NCBI RefSeq assembly: GCF_001292625.1
Contig: NZ_LAJH01000012.1
Location: 434,001 to 498,000, forward strand
Reading direction: 5' to 3'
Source of the DNA: Shimia sp. SK013
GTDB lineage: Bacteria > Pseudomonadota > Alphaproteobacteria > Rhodobacterales > Rhodobacteraceae
DNA length: 64,000 nt
Part shown: positions 1 through 64,000 of the stretch, one piece after another
How the letters are laid out: each line of letters starts with the position of its first letter
Position numbering within the stretch: the stretch's first letter is position 1
Made by a program: the position numbers and the translations under genes
The notes under the pieces: model-generated
Seen by the model: only the letters and a program-made list of their open reading frames with translations
Databases searched by the model: none
What the model was told of the DNA's origin: nothing

Positions 1-327
1 GATATAAAGAGAGAGCAACCAAGGCGCGGTGGCGTTGATTGTCATCGAGGTGTTCATCTGCTCAAGCGGGATCTGGTCAAACAGGGCGCGCATGTCGCCC
101 AGATGGCCGACCGGAACGCCGACTTTGCCAACTTCGCCGCGCGACAGAATGTGATCGCTGTCGTAACCGGTCTGTGTGGGCAGATCGAATGCCACCGAAA
201 GGCCGGTTTGGCCCTTTTCCAGATTGGCGCGGTAAAGAGCATTGGACGCGGTGGCCGTGGAGTGGCCAGCATAAGTGCGGATCAACCACGGACGGTCCTT
301 GGTGCGGTCTTGCTGCGTCTGCGACAT
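1..327 (-). CDS. meaA: ethylmalonyl-CoA mutase, N-terminal part (cut by window edge)
   Basis: Reading leftwards from the ATG at 327 gives an open frame of 109 codons to the window edge, so only the N-terminus is present. It begins [21 protein letters not shown] and continues with [14 protein letters not shown], the conserved N-terminal pattern of B12-dependent acyl-CoA mutases. Family knowledge: MeaA converts (2R)-ethylmalonyl-CoA to methylsuccinyl-CoA in the cytoplasm, the step following the Ccr/epimerase steps of the ethylmalonyl-CoA pathway. The start has a good ribosome site (AGGAGG about 9 bases upstream). ccr lies 1.7 kb away, supporting ethylmalonyl-CoA mutase over methylmalonyl-CoA mutase; that choice is inference because the substrate-determining part is outside the window. 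Confidence 0.85.
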
Positions 328-363
328 CTGGGGCCTCCTGAATCACTGTGAAGAACACGGCGG

Positions 364-420
364 GCAATATTGTTGCGTGAGAACCTAGTTGCGCGAAATT
401 TCATATGCAAGCGAATTTGC
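364..420. promoter_or_regulatory. operator-like GCAA/TTGC repeats upstream of meaA
   Basis: The divergent gap between meaA and the acyltransferase gene holds two imperfect inverted repeats with GCAA/TTGC arms: GCAA-N5-TTGC at 364-376 and GCAAGCGAATTTGC at 407-420. The latter matches 12 of 14 bases of a sequence at 1940-1953 before ccr. Read towards meaA, CAATATTGCCC follows; CAATATTACCC follows the ccr copy. A common regulator of both pathway genes is inferred. Confidence 0.5.
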
Positions 421-522
421 TGCGATGCGGCGTGATGAGACGTGGGGTCGTGCCCGCGCACGTACGCCGACCAAGCGAGATTTCCTGTTTACTGCGCGTG
501 CGAAGCGTTGCAAGGGTGAGCC

Positions 523-1884
523 ATGACGCAGACTGTCGAATTACCTATCTGGCTGTTTATCCTGATCATGCTGTTTGCGGCAGTCACGGCGGCCAGCCAC
601 TTTTTGTTTCCATCCGTTCGCTGGTTTTTCCGTCGTCGAATGGAGAAGGCCGTGGCGCGGCTCAACGAGCGGTTGGAGCGGCCAATTGAGCCGTTCAAGC
701 TGGCGCGGCGTTACGACATGATCCAGCGGTTGATTTACCAGCCAGATGTGGCGCAGGCGGTGACCGAACATGCGGCAGAAACCGGGGTGCCGGAGAACGT
801 CGCCTTTGAAGAGGCCAAGCGATATGCGCGCGAGATTGTGCCGTCGTTTTCGGCGTCGGCCTATTTCGGATTTGCCATCCGTTTGGCGCGGTTTCTGAGC
901 CGGGCGTTGTATCGTGTGCGGCTGGTGCATTTTGATGAGGACGGGATCAACGCCATCCCAAAAGACGCAACGGTGGTCTTTGTGATGAACCACCGCAGCA
1001 ACATGGATTACGTTCTGGTGACCTATCTGGCGGCGCAGCGATCGGCGCTGGCTTATGCGGTTGGGGAATGGGCGCGAGTATGGCCGCTGAGCCGGTTGAT
1101 CAAGGCGATGGGGGCCTACTTTATCCGGCGTAAATCGCGCAACGCGCTGTATCGTAAGGTTCTGGCGGCATATGTGCGGCTTGCCACGCAAGGCGGTGTG
1201 TCGCAAGCCATGTTCCCCGAAGGCGGGTTGAGTTTGGATGGCGCGCCGCAGCAACCGAAGTTGGGATTGCTCAAATACATCACCGACACGTATGAGCCCG
1301 GCGGGCGGGACGTTGTGTTTGTGCCGGTGGCGCTGAACTATGACCGCGTGCTTGAGGACCGGATCCTGATCAACGCTCAGGCCAGCGGCGGGCGGCGTTT
1401 TGACGCCAAGATCAGCGTGGTTGCGGGTTTCTTTTTTAAACAGATCTGGCTGCGTATCCGCGGCAAATATCACAAGTTCGGATATGCGGCGGTAAGCTTT
1501 GGCACCCCGCTTTCGCTGTCGGAGTTCAGCAACACCTATGAGGGCGAATTGGCTAAGCCGCTTGCCCGCGAATTGATGGAACGGATCAATGGTGTGGTGC
1601 CGGTGCTGCCAGCGCCGATGGTGGCTGCGATTATCCTAGCCAGCGACGCGCCGATTAGCCGGAGCGCGATTGAGACGGCCTATGACGGCTGGATGCAAAA
1701 GCTGGCCCGTGAGCACATTCATTTGCCGCGGGGCGATCTGAGTTATGCGACCGAGGCGGGGTTGCGCATTTTGGAAGAACGCCGCGTCATTCTGCGCCAC
1801 AACGGTACATTTGAAGCCAACCCTGAACGGCGTGATATACTTTCTTTTTATGCCAATTCCATTGCACATCTGCTGAAGGAATAG
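523..1884 (+). CDS. glycerol-3-phosphate/lysophospholipid acyltransferase (PlsB/PlsC-like)
   Basis: A 453-residue protein with one N-terminal membrane helix (about residues 8-30) and a PlsC-type acyltransferase domain. The catalytic HX4D motif is visible as NHRSNMD at 156-162 and the substrate-binding block as FPEGG at 231-235. Family members transfer acyl groups to glycerol-3-phosphate or lysophosphatidate at the inner membrane; which acceptor is used cannot be told from sequence. It is longer than plain PlsC (about 240 residues), with an extra C-terminal region of roughly 150 residues. The ATG at 523 follows AAGGGTGAG. It is divergent from meaA and precedes ccr on the same strand with a 148-base gap, so it may be co-transcribed with ccr or only adjacent. 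Confidence 0.85.
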   Translation: MTQTVELPIWLFILIMLFAAVTAASHFLFPSVRWFFRRRMEKAVARLNERLERPIEPFKLARRYDMIQRLIYQPDVAQAVTEHAAETGVPENVAFEEAKRYAREIVPSFSASAYFGFAIRLARFLSRALYRVRLVHFDEDGINAIPKDATVVFVMNHRSNMDYVLVTYLAAQRSALAYAVGEWARVWPLSRLIKAMGAYFIRRKSRNALYRKVLAAYVRLATQGGVSQAMFPEGGLSLDGAPQQPKLGLLKYITDTYEPGGRDVVFVPVALNYDRVLEDRILINAQASGGRRFDAKISVVAGFFFKQIWLRIRGKYHKFGYAAVSFGTPLSLSEFSNTYEGELAKPLARELMERINGVVPVLPAPMVAAIILASDAPISRSAIETAYDGWMQKLAREHIHLPRGDLSYATEAGLRILEERRVILRHNGTFEANPERRDILSFYANSIAHLLKE

Positions 1885-1891
1885 TGCAAGT

Positions 1892-1908
1892 GCAGCATTG
1901 ATTGCTGC
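1892..1908. other. small perfect inverted repeat downstream of the acyltransferase gene
   Basis: GCAGCA and TGCTGC flank a five-base loop (TTGAT) just after the acyltransferase stop codon. There is no T tract, so it is not a convincing intrinsic terminator. It lies about 30 bases before the GCAA/TTGC operator of ccr and could be part of the ccr control region. Confidence 0.35.
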
Positions 1909-1939
1909 AGCTGCTGGGTTATAAAGTTTCAAAAACACG

Positions 1940-1961
1940 GCAAGCGTAGTTGCAATATTAC
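1940..1961 (+). promoter_or_regulatory. operator-like sequence upstream of ccr shared with meaA
   Basis: GCAAGCGTAGTTGC at 1940-1953 is an imperfect palindrome (GCAA-N6-TTGC) matching 12 of 14 bases of the sequence at 407-420 before meaA. It runs into CAATATTACCC (to 1961), matching the CAATATTGCCC before meaA. The placement, about 80 bases before the ccr start, fits a promoter-proximal regulator site. The protein that binds is not identifiable here; ScfR/PccR-type regulators of acyl-CoA genes are known to use TTTGC/GCAAA half-sites, which is only an analogy. Confidence 0.5.
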
Positions 1962-2032
1962 CCATCCATCGATATTTCATGGGGGGACAGCGCGATTCTG
2001 CATCGCGGCAACATCAACAGATGGAGGCACTC

Positions 2033-3319
2033 ATGGCTCTGGATACCGAAAGCGCAATTGCGTCTTATGACGCTCCTAAAAAAGACCTCTATGAAGTGGG
2101 TGAAATTCCACCGATGGGATATGTGCCTAAGCAGATGTATGCATGGGCAATTCGGCGTGAGCGTCAGGGCGAACCTGATAAGGCAATGCTGCAAGAAGTT
2201 GTAGACGTGCCAACACTGGACAGTCACGAAGTGCTGGTTCTGGTGATGGCAGCGGGTGTGAACTACAACGGTGTTTGGGCCGGTCTGGGCGTGCCTGTTT
2301 CCATGTTTGATGTGCACAAGCAGCCATATCACATTGCAGGATCTGACGCGGCGGGCATCGTTTGGGCCGTCGGCGACAAGGTCAAGCGCTGGAAAGTTGG
2401 CGACGAAGTTGTGATTCACTGCAATCAGGATGACGGCGACGACGAAGAGTGCAACGGCGGCGATCCGATGTATTCCGAAAGCCAGCGCATCTGGGGTTAT
2501 GAAACACCTGATGGGTCGTTCTCGCAGTTCACACGTGTTCAGGCGCAGCAATTGATGCCGCGTCCCAAGCACCTGACCTGGGAAGAGAGCGCCTGTTATA
2601 CGCTGACACTGGCAACTGCTTATCGGATGCTGTTCGGCCACCACCCGCACGAGCTTAAGCCGGGTCAGAACGTTCTGGTTTGGGGCGCGTCCGGGGGGTT
2701 GGGTTCTTATGCGATCCAGCTGATTAATGCGGCAGGCGGCAACGCAATTGGCGTGATTTCGGATGAGGACAAACGGCAGTTTGTAATGGATCTTGGCGCC
2801 AAGGGTGTTCTGAACCGCAAAGATTTTGACTGCTGGGGTCAACTGCCCACTGTGAACACGCCGGAGTATGCCGAATGGTTCAAAGAAACACGTAAATTCG
2901 GCAAAGCCATTTGGGACATCACCGGTAAAGGCAACAATGTCGATATCGTGTTTGAACACCCCGGTGAGGCGACGTTCCCTGTATCGTCTTTTGTTTGCAA
3001 AAAGGGTGGCATGGTTGTGATTTGCGCCGGTACGTCCGGTTTCAACTGTACGTTTGATGTGCGTTACATGTGGATGCACCAGAAGCGTTTGCAGGGCAGC
3101 CACTTTGCCCACCTCAAGCAGGCGGCATCCGCCAACAAGCTGATGGTTGAGCGTCGTCTGGACCCGTGTATGTCCGAAGTTTTCCCTTGGGCAGAGCTGC
3201 CTGACGCACACATGAAAATGCTGCGCAACGAGCACAAGCCGGGCAACATGTCGGTGCTGGTGCAGGCGCCAAAGACTGGCCTGCGTACTTTGGAAGAGGT
3301 GCTTGAAGCAGGTAAGTAA
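2033..3319 (+). CDS. ccr: crotonyl-CoA carboxylase/reductase
   Basis: A 428-residue medium-chain dehydrogenase/reductase protein. The N-terminal half carries the GroES-like domain (GVNYNGVWAGLGVP, then HIAGSDAAGIVWAVGDKV) and the middle a Rossmann nucleotide site (WGASGGLGSYAIQL, about residues 212-226). FEHPGEATFPVS and KKGGMVVICAGTSGF are characteristic of Ccr. The enzyme reductively carboxylates crotonyl-CoA with NADPH and CO2 to ethylmalonyl-CoA, the committed step of acetyl-CoA assimilation without isocitrate lyase. The ATG at 2033 was preferred over upstream in-frame codons because GGAGGC sits 6 bases before it and the protein then starts MALDTESAIASYDAPKK, as in homologues. The partner mutase meaA lies in the same locus. 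Confidence 0.97.
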   Translation: MALDTESAIASYDAPKKDLYEVGEIPPMGYVPKQMYAWAIRRERQGEPDKAMLQEVVDVPTLDSHEVLVLVMAAGVNYNGVWAGLGVPVSMFDVHKQPYHIAGSDAAGIVWAVGDKVKRWKVGDEVVIHCNQDDGDDEECNGGDPMYSESQRIWGYETPDGSFSQFTRVQAQQLMPRPKHLTWEESACYTLTLATAYRMLFGHHPHELKPGQNVLVWGASGGLGSYAIQLINAAGGNAIGVISDEDKRQFVMDLGAKGVLNRKDFDCWGQLPTVNTPEYAEWFKETRKFGKAIWDITGKGNNVDIVFEHPGEATFPVSSFVCKKGGMVVICAGTSGFNCTFDVRYMWMHQKRLQGSHFAHLKQAASANKLMVERRLDPCMSEVFPWAELPDAHMKMLRNEHKPGNMSVLVQAPKTGLRTLEEVLEAGK

Positions 3320-3334
3320 GACTTACAATTTGAT

Positions 3335-3388
3335 AAAACGGTTTCCCCGTTTTCGACTTACCCCGGGCCGCAAGGCTCGGGGTTTTTT
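3335..3388 (+). terminator. tandem hairpins and intrinsic terminator after ccr
   Basis: A first AT-flanked stem (AAAACGG/CCGTTTT, 3335-3353) is followed by a stronger one: CCCCGGGCC at 3361-3369, loop GCAA, GGCTCGGGG at 3374-3382, then six T at 3383-3388. The second has one G-T wobble in nine pairs and is a textbook Rho-independent terminator for ccr. Confidence 0.9.
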
Positions 3389-3481
3389 GATTTTTGGGCG
3401 TGTCCGCGTTAGCGTGAGGTATTGGACCAGCTGAATTGACTTTGAACATACCGAAACTGAACACCAGCATTGGATTGCCTC

Positions 3482-5056
3482 ATGCATCTATTTGGAAAGC
3501 TAAGCATTAAACTGATTGGATTCGCCTGCGTTGCTGTCATGGCCGCCGGCACTGTGAACGCAGAAGAAACCGTTCCCGGATACAACACCCCCATACCTGA
3601 AGACATAATGACGCCTGACGTTGTTGAAACACGCATCGGCACATTGCGATTTGATGACGGGCGTCCGACGCCCGAAACAAGTGCGTTGATGTGGGACACT
3701 TTGGATTTCATGCGCGGCGTCGAGGTTTTTCTGAACTTTATTCCGGCAACGTCCATCGAAGGCATTCGACGTGGGCACGTGGAAATGGGCATTGAAACGT
3801 CAAACCAAGTCATGGTTTTTGACAAATTAATGGATTCCAATCCGCTGTTTCTGACGGGGAACACGGACACAATTTACGGCATGACCATGCTGGATCTTGA
3901 AAGAGACGGCGCTACGGTGATTGAAATTCCGAAAGGGCAGGGACCGGCGACGGTCAACGACGCTTATTTCCGGTTTGTCGCGGATATGGGCGTTCCGGGA
4001 TTGGATAAAGGCGAAGGGGGCAAGTACCTGATTTTGCCGCCGGAATACGAAGGCGAGCTTGATCCGCCAGAAGGAGGCTATGAGGCCCAAGTGGACGGCG
4101 AGACCTATTTCGTGTCGAAATCGACCAGTTACGTCAATTGGTTCATCGCACGGGGATTTCTTGTGGATGGCAAGACTGACACAGCCGTCGCGGCCTATAA
4201 GACGGGGTTGCGCATCTATCCTTTGGCCCAAAAAGACAACCCACCTGAAATGGAGTTCATCAGCGGGTCCGAGCAGGTATTCAACACGATCCATGCCAAC
4301 ACATTTGAGTTTTATCACGAACTCGACGAAGTGATACAGCGGGAACCGACCAGTATGCTGGACCCAGAACTGCGCGGACTTGCCGCGTCTATTGGGATCG
4401 AAAAGGGCAAACCATTCGCACCCGATGAGCGCATGAGCGAAATACTTCGGGAAGCTGTGGCGGTTGGCAACGCAACCGCGCGGTCGATTTGGTTGAAACC
4501 GCGGGATCCAGACGCTTACCTGTATGAGAACAGCGGTTGGTATACGGCATTTGTCGGTGGCAGCTATCAGTGGCTCAAGAATGACGGTGATGGCGGGCGG
4601 TATGCGGACGCACGGACCATGTTCTTTTATATGGCGACCGTGAACACGCCTGCGATGGTTTTGAAAATTCCGGGTGTTGGATCGCAATATGCATTGAACG
4701 CGACGGATTCGGATGGGGTGTTTCTGAACGGGTCGGGTAATTATAAATTGGAAATTCCGGCGAATGTGCCAGCCAAAGATTTCTGGTCTGTGGTTGTATA
4801 TGACCCGCAAACGCGGTCCGAATTACAAACCAGCCAACCGTATCCGTCCAAAAACAACAAGCGCGACCCGATTGTGGAGAATGCGGATGGATCCGTAACG
4901 CTTTACTTCGGACCGGAGGCACCGGAAGGCCAAGAGGCTAACTGGGTGCAAACCATCCCGGAAAAAGGGTGGTTTGTGCTGCTCCGGCTTTATGGCCCGC
5001 TTGATGAATGGTTTGATCGGACGTGGCAGCCGGGAGAGTTCGAACGGCTTGAGTGA
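3482..5056 (+). CDS. secreted DUF1254/DUF1214 domain protein
   Basis: A 524-residue protein with a signal peptide (hydrophobic core about residues 9-22, likely cleavage after TVNA at 27). The N-terminal half fits DUF1254 (FLNFIPATSIEGIRRG, SNPLFLTGNTDTIYG, NDAYFRFVADMG) and the C-terminal half DUF1214 (NGSGNYKLEIPANVPAKDFWSVVVYDPQTRSE, ending GWFVLLRLYGPLDEWFD). The family is widespread and exported to the periplasm, but no reaction is firmly established. A TTG at 3470 would add four residues; ATG 3482 is preferred as a normal start of a signal peptide, although no strong ribosome site is visible for either. It stands alone after the ccr terminator. Confidence 0.85.
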   Translation: MHLFGKLSIKLIGFACVAVMAAGTVNAEETVPGYNTPIPEDIMTPDVVETRIGTLRFDDGRPTPETSALMWDTLDFMRGVEVFLNFIPATSIEGIRRGHVEMGIETSNQVMVFDKLMDSNPLFLTGNTDTIYGMTMLDLERDGATVIEIPKGQGPATVNDAYFRFVADMGVPGLDKGEGGKYLILPPEYEGELDPPEGGYEAQVDGETYFVSKSTSYVNWFIARGFLVDGKTDTAVAAYKTGLRIYPLAQKDNPPEMEFISGSEQVFNTIHANTFEFYHELDEVIQREPTSMLDPELRGLAASIGIEKGKPFAPDERMSEILREAVAVGNATARSIWLKPRDPDAYLYENSGWYTAFVGGSYQWLKNDGDGGRYADARTMFFYMATVNTPAMVLKIPGVGSQYALNATDSDGVFLNGSGNYKLEIPANVPAKDFWSVVVYDPQTRSELQTSQPYPSKNNKRDPIVENADGSVTLYFGPEAPEGQEANWVQTIPEKGWFVLLRLYGPLDEWFDRTWQPGEFERLE

Positions 5057-5101
5057 CCCAAGTTTGTCGATCTGAGAGTGCAGGTCGGAAAAACGCAAAG
5101 G

Positions 5102-5128
5102 GGGCGGGGAAACAGTGTTTGCCCGCCC
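5102..5128 (+). terminator. hairpin after the DUF1254 gene, weak T tract
   Basis: GGGCGGG at 5102-5108 pairs with CCCGCCC at 5122-5128, with an inner AAAC/GTTT helix. Only two T follow, so it may be a transcript-stabilising or Rho-assisted end rather than a full intrinsic terminator. Confidence 0.45.
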
Positions 5129-5186
5129 TTGCCAAAAGCCGCGAAACCGGCTGGCCCCCATCCGCCGCCCAATATAGGGTCGCGCC

Positions 5187-6719
5187 ATGAGCAGCACACC
5201 CGTTACATTCAGCCACGATCAGGCCGAGGCCTTTGACAATATCTCCACCTTACTCAAGGGGCTTGGGGTGGATTTGGACGATGGCATTTTGACGCCAGCC
5301 TCTGAGGGCAAAACCGCGATTGCGGCGGTGACCGGCAAGGCTGGGTCGGGCAAAACCTTGTTGTTGGCCGAGATGGTCAAAGCGCTGGAAGCGGCGGGCG
5401 TGGACATCGTTTCCGGTGATTATGAGGGTAAAAAGCGCAAAGATCGCAGGACCTTGGCGATTTTGGCGCCCACCAACAAAGCGGCGAGTGTTTTGCGGAT
5501 GCGCGGCGTGCCGGCGACGACCATTCACCGGATTATTTATACGCCGGTTTATGATCCGGAATACGAAAAGATTGCGGAATGGCTCGCGGAAAATGGCGAG
5601 CGGCCCGAGATTGAGGGGCTGACGGATGAGGCGCTGGATCGTGCAGCGGCATTTTATCAACTGCACAAATCCATCCCCGGAGCGCTGGCGGCGGCCGGGC
5701 TGCGGGGCAGTGATTTCATTACCGGCTGGAAGCGGCGGGATGATCCGTTGGACATCGGATTTATCGACGAAAGCTCGATGCTGGATGACAAGCAGTTTGA
5801 CGACCTGAAAGAGATTTTCAGCACGCTGGTGCTGTTTGGTGATCCGGCGCAGTTGGCACCTGTGAACCAGTCGGGCACGATGGTGTTTGATAAATTGCCG
5901 GCGCCGGCGGTGTATAATCTTGAGCGTATCCACCGACAGGAGGCCGACAATCCGATCCTTGATCTGGCGCATGCGCTGGCTGATCCGGAGCTGTCGTTTC
6001 AGGATTTTGAGCGCATGGTCGAGGATGTGTCACGCAAGGATGACAGGGTAATTCTTGCGCAACGGGTTGAGGTTGACCTGATGGCGCGCTCGCCGGTTTT
6101 GGTGTGGCGCAATGCGACACGCATCCGGCTGATCGAGGCGTTCCGGCGGGTGCATCATGCGCCTGAGGACGAACTTTTGGCGGGCGAGCCGTTGATTTGT
6201 GATGGCATTGAGTTGCCCGCGAAGCACCGTAAGAAGCGGCTGGATCTGGAGGCGCGCGGGCTGATCAAAGGTGCGCAGGTTGTGTACCTCGGGCCCGGAC
6301 GAAAACCGGGATTTTCACGTTTGCATGTGATGGGGGCGGAAGACCCTCGGGTGTCTGCAGCCTCGATCGTAAAGATTGAAAAGCCGGACGAGGAAGAGCC
6401 GTTTATTCCGTTTGCGGCCCGTATGGGAGCGACGTTTTTGCACGGCGCTGCGGTGACGATCCACAAGGCGCAGGGCAGCCAGTGGGAGAACGTGCAGGTG
6501 TTTGCGCCGGACCTGTTTGTGGCGGCGCGGATGAACCGGATCGAAGCGGGGCAGCCATTGTGGAAACGGCTGGCTTATGTGGCGATCACGCGGGCGAGTG
6601 AGCGGCTTTATTGGGTTGTCAGGAACCGGTTGGCCAAGCCGACCTATGATTTGCAGGTCGATGATCTGGCGGTGGCGCCGGTGCCGTTGACGTTGGAAGT
6701 GCAGGAGGATGCGCCATGA
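5187..6719 (+). CDS. RecD-like ATP-dependent DNA helicase
   Basis: A 510-residue SF1 helicase. Walker A is GKAGSGKT at 50-57, Walker B is FIDESSM near residue 192, and motif III-like FGDPAQLAPV follows. The C-terminal UvrD_C_2 region contains VTIHKAQGSQWENVQVF and YVAITRASERLYWVV. It resembles the short RecD-like helicases that stand alone, without RecB/RecC partners or the N-terminal domain of RecD2. The cytoplasmic role is presumably 5'-3' DNA unwinding; substrate and partner are unknown. An AATATAGGG sequence lies directly before the start at about 5171, possibly a -10 element giving a very short leader. The last four bases overlap the next gene (ATGA), indicating translational coupling. 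Confidence 0.88.
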   Translation: MSSTPVTFSHDQAEAFDNISTLLKGLGVDLDDGILTPASEGKTAIAAVTGKAGSGKTLLLAEMVKALEAAGVDIVSGDYEGKKRKDRRTLAILAPTNKAASVLRMRGVPATTIHRIIYTPVYDPEYEKIAEWLAENGERPEIEGLTDEALDRAAAFYQLHKSIPGALAAAGLRGSDFITGWKRRDDPLDIGFIDESSMLDDKQFDDLKEIFSTLVLFGDPAQLAPVNQSGTMVFDKLPAPAVYNLERIHRQEADNPILDLAHALADPELSFQDFERMVEDVSRKDDRVILAQRVEVDLMARSPVLVWRNATRIRLIEAFRRVHHAPEDELLAGEPLICDGIELPAKHRKKRLDLEARGLIKGAQVVYLGPGRKPGFSRLHVMGAEDPRVSAASIVKIEKPDEEEPFIPFAARMGATFLHGAAVTIHKAQGSQWENVQVFAPDLFVAARMNRIEAGQPLWKRLAYVAITRASERLYWVVRNRLAKPTYDLQVDDLAVAPVPLTLEVQEDAP

Positions 6720-7444
6720 AAAGAATTATCATCACAGGGGCAAGTCAGGGAATTGGCCGCACGACGGCTGAGGTGTTTCTGGATGCGGGCTGGCGTGTGG
6801 GTCTGTTGGCGCGAAGTGCGGAGAGGCTGGCGGCGGTGGCCGAGGGACGCGATGGCGCGGTGGTGCTTGAGGCTGATGTGAATGACGCGGCTGCGATGGC
6901 GGCGGCGTTTGCACGGTTTGTCGACACGGCGGGACGGCTGGACGCGCTGTTTAACAACGCGGGGCTGTTTGGGCCTGCGGGAACCATAGACGAGGTGCCG
7001 CTGGCGGGATTTGACGAGGTCATGTCCGTCAATGTGCGCGGCATGTTTGTGGCCGCACAGTTGGCGTTCAAACAGATGCGCACCCAAAGCCCAGCGGGGG
7101 GACGGATCATCAACAATGGCAGCCTATCGGCGCATGTGCCGCGCGAAGGATCGGTCTGTTACACAATGAGCAAACATGCCATCACAGGCTTGACGCGTAC
7201 GCTGTCGCTGGACGGCCGGCCTTATGACATCGCGTGCGGGCAGATCGATATTGGCAATGCCGCTACGGATATGGTGGCGGGTTTGAATGATGCTTTGGTG
7301 GCTGAGGGCAAAGACCCTATTGCCACGATGGACGTGGCGGATGCGGCGAAATCGGTACTGCATATGGCGGAGTTGCCATTGGCCTCCAACGTGCAGTTCA
7401 TGACGGTGATGGCGACCAAAATGCCTTTTATCGGGCGCGGTTAG
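6716..7444 (+). CDS. SDR family oxidoreductase
   Basis: A 242-residue classical short-chain dehydrogenase. It shows the cofactor glycine motif TGASQGIG at residues 7-14, NNAG near residue 80, and the catalytic serine (NNGSLSAH) and YTMSK lysine/tyrosine pair, so an active NAD(P)-dependent oxidoreductase is expected. The substrate cannot be predicted. It overlaps the helicase gene by four bases and is followed within two bases by a small gene, so the three look like one operon. Confidence 0.9.
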   Translation: MKRIIITGASQGIGRTTAEVFLDAGWRVGLLARSAERLAAVAEGRDGAVVLEADVNDAAAMAAAFARFVDTAGRLDALFNNAGLFGPAGTIDEVPLAGFDEVMSVNVRGMFVAAQLAFKQMRTQSPAGGRIINNGSLSAHVPREGSVCYTMSKHAITGLTRTLSLDGRPYDIACGQIDIGNAATDMVAGLNDALVAEGKDPIATMDVADAAKSVLHMAELPLASNVQFMTVMATKMPFIGRG

Positions 7445-7445
7445 A

Positions 7446-7664
7446 ATGCGGGAAAGTTTGCGCGCGAAAGCAATCGAGGTTTGTGACCGAAAGATTGCCG
7501 CCAAGGGAGAAACGGTTGGGCTGTCGTTTTATGCGTTTTTCGCTAACAAAAATGACAACCCCGATTTGCTTTGGGAAGCTGCACATTGGTGGATAAAGGT
7601 TCACGCGCTTGATCATTTCGAGAAAGCTGTGAAAATCCGCGCGATGATTGCCGCCGGGCACTAG
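7446..7664 (+). CDS. small conserved protein (DUF6500-like)
   Basis: A 72-residue soluble protein starting one base after the SDR stop codon. It has a basic helical N-terminus (MRESLRAKAIEVCDRKIAAKGE), an aromatic middle (LSFYAFFANKNDNPDLLWEAAHWWI) and a helical tail. No membrane segment or catalytic motif is visible. It resembles a small protein family seen in marine alphaproteobacteria (I believe DUF6500, unchecked). Tight spacing supports a real gene co-translated with the SDR. Its stop converges with that of the opposite-strand gene 11 bases away. Confidence 0.7.
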   Translation: MRESLRAKAIEVCDRKIAAKGETVGLSFYAFFANKNDNPDLLWEAAHWWIKVHALDHFEKAVKIRAMIAAGH

Positions 7665-7675
7665 GACCGAAAGGC

Positions 7676-8440
7676 TTAGGTGCGGCGGAAAAGTTGAAAC
7701 ACCGCCGAGGCGAGCCAACCTGCGGCAATGGCAATCGCCAAAGACATGAGGCCATACCAAAGCGGTTTTTGACGGGACAGGTCATAGAGCCAGCGTTCCA
7801 GCCCCACTTTGTTGACGTTGATCACGGTTTCAAATTGCGACACCACGTTGCCGCCGCGGGTCAGGAAAATCCGCGTGGGATAATTTCCTTCGGTCAGGTT
7901 TGCGGGCATCTGGATGGTTGTGCGAAACAGGGTTTGTTCGTCAAACCGCACCGCGCCGTCGAGCTTTTGATAAAGGCCCTCGTTCTGGCGGATGCGGATC
8001 ACGGCCTCGGTGAAATCTTGCGGGTTGGCGACATCCATCGGCGCGCCAACAGAACGGATCGCCAGCGGGATGGAGACTTTGTGGCGTTGATCTTCGACGT
8101 TGGAGAGCGCCTCGGAGAAGGGCACTGAGGTGGCCACGGCATAAAAACTTGGCGCGGTGTCGACCTCAATGGCGTCGGTATTGACCCAGATGCCAAACCG
8201 GCGCTCTTTACGGCGCACAGTGATCGGACCCGTAGGGCCGGAGACTGCGATCACCACTTGCAGCGGCGGCGTTTCCTGAATGGCGGTTTCGCGTTTGACG
8301 GCGCCAAACAGCAAGATTTCTTTGCCGTTGAACGTGGCGGTGATGGCGACTTTGTCTTGGCTGAGGCCGAGCACAACCTCTTCGGCGCGGGCTGGAAGTG
8401 TCGCAAGGGTCAGCAAAAGGAGCAGGCTGCGCAGTAACAT
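7676..8440 (-). CDS. TIGR02186 family membrane-anchored protein, partner of the TauE/SafE exporter
   Basis: A 254-residue protein with a signal peptide (LLLLLTLATLPARA, cleavage about residue 19), a mostly beta extracytoplasmic part, and a C-terminal membrane helix near residues 228-248 (WYGLMSLAIAIAAGWLASAVFQLF). The pattern (EEVVLGLSQDKVAITATFNGKEILLFGAVKRE) matches the family called TIGR02186, which sits next to sulfite-exporter-type permeases. Its ATG overlaps the exporter's stop (TGATG), so the two are translationally coupled. A periplasmic accessory role in anion export is inferred from context. Confidence 0.85.
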   Translation of the reverse strand: MLLRSLLLLLTLATLPARAEEVVLGLSQDKVAITATFNGKEILLFGAVKRETAIQETPPLQVVIAVSGPTGPITVRRKERRFGIWVNTDAIEVDTAPSFYAVATSVPFSEALSNVEDQRHKVSIPLAIRSVGAPMDVANPQDFTEAVIRIRQNEGLYQKLDGAVRFDEQTLFRTTIQMPANLTEGNYPTRIFLTRGGNVVSQFETVINVNKVGLERWLYDLSRQKPLWYGLMSLAIAIAAGWLASAVFQLFRRT

Positions 8441-9354
8441 CAGTGGCCTCCTGGCGCGCCGAGCGAAAACAGCTCGGTGGGTTGCAGCAAGAGATCAAGC
8501 GCCAGTTTGGCACAGACGACGATCACCAGAAGTGCCAGAAGGATGCGGAGTTGTTCTGCTTTGAGGTAGGTGCCGAGGCGGGTGCCGATCTGTGCGCCAA
8601 TCACGCCGCCGACCAGCAAAAGCACGGCCAGCGCGATATCCACCGTGAAGTTTGTGGTGGCGTGCAAGAGCGTGGTAAACGCGGTGACAAAGATGATCTG
8701 GAAAAGCGAGGTGCCCACCACAACTTTGGTCGGCATACCCAGCAGATAGATCATCGCGGGCACCATGATAAAGCCGCCGCCAACACCCATGATAGCGGAC
8801 AGGATACCGACAAAGACGCCGACGATAATTGGCGGGATCACGGAGATATACAGGCCAGACACGCGAAAGCGCATCTTGAACGGCAGGCCGTGGATCCAGT
8901 TGTGTTTCTTACGTGTGGGCGGGACGTTGTTGCGCGACTTGCGCAGGGCGTTCAGGCTTTCGACAAACATCAACGAGCCGATCACGCCAAGAAAGACCAC
9001 GTAGCAGAGTTTGACCAGCAGATCGACTTGGCCCATCGATTTCAGGTAATTGAAGACCACCACGCCAAACGCGGCCCCTATCAGGCCGCCAACAAGCAGC
9101 ACTGTGCCCATCTTGAAGTCTACGTTGCGTCGCCTGACATGTGCGAGCACGCCAGAAAAAGACGAGGCCACGATCTGGTTGGCTTCGGTGGCCACGGCCA
9201 CTGCGGGAGGGATGCCTATAAAGAACAGGATTGGCGTCATCAGAAAGCCGCCACCCACACCGAACATACCTGACAAAATGCCCACCAAGCCGCCCATGCC
9301 CAAGAGCAAAAAAGCGTTCACAGAGACTTCGGCGATGGGAAGGTAGATCTGCAT
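8440..9354 (-). CDS. TauE/SafE (TSUP) family sulfite/anion exporter
   Basis: A 304-residue polytopic membrane protein with about eight helices and two copies of the family repeat: GILSGMFGVGGGFLMTPILFF near the N-terminus and ILSAIMGVGGGFIMVPAMIYL in the second half. TSUP proteins move sulfite, sulfoacetate or related anions across the inner membrane; the substrate here is unknown. The frame opens further upstream, but the ATG at 9354 (MQIYLPIAEVSVNAF) gives a normal family start; no strong ribosome site is visible. The gene after it in the transcript is its TIGR02186 partner. Confidence 0.88.
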   Translation of the reverse strand: MQIYLPIAEVSVNAFLLLGMGGLVGILSGMFGVGGGFLMTPILFFIGIPPAVAVATEANQIVASSFSGVLAHVRRRNVDFKMGTVLLVGGLIGAAFGVVVFNYLKSMGQVDLLVKLCYVVFLGVIGSLMFVESLNALRKSRNNVPPTRKKHNWIHGLPFKMRFRVSGLYISVIPPIIVGVFVGILSAIMGVGGGFIMVPAMIYLLGMPTKVVVGTSLFQIIFVTAFTTLLHATTNFTVDIALAVLLLVGGVIGAQIGTRLGTYLKAEQLRILLALLVIVVCAKLALDLLLQPTELFSLGAPGGH

Positions 9355-9474
9355 AGTTTTTGATAGCGTCAGCAGGCGGCCTTTTGCAACCACGGTGGAC
9401 AGAGAAAACCCCACAGGACAGATCTTTGGGGTCAATCTGGACTTATTTGAGCGTCTCAGAGCTTGGTCAGATGA

Positions 9475-9508
9475 AAAAAGCCCCGCCAGCAGTGATGCGG
9501 GCAGGGCT
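9475..9508 (-). terminator. intrinsic terminator of the BMP transporter operon
   Basis: On the minus strand AGCCCTGCC (9508-9500) pairs with GGCGGGGCT (9487-9479), one wobble in nine pairs, followed by six T (9479-9474). It ends the five-gene operon just after the last permease gene. Confidence 0.9.
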
Positions 9509-9534
9509 TTGTCGTGAAACCTTGTTGGGCGCGG

Positions 9535-10545
9535 TTAGCGTTCCTTGATGTAGGGCTCGGCGCTGGCTTTCGGCGGGATAGCTTTGCCGATGAAACCCGC
9601 GAGGATCACCACGGTCAGGATGTAGGGCAGGGCGCCCAGCAGCTGAATCTGGACCTCAAAGCCGGTCAGGTTTGTGATGATGTCAGGACGCAGTTCCAGC
9701 GCTTGGAACAATCCAAAGAGCAGGCAGGACCAAAGCGCATAGACCGGACGCCATTTGGCAAAGATCAACGCGGCGAGGGCGATAAAGCCACGACCGGCGG
9801 TCATGTCTTTGACAAATCCGGCCTGAAGCGCCGTGGACAGATACGCACCAGCAATGCCGCACAGCACGCCGCAGATCAGCACCGCGCTGTAGCGCAGCCA
9901 GACCACGGACACGCCAGCGGTGTCCACAGCGGCAGGGTTTTCACCCACGGCGCGCAGACGCAGGCCAAAGCGGGTGCGAAACAGCAACCACCACGTCAGA
10001 GGCACCGTCAGCAGCGCAAGATACACCAGGATCGAGTGGCCCGAGATCAGTTCCGAGTAGAACTGTTGCAGGGGGCCTGCTTCGGCGATCATCCGGCTGA
10101 GCGGGCGGCCTGCGGCTTCGGCGTCTGATGGGCCGATGGCGAAGGGCAACTCGATTGGTCCAAAACGTGCAGAGCCGGTCAGGGACGGGGTGCGCCCGCC
10201 TTGTTTGAACCAGCTTTGCGCGACAAGAACGGTCATACCAGCGGCCAAAAAGTTGATCGCCACGCCGGAAATCAGCTGATTTCCTCGGAAGGTGATCGAG
10301 GCCAGACCGTGTACTGTTGCCAGCGCCACGGAAGCGCCGATGCCTGCGAGCATACCAACCCAGGCGTTGCCTGAATAATAGGCCGCAGCGGCGGAGAAGA
10401 ATGCCGCCGCCAGCATTTTGCCCTCAAGCCCGATATCAACAACGCCGGAGCGTTCCGAATAGAGACCGGCAAGGCAGGCCAGCAGCAGCGGTGTCGCAAG
10501 TCGGACAGAGGTGTCCAGAACCTGAAGCAGTGTCAGAAAGTCCAT
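9535..10545 (-). CDS. BMP-type ABC importer, permease subunit 2
   Basis: A 336-residue inner-membrane permease of the simple-sugar/nucleoside family (YufQ-like), with eight or more hydrophobic helices. The cytoplasmic coupling segment GLRLRAVGENPAAVDTAGVSV near residue 205 is typical. It pairs with the upstream permease to form the membrane channel for the two-domain ATPase. Its ATG overlaps the preceding stop codon by one base (TGATG), so both permeases are made in step. Substrate by family knowledge is a purine nucleoside or similar; sequence alone does not decide. Confidence 0.9.
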   Translation of the reverse strand: MDFLTLLQVLDTSVRLATPLLLACLAGLYSERSGVVDIGLEGKMLAAAFFSAAAAYYSGNAWVGMLAGIGASVALATVHGLASITFRGNQLISGVAINFLAAGMTVLVAQSWFKQGGRTPSLTGSARFGPIELPFAIGPSDAEAAGRPLSRMIAEAGPLQQFYSELISGHSILVYLALLTVPLTWWLLFRTRFGLRLRAVGENPAAVDTAGVSVVWLRYSAVLICGVLCGIAGAYLSTALQAGFVKDMTAGRGFIALAALIFAKWRPVYALWSCLLFGLFQALELRPDIITNLTGFEVQIQLLGALPYILTVVILAGFIGKAIPPKASAEPYIKER

Positions 10546-11639
10546 CAGGTGTTCCTCCGGCGCATCGCGATGAAGATTTTTTCAACCGGCTCGCGCACCA
10601 TATTGTCCAAAGCTCCGGTGAAGAGGATCACCAGCGCCTGAATAACCACGATCAATTCGCGTGGGATCGACGTCCAGAGCGCCAGTTCGGCGCCGCCCTG
10701 GTAGAGGAAGCCAAACAGGATTGCTGCGAGGAACACACCGAACGGGTGGTTGCGGCCCATCAAGGCCACAGCGATGCCGATAAAGCCGGCCCCTTCGGTG
10801 GAGTTCAGGATCAGGCGTTCGGTTTCGCCCATGGTGGTGTTGACGGACATCATGCCTGCAAGGCCGCCGGAGATCAGCATGGCAACCACGGTGATTTTGA
10901 CCGGACTGATGCCAGCGTATTTGGCACCGGTTTCGGATTGGCCAAAGGCACGGATTTCATAGCCCAGACGGGTGCGCCAGATCAGCACCCAGACAAACAC
11001 ACAAGCGGCCAGCGCAAGGAAGAACGTCACGTTGGCAGGTGCGCCGCGGAACATCGGGGTTTCGGCGGTTGAGAACATGTCCTGAAACGAGGGCAGGTGA
11101 GTGGCGGCGGCGAACTTGGCCGAGGCCGGATCCATCGCACCCACGGGGCGCAGCAGTTCCACCAGAACATAGTTCAGGAGCGCGGCCGCGATAAAGTTGA
11201 ACATGATCGTGGTGATCACGATGTGGCTGCCGCGTTTTGCCTGAAGGTAAGCCGGAATCAGCGCCCAGAGCGCGCCAAAGCAGGCGGCCCCAACAGAGGC
11301 GCCGAGGATGGCAAGCGACCAGTGCGGCCAAGGCACGTAGAGGCACACAAGCGCCACGCCAAGGCCGCCAATCATCGCCTGACCTTCTCCGCCGATGTTG
11401 AACAGTCGCGCGTGGAAAGCCACGGATACGGCAAGGCCAGTGAACAGGAAGTTTGTGGCGTAGTAGAGCGTGTATCCCCAGCCGGACGAGCGCATCAATG
11501 CGCCATCGATCATCAACTTGAGTGCTTCGATCGGGCTTTCACCGATGGCCAGAATGACCAAAGCAGAGAAAAACGCAGCCAAAAACAGGGAGATGAGCGG
11601 GATCAGGACGATGTCGGCCCATTTAGGCATCTTATCCAT
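10545..11639 (-). CDS. BMP-type ABC importer, permease subunit 1
   Basis: A 364-residue permease (YufP-like) with an N-terminal helix at about residues 10-35 and a coupling segment GYEIRAFGQSETGAKYAGISP near residue 240. The ATG at 11639 is chosen because GAGGAGGC lies 9 bases before it and the start then overlaps the ATPase stop by eight bases; in-frame codons further upstream lack such a site. The pair of unequal permeases, one ATPase with two nucleotide-binding domains and a BMP lipoprotein-like binding protein define the family. Confidence 0.9.
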   Translation of the reverse strand: MDKMPKWADIVLIPLISLFLAAFFSALVILAIGESPIEALKLMIDGALMRSSGWGYTLYYATNFLFTGLAVSVAFHARLFNIGGEGQAMIGGLGVALVCLYVPWPHWSLAILGASVGAACFGALWALIPAYLQAKRGSHIVITTIMFNFIAAALLNYVLVELLRPVGAMDPASAKFAAATHLPSFQDMFSTAETPMFRGAPANVTFFLALAACVFVWVLIWRTRLGYEIRAFGQSETGAKYAGISPVKITVVAMLISGGLAGMMSVNTTMGETERLILNSTEGAGFIGIAVALMGRNHPFGVFLAAILFGFLYQGGAELALWTSIPRELIVVIQALVILFTGALDNMVREPVEKIFIAMRRRNT

Positions 11640-13209
11640 CGTTGAGAGCCTCCTCAGAAGCGCCATCACCGGAATCGGCTACGGCGGAGGTGTCAGTAAT
11701 ACCGGCCATCAGGAGGCCGAGTTCGCGTTCGTTGGTCTGAGCGGGGTCACGCTCACCCATGATATGGCCGTCAAACATCACCGCAACGCGGTCTGACAAC
11801 GACATGATCTCTTCCAGTTCCACCGAGACAAGCAGAATGGCTTTGCCCTGATCGCGCAGTTTGACGATTTGCTCGTGGATGAATTCGATGGCTCCAATGT
11901 CGACGCCGCGTGTCGGCTGGCCGATCAGCAGGAGGTCAGGATTGCGTTCGATTTCGCGCGCCAGAACAATTTTCTGCTGGTTGCCGCCGGAGAAGTTTTT
12001 GGCCGCAAGCTTGGGATTGGGCGGACGCACGTCAAAGCGGTCCATCTTTTCCTGCGCTTCGGCCTGAATTCCTGCGTTGTCCATCAGGATGCCGTTTTGG
12101 ATCGCGGGGTCGCGGTGATAGCCGAACACGGTGTTTTCCCAAGCGGAATACTCCATGATCAGGCCTTCCCGCTGGCGGTCTTCGGGGACGTGGCTGATGC
12201 CCGCGGCACGGCGGGCTTGCCCGTCGGCACCGTGTCCGGTCAAAGGGATCTCGGCGCCGTTCACTTCGATCACGCCTGTGCCATGTGCAAAGCCACCGAG
12301 CACTTCGAGCAGCTCGGACTGACCGTTGCCGGCCACACCCGCGATGCCAAGGATTTCTCCGGCGCGGACGTGAAGGTCGATGCCTTTGACACGCTCGACG
12401 CCCTTTTCATCAATTACCCGCAAGCCTTTGATATCGAGAACAGTTTCTTTAGGCGTCGCCGCAACTTTGTCGACACGCAAAAGCACTTTGCGGCCCACCA
12501 TTAGTTCGGCCAGTTCTTCGGGCGAGGTGTCGGCGGTTTTCACGGTGGCGGTCATTTCGCCACGGCGCATCACCGAAACCGTGTCGGTTGTGTCCATGAT
12601 TTCACGCAGTTTGTGCGTGATCAGGACGATGGTTTTGCCTTCTTCACGCAGCCGGTCAAGGATGCGGAACAGCTGATCCGCCTCGGCCGGTGTCAGAACA
12701 CCGGTGGGCTCATCGAGAATGAGGATTTCAGCCTTGCGATAGAGTGCCTTGAGGATTTCTACGCGCTGCTGATGACCGACGGACAGGTTTTCGATCACCG
12801 CGTCGGGGTCGATATTGAGGCCGTATTCCTCGGCAAGGTGTTTCAGCTCTTTGCGGGCTTTGCCCAGCGAGGTGGACAGCATCGCACCGTCTTCGGCACC
12901 AAGGATGATGTTTTCCAGAACGGTAAAGTTTTCCACCAGCTTGAAGTGCTGGAAAACCATGCCGATGCCGGCCTTGATGGCGGCTTGGCTGTCGGGGATC
13001 AGGGTTTTCTCGCCCTTGATGAAGATCTCGCCAGCGTCAGCTTTGTAAAACCCATAGAGGATCGACATCAGCGTGGACTTGCCCGCGCCGTTTTCGCCGA
13101 TGATTCCGTGGATCGTGCCGGGCTGGACCGAGATCGAGATGTCCTTGTTGGCCTGAACAGGGCCAAAGGCCTTGGAGATGCCTTTTAATTCAATCGCCGG
13201 TGCGGTCAT
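11632..13209 (-). CDS. BMP-type ABC importer, two-domain ATP-binding protein
   Basis: A 525-residue protein with two ABC ATPase domains. The first has Walker A GENGAGKST near residue 37, signature LSVGHQQRVEILKAL and Walker B ILILDEPTGVLTP. The second has the degenerate P-loop GVAGNGQSE near residue 294 and signature FSGGNQQKIVLAREI, as usual in sugar/nucleoside importers (RbsA, YufO, NupA). It energises import by the two downstream permeases. The start overlaps the NTF2-like gene's stop by four bases. Confidence 0.93.
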   Translation of the reverse strand: MTAPAIELKGISKAFGPVQANKDISISVQPGTIHGIIGENGAGKSTLMSILYGFYKADAGEIFIKGEKTLIPDSQAAIKAGIGMVFQHFKLVENFTVLENIILGAEDGAMLSTSLGKARKELKHLAEEYGLNIDPDAVIENLSVGHQQRVEILKALYRKAEILILDEPTGVLTPAEADQLFRILDRLREEGKTIVLITHKLREIMDTTDTVSVMRRGEMTATVKTADTSPEELAELMVGRKVLLRVDKVAATPKETVLDIKGLRVIDEKGVERVKGIDLHVRAGEILGIAGVAGNGQSELLEVLGGFAHGTGVIEVNGAEIPLTGHGADGQARRAAGISHVPEDRQREGLIMEYSAWENTVFGYHRDPAIQNGILMDNAGIQAEAQEKMDRFDVRPPNPKLAAKNFSGGNQQKIVLAREIERNPDLLLIGQPTRGVDIGAIEFIHEQIVKLRDQGKAILLVSVELEEIMSLSDRVAVMFDGHIMGERDPAQTNERELGLLMAGITDTSAVADSGDGASEEALNDG

Positions 13210-13562
13210 TCAGGTGCTCCGATTCCTGCAAAGCCAACCGCGCGGGAGATCCGGGATTGGTCATCGAGGTCTATGTAATACTGGCCCAATTGCTCGGTGC
13301 CGTCCGCCATGCGGAAAGCGACGGTCGCGCGATGCTGCGCTGCGGTCTCACTTTGTGCCACCACCTCGGCTGTCGCACCGGGGGCGAACTGGCTGTACAT
13401 GCCGACATAATCGATGACCGCTTGGATGTCGGTTATCGGGTCAGGCGTGCGAGGGTCGGCATATGAGATCGACGAGGACAGAGTTTGGCGCAGGTTTGCG
13501 CTGCGGGTGTCCGCGTCAGCTTCGCCCCATGCGGCGAAAAAGCTTGCGATCGCGTGTGTCAT
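13206..13562 (-). CDS. NTF2-like (SnoaL-type) small protein within the transporter operon
   Basis: A 118-residue soluble protein starting MTHAIASFFAAWGEADADTR. Its pattern of an N-terminal helix, DPRTPDPITDIQAVIDYVGMY and alternating strands (ATVAFRMADGTEQLGQYYIDLDD) fits the SnoaL/NTF2-like fold. Such proteins may bind or modify small ligands, but no catalytic residues can be assigned. ATG 13562 is preferred over upstream codons because the product then begins at the fold's first helix. It lies between the binding-protein and ATPase genes and overlaps the latter by four bases, so it belongs to the transport operon; a role in handling the imported substrate is inference. Confidence 0.75.
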   Translation of the reverse strand: MTHAIASFFAAWGEADADTRSANLRQTLSSSISYADPRTPDPITDIQAVIDYVGMYSQFAPGATAEVVAQSETAAQHRATVAFRMADGTEQLGQYYIDLDDQSRISRAVGFAGIGAPE

Positions 13563-13583
13563 GACGGGCCTTTTTGAGTGGAA

Positions 13584-13610
13584 GGGGCCGCGCCGCAGTG
13601 GCACGGCCCC
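13584..13610 (-). promoter_or_regulatory. intercistronic hairpin after the binding-protein gene
   Basis: On the minus strand GGGGCCG (13610-13604) pairs with CGGCCCC (13590-13584), followed only by TT and, further on, a short A run. A hairpin without a proper T tract between a binding-protein gene and its transporter genes usually stabilises the upstream message or partly terminates, giving excess binding protein. Confidence 0.55.
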
Positions 13611-13646
13611 AATTTTCGACCCCAGCGAATGGCCGGGAGCGTTGTC

Positions 13647-14636
13647 TTATTCCACCGGGCAGGTGTTGTCGGACATGTAGTCGTGAACAGCCAGCTCGCC
13701 GGAAGCGATTTTGCCTTTGGCCATGTCCACGGCTGCTTTCATGTCAGCAGACACGAGCGACGCGTTGTGCTCGTCCATGGCGTAGTCGATGCCGCCGTTG
13801 GCAACGCCCATGACGTTGAAGCCTGTTTCCAGATCAACACCAGAAGTCATTGCGTCATAAACAGCATTGTCAACGCGCTTCATCATGGACGTCAGAACCT
13901 TACCGGAGTGCAGGTAGTTCTGGTTGCTGTCCACGCCGATCGACAGGATGCTTTCATCCGCTGCGGTCTGCAGAACACCAACGCCTGTGCCGCCAGCCGC
14001 TGCGTAAACAACGTCTGCGCCTTGGGCGATCTGTGCTTTGGTCAGCTCGGAGCCTTTTACCGGGTCATTCCAGGCGGCAGGTGTTGTGCCGGTCATGTTC
14101 TGGATCACGGTTGCGTCTGGGTTCACGGCTTTGACGCCTTGAACGTAGCCACATGCGAACTTACGGATCAGTGGAATGTCCATGCCGCCGATGAAGCTAA
14201 CGGTGCCGGATTCAGAGGCCATCGCCGCCATCATGCCAACCAGGTAAGAGCCTTCGTGCTCGTTGAAAACAACGGAGCGTACGTTGGGGCTGTCGACAAC
14301 CATGTCGATGATTGCGAATTTGGTGTCAGGATAGTCAGGTGCAACTTCGGACAGTACGTTGCCGAAAGCAAAACCGGTCATGACGATCGGGTTGGCGCCA
14401 GCTTCAGCAAAACGACGCAGGGCCTGCTCACGCTGAGCTTCGGACTGCAGTTCGATTTCGCGGAACGTTCCGCCGGTTTCTTCGGCCCAACGAGTCGCGC
14501 CGCCAAAGGCTGCTTCGTTGAACGATTTGTCGAATTTGCCGCCAAGGTCAAAGATCAGCGCTGGCTCTGCCAGAGCTGCGCCTGCGGATAGGGCAACGGC
14601 AGCAGCAGCGCCGAGGAATTTGTGCATGAGGCTCAT
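13647..14636 (-). CDS. BMP family ABC transporter substrate-binding protein
   Basis: A 329-residue periplasmic binding protein with a clear Sec signal peptide (MSLMHKFLGAAAAVALSAGAALA, cleavage about residue 23). The mature protein begins EPALIFDLGGKFDKSFNEAAFGGATRW, the family's hallmark FDKSFN motif. IVMTGFAFGNVLSEVAPDYPDTKFAIID and GYVQGVKAVNP are further signatures of the PnrA/Med class, which binds purine nucleosides in characterised members. There is no lipobox, so it is soluble in the periplasm. GGGAGA precedes the ATG at 14636. It is the first gene of the importer operon. Confidence 0.93.
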   Translation of the reverse strand: MSLMHKFLGAAAAVALSAGAALAEPALIFDLGGKFDKSFNEAAFGGATRWAEETGGTFREIELQSEAQREQALRRFAEAGANPIVMTGFAFGNVLSEVAPDYPDTKFAIIDMVVDSPNVRSVVFNEHEGSYLVGMMAAMASESGTVSFIGGMDIPLIRKFACGYVQGVKAVNPDATVIQNMTGTTPAAWNDPVKGSELTKAQIAQGADVVYAAAGGTGVGVLQTAADESILSIGVDSNQNYLHSGKVLTSMMKRVDNAVYDAMTSGVDLETGFNVMGVANGGIDYAMDEHNASLVSADMKAAVDMAKGKIASGELAVHDYMSDNTCPVE

Positions 14637-14712
14637 GAATGTCTCCCATTTGAGTAGCGGGGCGGTCGTTTATTTGCCGTCCCAATTGTTCAATCCCGAA
14701 GGATCATCGTGC

Positions 14713-14742
14713 AAGTAAGGCCACAGCGCCCCGAAGGGTCAA
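14713..14742 (-). promoter_or_regulatory. possible promoter of the BMP transporter operon
   Basis: On the minus strand TTGACC (14742-14737) lies 17-18 bases before CTTACT/TTACTT (14719-14713), about 75 bases ahead of the binding-protein start. The -35 is good, the -10 weak. Confidence 0.35.
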
Positions 14743-14793
14743 CTGAATTTTGACTATTTGGCCAAAAAATTGGTCCGCGAATCGGGCCTGTGC

Positions 14794-15216
14794 TTAGTTT
14801 AGCGTCTTTTCCATAAGGCTGGCAGCTATTTGGCTGCCGTTGTCGCGACGGTAATAGTCAGGCCGATTGGCGGTGATTTGGTATCCTGCGGCCTGATAGA
14901 GAGCAAGTGCCGCGGCGTTGTCTTCGGCGACTTCGAGGAAAGCGCGGGTGGCGCGTCGGTTCTGCGATTCGCTCTCAAAGGCCTTAAGAAGTGTGCGGCC
15001 CAGGCCTTTGCGGCGGTGACTGGGGTGCACGGCCAGTGTCAAAAGCTCGCTTTCGTCGACAATGCAGCGCCCCAAGGCAAAACCCCCGTCATCAGAGACG
15101 CAGAAACAGTGCGGGCTGGACAGAAGGCTCGAGAATTCGTCAGCCGACCACGCACGGGTGTCTAAAAATGCAGCAGAGTGCAATGCGGCAAGTGATTTGA
15201 AATCGGGGTCAGCCAT
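14794..15216 (-). CDS. rimI: ribosomal protein S18-alanine N-acetyltransferase
   Basis: A 140-residue GNAT acetyltransferase. The acetyl-CoA binding motif is LAVHPSHRRKGLGRTLL near residue 70, followed by the RimI-like FLEVAEDNAAALALYQAAGYQI. RimI acetylates the N-terminal alanine of S18 in characterised bacteria. The ATG at 15216 overlaps the tsaB stop by eight bases; a TTG one codon upstream is less likely. The tsaB-rimI pair is a common arrangement and supports this call over a generic GNAT. Confidence 0.88.
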   Translation of the reverse strand: MADPDFKSLAALHSAAFLDTRAWSADEFSSLLSSPHCFCVSDDGGFALGRCIVDESELLTLAVHPSHRRKGLGRTLLKAFESESQNRRATRAFLEVAEDNAAALALYQAAGYQITANRPDYYRRDNGSQIAASLMEKTLN

Positions 15217-15799
15217 CAAGAATCACTGGCGCTGGATCGCGAGGCGGGGCGGCGTCGGCGGGCTTGATATACAGTGGTGCCGGACGCGGCGGGTTTTGAT
15301 CGAACTGCGTTGCGGCGATGCGCGCGATGTTGCGGACCTGCGTTGCCGGATCGACAAGCGGGCGAATTAGGTTTGCGTCCAAATCGTCCGCCGGAACAAG
15401 TTTCGGGGTCGGGTATCCCTCGCCTAGGACATAGGCCTGATCGCGCGGCGCAGGGACCATAGCGATATGCGGTGTGGCCGCGTCCAGTGAGGTGGCTGCA
15501 AAAGCCGACACGCCGACGGCTGGAATAGCGAGACCAAGAGCAAGACCGCGCGCTGCGCTGACGGAAATTCGGATACCGGTGAAATTGCCGGGCCCGACGC
15601 CGACGCCGATGGCATCCAGATCGGCAAAGGTCGTGTCGGCCTCAGCCAGAACCTCTTGCAAAAGTGGCATGAGGCGTTCGGCCTGACCGCGTTTCATATC
15701 TTCGCTTATCAGAGCCACAACGTTGTCACCCCGTAACAGGGCGGCAGACACGTGTGGGCCGGAAGTGTCAAACGCAAGGATCAGAGGGGAAAAGGTCAC
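15209..15799 (-). CDS. tsaB: tRNA threonylcarbamoyladenosine synthesis protein TsaB
   Basis: A 196-residue protein of the ASKHA fold. It starts with the phosphate-1 type motif LILAFDTSGPHVSAAL and has the family segment GVGVGPGNFTGIRISVSAARGLALGL near residues 65-90. TsaB dimerises with the metalloprotease-like TsaD and, with TsaE, makes t6A37 on tRNAs reading ANN codons. At 196 residues it is slightly shorter than the E. coli protein (231). It is followed by rimI (eight-base overlap). Confidence 0.92.
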   Translation of the reverse strand: MTFSPLILAFDTSGPHVSAALLRGDNVVALISEDMKRGQAERLMPLLQEVLAEADTTFADLDAIGVGVGPGNFTGIRISVSAARGLALGLAIPAVGVSAFAATSLDAATPHIAMVPAPRDQAYVLGEGYPTPKLVPADDLDANLIRPLVDPATQVRNIARIAATQFDQNPPRPAPLYIKPADAAPPRDPAPVILDG

Positions 15800-15808
15800 G
15801 GGCGTCTC

Positions 15809-16249
15809 TCAGATGGCGTCGTTCAACGTGTTGCGTGCGCTGCCAAAAACGCGCGGGGCGTCGTCTTGGAGATGCAGCCAAGGATAGGCGGCGTCCGCAT
15901 GACAGTGCAAAGCGGGAGCCAGGTCTGCGGCCTGATCGATCAGACCAAGCGGAACATAGACCTGATCGGGAAGATACTCAAACCGTGCCATCAGTGGAGA
16001 GCCACATGCGTTGCAGTTCCAGCGCGTGACACCTTGGGTGTGGGATATGCCGGTGCCTTGATCCGGTTTTGCCGAAAGGTGATCGGCGCCAAAGGCGGCA
16101 AAGGCAGGCAAAGGTGCGCCGGTCCAGCGGCGGCAGTCCGAACAGTGGCAATAGGCAACTGTGGCGGGCAGGTGGTCAGAAACCAAAAGGACGGCGCCGC
16201 AATAGCACCGTCCTGTGATCTTGTGATGTGTGGTGCCGTCAGACGGCAA
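15809..16249 (-). CDS. GFA family zinc-binding protein
   Basis: A 146-residue protein with the cysteine pattern of the glutathione-dependent formaldehyde-activating (GFA) fold: CYCGA near residue 15, CHCSDCRRWTG near residue 34 and CNACGSPL near residue 79. These residues bind zinc. Members are often annotated as S-(hydroxymethyl)glutathione synthase, but the reaction has been questioned and most paralogues have unknown substrates. The only fitting start is TTG at 16249, inside the end of nfuA (11-base overlap), preceded by GAGGTG. Co-transcription with nfuA is therefore likely. Confidence 0.82.
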   Translation of the reverse strand: MPSDGTTHHKITGRCYCGAVLLVSDHLPATVAYCHCSDCRRWTGAPLPAFAAFGADHLSAKPDQGTGISHTQGVTRWNCNACGSPLMARFEYLPDQVYVPLGLIDQAADLAPALHCHADAAYPWLHLQDDAPRVFGSARNTLNDAI

Positions 16250-16802
16250 CCGGGCGCACCTCGGTCACTTCGGGAATGTAGTGGCGCAGCAGGTTCTCGA
16301 TGCCCATTTTCAGGGTCAGCGTCGACGATGGGCACCCGGCGCAGGCGCCCTGCATGTGCAGATAGACTACGCCGCGGTCAAAGCCGTGGAAGGTGATGTC
16401 GCCGCCGTCTTGTGCCACAGCCGGACGCACGCGGGTGTCTAGAAGCTCTTTGATCTGGCCAACGATTTCGCCGTCTTCGCCGGTGTGTTCTGCGTGACCC
16501 GAAGGTGCAATCGCATCTCCGGCCATAACCGGTTGACCGGATTGGAAGTGCTCCATGACCGCGCCGAGGATGGCGGGTTTGATGTGATCCCACTCGATGT
16601 CGTCGCCTTTGGTCACGGTGACAAAGTCATTGCCGAAGAAAACGCCGGACACGCCGTTCACCGCAAAGATGCGCGTGGCGAGTGGCGAGGCGGAGGCGCC
16701 TTCGGCCGTCGGGAAGTCGGCCGTGCCTGTTTCCAGCACGGTCTGGCCGGGCAGGAATTTCAAAGTGGCCGGGTTCGGCGTGGATTCAGTTTGAATGAAC
16801 AT
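16239..16802 (-). CDS. nfuA: NfuA/NifU-type Fe-S cluster carrier protein
   Basis: A 187-residue protein with an N-terminal Nfu_N domain (MFIQTESTPNPATLKFLPGQ) and a C-terminal NifU-like domain holding the cluster-binding CXXC, C154 and C157 (GACAGCPSS). It matches the alphaproteobacterial/mitochondrial NFU1 type that delivers Fe-S clusters to apoproteins in the cytoplasm. A promoter with TTGACA and CATATC and an Irr-type palindrome lie directly upstream (separate entries), consistent with iron control. It heads an operon with the GFA gene. Confidence 0.93.
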   Translation of the reverse strand: MFIQTESTPNPATLKFLPGQTVLETGTADFPTAEGASASPLATRIFAVNGVSGVFFGNDFVTVTKGDDIEWDHIKPAILGAVMEHFQSGQPVMAGDAIAPSGHAEHTGEDGEIVGQIKELLDTRVRPAVAQDGGDITFHGFDRGVVYLHMQGACAGCPSSTLTLKMGIENLLRHYIPEVTEVRPVAV

Positions 16803-16828
16803 ATGGCAGACCTTTCCTATCAGGAATG

Positions 16829-16857
16829 GATATGCGCCCGCGCAGCCCGTCTGTCAA
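16829..16857 (-). promoter_or_regulatory. sigma-70-type promoter of nfuA
   Basis: On the minus strand TTGACA (16857-16852), a 17-base spacer and CATATC (16834-16829) form a near-consensus promoter. Transcription would start near 16822, giving a leader of about 20 bases. Confidence 0.7.
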
Positions 16858-16860
16858 GGA

Positions 16861-16875
16861 TTAGAATGATTCTAA
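16861..16875. promoter_or_regulatory. Irr box (iron control element) upstream of nfuA
   Basis: TTAGAATGATTCTAA is a perfect palindrome around one central base. It matches the alphaproteobacterial ICE motif (TTTAGAA-N3-TTCTAAA core) recognised by the haem-responsive Fur-family regulator Irr. It ends four bases upstream of the nfuA -35 hexamer. Irr is known to control iron-using genes in this group; binding here is inferred. Confidence 0.72.
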
Positions 16876-16908
16876 GGTCAGGGCCGCTTTGGCATCGCGC
16901 CCTTGTGA

Positions 16909-17364
16909 TCAGGTGATCGCTTCGAGTTGTTCTTTGGTCAAGTCGCCGGGCACTACCGTCATTGGCACAGGCATGGAGCCCGAGTTGCGCGACAATTGCG
17001 TGACCAGCGGGCCAGGGCCTTTGCGGTCGTTGTTCGCGCCGAGCACAAGAACGCCGATGTCGGTGTCTTCTTTGACCTCAGACAGGATCTCCGCCACGGC
17101 CTCGCCTTCGCGGATTTTGAGTTCCGGGTCTACGCCCTGACGGTCGCGCATCCATTTGGCAAAGACTTCAAAGTGCACTTCGATGCGTTCGCGGGCTTCT
17201 TCGCGCATCAGGTCGCTGACGCCGATCCAGTGGTTGAATTCTTCGGGCGCAATGACGGAAAGCACTTTGACGCCGCCGCCGGTGTTGGCGGCGCGCATGG
17301 CGGCAAAGCGCATGGCGTTCAGGCATTCGCGGCTGTCGTCCAGTATCACAAGGAACTTGCGCAT
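16909..17364 (-). CDS. universal stress protein (UspA family)
   Basis: A 151-residue Usp domain protein: MRKFLVILDDSRECLNAMRFA with the conserved early aspartate, and a C-terminal VLGANNDRKGPGPLVTQL segment corresponding to the ATP-binding G-2X-G-9X-G(S/T) region (a G-rich stretch is present though not canonical). Usp proteins are cytoplasmic stress responders, with function usually unknown. ATG 17364 is chosen because GGGAGACACC precedes it; the frame upstream is low quality. It lies between ilvE and nfuA with over 100 bases on each side, so it appears to be a single-gene unit. Confidence 0.85.
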   Translation of the reverse strand: MRKFLVILDDSRECLNAMRFAAMRAANTGGGVKVLSVIAPEEFNHWIGVSDLMREEARERIEVHFEVFAKWMRDRQGVDPELKIREGEAVAEILSEVKEDTDIGVLVLGANNDRKGPGPLVTQLSRNSGSMPVPMTVVPGDLTKEQLEAIT

Positions 17365-17488
17365 AAGGTGTCTCCCGTTTCGGGGGATATTGGCGGGAAG
17401 GGCGCGGTGGCGCAACAGATTTTGGAAACGGCCATTGCGGCACCTGCGCGGCGAACGCCCAAAGCAAGGGGCTTTGGCCGGTTCTGTA

Positions 17489-18352
17489 TCAGGCGTTTGA
17501 GGCTGCCCAATCCCAGTACATGTCTCGCACACGGCGTGTAAGCGGGCCAACCTGATATTGGCGGTCGTCAAACGCGGACACCGGGGTGACTTTGTTCATG
17601 TTGCCCGACATGAAAACTTCGTCGGCTGCCTCGAAATCGGCATAACCCAGCACGGTTTCATGCACGGTCACTCCATCGGCGCGCAGGTTTTCGATGTGGC
17701 GCGCACGGGTGATGCCCGACAGGAAGGTGCCGTTGGGCACGGGCGTAAAGACTTCGCCGTCGCGCACCATGAAGATATTGGCGGTGGCGGTTTCGGCGAC
17801 ATTGCCCATGGCGTCGGTCACCAGCGCATTGCCAAAGCCTTTGTCGCGCACTTCGCGCAGCATGCGGGCGTTGTTGGGATAGAGGCAGCCGGCCTTGGCG
17901 TTGACCACAGAGCTTTCCAGCACAGGGCGGCGGAAGCGGGTCTTGGTCAGGGTTGTCGAGGCAGATTCCGGTGCCATCGGGATTTCTTCGAGGCAGATCG
18001 CAAAGCCGGTTTTGTCGGCGCTGGGCACGATGGCGGTCACGTCGCCGTCGATGCCCCAATACATTGGCCGGATATAAACAGCGGAGCCGGTGTCATAGGC
18101 TTTAAGACCTTCCAGCGCGATCTCGACCATGTCTTCTGTGGAAACGGTGGGCGTGAGCATCAGCGCTTCGGCAGAGCGGTTGGTGCGGGCGCAGTGTTTG
18201 TCGAGATCAGGCGTGAGGCCGTTCACAAACCGCGCACCGTCAAAGATGCCCGAGCCAAGCCACGCGCCGTGGTCGGCAGCCGAGATGATCGGCGTGTCGC
18301 CGTCATGCCAAGTGCCGTTGAAATAGGTGCGGATATTTTTGCCGGTGGCCAT
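17489..18352 (-). CDS. ilvE: branched-chain amino acid aminotransferase
   Basis: A 287-residue class IV PLP aminotransferase. It has YFNGTWHDGDTPIISAADHGAWLGSGIFDGARF at the start, the lysine region SSVVNAKAGCLYPNNARMLREVRDKG around residues 140-165, and NVAETATANIFMVRDGEVFTP and SGITRARHI downstream. These fit BCAT (final step of Leu/Ile/Val synthesis), although ADC lyase and D-amino acid transaminase share the fold. The expected lysine environment is atypical enough that substrate specificity should be held lightly. GAGGGGAG precedes ATG 18352. Confidence 0.85.
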   Translation of the reverse strand: MATGKNIRTYFNGTWHDGDTPIISAADHGAWLGSGIFDGARFVNGLTPDLDKHCARTNRSAEALMLTPTVSTEDMVEIALEGLKAYDTGSAVYIRPMYWGIDGDVTAIVPSADKTGFAICLEEIPMAPESASTTLTKTRFRRPVLESSVVNAKAGCLYPNNARMLREVRDKGFGNALVTDAMGNVAETATANIFMVRDGEVFTPVPNGTFLSGITRARHIENLRADGVTVHETVLGYADFEAADEVFMSGNMNKVTPVSAFDDRQYQVGPLTRRVRDMYWDWAASNA

Positions 18353-18470
18353 GTGCGGAAACTCCCCTCGCTCGCTGGAGCGCAGACTATGCCTGCGCTG
18401 ACGCAAGGTCCAGAGGGCGGAGATTGCGATTTGTGATGGGTCGGATCAGCGCGGGTTAGGTGGGTCAAAG

Positions 18471-18499
18471 AAAAGCCCCCAGCTGAAAGGCCGGGGGCT
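18471..18499 (-). terminator. intrinsic terminator of phoX
   Basis: On the minus strand AGCCCCC (18499-18493) pairs with GGGGGCT (18480-18474), followed by TTTC and TTTG. It lies 35 bases after the phoX stop codon. Confidence 0.85.
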
Positions 18500-18533
18500 G
18501 TGTTTGATGCTGAAAAGGTTTTTTGAAATTCCG

Positions 18534-20420
18534 TTAGCCGATCAGGCCGCCATCGGTGCGGCGCACGGCAAAGACGCCAGAGCGTGGCACCGACGTTCCG
18601 CCACCAGGGAAATGGCTGTCGCCGCGCTCGCCGGGGTGCTGGATGCCGACAAACATCGTGCGACGATCCGCGGACCAGCAGATGCCGGTGACTTCGCATT
18701 CGTTTGGACCCACCAGGAAGCGGCGGATTTCACCGGTCACAGTGTCGCCCGCCAACATCTGGTTGTTGCCCATGCCGGCAAAGTCACCTTCGTTGGAGTA
18801 TTTGCCGTCGGTCTGGATCCACAGCAGGCCGGTGCTGTCAAACGCCATGCCATCAGGTGAGTTGAACATATTGCCCGAGTTGATGTTCTCCGATCCCGCA
18901 TATTCGTCGTCGTGCACGTCGGGATTGCCTGCCAGAGCAAAGAGGTTCCAGTTGAAGCCTTGGGCCGCGTGGTCGTCGTTGTCGGGCATCCAGCGGGCGA
19001 TCTGGCCATAGTGGTTTTCAACGCGCGGGTTGGGGCCGTTCGCGGAAGTGTCATCACCGCCGGCATTTGGTTTCTTGCCGCGATTCTTGTTGTTGGTGAG
19101 CGCGACGTAGGCTTCTGCCTTTGTCGGGTTCACCGCCACCCATTCTGGGCGGTCCATGGTCGTCGCGCCAACTTTGGACGCGGCCTGACGTGTGTGGATG
19201 CGGATTTCGGCGTCTGTCATGCCTGTGGTGTCTGGTGTCAAGGCCAGCCATTCGCCGCGCATGTCGTCGTGGAACTTGGCCACAAAGAGATCGCCGTTCT
19301 CCAGCAGATCAGAGTTGTCGCCGTTGGCGGCATAGACGCCGTGAGAGACAAACTTGTAGAGGAATTCACCGCGTTCGTCATCGCCGAGGTAGACCACGGC
19401 GTGGCCCGATGGGGCGAGAACAACGGCGGCGTTTTCATGCTTGAAACGACCCAAGGCGGTGCGCTTCTTGGGGGTTGATGTTGGGTCAAAGGGGTCGATC
19501 TCTACCACATAGCCAGCGCGGTTTGGCTCGTTCGGGTTTTTGGAGACATCGAAGCGGTCGTCGATTTTGGCCCAACCGTACCCCCAATCTTTGGACGACA
19601 CGCCGTAGCGCTTAAGCTCGGCGGTGACTTCGTGGGCTTCGTCGGCAGCAGAGAAGTAGCCGTTAAAGTTTTCTTCGCAAGTCAGATAGGTGCCCCAAGG
19701 GGTTTCGCCGCTACCACAGTTGTTCCATGTACCTTTGGTTGTGGTGCCAGACGGATCCGCGGCGGTTTTCAGCATGTCGTCGCCAGCGGCTGGACCGGTC
19801 AGGTCCATGTCGGTCTGCGGCGTGATGCGGCGGTTCAGGTCGCTGTCTTTCACGACCTGCCAATTGCCTGCGTCGTCGCGCGCGACCTCAAAGACCGAAA
19901 CACCATGCGCCATCATGCCTTTGGCGATGTCGTCGCCCGAGGCCGGTTTGCCGTCGGGGTTGTTGCCCCACATGATCTTGCGGTTGGTGTATTCGTTGTT
20001 TACGGCCAGAACGGTGCGCCCGCCCCTGGTGAAGATCGACATGCCGTCGTTGTTGTCGCCAAAGGCCATCGCCTGTGTCGCGGCAGTGCCGCGGGTTGCT
20101 TCGTCAAAGTCTGGTGCGTCTGCGGTGATCGGGTCGCCCCATGCCACAACCTGCTCCCATTCAAAACCATCGGGGACGGTGATGGTGTCGTTGGAGTTAG
20201 CCGGAACGGCCGAAAAGCCGAAGCGATCGCTGTCAGCCCGCGCGTCGCCGGTCAGGGCGGTGGTGCCCACAAGGAAGGAGCCCAGTCCAAAGGTCATCAC
20301 GCCGCCCAGAAAACCGCGGCGAGACAGGGCAGTGTCCACAACACGGTCAAAATCGGTCTCTTCCGCGCGGGGGGAAATCAGTTCGTCAATGTCGTCAAAA
20401 GACAGGTCGTCGTGATCCAT
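18534..20420 (-). CDS. phoX: PhoX family alkaline phosphatase (DUF839), Tat-exported
   Basis: A 628-residue protein with a long N-terminal Tat signal: SRRGFLGG at 33-40 followed by a hydrophobic stretch to about residue 63. The mature part has DUF839/PhoX features: FGDNNDGMSIF, VNNEYTNRKIMWG, NNCGSGETPWGTYLTCEENFNGYF, VEIDPFDP, RFKHENAAVVLAPSGHAVVYLGDDERGEFLYKFVS and GMAFDSTGLLWIQTDG. PhoX releases phosphate from organic esters in the periplasm using calcium and iron and is the main alkaline phosphatase of many marine bacteria. AAGGAG precedes ATG 20420. A three-unit Pho box 89 bases upstream and a terminator downstream mark it as a phosphate-starvation single-gene unit. Confidence 0.93.
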   Translation of the reverse strand: MDHDDLSFDDIDELISPRAEETDFDRVVDTALSRRGFLGGVMTFGLGSFLVGTTALTGDARADSDRFGFSAVPANSNDTITVPDGFEWEQVVAWGDPITADAPDFDEATRGTAATQAMAFGDNNDGMSIFTRGGRTVLAVNNEYTNRKIMWGNNPDGKPASGDDIAKGMMAHGVSVFEVARDDAGNWQVVKDSDLNRRITPQTDMDLTGPAAGDDMLKTAADPSGTTTKGTWNNCGSGETPWGTYLTCEENFNGYFSAADEAHEVTAELKRYGVSSKDWGYGWAKIDDRFDVSKNPNEPNRAGYVVEIDPFDPTSTPKKRTALGRFKHENAAVVLAPSGHAVVYLGDDERGEFLYKFVSHGVYAANGDNSDLLENGDLFVAKFHDDMRGEWLALTPDTTGMTDAEIRIHTRQAASKVGATTMDRPEWVAVNPTKAEAYVALTNNKNRGKKPNAGGDDTSANGPNPRVENHYGQIARWMPDNDDHAAQGFNWNLFALAGNPDVHDDEYAGSENINSGNMFNSPDGMAFDSTGLLWIQTDGKYSNEGDFAGMGNNQMLAGDTVTGEIRRFLVGPNECEVTGICWSADRRTMFVGIQHPGERGDSHFPGGGTSVPRSGVFAVRRTDGGLIG

Positions 20421-20508
20421 TGCTGGCTCCTTGGCTTGCTGGACAGGGCGCCGCAGCGGGGCGCCCAAAGTGTGCAGCGCGACCATAAGAGGTGCAAGGA
20501 ACGGATTC

Positions 20509-20537
20509 GTGACAGCCGCGATTCAATATTGTGACAG
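20509..20537 (-). promoter_or_regulatory. Pho box upstream of phoX
   Basis: On the minus strand CTGTCAC (20537-20531), TTGAATC (20526-20520) and CTGTCAC (20515-20509) recur with exact 11-base periodicity and 4-base spacers, the arrangement used by PhoB dimers. TATGGT about 21 bases downstream may be the -10. The block ends 88 bases before the phoX ATG. Confidence 0.8.
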
Positions 20538-20563
20538 GCTGCGACGCTGGTGGTCGCGCCTCG

Positions 20564-21049
20564 CTATGCGGCTTCGGCCAGAAGTGCGGGGAGATCAAGG
20601 CGACGGGTGTACATGGCGAGGCTGCCATCGGGGTTGCGCGGCCAATCCGCTTCGGCCCGGTCGCGGTAGAGTTCGACACCATTGCCGTCGGGATCTGTCA
20701 AATACACCGCTTCACTCACGCCATGGTCAGACGCCCCCTCAATGGCGTATCCCGCATCGATCACACGGTGCACCGCGTCTGCAAGCTCGGCGCGGTCCGG
20801 ATAGAGAAACGCGGTGTGAAACAGACCTGTGTGACCCGGAGGTGGCGGGGTTGCGCCATTGGATGACCAAGTGTTCAGGCCGATGTGGTGATGGTATCCG
20901 CCCGCGCCCAAAAAGGCCGCGTCGTTCCCAATGCGGACTTGAACTTCGAAACCCAGAACGCCGGAATAGAAGCCAATGGCGCGGTCAAGGTCAGCGACCT
21001 TGAGGTGAACGTGGCCGATGCGGGCGGCTGGATGGATGGGGGTGTTCAT
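20564..21049 (-). CDS. VOC family (glyoxalase/extradiol dioxygenase-like) protein
   Basis: A 161-residue vicinal oxygen chelate protein made of two beta-alpha-beta-beta-beta modules. GHVHLKVADLDRAIGFYSGVLGFEVQ opens the first; GLFHTAFLYPDRAELADAVHRV opens the second, which ends in DPDGNGVELYRDR. Candidate metal ligands are the His of GHVHLKV, the His of LFHTAF and the Glu of GVELYRD. It resembles the single-domain-pair CatE-like type, but the substrate is unknown. AAAGGAG sits 7 bases before ATG 21049. Confidence 0.87.
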   Translation of the reverse strand: MNTPIHPAARIGHVHLKVADLDRAIGFYSGVLGFEVQVRIGNDAAFLGAGGYHHHIGLNTWSSNGATPPPPGHTGLFHTAFLYPDRAELADAVHRVIDAGYAIEGASDHGVSEAVYLTDPDGNGVELYRDRAEADWPRNPDGSLAMYTRRLDLPALLAEAA

Positions 21050-21147
21050 GGTGGGACTCCTTTGCTTGAAACAAAGGTATTGTTGTGAGGTGGCGTGCGA
21101 AACTAGCGATTTGGCGCGAAGGGTGTGCAAAAATGCGCACCGACGTC

Positions 21148-21240
21148 TCAGGGGTTGGGGCGTAGGCTTAACCAGATCAAAAACCCAATATAGGCAAACA
21201 CGCCTATGTTGAGCACGGTATCAAGGAGTTCACTGCTCAT
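21148..21240 (-). CDS. 30-residue membrane peptide coupled to the BCCT carrier
   Basis: A 30-residue frame whose ATG overlaps the BCCT stop (ATGA at 21240-21237). It has the layout of a single-pass membrane micropeptide: a short acidic N-terminus (MSSELLDTVLN), a hydrophobic helix (IGVFAYIGFLIWLSL) and a basic end (RPNP). AAGGAG lies 15-20 bases before the ATG, within the end of the carrier gene (gttcct at 21226 region reads as a weak site). Family parallel: some sodium symporters have tiny accessory subunits such as MetS. A role with this carrier is inferred from coupling alone. Confidence 0.6.
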   Translation of the reverse strand: MSSELLDTVLNIGVFAYIGFLIWLSLRPNP

Positions 21241-22730
21241 TTGAAGTCTTCCTTTTTGAGAGCGCGGAACAGGCAGACAACCAGCACCGGCACAATGAAC
21301 ACAAACGATATGGCCGAGAGTGCGATGATCGAGCGCACCAGTGAAATGTCGCCGACCAATACCATGGCAAAGCCAAGCGCCGCCAATATGCCGCCCCAAA
21401 TTGTGCGCAGGCGCGGAGAGGGGTTTTCATCGCCACCCGAGCCGATCATGGCAAGAGTGAAACCGGCGCTGACGACGCTGGTAACCACAAACAAGAACGC
21501 GGCCACGATGGTGGCCAATCGGGTGATCCCATCCAACGGGAACTTCTCCAGAAGGGCAAATGTCGTGGCGTCGAGGTTTTCTTTGTTGATGGCCGACAGC
21601 GCCCCGTCGCTGCGCAAGGCATCAAAGAACCCAAGGCCGCCAAATATGCCGAACCAAAGAATGGAAAACAGAGTAGGGGCGACAATCACGCCAACCAGAA
21701 ATTCGCGGATGGTACGCCCGCGGGAAATGCGCGCGATGAAGATGCCCACAAATGGCGACCACGCCAGCCACCAAATCATGTAATTCAGCGTCCAACCCTG
21801 GAACCAGTCGACAAGGCTATTTTCGAAGAACTCGGCCGTTGCGAACCCTGCAGGCAGCACATTGAACACGTAGCGTCCAAAGCCGGTCACAATACCGTTC
21901 ATCAAATAAGATGTGGGACCGGCGATCAGCAAATAGAGCATCAGGCCCACAGCAATAGACATGGCCGCATTGGACAGTTTGGACATGCCGTCGCCCAAAT
22001 CGCTGCGCAAGGGGATGACAAAGGCAATGCACATGGCAACAAATACGGGGATTGTGATCTTGGCGGGGTCGGCGATCCCAAGCAGCCCGGCCACGCCGGT
22101 TTGAATTTGAAACACCCCCATCGCCAGTGAGCCCGAAAGGCCAACAGCGATGGCGACGATTGTGGTCAAATCAAACAGCCACGCCAAAACGCGGACCCAA
22201 GGTGCATCGCCAATCGAATCCGTCAGAGGCGCGCTGAGCAAAAGGCTGCGTTGGCGGCGATATGCAAAATAGGCGATGATCAGACCCACCACGCCGTAGA
22301 TCGCCCAAGCGTGAAAACCCCAGTTCAGATATGTGACAAACAGGCCATGTCCGGCGGCCTGTGGGTCGCTGGTGAATTGGCGCAACTCTTCAAAATGCGT
22401 CAGCGGCTCCGCGGCGCCGTAAAACAACAAGCCGATGCCCATTCCCGCAGCAAACAGCATGGCGATCCAGGCTGGGGTGGAAAATTCTGGTTCGGCATCG
22501 TCTGGGCCAAGGCGGATTTTGCCAAAGCGGGAAAAGGCGAGGAAGATTGCCACAAACAGCAGGCCGCTGGCCTCTAGCATGATGAACCAGCCGCGGCTGG
22601 CAAATTGGGTGGCAACGGCCGCGGCGGCGATCGAGCCCAAACCTTGCGGGTCCAGAATGCCCCAAAGCGCGATAGCGGCGCTGATTGCAAGCGCGGTGAT
22701 CAGCAGGGGGCTTGGCGATTTGTTGGGCAT
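21237..22730 (-). CDS. BCCT family betaine/carnitine/choline-type transporter
   Basis: A 497-residue carrier with 12 predicted helices. The glycine-rich BCCT signature GMGIGLLFYGAAEP is at 96-109, and the central aromatic region NWGFHAWAIYGVVGLIIAYFAYR plus LVDWFQGWTLNYMIWWLAWSPFVGIFIARISRGRTIREF are typical. These carriers import betaine, choline, carnitine or DMSP-like osmolytes with sodium or protons. The ATG at 22730 matches the family start; upstream in-frame codons would add an unlike tail. Its long C-terminus is short compared with osmosensing BetP. It is followed by the coupled 30-residue peptide gene. Confidence 0.9.
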   Translation of the reverse strand: MPNKSPSPLLITALAISAAIALWGILDPQGLGSIAAAAVATQFASRGWFIMLEASGLLFVAIFLAFSRFGKIRLGPDDAEPEFSTPAWIAMLFAAGMGIGLLFYGAAEPLTHFEELRQFTSDPQAAGHGLFVTYLNWGFHAWAIYGVVGLIIAYFAYRRQRSLLLSAPLTDSIGDAPWVRVLAWLFDLTTIVAIAVGLSGSLAMGVFQIQTGVAGLLGIADPAKITIPVFVAMCIAFVIPLRSDLGDGMSKLSNAAMSIAVGLMLYLLIAGPTSYLMNGIVTGFGRYVFNVLPAGFATAEFFENSLVDWFQGWTLNYMIWWLAWSPFVGIFIARISRGRTIREFLVGVIVAPTLFSILWFGIFGGLGFFDALRSDGALSAINKENLDATTFALLEKFPLDGITRLATIVAAFLFVVTSVVSAGFTLAMIGSGGDENPSPRLRTIWGGILAALGFAMVLVGDISLVRSIIALSAISFVFIVPVLVVCLFRALKKEDFK

Positions 22731-22847
22731 GTGCGCTCTTTCATCCAATTGGAAGGCCGCGTGGCAGGGCGGTGCGCGTGGCACATTTCCAACCGTATTG
22801 GGAGAGCCTAGAGGCCCAAATTCCGTCTGTCTATGGACCTGGACGGC

Positions 22848-22880
22848 AAAAAAGCCCGCCATAGAGGACGGGCTTTTTTT
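22848..22880. terminator. bidirectional intrinsic terminator after trpS
   Basis: AAAAAAGCCCG (22848-22858) and CGGGCTTTTTTT (22869-22880) form a symmetric hairpin with T tracts on both strands. On the minus strand it terminates trpS 20 bases after its stop. Confidence 0.9.
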
Positions 22881-22901
22881 CAGAGTGCAAAAGGTGGAGG
22901 T

Positions 22902-23939
22902 TTAGGCGCCAACCATTCCCACAATTTCGTAGGTCTTTTTCAGGATCGGCGCGGCGATTTCGCGGGCCTGAGTAGCGCCATGAGCGAGGATTTTGTCGAT
23001 CTCGTCCTGTTCTTGCATCAAGCGGGCCATTTCGGTGCTGATCGGCGCGAGTTTGTCGACCGCCAGTTCCGACAGCATCGGTTTGAACTCCGAGAACTGC
23101 TTGCCGCCAACGTCTGCCAGAACCTGATCGACGCTCAGACCCGAGAGCCCAGCATAGATGTTCACGAGGTTGCGCGCCTCGGGGCGCTCCTCAAGGCCTT
23201 TGGCCTCTGACGGCAGCGCCTCGGGGTCGGTTTTGGCTTTGCGGATTTTCTTGGCGATGGTGTCGGCGTCATCCGTCATGTTGATGCGCGAGGCATCCGA
23301 CGGGTCGGATTTCGACATCTTCTTGGATCCATCGCGCAAGCTCATAACGCGGGTGGCCGCGCCTTCGATCACCGGTTCGGTGACAGGGAAAAAGTCGACG
23401 CCGTAGTCGTGGTTGAACTTGATCGCCACATCGCGGGTCAGCTCGAGGTGCTGTTTTTGATCCTCGCCCACCGGGACATGGGTGGCGTGGTAGATCAAAA
23501 TGTCCGCCGCCATCAACGCTGGATAGGCAAACAAGCCCAGCGAGGCGTTCTGCTGGTTCTTGCCGGCCTTGTCTTTCCATTGAGTCATGCGCTGCATCCA
23601 GCCCATACGGGCGACGCAGTTGAAGATCCACGCCAGCTGCGCGTGCTCGGGCACGGCGGACTGGTTGAACAGGATAGATTTTGCGGGGTCAATGCCGGCG
23701 GCGATGAAGCCCGCGCAGAGTTCGCGGGTGGCGCGGCGCAGTTTGTCGGGGTCTTGCCAGACGGTGATCGCGTGCAAATCGACCATGCAGTACACGGTCT
23801 GGTGCGTACCGGCCTCTTGCATGTCGACAAAGCGCTTCATCGCGCCAAGGTAATTGCCCAACGTCAGGCCGCCCGAGGGTTGGATCCCGGAAAAGACGCG
23901 TGGGGTAAAAGTGGAGGACGTTTGGACCGCCTCTGTCAT
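22902..23939 (-). CDS. trpS: tryptophan--tRNA ligase
   Basis: A 345-residue class Ic aminoacyl-tRNA synthetase. The HIGH-type motif is [12 protein letters not shown] at 21-32 and the KMSKS loop is present at 207-211. [24 protein letters not shown] and [28 protein letters not shown] complete the family pattern. It charges tRNA-Trp in the cytoplasm. GGAGTAA precedes ATG 23939; an upstream frame extension of 21 codons looks non-native. It ends in a strong terminator. Confidence 0.97.
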
Positions 23940-24046
23940 TGGAGTTACTCCGTCTGGATTAAAAGGTGAGAGTGGCTTACTCAGGGCGCAAACCCCCGTC
24001 AAGAAGTCATGCGCGGGGGCATGAGCAACAAGAAGGAACGTGCCAT

Positions 24047-24733
24047 ATGAGCCATCCCGACGATCAAAGTCCGGTCAACCCGCTGCCGCCCGTTGTGGTG
24101 GCGCTTTTTCTTTTGATTGTCGGCGTGGAGGCGATGCTTTGGGCCGGGGCTAAGGGGCTTATTGGCGGGCCGAGTGCCGTGGGGTGGCGCTTGGCTGCGT
24201 TGCAGCAGTACGCATTTTCAGCCGAAATCATGGACTGGATGCTGGCCACGGGAAGTTGGCCGATTGAGCATGTGAAACGCTTTGCGACCTATCTGTTTAT
24301 CCACATCAGCTTTACCCACGCGCTGTTTGGCGGGGTGCTGTTGCTGGCGATTGGCAAAATGGTCGGCGAAGTGTTTTCGCAACTGGGTACATTTTTGGTG
24401 TTTGTCGGGTCAGGCATTGCGGGCGCGATTGGCTATGCGGTGATCCTTGATCCGGACCTGCCGTTGGTTGGCAGCTATCCTGGTGTCTATGGCCTGATCG
24501 GTGCCTTTACGTTCCTGATGTGGACACGGCTGGGAGAGCTGGGCGCGCCGCAAGCGCGGGCATTTTCATTGATCGGCGTGCTGGTGGGCATTCAGCTGTT
24601 GTTTGGTTTGCTGTTTGGCGGCAACCCGGATTGGGTTGCCGACGTGATTGGCTTTGGTGCCGGATTCTTAATGAGCTTTGTCTTGGTGCCGGGTGGCTGG
24701 CAGCGGATCCGCGAAAAGATCCGCCGCGACTAG
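24047..24733 (+). CDS. rhomboid-family membrane protein, probably proteolytically inactive
   Basis: A 228-residue membrane protein with about six helices and the rhomboid layout: [30 protein letters not shown], then [15 protein letters not shown], then [16 protein letters not shown]. Aligned to active rhomboids, the catalytic GxSG becomes G-S-Y-P (Tyr at the Ser position), the AHxGGF histidine becomes Asp in ADVIGF, and the oxyanion Asn of the H..FN motif becomes Gly. All three key positions are therefore lost, suggesting an iRhom-like or chaperone role; this is an alignment by eye. AGAAGGAACG precedes ATG 24047. Its stop lies one base from that of the convergent HdeD-like gene. Confidence 0.85.
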
Positions 24734-24734
24734 T

Positions 24735-25259
24735 TCAGGCGTTTCGGTCCATATCGCGCGCAACAAGTGCGAGGGCTATGGCGCTGATGCCGTTGGACAA
24801 AAGCTCTACCGCCAACAGAACACCGAGGATCACAGCGGCGGACTGCGGGAAGTTGGACAGCACCATGGCGCCCAGCACCAATGAAACGATGGCCGACAGA
24901 TAAAGAGCGGCGCGCGAGGTGCCTTCTGCGCCAGAAAAGCCGAACCAGGCTTTGGTAATGCCGGACAGCAAGAACATAATGCCGGCGACGAAGGTCAGGG
25001 TAAGCATGCCTTGAAGCGGTTCTTGCAGGATGTTGATACCGATCGCGAGGGCGATGAGTCCAAAGATAACACCAAAGATTTTGCCACCGGCGCTGGGCGC
25101 GCCGAAAGAGGCAATCACTTGAATGCCACCAAGAAAAACGAAACTCCACCCGGCGATGAGCGTAGCGGTGACCGAAGCGCCAAATGGGTTGGCGAGTGCG
25201 ACGAGGCCCAAAACGACTGACAATATGCCGATGATCAGCATGACGATCCAATTTACCAT
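24735..25259 (-). CDS. HdeD/DUF308 family membrane protein
   Basis: A 174-residue protein with about six short hydrophobic helices (IVMLIIGILSVVLGLVALANP, SFVFLGGIQVIASF, FGVIFGLIALAIGINIL and onwards) typical of the DUF308/HdeD family. E. coli HdeD is linked to acid resistance at high cell density, but function in this group is unknown. ATG 25259 begins MVNWIVMLI, with GGGAA upstream; longer upstream readings are out of character. It follows murJ by 89 bases on the same strand. Confidence 0.85.
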   Translation of the reverse strand: MVNWIVMLIIGILSVVLGLVALANPFGASVTATLIAGWSFVFLGGIQVIASFGAPSAGGKIFGVIFGLIALAIGINILQEPLQGMLTLTFVAGIMFLLSGITKAWFGFSGAEGTSRAALYLSAIVSLVLGAMVLSNFPQSAAVILGVLLAVELLSNGISAIALALVARDMDRNA

Positions 25260-25348
25260 TTCAATTTCCCTTTTGCGATTATGTGGGGATGTAACGTCGT
25301 ACAAAGGGTGTATGGCAATGGTTTTCTTTGTTCGGTGTGTTCCGCGTG

Positions 25349-26893
25349 TCAGCTGCCCCGTCGGGCCGCACCGCGCAGATCGGACATGGAAAATGCTCCG
25401 GTGACACGGGCAACGGCAAAATAGATCAGCCCGCCAGCCACAATCAGCATGGCCAAGGCCAGATAGCGCCATCCCGGACTGCCAAGCCAAGGGATCAGAA
25501 CAATCCACAGCATCCAAAGCACGGCGCCCATAAGCGCACTGGAGAAAACGATCCGCCAAAGACGCTTGCGCAGCCGGGTGTCAAATTTCGCGGTGTCGCC
25601 AAATTTCCGGGCGCCAAAACCAAGTTGCGCGATCATCACCCAAGCCGACACCGTGGCGGCGATGGCCGGTGCCAGCCATTCGATGAAGGGGGCAAGGCCA
25701 AAGGCCAGTGCGGCGTTTACCACCATCGCCCAGACCGCATACCGGAAGGGGGATTTGGTGTCAGAACGGGCGAAATAGAGCGGCTGCAGTAGTTTTTGCA
25801 GTACGAACGCGGGCAGACCCACGGCGTAAATCGACAGGGCCACCGCAATTGCCGCGCTGTCATCCGGGCCGGTTTGTCCGCGCTCAAACAACACAGACAC
25901 GATCGGCAGCGGCACCACGAGGAAGGCGACCGCACAAGGAATTGTCAGGAACATCGCGAATTCGGTTGCGCGGGAGAAGGCGTTTTTGGCTCCTGCGTCG
26001 TCGCCCGCCTTGAGACGGCGCGCGAGATCAGGCAACAAAACGATGCCCACCGCGATGCCAATCACACCCAGCGGGAGTTGATAAAGCCGGTCCGCGGCAT
26101 AAAGCCAGCTAACCGCGCCTTCATTCGCAGAGGCCACAATCTGGCCGACCACAAGGTTGATCTGCATAACGCCTGAGGCCAGTGCGGCGGGAACTGCGAC
26201 CCTGACCATTTTTCCCATCTCAGGCGACGGACGCGGCACGCGCAGAGAAATGCGTGCTCCGGCACGATAGGCGGCGGTCCAGACCAGAGCGAGCTGGGCG
26301 ACACCGGCGGCGGGAATGGTCCAGAGCAGCCAGTAGATGACGTTTTCGCCCATCCAGCTGCCAAGAACCAGCGCCGGTATCACCATGATATTGAGCAGCA
26401 CCGGCGCGGCAGCAGCAGCGGCGAAATGGCCGCGTGCGTTCAGCACGCCGGAGAACAGAGCGGCGAGGGACATAAAGACGATGTAGGGAAAGACGATGCG
26501 GCCATAGCCAACGGTCAGGTCAAACCGCGCGTCATTGGAAAACCCTTCGGCTGTGGCCCAGACCAACGCGGGCATGAAGATCATGGCGAGCGCCGTCAAT
26601 GTGAGCACGACCAGCGCAAGCCACGACAAAGCATCGCTGGCAAAGCCGTCGGGATCTTCGTCGCCCTCGTGTTTCTTGGAATACATCGGCACGAAAGCAG
26701 CGTTGAAGGCCCCTTCGGCGAAGAAACGGCGAAACATGTTGGGAAGGCGGAAGGCCGCCACAAAGGCGTCCATCACAGGGCCGGGGCCAAGATAGCCAAG
26801 CAGAAGGATTTCGCGCACGAAACCCAAAACACGGCTAAGCAGCGTCCAGACCCCTACGGTCAGAAACCCTCGTATCAGGCGGATCGGTTTCAA
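25349..26893 (-). CDS. murJ: lipid II flippase MurJ
   Basis: A 514-residue membrane protein of the MATE-like MurJ/MviN family with 13-14 predicted helices. The N-terminal RGFLTVGVWTLLSRVLGFVREILLLGYLG and LPNMFRRFFAEGAFNAAFVPMYS are strongly conserved; the latter holds the arginines and glutamate essential for flipping lipid-linked peptidoglycan precursor to the periplasm. The start is TTG at 26893, preceded by AAAGGG, and forms a TTGA overlap with the glnD stop, so translation is coupled. It lies in the lppC-glnD-murJ chain. Confidence 0.95.
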   Translation of the reverse strand: MKPIRLIRGFLTVGVWTLLSRVLGFVREILLLGYLGPGPVMDAFVAAFRLPNMFRRFFAEGAFNAAFVPMYSKKHEGDEDPDGFASDALSWLALVVLTLTALAMIFMPALVWATAEGFSNDARFDLTVGYGRIVFPYIVFMSLAALFSGVLNARGHFAAAAAAPVLLNIMVIPALVLGSWMGENVIYWLLWTIPAAGVAQLALVWTAAYRAGARISLRVPRPSPEMGKMVRVAVPAALASGVMQINLVVGQIVASANEGAVSWLYAADRLYQLPLGVIGIAVGIVLLPDLARRLKAGDDAGAKNAFSRATEFAMFLTIPCAVAFLVVPLPIVSVLFERGQTGPDDSAAIAVALSIYAVGLPAFVLQKLLQPLYFARSDTKSPFRYAVWAMVVNAALAFGLAPFIEWLAPAIAATVSAWVMIAQLGFGARKFGDTAKFDTRLRKRLWRIVFSSALMGAVLWMLWIVLIPWLGSPGWRYLALAMLIVAGGLIYFAVARVTGAFSMSDLRGAARRGS

Positions 26894-29697
26894 GCTGTAG
26901 CCCTTTCGACGCCCTGTTCAATCGCTTCGCGCAGCTTTTTCTCCAAGGTTTTCTGCTTGTGTGCCGCGTGAAATTTCAGCCCGAACATGTCTTTGACGTA
27001 GAAGGTGTCGACCACCTGTTCGCCGTAGGTCGCGATAACGGCGGAAGCGATGTAGACGTTGGTGTTGGCGAGAGTGCGGGTGAGATCGTAAAGCAGACCC
27101 GGCCGATCGCGGGTGTCGACCTCGATGATGGTGTAGATCTCTGAGCCTTCGTTGTCGAAGATGACGGTGGTGGGCACCCTGAAGGCGCGTTCGCGTTTTT
27201 TGATCACGTCGCGCGACTTCATGGCGTCGCGGGTGACAACCTCTCCCTTGAAGGTTTTTTCAATCATCTGGCGCAGGCGCGGCAGGCGGCTGGACTCGTA
27301 AGGTTTGCCCTCGGCGTCCTGTATCCAGAAGGCAGCAGTCGCGTGGCCGTCTTTGGAGGTGAAGGTCCGGGCGTCAACGATATTTGCGCCCACAAGCGCC
27401 AGCGCGCCGCACATGCGTGAAAAGATGCCGGGGTGATCGGACATCGCAAAACACGCCCTCGTGGCGTCGCGGTCGTCGTCGGGGTGCAAATCGATGCGGA
27501 TTTCATCGTTGGGTATGTCGCGCAGCAGTTCGGCAAAGACTTTGTGCGCGGTGATGTGCAAACCTTGCCAGTAGGGATCGTAGTGCCGCCCGGTCTCTTT
27601 CTTGAGATCCTTGGCTGGCCAATCCGCCAGTTCCGCGCGCAACAGCTTTTTGGCGTTGGTGCCACGGTTTTCGCGAGTGATGGCTTCCATGCCGTCCTCG
27701 AGCACCAGTTTGGTTTGGCCGTGCAACGCGCGCAGCAGAACGGCTTTCCAATTGTTCCACGTGTTTGGGCCGACACCACGAATGTCACACACTGTCAGAA
27801 CCGTCAGCAGGTTGAGGCGTTCCACGGTTTTCACCGCTTTGGCAAAGTCGCGCACAGTGCGTGGGTCGGCGATGTCGCGTTTCTGCGCCATGTCCGACAT
27901 CAAAAGGTGATGGCGCACCAGCCATTCTACCGTCTCGACCTCGGATTTGTTCAAGCCCAGGCGTGGCGCGACTTTGCGCGAGATTTGCGCCCCCAGAATA
28001 GAGTGGTCAATGTCGCGGCCTTTGCCGATGTCATGCAGCAGCATGGCAACCATCAGAACCTTGCGGTTGATGCCGGTTTTCAGGATTTCCGAGCTGAGCG
28101 GCAGTTCGTCCTGCAGCTCTTCTTTCTCGATATGGGTGAAATTGGCGATCACCTGAATGGTGTGCTCATCCACGGTGTAGGCGTGATACATGTTGAACTG
28201 CATCATCGCGACGATGGGTTCGAATTCGGGAATAAACGCGGCGAGGACGCCCAATTCGTTCATCCGGCGCAGGGCGCGTTCGGGGTTGCCATGCTTTAGC
28301 AGCAGATCAAGAAAGATGCGCCGCGCTTCTTTGTTGGCACGCAGATCATCGTCGATCAGTTGCAGGTTGGCCGTCACCAGACGCATGGCGTTCGGGTGGA
28401 TCAGCATGCCGGTACGCAGACCCTCTTCAAACAGGCGCAACAGGTTGAGGGGGTCGGCAAGGAACGTGTCGGCGTCCGCCACGTCCAGGCGGTTGTGGAT
28501 CACTTGATAGCCGGCTTTGACGCGCGGGCGTCGGCGGAAAATGCGTTCCATCAGCGGAGCTGCCTTGGCGTGGTCCGCCTCCAGCTTGGTCAGGATGATC
28601 CGTGTCAGGTCGCCCACGGAGGTCGCGTGGCGGAAAAAGTCCTGCATGAAGTGTTCGACCGCACGGCGTCCACCGGTGTCTTTGTACCCAAGCGCATCGG
28701 CGACCTCGACCTGCACATCAAACGTGAGCTGCTCTGAGGGGCGGCCTGCAATCAAATGCAGGTGACCGCGTACCGCCCAAAGGAAACTTTCAGCCGCGAT
28801 GAAGTTTTCCAGCTCGTCATCGCTTAGCACATCGAGTGCGACAAGTTCCTGTACCTCAGAGACGTGGTAGACGTATTTGGCAATCCAGAAGAGCGATTGC
28901 AGATCACGCAGCCCGCCTTTGCCTTCTTTGACGTTGGGCTCCACCACATAGCGTTGACCCTGTTTCAGGTGTCGATTGTCGCGTTCTTCAAGCTTTGCGT
29001 CGATGAATTCACGCTCGCTCCCTTTGAAAAGCTCGTTTTCCAGCCGTTCTGCCAGCTCTTGGGCCAGTGATGCGTCCCCCAACAGGTAGCGATGTTCAAG
29101 CAGTGCTGTGCGGATGGTGAAATCCTCGCGACCCAGACGCAGGCAATCGCGCACGGTGCGAGAGGCGTGGCCAACCTTTAGGCGCAGATCCCAAAGGATA
29201 TAAAGCATGGTTTCGATCACGCTCTCGGCCCAAGGGGTGATCTTGTAAGGCGTCAAAAACAGCAGATCGACATCAGACTGCGGCGCCATTTCGCCACGGC
29301 CATAGCCACCCACAGCCAGTAGCGACAACCGTTCGCCCTCTGTCGGAGTGTGCGCCGGATGCAGACGTTCGGTGGCCACGAAAAAGGCGCTGCCGATCAG
29401 GCAGTCGGTCAGCCAAGTATAAGACCGGGTCATCTCGCGTGCAGCCCAAGGTTTGGCGCGGAAGGCGTCGGCGATGGTGGTCATCGCCGCCTTGCGCCGC
29501 ACCAACAGGATTTTGACCACTTCGCCACGCCGCCCGTCGAAGCCGTCTTGTGCAAAGAGGGCATCAAGTTCGGCAAGCACGGCAGCGCGGTCAAAGATCT
29601 CGTCAGCGGCGCAGATCAACCCCGCCGCGGGTACTGGTGGGACAATGGAGCCGGTTTTAGAGGCCAGCGCCTCCGAATCGTTGTGGGGCTGGGTCAA
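26890..29697 (-). CDS. glnD: [protein-PII] uridylyltransferase/uridylyl-removing enzyme
   Basis: A 935-residue bifunctional nitrogen sensor. The nucleotidyltransferase core is GGYGRGEMAPQSDVDLLF at 130-147, with catalytic aspartates at 142 and 144. An HD hydrolase domain follows (YTVDEHTIQVIANF, LLHDIGKGRDIDHS). Two C-terminal ACT domains (SDHPGIFSRMCGALALVGANIVDARTF and DTRDRPGLLYDLTRTLANTNVYIASAVI) sense glutamine. The enzyme adds or removes UMP on PII proteins. The best start is TTG 29697, preceded by AAGGTGG and overlapping lppC by 41 bases; a TTG at codon 27 is an alternative. Confidence 0.95.
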   Translation of the reverse strand: MTQPHNDSEALASKTGSIVPPVPAAGLICAADEIFDRAAVLAELDALFAQDGFDGRRGEVVKILLVRRKAAMTTIADAFRAKPWAAREMTRSYTWLTDCLIGSAFFVATERLHPAHTPTEGERLSLLAVGGYGRGEMAPQSDVDLLFLTPYKITPWAESVIETMLYILWDLRLKVGHASRTVRDCLRLGREDFTIRTALLEHRYLLGDASLAQELAERLENELFKGSEREFIDAKLEERDNRHLKQGQRYVVEPNVKEGKGGLRDLQSLFWIAKYVYHVSEVQELVALDVLSDDELENFIAAESFLWAVRGHLHLIAGRPSEQLTFDVQVEVADALGYKDTGGRRAVEHFMQDFFRHATSVGDLTRIILTKLEADHAKAAPLMERIFRRRPRVKAGYQVIHNRLDVADADTFLADPLNLLRLFEEGLRTGMLIHPNAMRLVTANLQLIDDDLRANKEARRIFLDLLLKHGNPERALRRMNELGVLAAFIPEFEPIVAMMQFNMYHAYTVDEHTIQVIANFTHIEKEELQDELPLSSEILKTGINRKVLMVAMLLHDIGKGRDIDHSILGAQISRKVAPRLGLNKSEVETVEWLVRHHLLMSDMAQKRDIADPRTVRDFAKAVKTVERLNLLTVLTVCDIRGVGPNTWNNWKAVLLRALHGQTKLVLEDGMEAITRENRGTNAKKLLRAELADWPAKDLKKETGRHYDPYWQGLHITAHKVFAELLRDIPNDEIRIDLHPDDDRDATRACFAMSDHPGIFSRMCGALALVGANIVDARTFTSKDGHATAAFWIQDAEGKPYESSRLPRLRQMIEKTFKGEVVTRDAMKSRDVIKKRERAFRVPTTVIFDNEGSEIYTIIEVDTRDRPGLLYDLTRTLANTNVYIASAVIATYGEQVVDTFYVKDMFGLKFHAAHKQKTLEKKLREAIEQGVERATA

Positions 29698-30823
29698 TGA
29701 TTACCACCTTCTTGTCGCGGATTGTGGCCACGGCCAGCCCACGTTCATTCGTACCATCGGCGCGCAGGCGGAAGATGCCATTCACGCCCTGAAAACCGGC
29801 GCCCTGTGTCAAGGCGCTTGTGGTCAATGCATTGCTCTTGCCAGCTTTGACCAGTGCGCCAATCGCCGCAATGCCATCATAGGCCAGCCCGCCAATCGGA
29901 TGCGGCAGGCCTCCGTATGCCTGAGCATAACGGGTTTGGAATTGCTGCGTCAGATTAGGATCGGGCAGGGCAAACCAGCCGTTTTGCACACCCGGCAGTT
30001 CCAGCGTCTGGCTGGGGATGTCCCAGCGGGTCAGGCCCATAAACTGTGTTGTAGCGGGGCTGAGACCGGCCTCTGGCAGAAGCTGTGTCATCAAAGGCAA
30101 GGCGCCTGATGTGTTGGAGGTCAGGAAAATGGTGTCTGCGCTGTTGGCCTCTGCCTGCAGTTTGATTTGAGACACAGCAGCAATCACGCCCTCCTGAGAG
30201 AATTGGTAGCTTACGGATCCTGCCGCCTGTGCGCGTTGGCTGGCGATGGCGTTGTCGATAGCGATCTTTCCGAGGCGGCCGGCTTCGTTTTGAGCATGCA
30301 CCACAAGGATGTTTGGTTTGCCGCTGCGCACGGAATAGTTGACGAGGCGGTCCGCCGTGTTCTGAAACGTTGGGCCAAGCACAAACAGGTTGCCGCCGGC
30401 GATCGAGGTGTTGTTGGAGAACGACAATACGTTGATGTTGCGGGAGGCAACCGCCTTGGCAGCTGCGTTCGCTGCCTCACCGAAAACCGGCCCGATGATG
30501 ATCTTAGCGCCCTCGTTCACGGCCTGCACCGCCGAAGCGTGCGCAGTATTAGGGTCACCGGCTGTTGGATAAATCCGCAAGTCGATTTGAACGCCATCAA
30601 GGTCCGCAATGGCCAGTTTCGCTGCGTTTTCAAGGCTTTGCGCCAGAATGACGTCGCCAGTGTTGCTTGACCCATTGGGAACCAAAAGCGCAACAGGCAC
30701 CGGATTTGAGGTGGAAATAGTTGGGCCACCGCCATCCGGCAAACAGGCCGCAAGCGTGAGCGCGGACAATCCGAGAACCGCCCCTGTCAAAAAACGTCGG
30801 GCGGGTTTAAAAAAAGACAACAT
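29657..30823 (-). CDS. LppC/LpoA-like penicillin-binding protein activator lipoprotein
   Basis: A 388-residue lipoprotein: a lipobox LTLAAC places the lipidated Cys at 27. The rest is a periplasmic-binding-protein type 1 fold (VPVALLVPNGSSNTGDVILAQSLENAAKLAIADLDG, IIIGPVFGEAANAAAKAVASRNINVLSFSNN, GLAYDGIAAIGALVKAG), like the C-terminal domain of LpoA. It lacks LpoA's N-terminal TPR part, as usual in alphaproteobacteria. A role in stimulating peptidoglycan synthesis is inferred. GGAG precedes ATG 30823. Its end overlaps the start of glnD. Confidence 0.85.
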   Translation of the reverse strand: MLSFFKPARRFLTGAVLGLSALTLAACLPDGGGPTISTSNPVPVALLVPNGSSNTGDVILAQSLENAAKLAIADLDGVQIDLRIYPTAGDPNTAHASAVQAVNEGAKIIIGPVFGEAANAAAKAVASRNINVLSFSNNTSIAGGNLFVLGPTFQNTADRLVNYSVRSGKPNILVVHAQNEAGRLGKIAIDNAIASQRAQAAGSVSYQFSQEGVIAAVSQIKLQAEANSADTIFLTSNTSGALPLMTQLLPEAGLSPATTQFMGLTRWDIPSQTLELPGVQNGWFALPDPNLTQQFQTRYAQAYGGLPHPIGGLAYDGIAAIGALVKAGKSNALTTSALTQGAGFQGVNGIFRLRADGTNERGLAVATIRDKKVVIIDPAPQRFGGAGL

Positions 30824-30917
30824 CGGAATAACTCCATTCCCTGCTTGGGTGCGTTCGCTTGCGCGGTCGGCTATAGGTTTTGAGCGCGGATAATAAACGG
30901 ATGAAAAGGCGGGTCCA

Positions 30918-31784
30918 GTGGGGAATCACCAGACGGAGAAATTGCAGCCGGGTTTGTACTTTGTCGCCACACCCATTGGGTCGGCGCGTGATATCACATT
31001 GCGGGGGCTCGATGTTTTGGCGTCTGCGGATGTGATCGCGGCTGAGGACACCCGCTCGATGAAGCGGTTGCTGGAGATTCACGGCGTGCCGCTGGGAGAT
31101 CGGCCGGTGTTAAGCTATCACGACCATTCGGGTGAGAAAACGCGGACGAAACTGGTAGCGCACATTGCCGCTGGACGGTCAGTTGCCTACGCATCAGAGG
31201 CGGGCACGCCGCTTATCGCTGATCCGGGATATCACTTGTCTCGTGCGGTTGCGGAAGCTGGGCATCTGGTGACGTCCGCGCCGGGACCTTCGGCGATCAT
31301 CACGGCCTTAACTTTGGCTGGCCTGCCAACGGATGCGTTTTTCTTTGCGGGTTTTTTGCCCAATGCCCGCGCGGCGCGGCGCAAAGCGATGCAGGCCGTC
31401 GCGGCGGTTCCTGGAACTTTGGTGTTTTACGAATCGCCAAAGAGAATTGGCGCAATGCTGGCGGATGCCGTGGAGGTCTATGGCCCTGACAGGGCGGGGG
31501 CTGTGGCGCGTGAGTTGACCAAGAAATTCGAAGAGGTGCGCCGAGGCACGCTCGCGGAATTGTCGGCGAGCGTTCAGGAAGCGCCACCTAAAGGGGAAAT
31601 CGTTGTCTTGATCGAGCGGACCCCGGTTCGAGCGGCCAGTGAGGAAGTTATCGAAGAGGCTTTGCGCGAGGCGCTGAAGACCCTGTCTGTGCGTGATGCG
31701 TCAGCCGAAGTTGCGGAGACATTTGGTGGGCATAAACGAAGTATTTACCAAATAGCCCTGAAACTGAAGAAGGATCAGGGGTAA
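30918..31784 (+). CDS. rsmI: 16S rRNA (cytidine1402-2'-O)-methyltransferase
   Basis: A 288-residue tetrapyrrole-methylase-fold enzyme. GLYFVATPIGSARDITLRGLDVLASADVIAAEDTR spans residues 12-45 and is the RsmI signature; SYHDHSGEK, SEAGTPLIADPGYHL and PGPSAIITALTLAGLPTDAF follow. It methylates the ribose of C1402 in the ribosomal decoding centre, with RsmH. The start is GTG at 30918, preceded by AAAGGCGGG. It is divergent from lppC and is followed at once by yraN, an arrangement seen in many bacteria. Confidence 0.94.
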   Translation: MGNHQTEKLQPGLYFVATPIGSARDITLRGLDVLASADVIAAEDTRSMKRLLEIHGVPLGDRPVLSYHDHSGEKTRTKLVAHIAAGRSVAYASEAGTPLIADPGYHLSRAVAEAGHLVTSAPGPSAIITALTLAGLPTDAFFFAGFLPNARAARRKAMQAVAAVPGTLVFYESPKRIGAMLADAVEVYGPDRAGAVARELTKKFEEVRRGTLAELSASVQEAPPKGEIVVLIERTPVRAASEEVIEEALREALKTLSVRDASAEVAETFGGHKRSIYQIALKLKKDQG

Positions 31785-31833
31785 TGTGATACCCTTGAGA
31801 TGCCCTATTTTTTGTGTTTGGCGAGGTTTTGCC

Positions 31834-32247
31834 GTGTCTGATCAGGTTGAAAACGATGAGGGTGAAGTCGCGCCTCAGTCAAACCGAAAACACCGTGGGC
31901 AGAAAAATTTTTTGTCTGGAATGGCAGCTGAGGCAGCGGTGGCGCGCGCCTATGAAGCTGCAGGTATGGTCATTCTTCGACGTCGTTGGCGTGGTCGTGG
32001 CGGCGAAATTGACCTTATTGTGCGCAATGGCGCGGAAATCATTTTTGTTGAAGTAAAGAAAAGCCGTGATTTTGCGCGCGCATCGGAACAGCTTCGGCCA
32101 CGTCAAATGGCCCGCCTGATGCGGGCTGGGGAGGAATTTGTCGGAGGTGAGCCTGCAGGGCTGCTGACGCCGATGCGGTTTGACGTGGCCTTGATGGATG
32201 ATCAGGGCCGCATTCAAATTCTAGAGAATGCTTTGTGCGCCGCTTGA
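31834..32247 (+). CDS. yraN: YraN family (UPF0102) endonuclease-like protein
   Basis: A 137-residue protein of the UPF0102 family with the nuclease-like core [29 protein letters not shown], in which E-I-D-L and V-E-V-K correspond to restriction-endonuclease-fold metal-binding residues. Its cellular role is not established, though it is often next to rsmI. Two GTG starts are possible: 31786, immediately after rsmI, and 31834 ([11 protein letters not shown]). The second is chosen because the residues before it look unlike family N-termini; GCGAGG precedes it. The real start is uncertain. Confidence 0.82.
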
Positions 32248-32308
32248 GCAGGCATTGCACCCGCCGACAGCTTGGGCCATGAAGAGGCATCAACGGAGGG
32301 TGCCGCCC

Positions 32309-33244
32309 ATGAAAATCGCATTCCAGATGGACCCGATCCAGTCTGTGGACATCAACGCCGATAGCTCGTTTCGTATCGCCGAAGAGGCGCAGGCACGTGG
32401 CCATGAGCTATTTTACTATTCGCCCGACAAGCTTGCCTATGAAGAAGGTGAGATCACTGCGCGTGGTCATTGGATGACGGTGCAGCGGGTTGAGGGCGAT
32501 CATGTGGCGCTGGGCCCGGAAACGGTTGTCTTGTTGAAAGATGTTGATGTTGTTTGGCTGCGGCAAGACCCGCCGTTTGATATGCACTATATCACGTCGA
32601 CTCATCTTTTGGATCGACTGATGCCAGACACGTTGGTTGTGAATGACCCGTTTTGGGTGCGCAATTATCCTGAGAAGCTTCTGGTGCTGGATTTTCCGGA
32701 CCTGACGCCGCCCACGACGATTGCGCGTGATCTGGACACCATCAAGGCGTTCAAGGAAAAGCACGGCGATGTTATTCTGAAGCCGCTCTATGGCAATGGC
32801 GGCGCAGGGGTTTTCCGGCTTGATGCGGGCGATCGCAACCTGACCTCGCTGCATGAGTTGTTCACTGGATTCAGCCGTGAGCCGCTGATTGTGCAGAAAT
32901 TCCTGCCGGATGTTAGCAACGGCGACAAGCGTGTGATTTTGGTGGATGGCGAGCCGGTGGGGGCGATCAACCGCGTGCCCGCAAAAGGTGAAACGCGATC
33001 AAACATGCATGTTGGCGGGCGTCCTGAAAAGATTGGTCTGTCCGAACGCGATCTGGAAATTTGCGCAGCGATTGGACCGCTGTTGCGGGAAAAAGGCCAA
33101 GTGTTTGTCGGGATCGACGTCATTGGTGACTATCTGACGGAAATCAACGTGACCTCGCCAACTGGCATTCAGGAGCTGGAGCGGTTCGACGGGATCAACG
33201 TTGCAGGCAAAATCTGGGACGCAATCGAAGCCAAACGGGCCTAG
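32309..33244 (+). CDS. gshB: glutathione synthetase
   Basis: A 311-residue ATP-grasp enzyme joining gamma-glutamylcysteine and glycine. It begins [37 protein letters not shown], as in E. coli GshB, and has the ATP-grasp blocks [46 protein letters not shown] and [29 protein letters not shown] lies nine bases before ATG 32309. Its stop overlaps that of the convergent comM/yifB gene in the palindrome CTAG. Confidence 0.97.
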
Positions 33245-34752
33245 GCGGTTTTTGTGGTAAGTCGAAAGCTGACTGCCTCCGCGACATGCGGGCGACGCAC
33301 GGTTTCGGATCCTGCGAGATCGGCAATTGTGCGGGCCACACGCATCACGCGGTGATAGCCGCGCGCGGTGAGGCCATAAGTCTCGGCCACTTTGAGAAGC
33401 AGCGTGCGCCCCTCATCGTCTGGTGTGGCGATATCCTCGAGTATTTTCCCATGGGCGTCAGCGTTGGCGCGAATGCCGTCTGTTTCGGCAAAGCGGGCCA
33501 ATTGCAGGTCACGCGCGGCGAGCACGCGCGCGGCGATGGTTGCAGATGTGTCGCCATCGGCGGGTAAGTCGAGGTCGGTGAAGCTGACGGGGGGCACTTC
33601 GATGCGCAGATCCAGCCGGTCCAGTAACGGACCTGACAGGCGGCCAAGGTAATCCTCGCCGCAATTGGGCACACGTGCGCAAGCCTGTGAGGGGTCAAAC
33701 ATATGACCGCACCGGCACGGGTTTGCGGCGGCGACCAGCATAAAGCGGCAGGGGTAGGTCACATGCGCATTGGCGCGCGCGATCATGACTTTGCCGGTTT
33801 CAATGGGTTGGCGCAGGGTTTCCAGAACAGGTCGGGCGAATTCGGGCAACTCATCCATAAAAAGAACGCCATTGTGCGCCAGCGAGATTTCACCGGGCGT
33901 TGCGCGGCGCCCACCGCCAACAATCGCGGCCATTGAGGCCGTGTGGTGGGGTTCGCGAAACGGGCGTGCGCGGGAGATGCCACCTTGATCCAAGATGCCA
34001 GCGACCGAGTGGATCATAGAGGTTTCCAACGCCTCGGCGGGGCTAAGCGGTGGCAAGATTGTTGGCAGGCGGGCAGCGAGCATGGATTTTCCGGAGCCCG
34101 GCGCACCAACCATAAACAGGTGGTGGCGACCTGCAGCAGCGATTTCCAGCGCGCGTTTGGCGCGCTCCTGACCTTTGACGTCGCGCATATCTAAAACGCT
34201 GACCGGACTTAGAACTTCGCCGGGGAGGGATGGCGGCAATGGCGATTGGCCGGAAAAATGACGGACCACATCGGCAAGCGTTTTGGCGCCAATCACCTGT
34301 GTAGCGGCGACCCACGCGGCTTCGGGACTGGAGGCGCTGGGGCACAGCAACGTTCGATCGTCTTGTGCTGCGGCCATTGCTGCGGGCAACGCGCCTGTCA
34401 CAGCGACAAGTGTGCCGTCTAGCGACAATTCCCCGAGGCTGACGGAGCCCTCGGAGGCGTCTTCGGGGATAATGCCAAGTGCGGACAAAAGTGCCACGGC
34501 AATGGGCAGATCAAAATGGCTGCCCTCTTTGGGAAGGTCGGCTGGCGAAAGGTTAATGGTGATGCGTTTGGACGGCAACGCGATGGCCATCGAGGCCAAT
34601 GCCGAGCGCACGCGATCACGGGCCTCGGAAACAGCTTTGTCGGGCAGGCCGACGATGGAGAAAGCCGGCAGCCCCGGGGTTACGGCACATTGCACCTCAA
34701 CCTGATGCGCCTCTACGCCTTCGAACGCCACGGAATAAGCCCGTGAAACCAT
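33241..34752 (-). CDS. comM: YifB/ComM family Mg-chelatase-like AAA+ ATPase
   Basis: A 503-residue protein with an N-terminal Lon-like domain ([41 protein letters not shown]), a central AAA+ module with Walker [10 protein letters not shown] and Walker B FMDELPEF, and a C-terminal Mg-chelatase-like part with AANPCRCG. In competent bacteria ComM is a branch-migration helicase that helps integrate incoming DNA. In Rhodobacter capsulatus a comM homologue is among the CtrA-dependent genes needed to receive gene-transfer-agent DNA. ATG 34752 gives [20 protein letters not shown], the family start. The AT-rich region upstream holds TTAA repeats. Confidence 0.93.
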
Positions 34753-34771
34753 GACAAAACCCGCCCACCAA

Positions 34772-34827
34772 TTAACGATTAACACTCGTTAATAAGGTTA
34801 GGCGGATCATGGTTAGCGAAGAGTTAA
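34772..34827. promoter_or_regulatory. TTAA/GTTA repeat cluster upstream of comM (possible CtrA site)
   Basis: This 56-base AT-rich spot between the comM start and the GST stop contains TTAA at 34772, 34779, 34789 and 34824. ATTAAC-ACTC-GTTAAT at 34778-34793 is a perfect inverted repeat, and TTAG-N7-TTAA at 34813-34827 is one mismatch from the CtrA site TTAA-N7-TTAA. The repeats lie 20-75 bases before the comM start. CtrA binding is inferred. Confidence 0.45.
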
Positions 34828-34837
34828 TGCCGGTTTT

Positions 34838-35704
34838 TTAAAGCATCGCGACAAAGGCGGGCCATGCCGAGGGGTCCGCAACGGTTTTGTCCCGACAAAA
34901 CGCGTTGCACATGCCAAAGGTGCGTCCATCCAGCTGCAAGAAATGTGTGGATGGTTTGCCGGAGTAGGGGCAATTGGCGTTCTCGGGCGTGCCGGTTTCG
35001 ACGGCTGTTGCCGCCATTGGTTCAGGGCCGGGCCATGGACGGGTCGTGAAATCCTTTGCATACCAAGGCAAAGTCGCGCCATGCACCATCCCCATTGCCC
35101 GCCAACGTCGGAATGCCGGATCTGCAAGATGCGCGGCAACATAAGATTTGGCGTCCGGCCCGACAGGCAGGTTATAGCCCGCGATGCGCGCGGCCACGGG
35201 TGCGAACATGGCGTCGGCAACCGAAAAGTCGCCGCAAAGCCACGGGCCGGTCGGAGCGCAGGTGCTGCGGGCGTGGGACCAAATGGTTTCAAGGCGAGCA
35301 AGGTCGGCGCGGACTGCGTCAGACGGGGCAGCATCCTGATATGACAGGCGCAGGTTCATCGGGCAATCAGACCGTAACGCCATGAAGCCCGAGTGCATCT
35401 CCGCCGCGAGTGACCGTGCGGTTGCGCGGGCCTTGGGGTCGGTGGGCCAAAGACCGGCGTCGGGGTGGCGGCTGGCCAGCTCTTCGCCGATGGCGAGGCT
35501 ATCGGAGACCACGGCACCCTCGGGTGTAACCATTGTAGGCACGGTTCGTGCGGGCGCGAATTGGGCCAACTGTTCGCCGACTGATTTGTCAGAGAAATCC
35601 ACCATTGTTTGCACACGGGAGAGTCCAAATTTTTCAAACAAGAGCCAGCCGCGGAGCGACCATGAGGAATAGGCGTAATCGCCAAGAAGAAGCTGATATG
35701 TCAT
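34838..35704 (-). CDS. glutathione S-transferase family protein with Cys-rich tail
   Basis: A 288-residue protein. Residues 1-80 form a thioredoxin-like GST N-terminal domain (YQLLLGDYAYSSWSLRGWLL, TVPTMVTPEGAVVSDSLAI) and 85-215 the helical C-terminal domain (GDFSVADAMFAPVAARI). A further 55-60 residues contain CPYSGKP, then FGMCNAFCRDKTVADP, a C-x2-S-G-K...C-x3-C pattern like small TRASH/YHS-type metal-binding units. This tail is not part of ordinary GSTs. The SSWSLR motif suggests a Ser- or Cys-lacking active site as in zeta/beta classes; the substrate is unknown. ATG 35704 has only a close AAGGGC upstream. Confidence 0.82.
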   Translation of the reverse strand: MTYQLLLGDYAYSSWSLRGWLLFEKFGLSRVQTMVDFSDKSVGEQLAQFAPARTVPTMVTPEGAVVSDSLAIGEELASRHPDAGLWPTDPKARATARSLAAEMHSGFMALRSDCPMNLRLSYQDAAPSDAVRADLARLETIWSHARSTCAPTGPWLCGDFSVADAMFAPVAARIAGYNLPVGPDAKSYVAAHLADPAFRRWRAMGMVHGATLPWYAKDFTTRPWPGPEPMAATAVETGTPENANCPYSGKPSTHFLQLDGRTFGMCNAFCRDKTVADPSAWPAFVAML

Positions 35705-35762
35705 GCCCTTAGCTTAGCGCCGGTTCATTCATCGCCAAAGCCAAAGATTGTGGCGACTTCCA

Positions 35763-36338
35763 TCACGCGATGTGATTGATGCGCTTGAGGGACCAGTCAT
35801 CATCGATATGGATCGAGGTCACAGACAGATTGTCGATGCGGTGTGCGAAGACTTCGGACGCAGTAAGGCGTTCGGCGCGCTGAATCTGTGTGAGGATCAC
35901 GCCGAAGTGCACAACCACAATCAGTTTTTGCCCCGCATGGTTGGTGAGCAGACGGTCGATGCCGCGATCGACGCGGGTGGTGACGTCATTCCAGCTTTCG
36001 CCGTTGGGAGGGCGCACATCGCCCGGGTGCTCCCAGTAGGCGCGGATGCGGTCAGGGTCTTCGGCTTCGATGTCTGTGAATTTCTTGAGCTCCCAATCCC
36101 CAAAATGGATTTCACGCAGATCGGCGTCGTGGGGCAGGCGAGTGCGGCTGCCCTGAATGGCATCGGCGGTTGTAATGGTTCGGGTCAGGTCCGAAGAGAT
36201 GACAATGCCGTCCGTGGGTAATACATCTGACAGACGCGAGAGCGCCGCGGTGTCAGAAAGATCCGCAGGCAGATCGGACCAGCCAACCATGGTTTTGGCG
36301 TGGGTCGGCCCATGACGTACAAGGTGCAGTTCTGTCAC
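35763..36338 (-). CDS. histidine phosphatase family protein, possible alpha-ribazole phosphatase
   Basis: A 191-residue phosphoglycerate-mutase-like phosphatase. LHLVRHGPTHA at residues 4-14 carries the catalytic RHG, and the second histidine is in VVVHFGVI near residue 150. The start is GTG at 36338 (AAAGGAG upstream), overlapping cobU by four bases. The tight coupling to cobU makes a CobC-like role in cobalamin nucleotide-loop assembly likely, removing the phosphate from alpha-ribazole phosphate; general members of this family have other substrates, so this is inference from context. Confidence 0.82.
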   Translation of the reverse strand: MTELHLVRHGPTHAKTMVGWSDLPADLSDTAALSRLSDVLPTDGIVISSDLTRTITTADAIQGSRTRLPHDADLREIHFGDWELKKFTDIEAEDPDRIRAYWEHPGDVRPPNGESWNDVTTRVDRGIDRLLTNHAGQKLIVVVHFGVILTQIQRAERLTASEVFAHRIDNLSVTSIHIDDDWSLKRINHIA

Positions 36339-36856
36339 GGCAAGTCTCCTTTGAGGACCATAGGCAGACCGGCCACAACCAGAACCGCGAGGTCGACCTG
36401 CGCGGCGATGGTCTGGTTCAATTGGCCTTGGGCGTCGCGGAATTGGCGGGCGAGTTTGTTGTCGGGCACGACGTCCAGTCCGACTTCGTTTGAAACCACA
36501 ACAACGCGGCCTTTGCAGGTCGCGAGCGCATCCAAGAGCTTGTCGGTTTCTACTGGTAGATCGCTTTCAGCGAGCAGGTGATTGGACAGCCACATCGTGG
36601 CGCAGTCCAGCAAAACCACTTCGGATTCCGAGATTTGCGTGAGATCATCGGCGGTGTTCAGCGGTGTTTCGATGGTGCGCCAGTTGGTGCCACGCTGCGC
36701 CAAATGCGCGGTCACTTTGGCGCGCATTTCGTCGTCAAATGCTTGCGCGGTCGCGAGATACACACGCGGCGCGCCGGTGTTCACCACCAGCGACTCGGCA
36801 AATGCGGATTTTCCGGAGGAGGCGCCTCCTAAGATCAGGCTCAGTTTTGGCAGCAT
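36335..36856 (-). CDS. cobU: adenosylcobinamide kinase/adenosylcobinamide-phosphate guanylyltransferase
   Basis: A 173-residue P-loop enzyme (CobU/CobP). Walker A is LILGGASSGKSAFAE near residues 7-21, AHLAQRGTNWRTIETP carries the histidine that is guanylylated in the family, and LDCATMWLSNHL and VSNEVGLDVVPDNKLARQFRD complete the pattern. It phosphorylates adenosylcobinamide and then converts it to AdoCbi-GDP. The start ATG is at 36856. Vitamin B12 is needed by MeaA in this window, a pathway link only. No cobalamin riboswitch is visible upstream. Confidence 0.95.
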   Translation of the reverse strand: MLPKLSLILGGASSGKSAFAESLVVNTGAPRVYLATAQAFDDEMRAKVTAHLAQRGTNWRTIETPLNTADDLTQISESEVVLLDCATMWLSNHLLAESDLPVETDKLLDALATCKGRVVVVSNEVGLDVVPDNKLARQFRDAQGQLNQTIAAQVDLAVLVVAGLPMVLKGDLP

Positions 36857-36992
36857 GTGTCATCCGTCTGTTGCGCTGGCGCGTAGATTGTCAAAAGATG
36901 GCGCAAGTGCAAGGGGCTGTGTGTTGGCATCACGGCGGGCGGGTTTGTGATTTTGTGGCGGCACGCGGTGTTAGGCCGGCGAAAGGAGCTTT

Positions 36993-37799
36993 ATGAAACA
37001 GAGTGTTGCGTTGATGGCTTTTGCCATGTCGGTCGTCACGGGTGGTGCCGGTGCGGAAGAGATATTTGTTTCGGATTTCGGGGACTTGCCTCAGGCGCAG
37101 GTCGTTTTTCTCGGCGAAGTGCACGACAATCCGCACCATCATGACAACCAGGCGGCGGCGCTGGTGGCGATTGCCCCGAAAGCGGTGGTGTTTGAAATGT
37201 TGACGCATGAGAAGGCCGCAGCGGTAACGCCCAGTTTGCTAAGAGATCAGGCGAAACTGGCCAAGGCGCTGGATTGGGCGAACAGCGGTTGGCCGAGTTT
37301 TGAGATGTATTATCCGGTGTTTGCTGCCAGCGCGGGTGCGGAGATTTACGGCGCGCAGGTGCCGCGCGCGACAGCCCGCGCGGCTGTGATGGGCGAGGAT
37401 TTGGCCGAAGCCTTTGGCGAAGGGGCCGAGCGGTTTGGGTTGCTTGCAAAATTGCCCGAAGCGCAACAGGAGGAGCGCGAAGCCAAGCAGATGGCGGCGC
37501 ATTGCAACGCGTTGCCCGCGGAAATGTTGCCCGGGATGGTATTGGCACAGCGGCTGCGGGACGCGTCTTTGGCGCGCGCGGTGCTTGCCGCGCTGGAGGC
37601 CACAGACGGGCCGGTTGTGGTGATCACAGGCAACGGCCATGCGCGGACGGATTGGGGCGCACCTGCCTTGTTGCCACAAGAGGTCTCCATCTTATTGATC
37701 GCCCAGTTTGAGACCCCATCGCAAGGGCCGGAGCCGTTTGATAAGTGGCTGGTAACAGCCGCGGCGGAGCGCGAGGACCCTTGTGAGGCGTTCAAATAG
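36993..37799 (+). CDS. ChaN family haem-binding-type periplasmic protein
   Basis: A 268-residue protein with a signal peptide (MKQSVALMAFAMSVVTGGAGA, cleavage about residue 21) and no lipobox. The ChaN/Tiki-like fold is shown by VVFLGEVHDNPHHHDNQAAAL (GEVHDNPxHH motif), FEMLTHEK, and GPVVVITGNGHARTDWGAP. ChaN proteins have been linked to iron/haem uptake; related folds include metalloproteases, so the function remains open. GAAAGGAG lies 6-7 bases before ATG 36993. It is divergent from cobU. Confidence 0.82.
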   Translation: MKQSVALMAFAMSVVTGGAGAEEIFVSDFGDLPQAQVVFLGEVHDNPHHHDNQAAALVAIAPKAVVFEMLTHEKAAAVTPSLLRDQAKLAKALDWANSGWPSFEMYYPVFAASAGAEIYGAQVPRATARAAVMGEDLAEAFGEGAERFGLLAKLPEAQQEEREAKQMAAHCNALPAEMLPGMVLAQRLRDASLARAVLAALEATDGPVVVITGNGHARTDWGAPALLPQEVSILLIAQFETPSQGPEPFDKWLVTAAAEREDPCEAFK

Positions 37800-37870
37800 A
37801 GCGAAGGTCGGCTTGTGTCGCGCGGGCGTGCGGCATAGGTTTGCAAAACTTGACACAAAAGGCCGACAAC

Positions 37871-39061
37871 ATGCTGACGGATAAGCGCATTCTATTGATT
37901 ATTGCAGGCGGCATTGCCGCCTTTAAATCGCTTGATCTGATCCGGCGCCTACGGGAGCGCGGCGCGTGGGTGACACCCGTGCTGACACGTGCGGCCGAAG
38001 AGTTTGTGACGCCTTTGTCCGTGTCGTCGCTGGCGGGAGAAAAGGTTTATCGCGATCTTTTTGATCTGACCGATGAGGCCGAGATGGGGCACATTCAGTT
38101 GTCCCGTTCAGCGGATTTGATTGTGGTTGCGCCGGGTACGGCGGACCTGATGGCCAAGATGGCGAACGGGCTGGCCAATGACATGGCCTCGACGTTGCTT
38201 TTGGCGACAGATACCCCGGTTCTGGTGGCGCCTGCGATGAATGTTCGGATGTGGGAACACCCCGCAACACAGCGCAATCTGGCGACTTTGAGGGCGGACG
38301 GGGTGAGCATTGTCGGTCCCAATGAAGGCGATATGGCTTGCGGTGAATTTGGACCGGGGCGGATGTCGGAACCCCTTGAAATCGTTGCGGCAATTGAGGG
38401 CGCAATGAAGGTTGGCCCGTTGTCGGGGCGTCGTGTTCTGGTGACGTCGGGACCCACTCATGAGCCGATTGACCCGGTCAGATACATCGCCAACCGATCT
38501 TCTGGGGCGCAAGGCACGGCCATCGCGGAAGCGCTGGTGGCGCAAGGCGCGGACGTGGTGTTTGTGACCGGCCCTGCGGATGCCGCGCGGCCGCATGGCG
38601 TGCAATTGGTAGAGGTCGAAACCGCGCAAGAGATGATGCGGGCAGTGCAGGGCGCGCTGCCGGTGGACGCTGCGGTGTTTAGCGCGGCCGTGGCCGATTG
38701 GCGGGTCTCTAGCGCTTCTGACAGCAAGATAAAAAAGACCAAGGACGGCCTGCCGACTTTGGAATTTGCAGAAAATCCGGACATCCTTGCCACAGTGAGC
38801 CAAATGGCGGAAGGGCGGCCGGATCTGGTGGTTGGCTTCGCGGCGGAGACGGATGACGTGATTGAAAACGCAACCGCAAAGCGTTTGCGCAAAGGCTGTG
38901 ATTGGATTGTGGCCAACGATGTGAGCCCGGAAACAGGGATCATGGGCGGCAGCGAAAATGCGGTGACGTTGATTTCCGATAAGGGCGCGGAGAGTTGGCC
39001 GCGCATGAGCAAAGGCGAAGTCGCGCGTCAGTTGGCGGAGCGGATCGCAAAAACGCTTTGA
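37871..39061 (+). CDS. coaBC: phosphopantothenoylcysteine decarboxylase/phosphopantothenate--cysteine ligase
   Basis: A 396-residue bifunctional coenzyme A enzyme. The FMN-dependent CoaC part holds LLIIAGGIAAFKSLDLIRRL, PAMNVRMWEHPATQRNL (active-site PxMNxxMW) and ACGEFGPGRM; the CoaB ligase part holds VTSGPTHEPIDPVRYIANRSSGAQG and GFAAETDDVIENATAKRLRKGCDWIVAND. In the opening loop the usual serine of the GSIAAYK motif is glycine (GGIAAFK), a mild variant. ATG 37871 matches family starts better than an upstream TTG. dut follows on the same strand. Confidence 0.95.
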   Translation: MLTDKRILLIIAGGIAAFKSLDLIRRLRERGAWVTPVLTRAAEEFVTPLSVSSLAGEKVYRDLFDLTDEAEMGHIQLSRSADLIVVAPGTADLMAKMANGLANDMASTLLLATDTPVLVAPAMNVRMWEHPATQRNLATLRADGVSIVGPNEGDMACGEFGPGRMSEPLEIVAAIEGAMKVGPLSGRRVLVTSGPTHEPIDPVRYIANRSSGAQGTAIAEALVAQGADVVFVTGPADAARPHGVQLVEVETAQEMMRAVQGALPVDAAVFSAAVADWRVSSASDSKIKKTKDGLPTLEFAENPDILATVSQMAEGRPDLVVGFAAETDDVIENATAKRLRKGCDWIVANDVSPETGIMGGSENAVTLISDKGAESWPRMSKGEVARQLAERIAKTL

Positions 39062-39110
39062 TATCAGGATTTTGCGCTGACGGCGTAGGTGTTTTGGGGG
39101 AAGAAAAGTC

Positions 39111-39578
39111 ATGACCAAGGTGCCCATCAAGTTGCGCTGGTTGGACGGGGCCGATCAAACCGTGGCCCTGCCGTCTTATGAGACAGTCGGGTCGGCGGGG
39201 GCGGATGTGCGCGCGAATTTTCCCGAAGATCAACGCAATGGCATCTCTCTGGCACCGGGAAAGCGGGCCTTGGTGCCCACTGGTTTGTCGCTTGAAATTC
39301 CCGCTGGATATGAGGTGCAGATGCGTCCGCGATCCGGTTTGGCACTGAAGCATGGGATCACGCTGCCCAATAGCCCGGGCACGATTGACAGTGACTATCG
39401 TGGACCCCTTGGTGTGATCGTCCTGAACGCGGGACAGGAAGCGTTTGAGATTGGCCATGGAATGCGCATCGCGCAGATGGTCGTTGCGCCGGTTTTGACC
39501 GCAAAATTTGAACTGCATCAAGACCTTAGCGCCAGTGAGCGTGGAATTGGCGGGTTTGGCTCGACGGGTGTCTCCTGA
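39111..39578 (+). CDS. dut: dUTP diphosphatase
   Basis: A 155-residue trimeric dUTPase. The five family motifs are visible: [48 protein letters not shown] and [11 protein letters not shown]. It hydrolyses dUTP to dUMP, keeping uracil out of DNA. The gene lies between coaBC and a ThiF-type gene, whose ATG overlaps the dut stop (TGATG); the coaBC-dut pairing is common across proteobacteria. Confidence 0.97.
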
Positions 39579-40639
39579 TGCTTATGGTGTTGGCGATGGC
39601 GGCCGCAATCTGGGGCGTTGGGGCCTTGGCTGGCGCCCCCAGAAGGCTGCGCTGGACGATGATTGCTGTGCTGTACTTCGCGGTTCTCGGTCTGCATTTG
39701 GTGCTGGAAGAGGGGCATCCCTTGCGGATGGCAACCGGGGAATCCTCGGCGCTTTGGGCGATTTTGGGCGGGGCTGCCGCGTTGGTTCTGGTTTATCGAG
39801 AGGTGCTCAGCTGGTTGCGCGATAAGGCGGACGCCAATGCAAAAACCGCTGAGTCACAGGTCACCGACGGACCATTTTCTGACACCGAATTAAACCGCTA
39901 TGCACGTCATATTGTGTTGCGTGAAGTCGGCGGATTGGGGCAGAAAAAACTGAAAGATGCCAAGGTGTTGGTCATCGGCGCTGGCGGGTTGGGATCGCCT
40001 GCGCTGCTGTATCTGGCAGCTGCGGGCGTTGGCACAATCGGGGTTGTGGATGATGATGTTGTCGACAACTCCAACCTGCAGCGGCAGGTGATCCATCCGG
40101 ATCGGATGATTGGCGAGCCGAAGGTGTTTTCCGCGGCCGAGGCCATGACTGCGCAGAACCCGTTTGTCACCGTGAACCCCTATAACCGCCGCCTGAGCGC
40201 AGATGACGCAGCATCCTTGATTGGTGACCATGATTTGGTGCTGGATGGGACAGACAATTTCGACACTCGTTATCTGGTCAACCGAACCTGCGTTTCTTTG
40301 GGCAAGCCTCTGATTTCAGGTGCACTTTCGCAATGGGAAGGGCAATTGAGCGTGTTTGATCCGGCCAATGGCGCGCCCTGTTACCAGTGCATTTTTCCGA
40401 CTGCCCCCGCGCCTGAATTGGCACCCAGTTGTGCAGAAGCCGGCGTGATAGGTCCCTTGCCAGGCGTTGTCGGTACGATGATGGCTGTGGAGGCGATCAA
40501 GGTCATCACTGGCGCGGGCGCGGTGCTGCGCGGTGAAATGATGATTTATGACGCATTGTGGGGCGAAACCCGCAAAATCACGCTGCGGCCACGGGCGGAC
40601 TGTCCGACCTGTGGTGGGGCAAAATCGGCTTTTGTATAG
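39578..40639 (+). CDS. moeB: MoeB/ThiF-type E1-like adenylyltransferase with membrane-spanning N-terminus
   Basis: A 353-residue protein. Residues 1-80 hold two or three hydrophobic helices ([64 protein letters not shown]). From about residue 98 it is a MoeB/ThiF enzyme: LNRYARHIVLREVGGLGQKKL, VIGAGGLGSPALLYLAAAGVG, DDDVVDNSNLQRQ, and zinc cysteines CYQC near residue 268 with CPTC near 346. Such enzymes adenylate the C-terminus of MoaD or ThiS. The membrane part is unusual. It is coupled to dut by a one-base overlap. Confidence 0.9.
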   Translation: MLMVLAMAAAIWGVGALAGAPRRLRWTMIAVLYFAVLGLHLVLEEGHPLRMATGESSALWAILGGAAALVLVYREVLSWLRDKADANAKTAESQVTDGPFSDTELNRYARHIVLREVGGLGQKKLKDAKVLVIGAGGLGSPALLYLAAAGVGTIGVVDDDVVDNSNLQRQVIHPDRMIGEPKVFSAAEAMTAQNPFVTVNPYNRRLSADDAASLIGDHDLVLDGTDNFDTRYLVNRTCVSLGKPLISGALSQWEGQLSVFDPANGAPCYQCIFPTAPAPELAPSCAEAGVIGPLPGVVGTMMAVEAIKVITGAGAVLRGEMMIYDALWGETRKITLRPRADCPTCGGAKSAFV

Positions 40640-40743
40640 CGGCTGTTTCACGTCGGTATCGCGTCGGTGCGGAAATGTGATGCGCACTCGATTGCAGCCC
40701 GGTGTTTGGCGACATAGGGTGGCGGCAAAAGGAGACTTTCGCC

Positions 40744-42756
40744 ATGACCAATCCGCTGCTGAGTGACTGGACCACCCCGTTCAAAATCGCGCCATTTAAT
40801 AAGATTGGCGATGCGGATTTTGCGCCGGCCTTTGAGGTGGCACTGGCAGAGCATCAGGCGGAGGTCACAGCGATTGCGGACAATCCAGAGGCTCCGACGT
40901 TTTCCAACACAGTTGAGGCATTGGAAGCGGCGGGCGTGGCGCTGGACAAAGTGTTGTCAGTGTTCTTTTCCGTCGCGGGGGCGGACAGCAACCCCGAGCG
41001 CGAGGCCTTGCAACGTGACTTTTCACCGAAGCTCGCAGCCCATAGCGCGGAGATTTCGTCAAACAAGGCGCTGTTTGACCGGATCGCCACCGTTTGGGGG
41101 GCACGCGATGAGTTGGACCTGACAGAAGAACAGCAACGCGTTTTGATGCTGACCCATCGTGGGTTTGTGCGCGGAGGCGCGGCGCTTGACGGCGCAGAAG
41201 ACGCGCGGATGAAGGAGATCAAGTCGCGTCTGGCGGTGCTGGGCACCGAATTCACACAGAACCTATTGGCGGATGAGCGCGAGTGGTTCATGCCGCTGAC
41301 TGAGCAAGACCTTGAGGGTCTGCCGAACTTTGTGGTCGATGCAATGCGGGCGGCCGGGGAAGAGAAGGGCGCGGATGGGCCGGTTGTGACGTTGTCGCGA
41401 TCGGTGATCGTGCCATTTTTGCAGTTCTCGCCGCGTCGGGATTTGCGAGAGATTGCATTTGCGGCTTGGGCAGCACGTGGCGCCAATGGCGGGAAAACTG
41501 ACAATCGGGCAATTGCGGCGGAAACACTGGCTTTGCGCGAAGAACGGGCGAAGCTGTTGGGCTACGACAGTTTCTCAGATTTCAAGCTGGAGACCGAGAT
41601 GGCCAAAACGCCCGCAGCGGTGCGCGCGTTGTTGATGGCGGTTTGGGAACCGGCGAAAGCGCGGGCCGAAGCGGATGGCGCTGTGTTGACCGAGATGATG
41701 CACGGCGATGGCATCAACGGCGATCTGGAGCCATGGGATTGGCGGTATTACGCAGAGAAGCGTCGCAAAGCCGAGCATGATCTCGATGAGGCAGCGCTTA
41801 AGCCATACCTGCAATTGGAGCGCATGATTGAAGCGAGCTTCGCCTGCGCGACGCGGTTGTTTGGACTGACGTTCAAGGAGCTCGATGTGCCGCTCTACCA
41901 TGCGGATTGCCGGGCATGGGAAGTGACGCGTGACGGGTCGCATGTGGCTGTGTTTATCGGTGACTATTTTGCACGCGGCGGAAAGCGGTCCGGGGCGTGG
42001 TGTTCCGCGATGCGGGGGCAAGCGAAATTCCCTGAGGTGCAGGGGCCAGTTGTGATCAATGTCTGCAATTTCGCAAAAGGTGATCCGGCGCTGCTGAGCT
42101 ACGATGATGCGCGCACGTTGTTCCATGAGTTTGGGCACGCGCTGCATCAGATGTTGTCAAACGTGACCTATGAAAGCGTGTCGGGCACATCCGTGGCACG
42201 TGATTTTGTGGAATTGCCAAGCCAGCTTTATGAGCATTGGCTTGAGGTGCCGGAAGTGCTGGCAGAATTTGCCACACATGCCGAGACCGGTGAGGCGATG
42301 CCGCAGGACATGCTGGAGAAAGTCCTCGGCGCTGCGAATTTCGATCAGGGATTTGCGACGGTGGAATACGTCGCTTCGGCGTTGGTGGATCTGGCGTTTC
42401 ATGACGAGGCGGCGCCAGCTGACCCGATGGCGAAACAGGCGGAGGTTCTGGCCGAACTGGGCATGCCGCGCGCCATCACGATGCGCCACGCAACGCCGCA
42501 GTTTGCGCATGTCTTTGCTGGCGATGGTTATAGCTCTGGCTACTACAGCTATATGTGGTCCGAAGTGATGGATGCGGATGCGTTCGAAGCCTTTGAAGAA
42601 GCGGGCGACCCGTTTGATGCGGCGACAGCCAAAGCGCTGGAAACCCACATCCTGTCAACTGGCGGCACCGTCGAAGCAGATGCGCTTTATGAGCGGTTCC
42701 GCGGGCGGCTGCCGGGCGTGGAGGCTTTGCTCAAAGGGCGTGGACTGGCGGTTTAA
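40744..42756 (+). CDS. M3 family zinc oligopeptidase
   Basis: A 670-residue thimet-type peptidase (oligopeptidase A/peptidyl-dipeptidase class). The zinc site is FHEFGHALHQML with HEFGH at 461-465; the third ligand region follows as SQLYEHWLEVPEVL. No signal peptide is present, so it is cytoplasmic and probably degrades short peptides. AAAAGGAG lies before ATG 40744. An in-frame codon at 40702 is rejected for lack of a ribosome site. The gene is followed by the structured repeat described below. Confidence 0.93.
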   Translation: MTNPLLSDWTTPFKIAPFNKIGDADFAPAFEVALAEHQAEVTAIADNPEAPTFSNTVEALEAAGVALDKVLSVFFSVAGADSNPEREALQRDFSPKLAAHSAEISSNKALFDRIATVWGARDELDLTEEQQRVLMLTHRGFVRGGAALDGAEDARMKEIKSRLAVLGTEFTQNLLADEREWFMPLTEQDLEGLPNFVVDAMRAAGEEKGADGPVVTLSRSVIVPFLQFSPRRDLREIAFAAWAARGANGGKTDNRAIAAETLALREERAKLLGYDSFSDFKLETEMAKTPAAVRALLMAVWEPAKARAEADGAVLTEMMHGDGINGDLEPWDWRYYAEKRRKAEHDLDEAALKPYLQLERMIEASFACATRLFGLTFKELDVPLYHADCRAWEVTRDGSHVAVFIGDYFARGGKRSGAWCSAMRGQAKFPEVQGPVVINVCNFAKGDPALLSYDDARTLFHEFGHALHQMLSNVTYESVSGTSVARDFVELPSQLYEHWLEVPEVLAEFATHAETGEAMPQDMLEKVLGAANFDQGFATVEYVASALVDLAFHDEAAPADPMAKQAEVLAELGMPRAITMRHATPQFAHVFAGDGYSSGYYSYMWSEVMDADAFEAFEEAGDPFDAATAKALETHILSTGGTVEADALYERFRGRLPGVEALLKGRGLAV

Positions 42757-42786
42757 AGCGCGCTCCCGCCCCTGCGGGTTGGGCTT

Positions 42787-42950
42787 GGCTCACGTCTGGC
42801 GACGTGAGCCTGAGGGGCGCGGCCCCTCGACCTGCGGTCTCACCCCGCCGCGCCTTCGCGCAAGCATCGCCCCATTCCTCTTCAGGTTTTTTTGTTCCCT
42901 AAATACCTCGGGGTTTCCACAGCACAGCTGTGGATTTGGGGCAGAGCCCC
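42787..42950. repeat. structured repeat, copy 1 (several hairpins around a TTTTTTGTTCC motif)
   Basis: Hairpin A pairs GGCTCACGTC (42787-42796) with GACGTGAGCC (42801-42810). Hairpin GAGGGGC/GCCCCTC follows (42812-42828). TTTTTTGTTCCCTAAATACC and one more T end at 42908; next come TCCACAGC-ACA-GCTGTGGA (42916-42934) and GGGGC-AGA-GCCCC (42938-42950). The last stem stands just after the yciB stop codon. A second copy with the same order occurs at 52313-52432. Confidence 0.6.
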
Positions 42951-42951
42951 T

Positions 42952-43578
42952 TTAGGACGTTTCGTCTGTCTCTTCTGCGTAGTCCTGAAACACCTTGCCC
43001 TGCGTCATGAAGAACGCAAAAATCGCCGCCGTGAGGCCGAAGGTTTTGAAGTTCACCCACGCTTGCTCGCTCATCAGGCGCCAAACCAGTTCGTTGGCGA
43101 TGGCGAGGCCAAAGAAGAATAACATGAGACGCTTGGTCAGGATCATCCAGCCCTCGTGTTTGAGAGGCATCATGCCTTCCATCACGTGACGCAAGTAGGA
43201 TTGGCCGCGCATCAAACCCACCGCAAGGATGCCGCCAAACATCACGTAAAGGATCGTGGGCTTCATTTTGATGAAGCGTGGATCGTTCAGCCAGACCGTC
43301 AACCCGCCAAAGACCACCACAAGCACAAGCGTCATGACCTGCATTTTTGACAGATGGCCGGTGAGTTTCCACAAGATACCTGTTGTCAGGATCAGCAACG
43401 GTACAAACATCGCGGTCACAAGGATGAAGCCCTGATAGTCGGTGCCCCCCAAAGTGAAGGTGGCGTCTTTCAGGCGCATGTAGCCGATAAAGAACAGGAC
43501 AATTGGGCCGAGTTCCAGACCCGTTTTAAGCCACGGGTTGATCTTCTTTTTGGTCGGTTCCGGCGTTTGCTCAGACAT
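42952..43578 (-). CDS. yciB: YciB family inner-membrane protein (septation protein A-like)
   Basis: A 208-residue polytopic protein with about five helices and the YciB/IspZ pattern: LKTGLELGPIVLFFIGYMRL, TAMFVPLLILTTGILWKLTG, RFIKMKPTILYVMFGGILAVG and LTKRLMLFFFGLAIANELVWRLMSEQAWVNFKTFG. E. coli YciB has been linked to envelope integrity and division; the role here is inferred. AAAGGAG precedes ATG 43578. It follows the EamA gene by 10 bases on the same strand, and both follow ftsY. Confidence 0.9.
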   Translation of the reverse strand: MSEQTPEPTKKKINPWLKTGLELGPIVLFFIGYMRLKDATFTLGGTDYQGFILVTAMFVPLLILTTGILWKLTGHLSKMQVMTLVLVVVFGGLTVWLNDPRFIKMKPTILYVMFGGILAVGLMRGQSYLRHVMEGMMPLKHEGWMILTKRLMLFFFGLAIANELVWRLMSEQAWVNFKTFGLTAAIFAFFMTQGKVFQDYAEETDETS

Positions 43579-43588
43579 GGGCGCTCCT

Positions 43589-44491
43589 TTATCCTCCGAA
43601 CTCAACTATCACAGCACCGAGTGCGATCAATGCCATAAGAGCGATGCGGCGCGGGCCAACGGTTTCTTTGAGCACCAGCCAACCGATCAGCGCGGCAAAA
43701 ACCGGAGAGGTTTCGCGCAGCACAGCGGCTTCGCCAACGCTGTCCAGTCGGGTGGCCATCATGACAGAACCAAAGCTGGCAAAAGCCACCAGCCCGCCGA
43801 TAAATCCCCGCACCATGAGAGGCCCCGGGGTGGGGGCGTCGACCATGGATCGCCAGCGCAGATACGCCAGCACCGGAAACACCAGCCCGTCGATGAAAAA
43901 GAACCACGCGAGGAAGGTGAAAGGGTTGGCGGTGGCACGGATGCCGTAGGCGTCAAAGGTCGTATAAAGTGCCACAAAAAAGCCGGTGAAGACAGCGATC
44001 ACCATAGCCGAGACCAGCGTTTCGCGGCCTTCTTTCATGAAGATCATGTTATAAATGGCGAGGCCAAGGATGCCGGACATCAGCACCGACACTCCAAGCC
44101 ACTGCGTGCCGGTAAAGGTCTCACCAAAAATCAGGTAGGCGCCGATCACGGTGAAGAACGGGCCGATGCCGCGCACCACCGGGTAGACCACGGTATAAGC
44201 GCCTTTGGTGTAAGCCCAGCTTTGCAGAAATTTGTAACCCAGGTGGATCACAAAGGCGCCAGCAAAGATCGGCCACATGTGCGGTTCTGGCCACGGCACC
44301 ACAAAGAAGGCAAATGGCGCGGCCATTGCAGCATAGGAAAAATCAATCGCGCCGCGGGTGAGCCAGGGATCGTGGCGGCCTTTTTGAAGCGCGCCAAAAA
44401 CCGCGTGCAGGAAGGCGGCAGCAAGAGCGAGGACCAGAGCAAGCTGGGCACCGGCAGGCGTGCCCTCCAGAGAGACCAGCCATTCACTCAT
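43589..44491 (-). CDS. EamA/DMT family transporter
   Basis: A 300-residue membrane protein with ten predicted helices arranged as two EamA repeats. The second repeat has SPVFAALIGWLVLKETVGPRRIALMALIALGAVIVEFGG, the standard C-terminal pattern; the first has VVRGIGPFFTVIGAYLIFGETFTGTQWLGVSVLMSGILGL. The substrate of this drug/metabolite family cannot be inferred. It begins 10 bases after the ftsY stop and lies 10 bases before yciB, so an ftsY-eamA-yciB operon is likely. Confidence 0.88.
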   Translation of the reverse strand: MSEWLVSLEGTPAGAQLALVLALAAAFLHAVFGALQKGRHDPWLTRGAIDFSYAAMAAPFAFFVVPWPEPHMWPIFAGAFVIHLGYKFLQSWAYTKGAYTVVYPVVRGIGPFFTVIGAYLIFGETFTGTQWLGVSVLMSGILGLAIYNMIFMKEGRETLVSAMVIAVFTGFFVALYTTFDAYGIRATANPFTFLAWFFFIDGLVFPVLAYLRWRSMVDAPTPGPLMVRGFIGGLVAFASFGSVMMATRLDSVGEAAVLRETSPVFAALIGWLVLKETVGPRRIALMALIALGAVIVEFGG

Positions 44492-44501
44492 CGGTGCGTG
44501 C

Positions 44502-45770
44502 TCACCCTTTTTCCAAGCCGGTCAGTGCCGCTGCAAACTCTTCGGGATCAAAGGGTTGCAGGTCATCGATTTGCTCGCCCACGCCAATGGCGTGGATCGG
44601 CAGACCGAATTTGTCGGCAAGGCTGACGAGGATACCGCCTTTGGCGGTGCCGTCGAGCTTGGTCATCACAAGACCGGAAACATTTGCGAGTTTCTGGAAG
44701 GTTTCGACTTGGGAAATCGCGTTCTGACCGGTTGTGGCGTCGAGAACCAGCAAGGTGTTGTGCGGTGCGTCTGGGTCTTTCTTGCGGATCACGCGCACGA
44801 TTTTGGCGAGTTCTTCCATCAGATCCTGACGGTTTTGCAGGCGACCTGCGGTGTCGATCATCAAAAGGTCGGCGCCGTCGGCTTCGGCCTTGGTCATGGC
44901 GTCAAACGCGAGGCTGGCCGGGTCAGAGCCTTCGGGTGCGGTCAGGACCGGCACGCCAGCGCGGTCACCCCAGACTTGCAGCTGTTCCACGGCGGCGGCG
45001 CGGAATGTGTCGCCGGCTGCGATCACCACCGATTTTCCGGCGTTGCGGAATTGGCTGGCGAGTTTGCCGATGGTTGTGGTTTTGCCGGAGCCGTTCACGC
45101 CGACAACCAGCACGACCTGCGGCTTGGAGGGATAAAGCGGCATCGGGCGGGCGACAGTGTCCATGATGCGGCTGATTTCGCCCGCAAGCAGTTCCTTGAT
45201 CTCGCGAGACGACACGCGGCGGCCCATGCGGCCTTCGGCTATGTTGGCGGTCACGCGCAAGGCGGTGTCCACGCCCATATCCGAGGTGATGAGCAGCTCT
45301 TCGAGTTGCTCCAGCATGTCGTCGTCAAGTTCGCGTTTTACCTCTGTCGGGGCGGTGGTGCGGCCTGTCAGGCGGGCAAGCAGGCCGGGTTTGGCAGCAG
45401 GTGCCGGTTCCGGCGTGGCGGCGGTCTGCGGTGCAGGGGCCGGTTTGGCGGTTGGTTCAGGTGTTGGTTTAGGCGCCGCCGTGGCTGGCGCCGGTTCCGG
45501 GGTCGCAACGGGCTGAGGCGCGGGCTCAGGGACTGGCTCTGCGGCTGGAGTTGGGACGACGGGTTCCGGAAGTGGCGCTGGCGTTGGGTCGGGCGTCGGC
45601 TCAGGCTGTTTTTCCGCCTGTGGTTCAGGTGTGGGTTCAGGTGCCGCCGCAGGTTCAGGTGCTGCGACCGCCTCTTCTGCACCGCCGTCTTCGACAATGG
45701 CGTCCAGCCCTTCTTCGAGTTTGGAGCTGGATTTGAACAGCCGGTCTTTGAGCTTGGAAAAAAACGCCAT
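44502..45770 (-). CDS. ftsY: signal recognition particle receptor FtsY
   Basis: A 422-residue SRP receptor. Residues 30-130 are a proline/alanine/glutamate-rich low-complexity region (repeats such as PEPTPEPQ); the NG GTPase follows. The P-loop is [14 protein letters not shown] at 224-237, with [30 protein letters not shown] and [10 protein letters not shown] as G-elements. FtsY docks ribosome-nascent chain complexes at the membrane. The acidic N-domain that binds membranes is here replaced by the long Pro/Ala-rich stretch. Confidence 0.97.
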
Positions 45771-45820
45771 CGGGGCCTCCGAAAAAAGTCTTCACTCCAC
45801 TTAGTCTTATTCGCAAGGAC

Positions 45821-46498
45821 TTAAAAGAGTGGCGTGGCCCAACCGCTGCCAGCAAGGATTAGGAACTGCCCGCCCGCATAAAGCAGCCAGAGCGCAACGG
45901 AGGCGGGGCGTTGCCAGCGCGAGCTGTCGGACATTCGAAACAGCTGCAGCGACAGGATGGTGTCGGACGCCAGAAAGGCAAACGCGCCAAAGGTGGCGAG
46001 CGGCAACCCGGGCAAGCCAAGTGCGGTGAGCCCCATGAGCGAAATGAGGATGACATAGATGCGCACCGGCCAGCGCATGTCGCCGGTAAACGGGATTAGC
46101 CAGCGTTCGGTTGAGAGCGCAAAAACGGCGATGGCGGCGATAAAGGCCCACGGCGCGTCCAGCGGGCCTGTGCCGAGCGTCCAGAAATGCACAACGTAGC
46201 CGACGTGGGCGGCAGCAAAGGCGATGAGGCCGATCAGGAAGGGGCGTTCGCCGTCGCGGGCCAGTGCGATGTCGCCGACGGCAGAGAGCAGGAGCGCAAT
46301 GACGACGGCAGGGTGGCCGAAGCTGATCCATGCGGCCGCCGCGAAAGCAGGCATAGGGATGGCTTTGACGATGGTCTTGGCACGGCTAGGTGGGCGGTGG
46401 CAGAAAAACACCGCATAGATCAGAGCCGCAAGCAGGCCGACCCCGATGAAGACAAATTTTAGAGTCTGGCGCAGGGCGATGATTTCAAATGGTGTCAT
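45821..46498 (-). CDS. YhhN family lysoplasmalogenase-like membrane protein
   Basis: A 225-residue protein with eight predicted helices and the YhhN pattern SAVGDIALARDGERPFLIGLIAFAAAHVGYVVHFW, including conserved acidic residues, plus a late SDTILSLQLF. Eukaryotic relatives (TMEM86) hydrolyse the vinyl-ether bond of lysoplasmalogens; bacterial members vary. AAGGCCC precedes ATG 46498. The start chosen avoids 25 residues of unlike sequence. Its neighbours do not point to a function. Confidence 0.83.
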   Translation of the reverse strand: MTPFEIIALRQTLKFVFIGVGLLAALIYAVFFCHRPPSRAKTIVKAIPMPAFAAAAWISFGHPAVVIALLLSAVGDIALARDGERPFLIGLIAFAAAHVGYVVHFWTLGTGPLDAPWAFIAAIAVFALSTERWLIPFTGDMRWPVRIYVILISLMGLTALGLPGLPLATFGAFAFLASDTILSLQLFRMSDSSRWQRPASVALWLLYAGGQFLILAGSGWATPLF

Positions 46499-46615
46499 GA
46501 GGGCCTTGGATGGCTGATTTTCGGTGACCTTAGCGGTGACACGCTGAGGTGCAAACGAAAATGACCGCACCAAGGCGCCCCAGATGTTGTGTTCCCTAGG
46601 TAATGCAGGAGAAGG

Positions 46616-46867
46616 TCAACCGCTTGCCATTCCGGCGATCATTGCGCCCAAAGCAACCAAATGCACCAACATCAGCGCCTTGTCATTCCACATCGCTCCG
46701 ACGGCGAACCATCCCAGCACGCCAATCAAGAACAGGTAGAGGTTCCAAGGTGTCCATCCGAACCCTGTTGCGGTGTAGCCCATGATTTGAATGATGGACG
46801 CGCCCCATTTGACTGCAAATACGATACGGTCATGCTGAGGTCTTTGGATCGCAATGTCAGACGGCAC
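46616..46867 (-). CDS. small membrane protein (DUF6552-like)
   Basis: An 83-residue protein with three hydrophobic segments (IVFAVKWGASIIQIMGYTATGFG, NLYLFLIGVLGWFAVGAMWN, LMLVHLVALGAMIAGM). It resembles a small Rhodobacterales family (I believe DUF6552, unchecked). The start appears to be GTG at 46867, overlapping the SDR stop by 11 bases, so it is probably translated with the SDR. No function is known. Confidence 0.68.
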   Translation of the reverse strand: MPSDIAIQRPQHDRIVFAVKWGASIIQIMGYTATGFGWTPWNLYLFLIGVLGWFAVGAMWNDKALMLVHLVALGAMIAGMASG

Positions 46868-47561
46868 GGGTCAGTCCTCCGTCGATGCGCAGGTTCTGGC
46901 CCGTGATATAGCCACCGCCGCTGGAGGCGAGAAGAGAAATCACGGAGGATACTTCCTGCGTGTGGCCATAGCGCCCCATCGGGATGCGGGCTTTGCGATC
47001 TTCGGTTTCTGGCAGGCTGTCGATGAAGCCGGGCAGGACATTGTTCATACGAATATTGTCGGCGGCATATTTGTCCGAAAAGAGTTTGGTGAAAGCAGCC
47101 AATCCCGCGCGGAACACGCCAGACGTCGGGAACAGTGGGTCGGGTTCAAAGGCCGCAAATGTCGAAATGTTGATGATTGCTCCCCCGCCTTGGGACTGCA
47201 TCAAAGGTGTAACCAGTCGGGTCGGGCGGATGATGTTCATCAGGTAGACTTCCATGCCGATGTGCCAGTCGTCGTCCGAGATTTCCAGCACCGGACCTTT
47301 GGGGCCATGGCCGGCAGAATTGACAAGGACGTCGACACGGCCCCATCGTTTTACAGCGCCGTCAACCAATGCGGACAGGGCGTCAGGATCGGTGTTGGAC
47401 CCAGTCACGCCAAAGCCGCCCAATTCGGTTCCAAGCGCCTCGCCTTTGCCGGAAGAGGATAGGACGCCTACCTTAAATCCATCCGCGGCCAATTGGCGGG
47501 CGGCGTCCGCGCCCATTCCGCTTCCGCCAGCTGTGATGAGCGCAACTTTTACTACAGTCAT
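46857..47561 (-). CDS. SDR family protein with altered catalytic residues
   Basis: A 234-residue short-chain dehydrogenase fold. The nucleotide motif TAGGSGMG (residues 10-17), NSAG and the serine region NISTF are intact. The usual YxxxK is replaced: the aligned block FPTSGVFRAGLAAFTKL puts Ser at the Tyr position and Arg at the Lys position. It ends NVLPGFIDS and QNLRIDGGLTR, normal for the family. It could be inactive or use another mechanism. GGAGAG precedes ATG 47561. It is divergent from a LysR gene, which probably regulates it. Confidence 0.85.
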   Translation of the reverse strand: MTVVKVALITAGGSGMGADAARQLAADGFKVGVLSSSGKGEALGTELGGFGVTGSNTDPDALSALVDGAVKRWGRVDVLVNSAGHGPKGPVLEISDDDWHIGMEVYLMNIIRPTRLVTPLMQSQGGGAIINISTFAAFEPDPLFPTSGVFRAGLAAFTKLFSDKYAADNIRMNNVLPGFIDSLPETEDRKARIPMGRYGHTQEVSSVISLLASSGGGYITGQNLRIDGGLTRAV

Positions 47562-47572
47562 TTGGTCTCTCC

Positions 47573-47626
47573 ATTCTCAATTACCTATAATTATATGACT
47601 CTTTCGAAGAGTCCGCTCTTGAGAAT
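47573..47626. promoter_or_regulatory. palindrome cluster between SDR and LysR genes
   Basis: The divergent gap of 99 bases contains a perfect 17-base palindrome GACTCTTTCGAAGAGTC at 47597-47613, an overlapping AAGAG-TCCG-CTCTT, and outer arms ATTCTCAA (47573-47580) and TTGAGAAT (47619-47626). Nested symmetric sites in a LysR divergent promoter typically bind the regulator as a tetramer. Confidence 0.6.
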
Positions 47627-47660
47627 TGATGTTTCCTGACTATAGCAATACTATTGTCAA

Positions 47661-48533
47661 ATGAGCCAACTTCCTCCTTTGAACGGATTGCGCGCTTTTG
47701 ACGTGGCTGGCCGCTGTCTGAATTTTCGGGCGGCCGCCGATGAATTGGGCGTTACGCAGGGGGCGGTTGCCCAGCATGTGCGTCAGCTTGAAGCTTATCT
47801 CGGCACCAAGTTGTTTGAGAGATTGCCCAAAGGGGTCGCGCTTACGTCCATCGGGCGGCGGTATCACGGGACGGTTGCGACTGCTTTTGAGGCGCTGCGC
47901 ACTGCAACCGACGATCTGAAACCCGAACCGGGCAAAGTGCTGGTAAGTGTCACGCCGACGTTTGCGGCAAAGTGGCTGATCCCTAATCTGCCGGACTTTT
48001 CAGCCAGGCACCCCGAGATTGATCTTCGGATTTTGGCGACAGAAAAGGTATCAAGCTTTCATGGCGACGGGATTGACCTTGCGGTGCGGCAAGGCGAGCC
48101 GCCTTTTGGCGCGGCGCTGGAGGCCCATCTTTTGTTTCGGCAAGAGGTGATTGCGGTTGCCACACCGAGCCTTGTTGAGGGGCAGGGCTTGCCGGTTGAC
48201 GCAGCGGTTTTGGCAAAACTGCCAAAGTTGCATGACACCCATGATCTTTGGCCTGAGTTCCTTAGGCTGAAGGATGTCGAGGACAAGAGCGGGCGGGGGT
48301 TGCGATTGAGCCAGACGTCTTTGGCCGTGGATGCCGCGCTTTTTGGGCAGGGGGTGGCATTGGTGAGCCGTTTTCTGGTGGCGGGCGATATCGCTGCCAA
48401 ACGGCTGGTGCAGATCACGCCGGACACCATGCCCGGCAAGCAGGATTTCTATTTGCTTGCGGCGAGTAAAACCAAACACAACGCGGCAATCAACACTGCC
48501 ATAACGTGGCTTTTGGCGCGCGCCGAAGAGTAA
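47661..48533 (+). CDS. LysR family transcriptional regulator (GcvA-like)
   Basis: A 290-residue LysR regulator. The HTH is at residues 6-65 (PLNGLRAFDVAGRCLNFRAAADELGVTQGAVAQHVRQLEAYLGTKLFER), close to the GcvA branch. The effector domain follows (VSVTPTFAAKWLIPNL, DGIDLAVRQGEPPF, LRLSQTSLAVDAALFGQGVALVSRF). It is divergent from the SDR gene, its likely target, with nested palindromes in between. The effector is unknown. ATG 47661 begins MSQLPPLNGLRAF, a normal start for this branch. Confidence 0.9.
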   Translation: MSQLPPLNGLRAFDVAGRCLNFRAAADELGVTQGAVAQHVRQLEAYLGTKLFERLPKGVALTSIGRRYHGTVATAFEALRTATDDLKPEPGKVLVSVTPTFAAKWLIPNLPDFSARHPEIDLRILATEKVSSFHGDGIDLAVRQGEPPFGAALEAHLLFRQEVIAVATPSLVEGQGLPVDAAVLAKLPKLHDTHDLWPEFLRLKDVEDKSGRGLRLSQTSLAVDAALFGQGVALVSRFLVAGDIAAKRLVQITPDTMPGKQDFYLLAASKTKHNAAINTAITWLLARAEE

Positions 48534-48582
48534 GGTGGTCTATGTGGCGCCCAAAATAGCGGATCGGGGCTCCAAATTAAAA

Positions 48583-48962
48583 CGCGCAGAGGGCCTATAA
48601 GCCGGATTTTGTTCCCCGAAGTTGCCCTCGGTTCGATGACCATTCATCTTAAGCGCCTGTTGCCAGACGCCCTATAGCTGCCAACCCGGACCTGCTCGGG
48701 GCAAGGCGCCCCTGTGCTTGCGCACACGCGATCCCTATTTGGCATTGCTCCCGGTGGGGCTTGCCGTGCCGTCCCTGTTGCCAGGGCCGCGGTGGGCTCT
48801 TACCCCACCGTTTCACCCTTACTCCCGCAAGCGGGAGCGGTCTGTTCTCTGTGGCGCTTTCCCTTGGGTTTCCCCAGCCGGGCGTTACCCGGCACCGTTG
48901 CCTTATGGAGTCCGGACTTTCCTCTGACGTTGCCGCCCGCGGCCATCCAGCCCTCTGCGCTT
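48583..48962 (-). ncRNA. rnpB: RNase P RNA (rnpB, bacterial class A)
   Basis: On the minus strand the sequence has the conserved RNase P core: GAGGAAAGTCCGGACTCC near the 5' end, GGTGAAACGGTGGGGTAAGAG in the middle (crossing 48800) and a 3' part ending CCGGCTTATAGGCCCTCTGC. The ends pair as helix P1 (GCGCAGAGGG at 48960-48951 with CCCTCTGCGC at 48593-48584). Length about 380 nt. It cleaves 5' leaders from pre-tRNAs together with the RnpA protein. TTTTAATTTGG follows on the 3' side. Ends are approximate. Confidence 0.93.
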
Positions 48963-48966
48963 GGCG

Positions 48967-48995
48967 GGTTTAGGGGGAATGAGGTGTGGGGTCAA
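48967..48995 (-). promoter_or_regulatory. rnpB promoter overlapping the end of ampD
   Basis: On the minus strand TTGACC (48995-48990), a 17-base spacer and TAAACC (48972-48967) lie just ahead of the RNA's 5' end. The -10 begins with the TAA stop codon of ampD (48972-48970). Confidence 0.72.
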
Positions 48996-49488
48996 TGACG
49001 CGCGGCCAAGTCGCCAGCCCCTGCAATGCCAACCTTTGCCAATCAAATCGCGGGCCGGGATCGAATTTTCGACCGGGTGCCATGTCGGAATGTCCAATGA
49101 CGCCTGTGGGGGCGATGGCCCAGCGGGTCATGATTGCGGGCAACAAGGCTTCTAGCGCGCTCATTTGAGGTTCGGAAAACGGATGTGTGCCGCGATTGTC
49201 CAGTTCAATGCCAATGGAGCGCGAGTTGATGTCTCTCTTGCCTTGCCATGATCCCGCGCCCGCGTGCCATGCGCGCATGTCTTCGGCTACCAACTGGAAA
49301 ATGCGGCCTTTATCACAGATCAGGTAATGGGCGGACACTTCGGGCGCTGGATCGCAGAGACGGTCCAAAGCGGCCTCGGCTGTGTCCATCGCGGTGTAGT
49401 GCACGACAATGAATTCAGGCTTTAGCCCATCACGACGCGGGCCGAAATTAGGCGAAGGGCGCGCGATGATCTGCGGCGCAGAGGCCAC
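48970..49488 (-). CDS. ampD: AmpD-type N-acetylmuramoyl-L-alanine amidase
   Basis: A 172-residue amidase_2 protein. The zinc-site histidine is in FIVVHYTAMDT, and GHSDMAPGRKFDPGPRFDWQRL carries a second histidine and conserved aspartate. AmpD-like cytoplasmic enzymes cut the amide in anhydro-muropeptides during wall recycling; related secreted amidases exist, but no signal peptide is seen here. The start is GTG at 49488, three bases after the lipoprotein stop. Its last codons contain the rnpB promoter. Confidence 0.88.
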   Translation of the reverse strand: MASAPQIIARPSPNFGPRRDGLKPEFIVVHYTAMDTAEAALDRLCDPAPEVSAHYLICDKGRIFQLVAEDMRAWHAGAGSWQGKRDINSRSIGIELDNRGTHPFSEPQMSALEALLPAIMTRWAIAPTGVIGHSDMAPGRKFDPGPRFDWQRLALQGLATWPRVIDPTPHSP

Positions 49489-49491
49489 GGA

Positions 49492-50307
49492 TCAGTTGCC
49501 GGAAACTGAGCGGAACGGGGTCGGGTCCCAATCGCAGGCAAAACCGTCGCCATCAGGGTCCAGTCCAAGCCGGTCGCGTTTTGGGCCTCCTTTTTCAAGG
49601 AAGGCGATCTGAGCGAGGTCGGGACTTGCGAATTTGTTGCAGGCGGCTTGATGCTGGGCTGCGGTCTTGAGGCTTAATCGGTTGTGGGCCTTGGTGCCAA
49701 CAGGATGGGAGGTCGACAGGGCGTAGGCCACGATGTTGGGACCGGTTGCGCCACTGCGGGTCGGCACAGCGCCGGTTTCCACGACGGTGTATTGCGCTTT
49801 GTTGCGTTCGCGTCGCGCAGCGTCGGCTTCGAGCGAGCGTCGGTCCTCGACGGCGCCAAAGTTGTTTTCGTCCGAGATGCCGGGGTTGGAAAACACTTCC
49901 GGTGCCGGATTGGACGGGCTGGCATGCAACGGTTCCTGACCCGAGTTGTTGGCGGAGGTTCTGAGGGCGGCCTGCGTTTCGGCTGCGATGTCCGCGGCTT
50001 CCGAAGTTGCCGGTGCCGTGGTCGGCAGCGGCGCAGTCTGTGTTGCGGGCGCAGCTGGAACCGCAGCAGCAGGCTGGGTCGCACTTAGGGGAGCTGCGGA
50101 GACAGGGGGTGGGGGGGGCACGGTTTCTTGCGACACGGCATGGGGACTGGGCAAAGCTGTGCCCGTCAGTTGAGAGTCACGCTTGGCGCGTGCCTCTGGC
50201 GAGTTGTGAACGTTGTCAAAGCCCACACCCGCCGCGCTGTCGGGAATTGCGGGCTGGCACGCTGCCAGCGCCACCAGGGCGCATCCTGTTAGGAAAATCC
50301 GTGTCAT
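49492..50307 (-). CDS. lipoprotein with Pro/Ala-rich linker and excalibur-like C-terminus
   Basis: A 271-residue lipoprotein: the signal ends in the lipobox LVALAAC (Cys 17). A proline/alanine-rich region covers about residues 60-110. The C-terminal 50 residues contain CNKFASPDLAQIAFLEKGGPKRDRLGLDPDGDGFACDWDPTPFR, an excalibur-type DPDGDGFAC calcium-binding motif with flanking cysteines. Its function is unknown; attachment to the cell envelope is likely. The next gene downstream, ampD, starts three bases after its stop. Confidence 0.78.
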   Translation of the reverse strand: MTRIFLTGCALVALAACQPAIPDSAAGVGFDNVHNSPEARAKRDSQLTGTALPSPHAVSQETVPPPPPVSAAPLSATQPAAAVPAAPATQTAPLPTTAPATSEAADIAAETQAALRTSANNSGQEPLHASPSNPAPEVFSNPGISDENNFGAVEDRRSLEADAARRERNKAQYTVVETGAVPTRSGATGPNIVAYALSTSHPVGTKAHNRLSLKTAAQHQAACNKFASPDLAQIAFLEKGGPKRDRLGLDPDGDGFACDWDPTPFRSVSGN

Positions 50308-50345
50308 GTCTGCCGTGCCTGCTGTTTTTTAGCTTTGGCAGAGTT

Positions 50346-51833
50346 TTACCACCATTGCGCCGGTTTGGCTACAAAGCCTGCGGCCTGTTCGAGCGCGTAG
50401 GCTGTATTCAGCAGATCGCCCTCTTCCCATGGGCGGCCAATCAATTGCAGACCCAACGGCAAGCCCTGGCTGTCCAGGCCTGTTGGGACGGAAATGCCTG
50501 GCAACCCGGCGAGGTTCACGGTGACAGTGAAGACGTCATTGAGATACATCTGGATCGGGTCGGCGTCGGTCATTTCGCCAAGGCCAAACGCCGCAGACGG
50601 CGTGGCCGGCGTCAGGATCGCGTCGATGCCTTGGGCAAAGACGTTTTCGAAATCCTGTTTGATCAGCGTGCGCACACGACGGGCGCGGTTGTAGTAGGCG
50701 TCATAAAAACCCGCAGACAGCACATATGTGCCCACCATCACGCGCCGCTGCACTTCGTGACCGAAGCCTTCGGCGCGGGTTTTTTCATACATCTCGGTGA
50801 TGCCATCGCCAGCACCCAAAGTGGCGCGATGACCATAGCGCACGCCATCATAGCGCGCCAAGTTGGACGACGCCTCAGCCGGGGCAATCACGTAATAGGC
50901 AGGCAGCGCGTATTTGGTGTGTGGCAGCGAGATATCGACGATTTCAGCGCCCGCAGCTTTGAGCATTGCGGTGCCGTCAGCCCAGAGGTTTTCGATCTCG
51001 GCAGGCATGCCGTCCATGCGGTATTCGGCCGGAATGCCGATTTTCTTGCCGCGGATATCGCCGGTCAGCATGGCTTCAAAGTTTGGCACCGCCAGATCAA
51101 CCGAGGTGCTGTCTTTGGCGTCGTGGCCGCACATGGTCTCAAGCATGATGGCGGCGTCGCGCACGTCTTTGGTCATTGGACCCGCCTGATCGAGCGAGGA
51201 GGCAAAGGCAACGACGCCCCAGCGCGAGCAGCGGCCATAGGTCGGCTTGATGCCGGTGATGCCGGTAAACGCAGCAGGCTGGCGGATCGAGCCGCCAGTG
51301 TCGGTGCCGGTGGCGGCCAGACACAGGTCTGCGGCCACTGCGGAGGCGGAGCCGCCCGACGAGCCACCCGGGGTCAGTTGGGCGTCGTCATTTCCGCGGC
51401 GCCACGGGTTTACGGCGTTGCCATAGACCGAGGTTTCGTTGGAGGAGCCCATGGCGAATTCGTCCATGTTGAGCTTGCCCAACATGACGGCGCCGGCGTC
51501 TTCCAATTTCTGGGAGACGGTGGATTCATATTCCGGCTTGAAGCCTTCGAGGATGCGGCTCGCGGCTTGCGACGGCACGCCTTTGGTGCAGAACAGATCT
51601 TTGATGCCAATTGGCAGACCGCACATGTCCGGCGCATCGCCTTGTTTGATCCGCACGTCCGCAGCCTTGGCACGTTCAAGGGCGAGTTTGGGCGTCTTGT
51701 GCGCAAATGCGTTTAAAGCATCCGCCTTGTCTATGGCGGCCAAGAAAGTCTCGGTCAGTTCCACCGAGGACACGTCGCCGCTGCGCAATTTGTCGCGTGC
51801 GCCAGCAAGGGTGAGTTTGGTCAGATCAGTCAT
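50346..51833 (-). CDS. gatA: aspartyl/glutamyl-tRNA amidotransferase subunit A
   Basis: A 495-residue amidase-signature enzyme. The conserved segments [47 protein letters not shown] hold the Ser-cis-Ser-Lys elements. GatA releases ammonia from glutamine, feeding GatB to amidate misacylated Asp-tRNA-Asn or Glu-tRNA-Gln. It is coupled to gatC upstream on the same strand (46-base gap). gatB is not in the window, a common arrangement in alphaproteobacteria. Confidence 0.96.
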
Positions 51834-51879
51834 ACGGGTGCGCCTTCTGGATATCGGGCAAAATCAGGGAAGGGGGACG

Positions 51880-52167
51880 TCAGTCAACCACCTTGGGAAC
51901 AGTGAAGAAACCTTCACGCGCGTCGGGCGCATTGGACAGAACTTTGTCCTGCTGGTCGCCATCGTTCACCACGTCTTCGCGACGTTTCAGGCGCATCGGG
52001 GTGACAGAGACCATGGGCTCAACACCCTCAACATCCACTTCGTTGAGCTGTTCGATAAAGCCAAGCACAGCATTGAATTCCTGCGCCAGCGCGGGCAGCG
52101 CATCTTCTTCGACTTTGATACGGGCCAGTTTGGCCACTTTTGCGGCGGTGCTTTCGTCAATCGACAT
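51880..52167 (-). CDS. gatC: aspartyl/glutamyl-tRNA amidotransferase subunit C
   Basis: A 95-residue protein of normal GatC length: MSIDESTAAKVAKLARIKVEEDALPALAQEFNAVLGFIEQLNEVDVEGVEP and MRLKRREDVVNDGD. It stabilises GatA-GatB and is needed for assembly. It precedes gatA in one transcription unit. Upstream is a 281-base gap with the second structured repeat. Confidence 0.95.
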   Translation of the reverse strand: MSIDESTAAKVAKLARIKVEEDALPALAQEFNAVLGFIEQLNEVDVEGVEPMVSVTPMRLKRREDVVNDGDQQDKVLSNAPDAREGFFTVPKVVD

Positions 52168-52312
52168 CGCTCAGACTCTCCGGGTTGCAACTTGGCTACA
52201 GCCTTTAGCGCGCAGGGGTTGGCGGTGCAAGCGGTGAGCGTCCAAGAAGCGGGTTGGCGCGGGCTCCCGCCCGATCTTTTCGCATCAATGATGCACGCGA
52301 TCCGTTGGGCAT

Positions 52313-52432
52313 GGCTCAAGGCATCCGCCTTGAGCCTGTTGCGTTGCTCTTTCGCCTTTTTTGTTCCTCAAATACCTAAAGGCTCAGCGCAGCTGAGACA
52401 CGCCCAACATCTGGCAGATGCCGTTAGGCATC
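52313..52432. repeat. structured repeat, copy 2
   Basis: Hairpin A is GGCTCAAGGC (52313-52322) with GCCTTGAGCC (52327-52336). TTTTTTGTTCCTCAAATACC plus T ends at 52377. Hairpin CTCAGC-GCA-GCTGAG follows (52383-52397), then GATGCC-GTTA-GGCATC (52417-52432), placed just after the GST stop codon. The order and the 21-base motif (19 identical bases) match copy 1, and stems differ by compensating changes. Nothing else coding was found in this 281-base gap. Confidence 0.6.
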
Positions 52433-52448
52433 GAAGGTGGCGGGAGTG

Positions 52449-53138
52449 CTATGTCTGAAGGCCAAACAGATCGGCTTGCACCCAAGTGTCAGAGCGGTCG
52501 CCGCGCAGGTCCGCATGAAGCGCACGGCCGCGGCGCAAAGCAGGGCGATCCCAAAGGGTTTTGAGCCAGCGGGCAAGGTGAGGCTTGTCTTCCAACGTCT
52601 GCTCTTGCCCCTGCCAGAGCGACGCCCAGCCCCAGATGGACATATCGGCGATGGAGAAGACATCACCTGCCACAAACTCGGTTTCAGCCAGGCGCCGGTC
52701 CAGCACGCCATAAAGACGCGCGGCTTCGTTGCGATAGCGGTCCTTGGCATAAGCGATGTCTTCGGGCGCGTATTTTAGGAAATGATGGGTTTGTCCGGCC
52801 ATTGGACCCAGCCCGCCCATTTGCCACATCAACCATTCCTCAACGGCAATGCGGTCGCGCTCGGTTGTGCCCATAAAGGTTCCGGTCTTGCGCGCCAGGT
52901 ACTGCAGAATGGCACCGCTTTCAAAGATCGACACAGGTGAGCCGTCCGGCCCATCAGGGTCAACGATGGCGGGCATCCGGTTATTGGGTGCGATTCGCAG
53001 AAAATCCGGCGCAAATTGATCGCCTTTGCCGATATTGATCAGGTGGGTTTCATAAGGCAGCCCCATTTCCTCGAGCGCGATAGAGATTTTCCAGCCGTTT
53101 GGCGTGGGCCAATAGAAAAGGTCGATGGGGGCGGTCAT
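52449..53138 (-). CDS. glutathione S-transferase family protein (YfcG-like)
   Basis: A 229-residue GST. The N-terminal thioredoxin-like domain has DLFYWPTPNGWKISIALEEMGLPYE, NNRMPAIVDPDG and SIFESGAILQYLARK; the helical domain has DFVAGD-like FVAGDVFSIADMSIWGW (N-capping box region). The PNGWK segment is typical of YfcG/YghU-like disulfide-bond reductases. The cytoplasmic substrate is unknown. It follows the alpha/beta hydrolase by 26 bases on the same strand, so the two may be co-transcribed. Confidence 0.9.
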   Translation of the reverse strand: MTAPIDLFYWPTPNGWKISIALEEMGLPYETHLINIGKGDQFAPDFLRIAPNNRMPAIVDPDGPDGSPVSIFESGAILQYLARKTGTFMGTTERDRIAVEEWLMWQMGGLGPMAGQTHHFLKYAPEDIAYAKDRYRNEAARLYGVLDRRLAETEFVAGDVFSIADMSIWGWASLWQGQEQTLEDKPHLARWLKTLWDRPALRRGRALHADLRGDRSDTWVQADLFGLQT

Positions 53139-53164
53139 GGCGCGTCCTTAAAGTCAAGTTGCGG

Positions 53165-54073
53165 TCATGATGCCTGTTTCAGGCCGAGGGGCAAGGGCTG
53201 CGCATTTTTGTCGGGCAAATGCTGTGCAACCTGCGGCGCGCCGTCAAGCAGGGACTGCAGGTAAGGGAGCGGCGTGCGTTCCGGCGCAGCCAGCAGGGCC
53301 GCATAGAGATCAAACACCCCCGAACGCAGGTAGGTGGACCAGTGGCAGTACCAGTGTTTTGGTGGCGCGATCCGGTAGCCCACACTGGCCAATCGCGCCA
53401 GAGCTTGGCGGTTTTCGAGCCTTATGGTCAGGGCGTTGTGAGCCGAGAAGCCGCGACCAAGAGCGTCGTCTTTGCGGCGCAAGGCGCGTTTTAACAGGAA
53501 GTCGTAGACTGCGTTTTCACCGCTCACCATGTTTATCAACTCAGCGCTTTGGCCCGCGGGGGTTGCCATTGCCCGACCGGCGCAGCCTCGGAATACGGCG
53601 GCATTCAGCGCGATGATCCGATGCACGTCGCCTGCCGACAGGTGGCGCAGCGCTTTTAGGGCGACGTAGCCGCCCATCGAATGCCCAATCAGGTTCACGG
53701 GACGATGAGGAGCAATGTGACGAAGGCTTGTGATCAGCTTGGCCAGTGCGACAGAGGCCTTGCCAGCGGAGCGCAGCGCCTGTTTTAGCGTGCCCCGTGC
53801 GTTCCAGCCAAAGGCGATGCCAAGACCACCATCCTCCAGTAAACCAAGCGCGCTCGGCCAACTTTTGGCCTTGTGGCAGGCGGTGTCTTGTTCCGCGAAT
53901 ATATGGCGGTGTGGGCAATGTTGCGGATCATGCGGATGGAATTTGTAGCCATGCAGCATGATGGTGATGGTTCCGGATCCTTCCAAAGCTGCGTTCAATG
54001 CGGGGAGGAGTGGTGTTTCGCCGCAATGGGGAACTGGCGTGCGGCCTGCTGCGTTGATCCGTATGAGGGGCAT
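53165..54073 (-). CDS. alpha/beta hydrolase
   Basis: A 302-residue alpha/beta hydrolase fold protein with the nucleophile elbow GHSMGGYVALKAL near residue 132. An oxyanion-loop type sequence IMLHGYKFHPHDPQHCPHRHIF, rich in His and Cys, lies near residues 37-58 and is unusual. No signal peptide is obvious. The substrate is unknown. ATG 54073 begins MPLIRINAAGR. It is divergent from the SAM-II/metZ unit. Confidence 0.85.
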   Translation of the reverse strand: MPLIRINAAGRTPVPHCGETPLLPALNAALEGSGTITIMLHGYKFHPHDPQHCPHRHIFAEQDTACHKAKSWPSALGLLEDGGLGIAFGWNARGTLKQALRSAGKASVALAKLITSLRHIAPHRPVNLIGHSMGGYVALKALRHLSAGDVHRIIALNAAVFRGCAGRAMATPAGQSAELINMVSGENAVYDFLLKRALRRKDDALGRGFSAHNALTIRLENRQALARLASVGYRIAPPKHWYCHWSTYLRSGVFDLYAALLAAPERTPLPYLQSLLDGAPQVAQHLPDKNAQPLPLGLKQAS

Positions 54074-54159
54074 CCCGACTCTCCCACAATATGTTGTGTG
54101 CAGTTTCTCGAATGTTTGTGCATGTGGCGTGAAAAACTTGTAACGGCCGTGTGACGGCC

Positions 54160-54188
54160 TTGACCTTTTTGCACCTGCAGCGTAATCC
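54160..54188 (+). promoter_or_regulatory. probable promoter of the metZ transcript
   Basis: TTGACC at 54160-54165 and TAATCC at 54183-54188 are spaced by 17 bases. The -10 is weak. A start near 54194 would place the SAM-II aptamer at the extreme 5' end of the message. Confidence 0.45.
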
Positions 54189-54191
54189 GCT

Positions 54192-54246
54192 GGCGTGGCG
54201 ATTTGTTACCGGATTGCGGGCCACGTTAAACATGCCGCTAAAGAGG
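54192..54246 (+). promoter_or_regulatory. SAM-II riboswitch aptamer
   Basis: The sequence contains the conserved SAM-II (metA-motif) core: GTGGCGATTTGTTACCGGAT, then TGCGGGCCACGTTAAAC and CGCTAAAG. Helix P1 pairs GTGGC (54195-54199) with GCCAC (54220-54224), and the 3' part forms the pseudoknot. SAM-II binds S-adenosylmethionine and represses Met biosynthesis in alphaproteobacteria. It lies 80 bases before metZ. Confidence 0.9.
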
Positions 54247-54258
54247 TCGAGACGAAGG

Positions 54259-54295
54259 AGCCCCTTCCGCTTGGCCGGAACGGGGCTTTTTATTT
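54259..54295 (+). terminator. intrinsic terminator between the SAM-II aptamer and metZ
   Basis: AGCCCCTTCCG (54259-54269) pairs with CGGAA-C-GGGGCT (54276-54287), with one bulged C, followed by TTTTATTT. This suggests that SAM-II acts on transcription here, by termination before metZ, not only on ribosome access. Confidence 0.8.
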
Positions 54296-54326
54296 GGGCC
54301 GCACGCGTGGCCCGGGAGAGACAAAG

Positions 54327-55514
54327 ATGAGCGATTGGAACACACGCACAAAACTGGTGCATGGTGGCACGCGACGCAGCCAATACAACGAAGTCAGCGA
54401 AGCGATTTTTCTGACCCAAGGGTTTGTTTACGACAGTGCTGAGCAGGCCGAGGCGCGGTTTATCGAGACCGGCCCGGATGAGTTCATTTATGCACGTTAC
54501 GGCAACCCGACCGTGGCGATGTTTGAAGAGCGGATTGCTCTACTAGAGGGCGCAGAAGACGCCTTTGCCACCGCAAGTGGCATGGCGGCGGTCAGCGGTG
54601 CGTTGACCTCTATGCTGAAGGCGGGCGACCATGTGGTCAGCGCCAAAGCGTTGTTTGGCTCGTGCCTCTATATTCTCGAGGAGATCCTGACACGCTACGG
54701 GGTCGACGTGACATTTGTGGACGGCACCAACCTTGATGAATGGCGCGCGGCTGTGCGCGACGATACCAAGGCTGTGTTTTTTGAGAGCATGTCCAACCCG
54801 ACTCTTGAGGTGATCGATGTGGCTGCTGTGGCTAAGATTGCGCATGCCAAAGGCGCAAAGGTTGTGGTGGACAACGTGTTTTCGACCCCTGTGTTCAGCG
54901 ACGCAATTGCGCAGGGCGCGGATGCGGTGATTTACTCGGCGACCAAACATATTGACGGGCAGGGGCGGTGCCTTGGCGGCGTGATCCTTGGCTCGCAGGA
55001 ATTTATTCGCAAAACCGTTGAACCCTACATGAAGCACACCGGCGGCAGCATGAGCCCGTTCAATGCGTGGATTTTGCTGAAAGGTCTGGAAACCATTGAT
55101 CTGCGCGTTCGGGCGCAAGCGGCGAGCGCGTTGGCGATTGCAGAAGCGTTTGAAGGCGATGCGGCGCTGGAACGGGTGATTTATCCGGGGCTGAAAGGCC
55201 ACGCGCAAAACGCTTTGGTGCAAACACAACTGGGCGGTAAAGGTGGCACGGTGTTGTCGCTGGACCTCAAGGGCGGTCAAAAGGCAGCATTCAAGTTTCT
55301 GAACGCGCTGGAGATTGCGGTGATTTCCAACAACCTTGGGGATGCGAAGTCGATTGCGACCCATCCGGCAACCACGACACATCAGCGACTGCCAGAAGAT
55401 CAGAAAGTTGCGCTGGGCATCACACCTGGATTGGTGCGTTTCTCGGTGGGGCTGGAAGACAGCGATGATCTGATCAGGGACATCAAGCAGGCGGTTGCAG
55501 CGTCGCAGTCCTAA
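54327..55514 (+). CDS. metZ: O-succinylhomoserine sulfhydrylase
   Basis: A 395-residue Cys/Met-metabolism PLP enzyme. The PLP lysine is K207 in SATKHIDGQGR; YARYGNPTVAMFEERIALLEGAE and the C-terminal SNNLGDAKSIATHPATTTH, PGLVRFSVGLED are typical of MetZ. It makes homocysteine from O-succinylhomoserine and sulfide. GGGAGAG precedes ATG 54327. A SAM-II riboswitch and a terminator lie upstream, so it is repressed by SAM, and a strong terminator lies downstream. Confidence 0.95.
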   Translation: MSDWNTRTKLVHGGTRRSQYNEVSEAIFLTQGFVYDSAEQAEARFIETGPDEFIYARYGNPTVAMFEERIALLEGAEDAFATASGMAAVSGALTSMLKAGDHVVSAKALFGSCLYILEEILTRYGVDVTFVDGTNLDEWRAAVRDDTKAVFFESMSNPTLEVIDVAAVAKIAHAKGAKVVVDNVFSTPVFSDAIAQGADAVIYSATKHIDGQGRCLGGVILGSQEFIRKTVEPYMKHTGGSMSPFNAWILLKGLETIDLRVRAQAASALAIAEAFEGDAALERVIYPGLKGHAQNALVQTQLGGKGGTVLSLDLKGGQKAAFKFLNALEIAVISNNLGDAKSIATHPATTTHQRLPEDQKVALGITPGLVRFSVGLEDSDDLIRDIKQAVAASQS

Positions 55515-55538
55515 CAACTGCAATTATTGAGCTTTGGA

Positions 55539-55568
55539 AAAGCGGTGCCCTGTGGGGTGCCGCTTTTT
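55539..55568 (+). terminator. intrinsic terminator of metZ
   Basis: AAAGCGGTGCCC (55539-55550) pairs with GGGTGCCGCTTT (55555-55566), two wobbles in twelve pairs, followed by further T. It lies 24 bases after the metZ stop. Confidence 0.9.
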
Positions 55569-55687
55569 GCTTTGTTGGATGAGTGAACCGCAACGTCGTA
55601 TTGGGCGTATTAGAAACCGTAATTGGCATTTGGCCGGATCAACTATTAAGTTAGACCAGCGCAATGGACGCGAAAGGCGGTTGGATC

Positions 55688-56785
55688 ATGAATTTGCAGA
55701 CACCGAAAGCACATGACGAGATCACACGGGACGACGCGGCTGCGGCGCTTGAGAAGCTGCGCGCTTGGGCGGCTGACGCGTCCGTGACCGAGATCGCCGA
55801 GTTGGATCCGGCGATTGCCCGGCTGTTGCCTGATCAACCCAAGGCGAATTATCCGGCGCTGTCGCGAACTTATGATCCGGAGTTTGCGGTCTCGCCAGAG
55901 TACCGGGCGACGTTGCCGGATTTGCAGAACGGTCCATCGAGCCTGATCAAAGGCGAAAAACAGCAGATACAGCATGTGGGCATTTCCAATTTCCGCCTGC
56001 CCATCCGGTTTCACACCCGTGACAATGGCGACATTGCTTTGCAAACCAGCGTCACCGGCACCGTTAGTCTTGAGGCAGATAAGAAGGGCATCAACATGTC
56101 CCGGATCATGCGCTCTTTTTACAAACATGCGGAGAAGACTTTCAGCTTTGAGGTCATGGAGGCCGCTTTGGCGGATTACATCACCGATCTGGAGAGTTTT
56201 GACGCGCGGTTGCAGATGCGGTTCAGCTATCCGATGAAAATCACGTCACTGCGTTCAGGGCTGGAAGGGTATCAATACTATGAAATTGCCTTGGAGAAGG
56301 TGCAGCTGGACGGCGTGCTGCATAAGGTGATGCATCTGGATTATGTGTATTCGTCGACTTGCCCCTGTTCGCTGGAGTTAAGCGAACATGCACGATCAGA
56401 GCGGGGGCAGTTGGCGACGCCGCATTCGCAGCGATCGGTGGCGCGGATTTCGGTGCAGGTCACCGAGGGCATGCTGTGGTTTGAGGATCTGATTGATCTT
56501 GCGCGCGCCGCAGTGCCGACCGAGACACAGGTTATGGTCAAACGCGAAGACGAGCAGGCCTTTGCCGAGCTGAATGCAGCCAATCCGATTTTTGTCGAAG
56601 ACGCGGCGCGGCTTTTCTGTGAGCAGCTCAAGGCCGACCCGCGGATCGGCGATTTTCGCGTGATCGCGAGCCATCAGGAAAGCCTGCACAGCCATGATGC
56701 GGTGTCGGTGCTGACGGATGGGCCATTCTTTGAGGCCCAAAGCCTTGATCCCAAACTGTTTACCACTCTGTTCCATGTTGGCTGA
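55688..56785 (+). CDS. folE2: GTP cyclohydrolase FolE2
   Basis: A 365-residue type IB GTP cyclohydrolase. Family markers include QQIQHVGISNFRLPIRFHTRDNG, FKKGINMSRIMRSF-like GINMSRIMRSFYKHAE, the active-site STCPCSLELSEHARSERGQ and the C-terminal HSHDAVSVLTDGPFFEAQSL. The enzyme makes dihydroneopterin triphosphate, the first step of folate, without needing zinc. AAAGGCGG stands 7 bases before ATG 55688; an ATG eight codons upstream is less likely. No Zur-like palindrome was found before it. Confidence 0.96.
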   Translation: MNLQTPKAHDEITRDDAAAALEKLRAWAADASVTEIAELDPAIARLLPDQPKANYPALSRTYDPEFAVSPEYRATLPDLQNGPSSLIKGEKQQIQHVGISNFRLPIRFHTRDNGDIALQTSVTGTVSLEADKKGINMSRIMRSFYKHAEKTFSFEVMEAALADYITDLESFDARLQMRFSYPMKITSLRSGLEGYQYYEIALEKVQLDGVLHKVMHLDYVYSSTCPCSLELSEHARSERGQLATPHSQRSVARISVQVTEGMLWFEDLIDLARAAVPTETQVMVKREDEQAFAELNAANPIFVEDAARLFCEQLKADPRIGDFRVIASHQESLHSHDAVSVLTDGPFFEAQSLDPKLFTTLFHVG

Positions 56786-56928
56786 GACATTGGTCCTGCG
56801 GAGATTGGTCGCAATCACTCTCTAGGGGGGCGTTTTCGCAAATCTGCCCTTAGGGCAGGGAGAAAACCGGTGTTTGGTGGCGTGGATCACGCTTGACAGG
56901 GGCCAAGAGTGCGGCCAACCCTGCGGCC

Positions 56929-58377
56929 ATGCTGGACCTGAGACCCGTTGGATATTTGATTGGCATGTTGGTGGCCAGCCTTGGGCTGACCATGCTGTTG
57001 CCGATGGCGGTTGATCTCTATGACGGGGCAGCCCATTGGAGCGCGTTTTTCTTCAGTGGATTGATTTCGTTTTTGATTGGCGGGCTTGTGGCGTTGTCTT
57101 GCCACAATGCGCGGGCCTCGCGTCTGACGTTGCAACAGACCTTTCTGCTGACGACCGGTGTTTGGCTGGCGTTGCCGATGTTCGGCGCACTGCCGTTTGT
57201 GTTGGGTGCCACAGAGGCACGGGTGGTGGATGCGTTCTTTGAAGCCATGTCAGGGCTGACAACCACCGGCTCGACGGTGTTTTCCGGCCTTGAGGATTTG
57301 CCACGCGGGATCCTGTTGTGGCGCGGGTTGCTGCAGTGGCTGGGCGGCATTGGCATTATTGTTGTCGCAATGGTGTTCCTGCCGGAGCTGCGGGTTGGTG
57401 GGATGCAGATCTTCCGCAGTGAAGGCTTTGATACGCTTGGGAAAATTCTGCCGCGTGCGACAGAGATTTCCAGCCGGATTTCGATCATTTATCTCGCGCT
57501 GACTGGCATTTGTGCGATGGCGTATGCGATCACCGGCATGGGGAAATTTGACTCGCTTGTGCATGCGATGACGACCATCGCCACAGGTGGGTTTGCAAAT
57601 TACGACGCCTCTTTCGGGGCCTTCGGCGCGGGAACGGAATACGTTGCAGTTGTTTTCATGTTTCTTGCGGCCTTGCCGTTTGTGCGGTTTGTGCAACTGA
57701 CTGCCGGAAGTGCGAAACCGCTGTTTCTCGACAGTCAGATACGGACGTTTTTCTTTGTCGCGGCCTCCATCGTCATCATGATTGCGTTGTGGCAGGTCAT
57801 GGTGATGGGACTTCGATCCGAGGAAGGTGTGCGCAAGGCGCTGTTTAATTCGATCTCGATCATGACCGGCACCGGCTATGCCAGCGCGGATTATATGTTG
57901 TGGGGCGGGTTCCCTGTTTCGGTGCTGTTTTTCGCCGGCCTGATTGGTGGCTGCGCGGGATCGACAGCCTGTTCGATCAAAGTCTTTCGCTACCAGTTGT
58001 TGTTTGCGTCGATCAAAGTGCAGATCCGCAAAATTCAGCACCCCAGTGGTGTGTTCATGGCGACCTATCAGGGACGCAAGATCGAAGATGACGTGCTGAG
58101 TTCGGTGATGAGCTTCTTTGTGTTCTTCACCGTGTCACTTGGGCTTTTGGCGGTATTGCTGGGACTGACGGGGCTGGATTTCACCACCGCGTTGTCTGGC
58201 GCGGCGGCAGCATTGGCAAACATCGGGCCGGGTTTGGGGGATATCATCGGGCCCGCGGGCAACTTTGCGACGCTTAACGACTCGGCCAAATGGCTTTTGG
58301 CAGCGGGCATGTTGATTGGCCGGCTGGAGCTTTTGGCAGTCTACGTACTATTTACCATTCAATTCTGGAGGGCCTGA
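56929..58377 (+). CDS. trkH: TrkH family potassium uptake protein
   Basis: A 482-residue K+ channel subunit with four pore-loop repeats. Selectivity-loop segments are visible: SGLTTTGSTVFSGLEDLP, TTIATGGFANYDASFG, SIMTGTGYASADYMLWGG and ALANIGPGLGDIIGPAGNF. It imports K+ together with the cytoplasmic NAD-binding TrkA, not present here. ATG 56929 (MLDLRPVGYLIGML) is preferred; a TTG at 56893 in frame would add 12 residues, and neither has an obvious ribosome site. Its stop overlaps the next start (TGATG). Confidence 0.88.
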   Translation: MLDLRPVGYLIGMLVASLGLTMLLPMAVDLYDGAAHWSAFFFSGLISFLIGGLVALSCHNARASRLTLQQTFLLTTGVWLALPMFGALPFVLGATEARVVDAFFEAMSGLTTTGSTVFSGLEDLPRGILLWRGLLQWLGGIGIIVVAMVFLPELRVGGMQIFRSEGFDTLGKILPRATEISSRISIIYLALTGICAMAYAITGMGKFDSLVHAMTTIATGGFANYDASFGAFGAGTEYVAVVFMFLAALPFVRFVQLTAGSAKPLFLDSQIRTFFFVAASIVIMIALWQVMVMGLRSEEGVRKALFNSISIMTGTGYASADYMLWGGFPVSVLFFAGLIGGCAGSTACSIKVFRYQLLFASIKVQIRKIQHPSGVFMATYQGRKIEDDVLSSVMSFFVFFTVSLGLLAVLLGLTGLDFTTALSGAAAALANIGPGLGDIIGPAGNFATLNDSAKWLLAAGMLIGRLELLAVYVLFTIQFWRA

Positions 58378-59993
58378 TGGGTCAAAAAGATGAAGCGATG
58401 CGCCCCTTGGGAGCGCAGATCTCGCATATGTTGAAATCACGCGGTGTGGACGTGATTTTTGGCATTCCGGGTGTGCATAACGTCGAGATGTATCGCGGCA
58501 TCGAGGAAGCTGGCATCACCCATGTTCTGGCGCGCCACGAGCAAGGGGCGGGTTTCATGGCGGATGGCTATGCGCGCGCCAGTGGCAAGCCGGGGGTGGC
58601 TTATGTGATCACCGGACCGGGGCTGTGCAATATCATGACACCGATGGGGCAGGCCTACTCTGACAGTGTGCCGGTGTTGACGATTTCCAGCTGTCTGGAT
58701 GAGCACGTCGGCCATCGCGGCCAACTTCACCAGATGAAGGATCAGCGTGCGGCGGCGGCGACAGTTTGTGATTGGTCGGAAGAGGCGCGCACGGCTCGGG
58801 CGGCCTATGATTTGATTGACCGGGCGTTTACCGAATTCGAAAGCCAGCGGCCACGATCCAAGCACATTCAGGTGCCTATCGGTTTGCTGGGCACAATGGC
58901 GCCGGAGGCACCAGAGGCGCGGCCAGGCGCAATGGAAAGCCATTCAGCGTTTGCCGCGGGCGATGTGCGAGGCGTGGCGCAGGATCTGGTGACTGCCAAA
59001 AAGCCTCTGTTCATCTTGGGCGGTGGATTGGCGGCGTCTGGTCAGGCGGCGGGGCTTCATATGCGGCAGTTGCTCCGCAGAAGCGGTGCGGCTGCGTTCA
59101 TGACCTATGCGGGCTCGGGCCTATTGGCATCTGATGACGAAATGAGCTTTGGCACTTATCTGGGGCGCGGTGAAAGCAAACGCATTATTGGCGAGAGCGA
59201 TCTGGTCATCGCGATTGGCACAGAGTTGAGCGAGAACGATCTGTGGCGTGATGAGTTGGGCCACACCGGACGTCTGGTGCGGGTGGACATTGATCCCGAA
59301 GTGTTGGCGGACCGGCACCGGGCTGACACCACGTTGCAGACGGAGGCGTTTGCCTTTGTATTGGCGCTAAAGGCCGCGATGCCAGAAAATGACGTCGCGC
59401 CAAAATGGGTGGCAAAAGAGGTTGCAGCGGCCAAAGCGCGGTTCCGTGCCGAAAGCGATGCGGAGCGGCCAGGTATCGCGCCAATCTGTGATGCGCTTCG
59501 GCATGTAATGCCGCAAGATGCGATGATTTATTCCGACATGACGCAGTTTGCCTATGTCGCCAAAGAAGTCTGGGATCTGGACCGGGCGGGCCATTGGCAC
59601 CACCCCACGGGTTTTGGCACGCTGGGCTATGCGTTGCCGGCCTCCATTGGCGGGGCGATGGCGCGACGGGGCAAACCGACGGTGTGCATCGCAGGCGATT
59701 ATGGGTTCCAGTATACGGTGCAGGAATTGGGCGCGGCAGTGGAGATGAAGCTGCCGATCCCGATCTTGTTGTGGGACAATCACAAGCTCAAGGAAATCGA
59801 GGACAGCATGGTCGAAAGCCAGATTGCGCCCAATGCTGTGGTCGCGCTGAACCCGGATTTCTGCAAATTGGCGGAAAGCTATGGCTGTTTGGCGACAGAG
59901 CCTGCGACGTTGGAAGAGTTGCAGAATGCGTTGAGCAGGGCCTTTGAGGCGGACCGGCCGACGATGATCCGGATGACGGCAGCGTTGTCATAG
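58377..59993 (+). CDS. aruI: ThDP-dependent decarboxylase, 5-guanidino-2-oxopentanoate decarboxylase-like
   Basis: A 538-residue ThDP enzyme of the acetolactate-synthase type. Residue E55 in LARHEQGAGFMADGYARAS is the cofactor-activating glutamate, the middle domain binds a nucleotide-like region (LFILGGGLAASGQ), and the ThDP site is GDYGFQYTVQELGAAVEMKLPIPILLWDN near 439-468. It matches proteins called AruI, which decarboxylate 5-guanidino-2-oxopentanoate in arginine breakdown; the substrate has not been tested here. GGAGGG precedes ATG 58377, and it overlaps trkH by one base. Confidence 0.8.
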   Translation: MGQKDEAMRPLGAQISHMLKSRGVDVIFGIPGVHNVEMYRGIEEAGITHVLARHEQGAGFMADGYARASGKPGVAYVITGPGLCNIMTPMGQAYSDSVPVLTISSCLDEHVGHRGQLHQMKDQRAAAATVCDWSEEARTARAAYDLIDRAFTEFESQRPRSKHIQVPIGLLGTMAPEAPEARPGAMESHSAFAAGDVRGVAQDLVTAKKPLFILGGGLAASGQAAGLHMRQLLRRSGAAAFMTYAGSGLLASDDEMSFGTYLGRGESKRIIGESDLVIAIGTELSENDLWRDELGHTGRLVRVDIDPEVLADRHRADTTLQTEAFAFVLALKAAMPENDVAPKWVAKEVAAAKARFRAESDAERPGIAPICDALRHVMPQDAMIYSDMTQFAYVAKEVWDLDRAGHWHHPTGFGTLGYALPASIGGAMARRGKPTVCIAGDYGFQYTVQELGAAVEMKLPIPILLWDNHKLKEIEDSMVESQIAPNAVVALNPDFCKLAESYGCLATEPATLEELQNALSRAFEADRPTMIRMTAALS

Positions 59994-60200
59994 ACACCGG
60001 CAAGGCGCTTTGGAAACAACAGGCTATGTCCGCATCTGGTGTTGGTCTCAGCAATCCCAGAAGCGGACTTTAGGCCGAATGCGGGGAAGATTCGGTTTGA
60101 GCCCAAAGTGGCGAATGCTGCGCGGTGACCGAATGGCTGCTTTCAGTGATAATTGGTGGGATGTTTGCCGGGAGCCCACAAGTCCGAATCCCGGCTTAAT
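59994..60200. other. 207-base gap, non-coding
   Basis: No open frame or hairpin terminator is convincing here. It contains CGAATGGCTGCTTT at 60130-60143, found inverted at 63465-63478, suggesting a shared degraded element. Confidence 0.5.
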
Positions 60201-60728
60201 TTAGTAATCCGCGGTGCGGTTGGCCCAGGTCTGGGTCGGGGTCAGGTCGCTCGAACAGGTTGCCAGCTTTAGCGCGATCATCTGGTTCTCGTCGCTCCGA
60301 CCCGTGCGGGTTTCTCCGATCAGTGTCAGGCACATTTCGGGCGCAGATGCCGGCGTAATCGTGCCTTCGCCATCAAACGCCCAGCTTTGCGCATCGGACC
60401 CGTCACAGGCGGCAAGTTCAACCGAGGCGCCTGTATCAGTCGAGGGCGCTTGCACGCAAACGTCAAATTCAGGCATATAAAGCACGCCATCCGCGAACTG
60501 ATCGGGGTCAAAGGCCTGATCGACAAGCACTTCGCCTAATGGGCTATAGCATGTGTGCGCTTGCATTCCGTCATCGGGGTTGGCATCGGCCCCGCGCCCC
60601 TTCGCAATATCGAGGCAATATCCGTTCTGGATGTTATCGAGCATGTCGACGACATACACCTCGACGTTTTCGGCATAGGCTCCGTTCGCGGCCATCAAGG
60701 CAACAAAGACGGTGGCTGGTTTGAGCAT
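60201..60728 (-). CDS. secreted ricin-type lectin-like protein
   Basis: A 175-residue exported protein: signal peptide MLKPATVFVALMAANGAYA (cleavage about residue 19). The mature part carries ricin-B-like QxW blocks, ELAACDGSDAQSWAFDGEG and LATCSSDLTPTQTWANR, with paired cysteines and YCLDIAKGRGADANPDDG at the start, so a carbohydrate-binding beta-trefoil is likely. It is shorter than two full trefoil domains. AAGGATAA precedes ATG 60728. It is 29 bases downstream of another secreted protein gene on the same strand, so the two are probably an operon. Confidence 0.7.
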   Translation of the reverse strand: MLKPATVFVALMAANGAYAENVEVYVVDMLDNIQNGYCLDIAKGRGADANPDDGMQAHTCYSPLGEVLVDQAFDPDQFADGVLYMPEFDVCVQAPSTDTGASVELAACDGSDAQSWAFDGEGTITPASAPEMCLTLIGETRTGRSDENQMIALKLATCSSDLTPTQTWANRTADY

Positions 60729-60757
60729 GTGAGTTATCCTTGTGTTCAACGCGTTGA

Positions 60758-61399
60758 TTATTCGACTGAAAGGCGGCAAAGGACGGTGTTGCTTTGTTCG
60801 AGATCAGGACCCCAAATCAACTGGGCATCAACGTCCCATTCGATTTCGTCATATCCAAATTTTGGATCCACCTCGGCGGCGGTGTAAACGCTTGCTTGCG
60901 CCCAGTCCGAGGCATCAAAGCCAGACATGTCCCACCCATCGGGTTCGTCTGAGGCTTCAAACCCACAGGGAACTTCGCCTGCAACCGGATTGCTCTCGTT
61001 TTCACAGGACTTGTCCAGCGGCCCAGTATGAATGACCTGGCATTGCCAGAGGTCATTGCTGACCACGACCGTCTTGCCTGAGGCATTCCTTATCTGAAGA
61101 ATGACGCCGCCATCCCCCATTTGCTGGCGGCGGGTGCCAATGTACTCCAGCCCCGTGTCGTTCTCTTTGAAATCTTTGGCGACGACGCCGATGATGAATG
61201 GCTTTTCCGCCTCGAAGGAGAAACTTTCGGCGTTAAATGACCGTTCCATAGTGATGGGAACGCTGTCTTCGGCGACCTGTTTACCGTTCACCCGCATTTC
61301 AAACCAGTTATCTGCCCAGACATCCACGTCGTATGTCTCTGCGAGTAAAATCCCGTTTGGGACTAAGATCAAGGCTAAGGCGGTGGTCATCAGGCGCAT
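60758..61399 (-). CDS. secreted protein with galactose-binding-like features
   Basis: A 213-residue exported protein with a signal peptide (MRLMTTALALILVPNGILLA, cleavage about residue 20). The N-terminal part VDVWADNWFEMRVNGKQVAEDSVP and PFIIGVVAKDFKENDTGLEYIG, followed by FDASDWAQASVYTAAEVDPKFGYDEI, looks like a jelly-roll sugar-binding (galactose-binding-like) domain. Three Cys are near 140-165 and one near the C-terminus (VLCRLSVE). CGGAGATT precedes ATG 61399. The function is unknown; pairing with the ricin-like gene suggests joint envelope or extracellular sugar binding. Confidence 0.65.
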   Translation of the reverse strand: MRLMTTALALILVPNGILLAETYDVDVWADNWFEMRVNGKQVAEDSVPITMERSFNAESFSFEAEKPFIIGVVAKDFKENDTGLEYIGTRRQQMGDGGVILQIRNASGKTVVVSNDLWQCQVIHTGPLDKSCENESNPVAGEVPCGFEASDEPDGWDMSGFDASDWAQASVYTAAEVDPKFGYDEIEWDVDAQLIWGPDLEQSNTVLCRLSVE

Positions 61400-61923
61400 T
61401 GCAATCTCCGTTACTCCTATCCGTTCAGCATTACTCGGTTCAGCCGCTTGTCTCCATCGATATTGTTTCGGCCCCGATTGAAGCTGACATTCGATGTGAA
61501 CCAACATAGGTCCGTTTCGTCCCGCTCAGCCGTCATCTGGCCAAACCAATGCTGCGCAGGTTGTTGAACGGTCGGTCCGGGGAAACTGCAACCCGACGCG
61601 GACCAGGCAATTTATCACCGAATTGCCGCACCGCCTTTGATGTCCTCGGAACCCGAACGACTGCCGCTGCGCCAACGTCAAATTGCGTCAATGCGCAAAA
61701 AACGGGATTGTCAAAGTCACGCGCACGGCCCACAGGAGACATTCAACAGACAGTCCGTCTCCGCGCTGCAGCGTCCCCGAACAGGCCGTTCATTCATCGT
61801 AGAGCATACTCACCTACGCGATGACCGGGACTTAAGCCAAGCCAACGCTACCGTGTCTGGGCGGTTCAGGTGCGGGCGCTGTGAGCGTCTCAAACATGTG
61901 CCGCTTAAGCTTTCCGGTTCGCG
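61400..61923. other. 524-base interval without a recognisable gene
   Basis: Short open frames occur on both strands (the longest a 69-codon minus frame at 61533-61742), but none shows a ribosome site, a signal peptide or family pattern. No stem-loop with T tract was seen. It may hold the upstream promoter of the 213-residue protein gene and degraded sequence. Confidence 0.5.
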
Positions 61924-62391
61924 TCAAGCTGGCTGTTCGGCAGGAGCCACAAACGTCATGCCAACTTTCTCAGCGACGGACAACACTGACGGAATATCCG
62001 GCTCACTGGGTTGCGGCAGTTCGGTTTGGCCCTCGGGAAGGGGATGTCCGATTTCGGTGAAAAACTTGTCGTGCATGTGTCCGGGCGCGTTGATGATCAA
62101 GAGGCGGGCCGGCTTGTTTCCGACAGCCTGGAAAGCGTGAACGGCCCCATCGGGAATTGCAACGTGATCGCCTGAGCAAGCCAGGACTTCTTTGCCATCG
62201 ATCATGAAACCAATCTGCCCATCGATGACATAGAACGACTCCGTCTCGCCTGCGTGGTGATTGGGGGGCGCACCGGCTCCAACCGGGACAAGGCATTCGA
62301 CAAAGCAGAACTTGTCCATCGTCTCGGACGGAAAAGCATGGAACTTCATGAGTATGTTTAGAACATTATAGGTACGCGGGCGATTCAGCAT
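61924..62391 (-). CDS. cupin domain protein
   Basis: A 155-residue protein with one cupin_2 barrel: HHAGETESFYVIDGQIGFMIDGKEVLACSGDHVAIPDGAVHAFQAVGNKPARLLIINAPG. The His of PNHHAGETE, the Glu and the His of GAVHAFQ are the expected metal ligands. The reaction cannot be assigned; single-domain cupins include isomerases, dioxygenases and sensors. AAGGAGG gives a strong ribosome site before ATG 62391. It is divergent from a LysR gene that probably controls it. Confidence 0.88.
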   Translation of the reverse strand: MLNRPRTYNVLNILMKFHAFPSETMDKFCFVECLVPVGAGAPPNHHAGETESFYVIDGQIGFMIDGKEVLACSGDHVAIPDGAVHAFQAVGNKPARLLIINAPGHMHDKFFTEIGHPLPEGQTELPQPSEPDIPSVLSVAEKVGMTFVAPAEQPA

Positions 62392-62464
62392 TTTGGGCCT
62401 CCTTGGGCTGATTGTTGGAACTGATTTAAGGCTACTCGCGTCAAATTAATCTGTTAAATCGATA

Positions 62465-62482
62465 GATTGTATAATATCAATC
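62465..62482. promoter_or_regulatory. inverted repeat in the cupin/LysR divergent region
   Basis: GATTG-TATAATAT-CAATC at 62465-62482 has LysR-box form (T-N11-A) and contains a TATAAT sequence on the plus strand. It lies just before the LysR ATG at 62486 and about 75-90 bases upstream of the cupin gene. Confidence 0.5.
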
Positions 62483-62485
62483 GGT

Positions 62486-63421
62486 ATGGGGAATTTATCC
62501 AGTTTCGATCTGAATCTTCTGCGTGTGCTCGATGCGCTGCTGATTGAGCATTCAACCGTTAGGGCCGGCGCGCGTTTGGGCCTGTCCCAGCCAGCCGTAT
62601 CCGGAGCGCTAAAGAGGCTTCGCCTGTCTCTCGGCGACGAGTTGTTCTTTCGGAGCGGACAGAAACTCGAAGCGACAGAGTTCGCCCTCTCACTTAAAGA
62701 ACCCCTCCAAGACATTCTAAGCCGCGTCGAAGCGCTGATCCACGCACAGGATGCGTTCGACCCCGCGACCGCAGAACACAGTTTTCGGATTTCAGGCAGC
62801 GACTTCTTTGCCGAAATGCTCCTGCCAGCATTGGCCGAATATTTGACAGCACATGCTCCTTCGCTGCGCGTTCACCTTGTTGACCTTGTGCCAGACGATC
62901 GTGTGGGCACATTGGAAAACCACGACGTGGATTTTGCTTTGCTCCCTGAAACACCGTTGCCCGACTGGGCAGAAGGCCAACCTGTATTCAGCTCTTCCTT
63001 CTCTGTCATTGCCAGGAAGGCGCATCCAAGGACAACAGAGCTTGCGCTTGCACCAGGCGATGTCATGCCGCTCGACCTCTTCTGTGACTTAGGGCATGTC
63101 CTGTTTTCAACCGAAGGCAATCCTAAAGGCCTTGGGGATGAGGCCCTTGCGAGGATCGGGCGCGAACGTAGTGTGGCAATGACCCTGCCAGTTTTCTCTG
63201 GAGTGTACCGCGCCGTCGCCGGTTCGGACCTCATCGCCTTGCTTCCATCCGCGTTGGCACATCGCATAGCACAATCAGCAAATCTGAATGTGTTTGAGCC
63301 CCCGATCCCTGTGGATCCGGCCCGCTTGGTTCTGATTTGGCACCGGCGGTTTTCTGAGAGTCCGCCACACCTATGGTTGAGAAGCCGGATAGCAGAGTTG
63401 TTGCTCCCTTTAAATGTTTGA
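62486..63421 (+). CDS. LysR family transcriptional regulator (NodD-like branch)
   Basis: A 311-residue LysR protein starting MGNLSSFDLNLLRVLDALLIEHSTVRAGARLGLSQPAVSGALKRLRLSLGDELFFR. This opening, with FDLNLLRVLDAL, is typical of the NodD/NocR branch. The effector domain contains VDFALLPETPLPDWAEGQPVFSSSFSVIARKAHP. It faces the cupin gene across 94 bases, its probable target, with an inverted repeat in between. If the TATAAT at 62470 is its promoter, its leader is very short. Confidence 0.88.
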   Translation: MGNLSSFDLNLLRVLDALLIEHSTVRAGARLGLSQPAVSGALKRLRLSLGDELFFRSGQKLEATEFALSLKEPLQDILSRVEALIHAQDAFDPATAEHSFRISGSDFFAEMLLPALAEYLTAHAPSLRVHLVDLVPDDRVGTLENHDVDFALLPETPLPDWAEGQPVFSSSFSVIARKAHPRTTELALAPGDVMPLDLFCDLGHVLFSTEGNPKGLGDEALARIGRERSVAMTLPVFSGVYRAVAGSDLIALLPSALAHRIAQSANLNVFEPPIPVDPARLVLIWHRRFSESPPHLWLRSRIAELLLPLNV

Positions 63422-64000
63422 AGAAAGTGATTTTAGCAGAGGGATCGAGTGTCGATTTAGGCCCAAAGCAGCCATTCGCGGGCTTCAGTTTCGCTGCGCT
63501 GCGGCTCCTACAGAGCTATAGTTCAAAAGCCTCGCTTTGTTTTCGATCATCCAAGGTTGGGCAAGACGTTGCCAGACCACTTTTTGAGGTTTGTGGTGCA
63601 ATCTCGGAACAAGATAAGTCAAATCGCTCGCGAGGCTTCGCATGAGTTCAGAGTGCGCGCGACTATCGACTCTTGAATCATTTCTGGCACAATCTTTTTC
63701 CGGGGCTTCGGCCGGCACAATCAAGCAACAGGTTTGGGATTCAGAGTCTGCCGAAATTAAGCGAGTATGTAGGTCATCTGGTTGGTTTGATTATGTGGCG
63801 TTTCCTCTGTAGCGGCGCCGCGTGGCGTTGAGCTTTCGATCAACGCCTCTGAGATGCGGTGCAAGCCTGGCGCAGCGATTGCTAAGGTCGCAAGTCCGAG
63901 CGTCCGGCCGCTGTAATGCCTGTAGCTTCCAGCCCTGCGCAATTTCTTGCGCAAGGGCGGGCCGAGTGTGTTGAATGGCAGAGTGGCTTATAGGCGCACA
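63422..64000. other. 579-base interval without a recognisable gene
   Basis: No ORF here shows a family pattern or ribosome site. The longest frames are 79 codons (minus, 63485-63724) and 65 codons (minus, 63757-63954). The 14-base inverted match to 60130-60143 lies at 63465-63478. It may contain degraded genes; no terminal repeats or transposase remains were recognised. Confidence 0.5.

Follow-up and report, generated by a model that had tools for sequence, protein, structure and literature searches.

A conserved Irr-type box at the nfuA promoter of Shimia sp. SK013 and a putative hairpin device past the nfuA stop codon

The nfuA locus and its promoter

We analyzed a stretch of 64,000 nucleotides from Shimia sp. 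SK013 (contig NZ_LAJH01000012.1, positions 434,001 to 498,000), referred to below as the window. It carries nfuA, the gene of an Fe-S cluster carrier, with a palindrome upstream of its promoter and a set of genes arranged downstream in the order nfuA-(gfa)-tsaB-rimI. The features, in window coordinates, are as follows.

16909..17364, minus strand: gene of a universal stress protein on the upstream side of nfuA, followed by the gap that contains the box
16861..16875, minus strand: ICE or Irr-box palindrome TTAGAATCATTCTAA, predicted from its conservation and from the same box at mbfA, ccpA, iscR and dps in sister genomes
16852..16857, minus strand: -35 element TTGACA, 3 nt downstream of the box
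16829..16834, minus strand: -10 element CATATC, after a 17-nt spacer; its CATAT core is invariant in 24 genomes of the genus
16239..16802, minus strand: nfuA, 187 aa, Fe-S cluster carrier (Nfu_N PF08712, 1.3e-32; NifU PF01106, 3.7e-29)
16188..16214, minus strand: terminator-like hairpin of 11 bp, AGGACGGTGCT-ATTGC-GGCGCCGTCCT and then (partly) TTTTGGTTTC, in the first codons of the GFA gene
15809..16249, minus strand: GFA-family gene (PF04828; E 9.2e-21, 74.5 bits against a cut-off of 24.3), whose TTG start overlaps the nfuA stop
15209..15799, minus strand: tsaB (TsaD/TsaB family, tRNA t6A modification), by profile match
14794..15219, minus strand: rimI-type GNAT acetyltransferase gene, by profile match

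The initial annotation had described a perfect palindrome, four bases from a near-consensus promoter. The palindrome is indeed exact at 16861-16875, where the plus strand reads TTAGAATGATTCTAA, with arms of 7 bp (TTAGAAT/ATTCTAA) around one central base. Read on the minus strand, the box is followed by TCC, a gap of three bases and not four, then by TTGACA, 17 bases, CATATC and the nfuA ATG at 16802. The -35 element agrees with the E. coli consensus at 6/6 positions and the -10 element at just 3/6; for this reason a generic sigma-70 scan did not call the nfuA promoter. Compared with the TTTAGAANNNTTCTAAA-type inverted repeat, the nfuA box agrees at 12/12 core positions and at 0/2 of the outer pair, and it was the sole match in the 64-kb window when up to three mismatches were allowed.

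Conservation of the box and its association with Irr

Exact TTAGAANNNTTCTAA sites occur twice in the 4.05-Mb genome, at nfuA and at iscR, and the reversed control pattern does not occur at all. Every one of the 25 genomes of the genus has one to three exact sites, against 0 or 1 for the reversed pattern. A search of the Shimia sp. SK013 genome at three mismatches was non-discriminating, with 65 matches versus 107 for the reversed control. The box, the -35 and the -10 are kept at all 24 nfuA loci of the genus while the spacer and flanks drift, and the invariant or nearly invariant positions are TTAGAA, most of TTCTAA, TTGAC and the CATAT core. Nine of these 24 genomes (L009-L017) have TTTAGAATGAATCTAAA at nfuA, all with one and the same deviation from the palindrome, located in the right half-site.

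Among 80 loci from named Rhodobacteraceae, 75 have the box at the same place with scores of 11-14 of 14, and it is absent from five. The distance to the -35 element is 3 nt at 86 of the 98 sites found by pattern, with gaps of 4, 5 or 9 nt at a few. A combined pattern of box, gap and TTGAC (TTAGAANNNTTCYAANNNTTGAC, at most one mismatch) was present in 211 of 394 family genomes, nearly all of different genera, and the reversed pattern gave about 10 matches; the figure of 211 counts pattern matches, whose placement at nfuA was checked for part of them. Thus the scan of relatives for the ICE motif, which the initial annotation had called for, found the box retained upstream of nfuA and not missing from close relatives. 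Aliiroseovarius and Jhaorihella have a normal nfuA promoter without the box, so the box is not indispensable. The palindrome is short, as a chance AT-rich inverted repeat beside a promoter would be, but such an accident would hardly be kept over some 200 genera with reversed-pattern controls near-absent, and we give that explanation practically no weight. The nfuA palindrome is more than chance.

Three Fur-family proteins are encoded in the genome, namely a Fur/Mur-like protein, a Zur-like protein and Irr (NF045677, E 1e-61, 206 bits against a cut-off of 170; also above the NF045678 cut-off), the gene of which adjoins fabA. The second exact box of the genome precedes iscR, which opens the isc-suf cluster, by about 90 bases. 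For the exact-box loci obtained from the genus, 25 in number, we typed the gene at each, and all were assigned: nfuA (5), iscR (11), mbfA (7; L132, L138 and five more sister loci), dps (1) and ccpA (1; L145). In gel shifts, Irr of Rhodobacter sphaeroides binds the promoters of mbfA and ccpA. At low iron, expression in the irr mutant exceeded that of the wild type 8.0-fold for mbfA, 1.8-fold for ccpA and 2.4-2.9-fold for suf genes (PMC3413700). R. sphaeroides Irr was also found to bind a site at isc-suf P3, TTAGAAATATTCTAGA, some 50 nt ahead of the start (PMC6956336). Since the boxes of the genus sit at mbfA, ccpA and isc-suf, the motif keeps the company of known Irr targets. A box match is no guarantee of binding, because R. 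sphaeroides Irr left a predicted box at the iscR promoter P2 of its own genome unbound (PMC6956336).

Some further observations concern individual loci. The box in L145 (1501-1515, genome G021) is directly upstream of a gene for a di-haem cytochrome c peroxidase (ccpA-like). An exact box in L144 (1501-1515, genome G016) lies near a Dps-type ferritin gene (931-1401, minus strand), and dps may be an Irr target in that genome. The box at iscR loci of the genus (L139/L035, about 1500) is common to iscR and a divergent alpha/beta-hydrolase-like gene (MPEVIFPGPEGRLEGRYHP...). The gene mbfA appears to be missing from Shimia sp. SK013, while several sister genomes have a boxed mbfA; the only VIT1-family gene found, G000:C12:36475-37101 (L185), was considered as mbfA and rejected, as it has neither a rubrerythrin domain nor a box.

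The box also tends to be absent where Irr is absent. From the 394 genomes, 19 that are at least 90% complete gave no full-length Irr match, and the strict pattern was found in 3 of these compared with 193 of 328 others (Fisher p 2.5e-4). A 17-base pattern with fixed outer bases proved too stringent for a clean division between genomes with and without Irr. The region upstream of nfuA was read directly in the 19 Irr-less genomes and in 11 Irr-bearing ones missed by the strict pattern. L171, an Irr-less locus truncated at a contig end, was left out. The box is absent at nfuA in 15 of the 18 informative Irr-less genomes (6-9 of 14), several of which keep the promoter, and 8 of the 11 Irr-bearing genomes have a variant box (10-14 of 14). 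The three Irr-less genomes with a box (G420, G127 and G179) are fragmented into 270-470 contigs, and one of them gave a partial Irr match; the assemblies may simply have missed Irr. In a quick tree with many open forks, at least one loss is clean, that of G149, which is placed near Roseovarius in a clade that has the box. Several Irr-less genomes branch deep in this tree and some of their Irr-bearing neighbors are also without the box, and the co-absence of box and Irr is therefore partly a matter of shared ancestry.

Could another iron regulator, such as IscR through its Iron-Rhodo-box, Fur/Mur or Zur, read the nfuA box instead of Irr? IscR controls Fe-S genes in Rhodobacteraceae (PMC4618611), and the Fur/Mur-like and Zur-like proteins are encoded in the same genome. 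However, the box is found at proven Irr targets and is mostly gone where Irr is gone. The Iron-Rhodo-box is described in PMC4618611 as a 19-bp RirA-box-like palindrome, represented in our comparison by quoted IscR-like sites, and the IscR-box-like sequences quoted for R. sphaeroides, TAGACGACCTTGTTGTT and GACTATTTCTGTCGG (PMC6956336), are unlike the nfuA box. We regard reading by one of these other regulators as improbable. The assignment of the nfuA box to Irr is strongly supported at the level of sequence, and the match to the ICE motif claimed in the initial annotation gains from the conservation, from sister genomes that have the identical box at proven Irr targets, and from the absence of the box in most Irr-less genomes. 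The nfuA box may be a new Irr-type site, possibly one already predicted: our literature search found no paper linking Irr to nfuA, and the Irr targets of Rodionov et al. (2006) lay outside its reach.

The hairpin past the nfuA stop and the downstream genes

The GFA gene was proposed by the initial annotation to be co-transcribed with nfuA through its TTG start and so to belong to an iron regulon. The arrangement agrees with co-transcription, as far as gene order, overlap of the TTG and a good Shine-Dalgarno sequence (GAGGTG) are concerned, and an overlapping TTG at -11 is present in 11 of 12 GFA loci with a resolvable start. The gene is an optional insertion, however, located between nfuA and tsaB in 21 of 110 loci, the usual form being nfuA-tsaB-rimI. 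The genome has seven GFA-family (PF04828) genes, and the one linked to nfuA has the sequence GRCYCGAV where most others have G.CLCG or similar.

While examining co-transcription we met a hairpin 24 nt past the nfuA stop, within the GFA codons for GRCYCGAV. The hairpin region has a z of -3.1; for the GFA gene itself z is -2.3, and 0 of 100 synonymous versions were equally stable. Of 104 family loci, 98 have a hairpin of -15 kcal/mol or below within 90 nt past the nfuA stop, and in 94 of the 98 it starts 15-60 nt past the stop, typically at about 20 nt. The best hairpins past the stop average -18.5 kcal/mol versus about -13 at the start and end of nfuA (64 loci sampled). The same hairpin place was seen in L005-L028 and L050-L129.

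Where GFA is lacking, tsaB mostly abuts nfuA, and the hairpin falls within the part of tsaB that encodes DTSAAHCAAALL (81 loci, mean z -1.2 versus synonymous shuffles, the per-locus scores being modest and the loci related). When GFA intervenes, no hairpin is seen in tsaB (21 loci, mean z +0.2), and the GFA genes of the genus have z below -1.7 against synonymous shuffles in 10/10 loci. Fifteen GFA paralogs elsewhere have no special stability (mean z -0.06), and outside the genus roughly half of the loci with GFA show none either. Where tsaB begins at a distance of some 90 nt or more (L024, L072 and L076), the hairpin is intergenic, with a T-rich tail. The U tract after the stem is moderate at the Shimia sp. 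SK013 locus and weak in most tsaB-type loci. The hairpin follows position and not gene, because it is normally in tsaB, is in GFA when GFA is inserted, and is then gone from tsaB, as it is from GFA paralogs.

The simplest reading is that the hairpin acts as the nfuA terminator or as a 3'-end barrier to mRNA decay. We treat it as a lead with good statistics, and the device as putative. As a terminator or decay barrier it would mean that GFA, tsaB and rimI need not share the iron response of nfuA, and its place in the first codons of GFA probably keeps GFA out of Irr control. It seems rather unlikely to us that a single unbroken transcript makes all three genes full members of the iron regulon. 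They lie on the same strand as nfuA, overlapping or nearly abutting, with the Shine-Dalgarno sequence before the TTG start, and a translating ribosome could melt the hairpin. Against this stand the conservation of the hairpin past the nfuA stop, its link to position rather than gene, and the presence of GFA at so few loci. Should read-through occur, tsaB and rimI would be affected equally with GFA. The case for GFA as an iron-regulon member is thus weak, and the question why a zinc protein of the GFA type should be under iron control is not forced by the data, with the hairpin separating nfuA from the rest of GFA.

Whether evolution rebuilds the hairpin in the first codons of whichever gene comes next, insulating an iron-controlled nfuA from tsaB in Rhodobacteraceae, is in our judgment an evenly balanced proposition. 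If it does, an unrelated protein would be constrained by the hairpin in its codons and perhaps in its N-terminal residues, and the hairpin would amount to a natural experiment in which selection places RNA signals inside coding sequence.

Proposed control of nfuA and comparison with known systems

We propose, with a probability of roughly 0.85, that the box is an Irr operator, that nfuA belongs to a small Irr regulon, likely under repression, and that the hairpin partly uncouples the downstream genes. The regulon would be centered on Fe-S cluster assembly, with nfuA and iscR-suf in Shimia sp. SK013 and mbfA, dps or ccpA added in sister genomes. Haem-free Irr binds the ICE and haem removes it (review PMC7762939). 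When haem or iron is short, haem-free Irr would occupy the ICE directly upstream of the -35 element and most likely repress nfuA; when haem is available, Irr would be released and nfuA transcribed. Soon after the nfuA stop the transcript would be punctuated by the hairpin in the first codons of the next gene, leaving the level of nfuA at least partly uncoupled from those of GFA, tsaB and rimI.

Repression at low haem or iron is most likely by analogy, since mbfA, suf and ccpA of R. sphaeroides are higher in the irr mutant at low iron. Irr can work either way depending on the position of the box (review PMC7762939), and the same box could serve to activate nfuA at low iron: its center is about 11 nt upstream of the -35 element, and the near-fixed gap would suit contact with RNA polymerase. 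E. coli NfuA is needed under iron starvation, to go by the title of a reference listed in PMC4618611. However, ccpA and isc-suf P3 of R. sphaeroides, with a similarly placed box, are higher in the irr deletion at low iron, the inferred box-to-start geometry of nfuA resembles that of R. sphaeroides targets with the box 40-50 nt upstream of the start, and the gap of 4, 5 or 9 nt at a few sites also speaks against such contact. Activation is possible but unlikely, and we favor repression.

If correct, this proposal places the Fe-S carrier NfuA and the suf operon under one haem-sensing regulator in an abundant marine bacterial family, with a geometry of box and promoter that is unusually constant at nfuA. 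The Irr boxes of R. sphaeroides mbfA, ccpA and isc-suf P3 have the core TTAGAA-N3-TTCTAA in common with the nfuA box (PMC3413700, PMC6956336), and at ccpA and P3 the box is about 40-50 nt upstream of the start, as inferred for nfuA. Irr targets in R. sphaeroides include Fe-S assembly genes, as they would here. The differences are that the target is nfuA, that the box is locked 3 nt from the -35 element, and that binding at nfuA is predicted from sequence. With the control of suf and iron-storage genes in Rhizobiales (review PMC7762939) the likeness is a haem-sensing Irr acting through the ICE on iron-use genes, whereas here there are only about two strong sites per genome, mainly at Fe-S assembly genes.

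For the hairpin, the closest comparison is with operons of E. coli, in which mRNA structures inside a downstream coding sequence protect the upstream message (PMC5927463). The likeness is a stable, conserved hairpin within the coding sequence of the next gene. Unlike the E. coli structures, the nfuA hairpin is much nearer the upstream stop (about 20 nt) and moves to whichever gene follows, and at some loci it has a T-rich tail like that of an intrinsic terminator. The intercistronic hairpin of the puf operon of Rhodobacter capsulatus is a comparable message-protecting structure.
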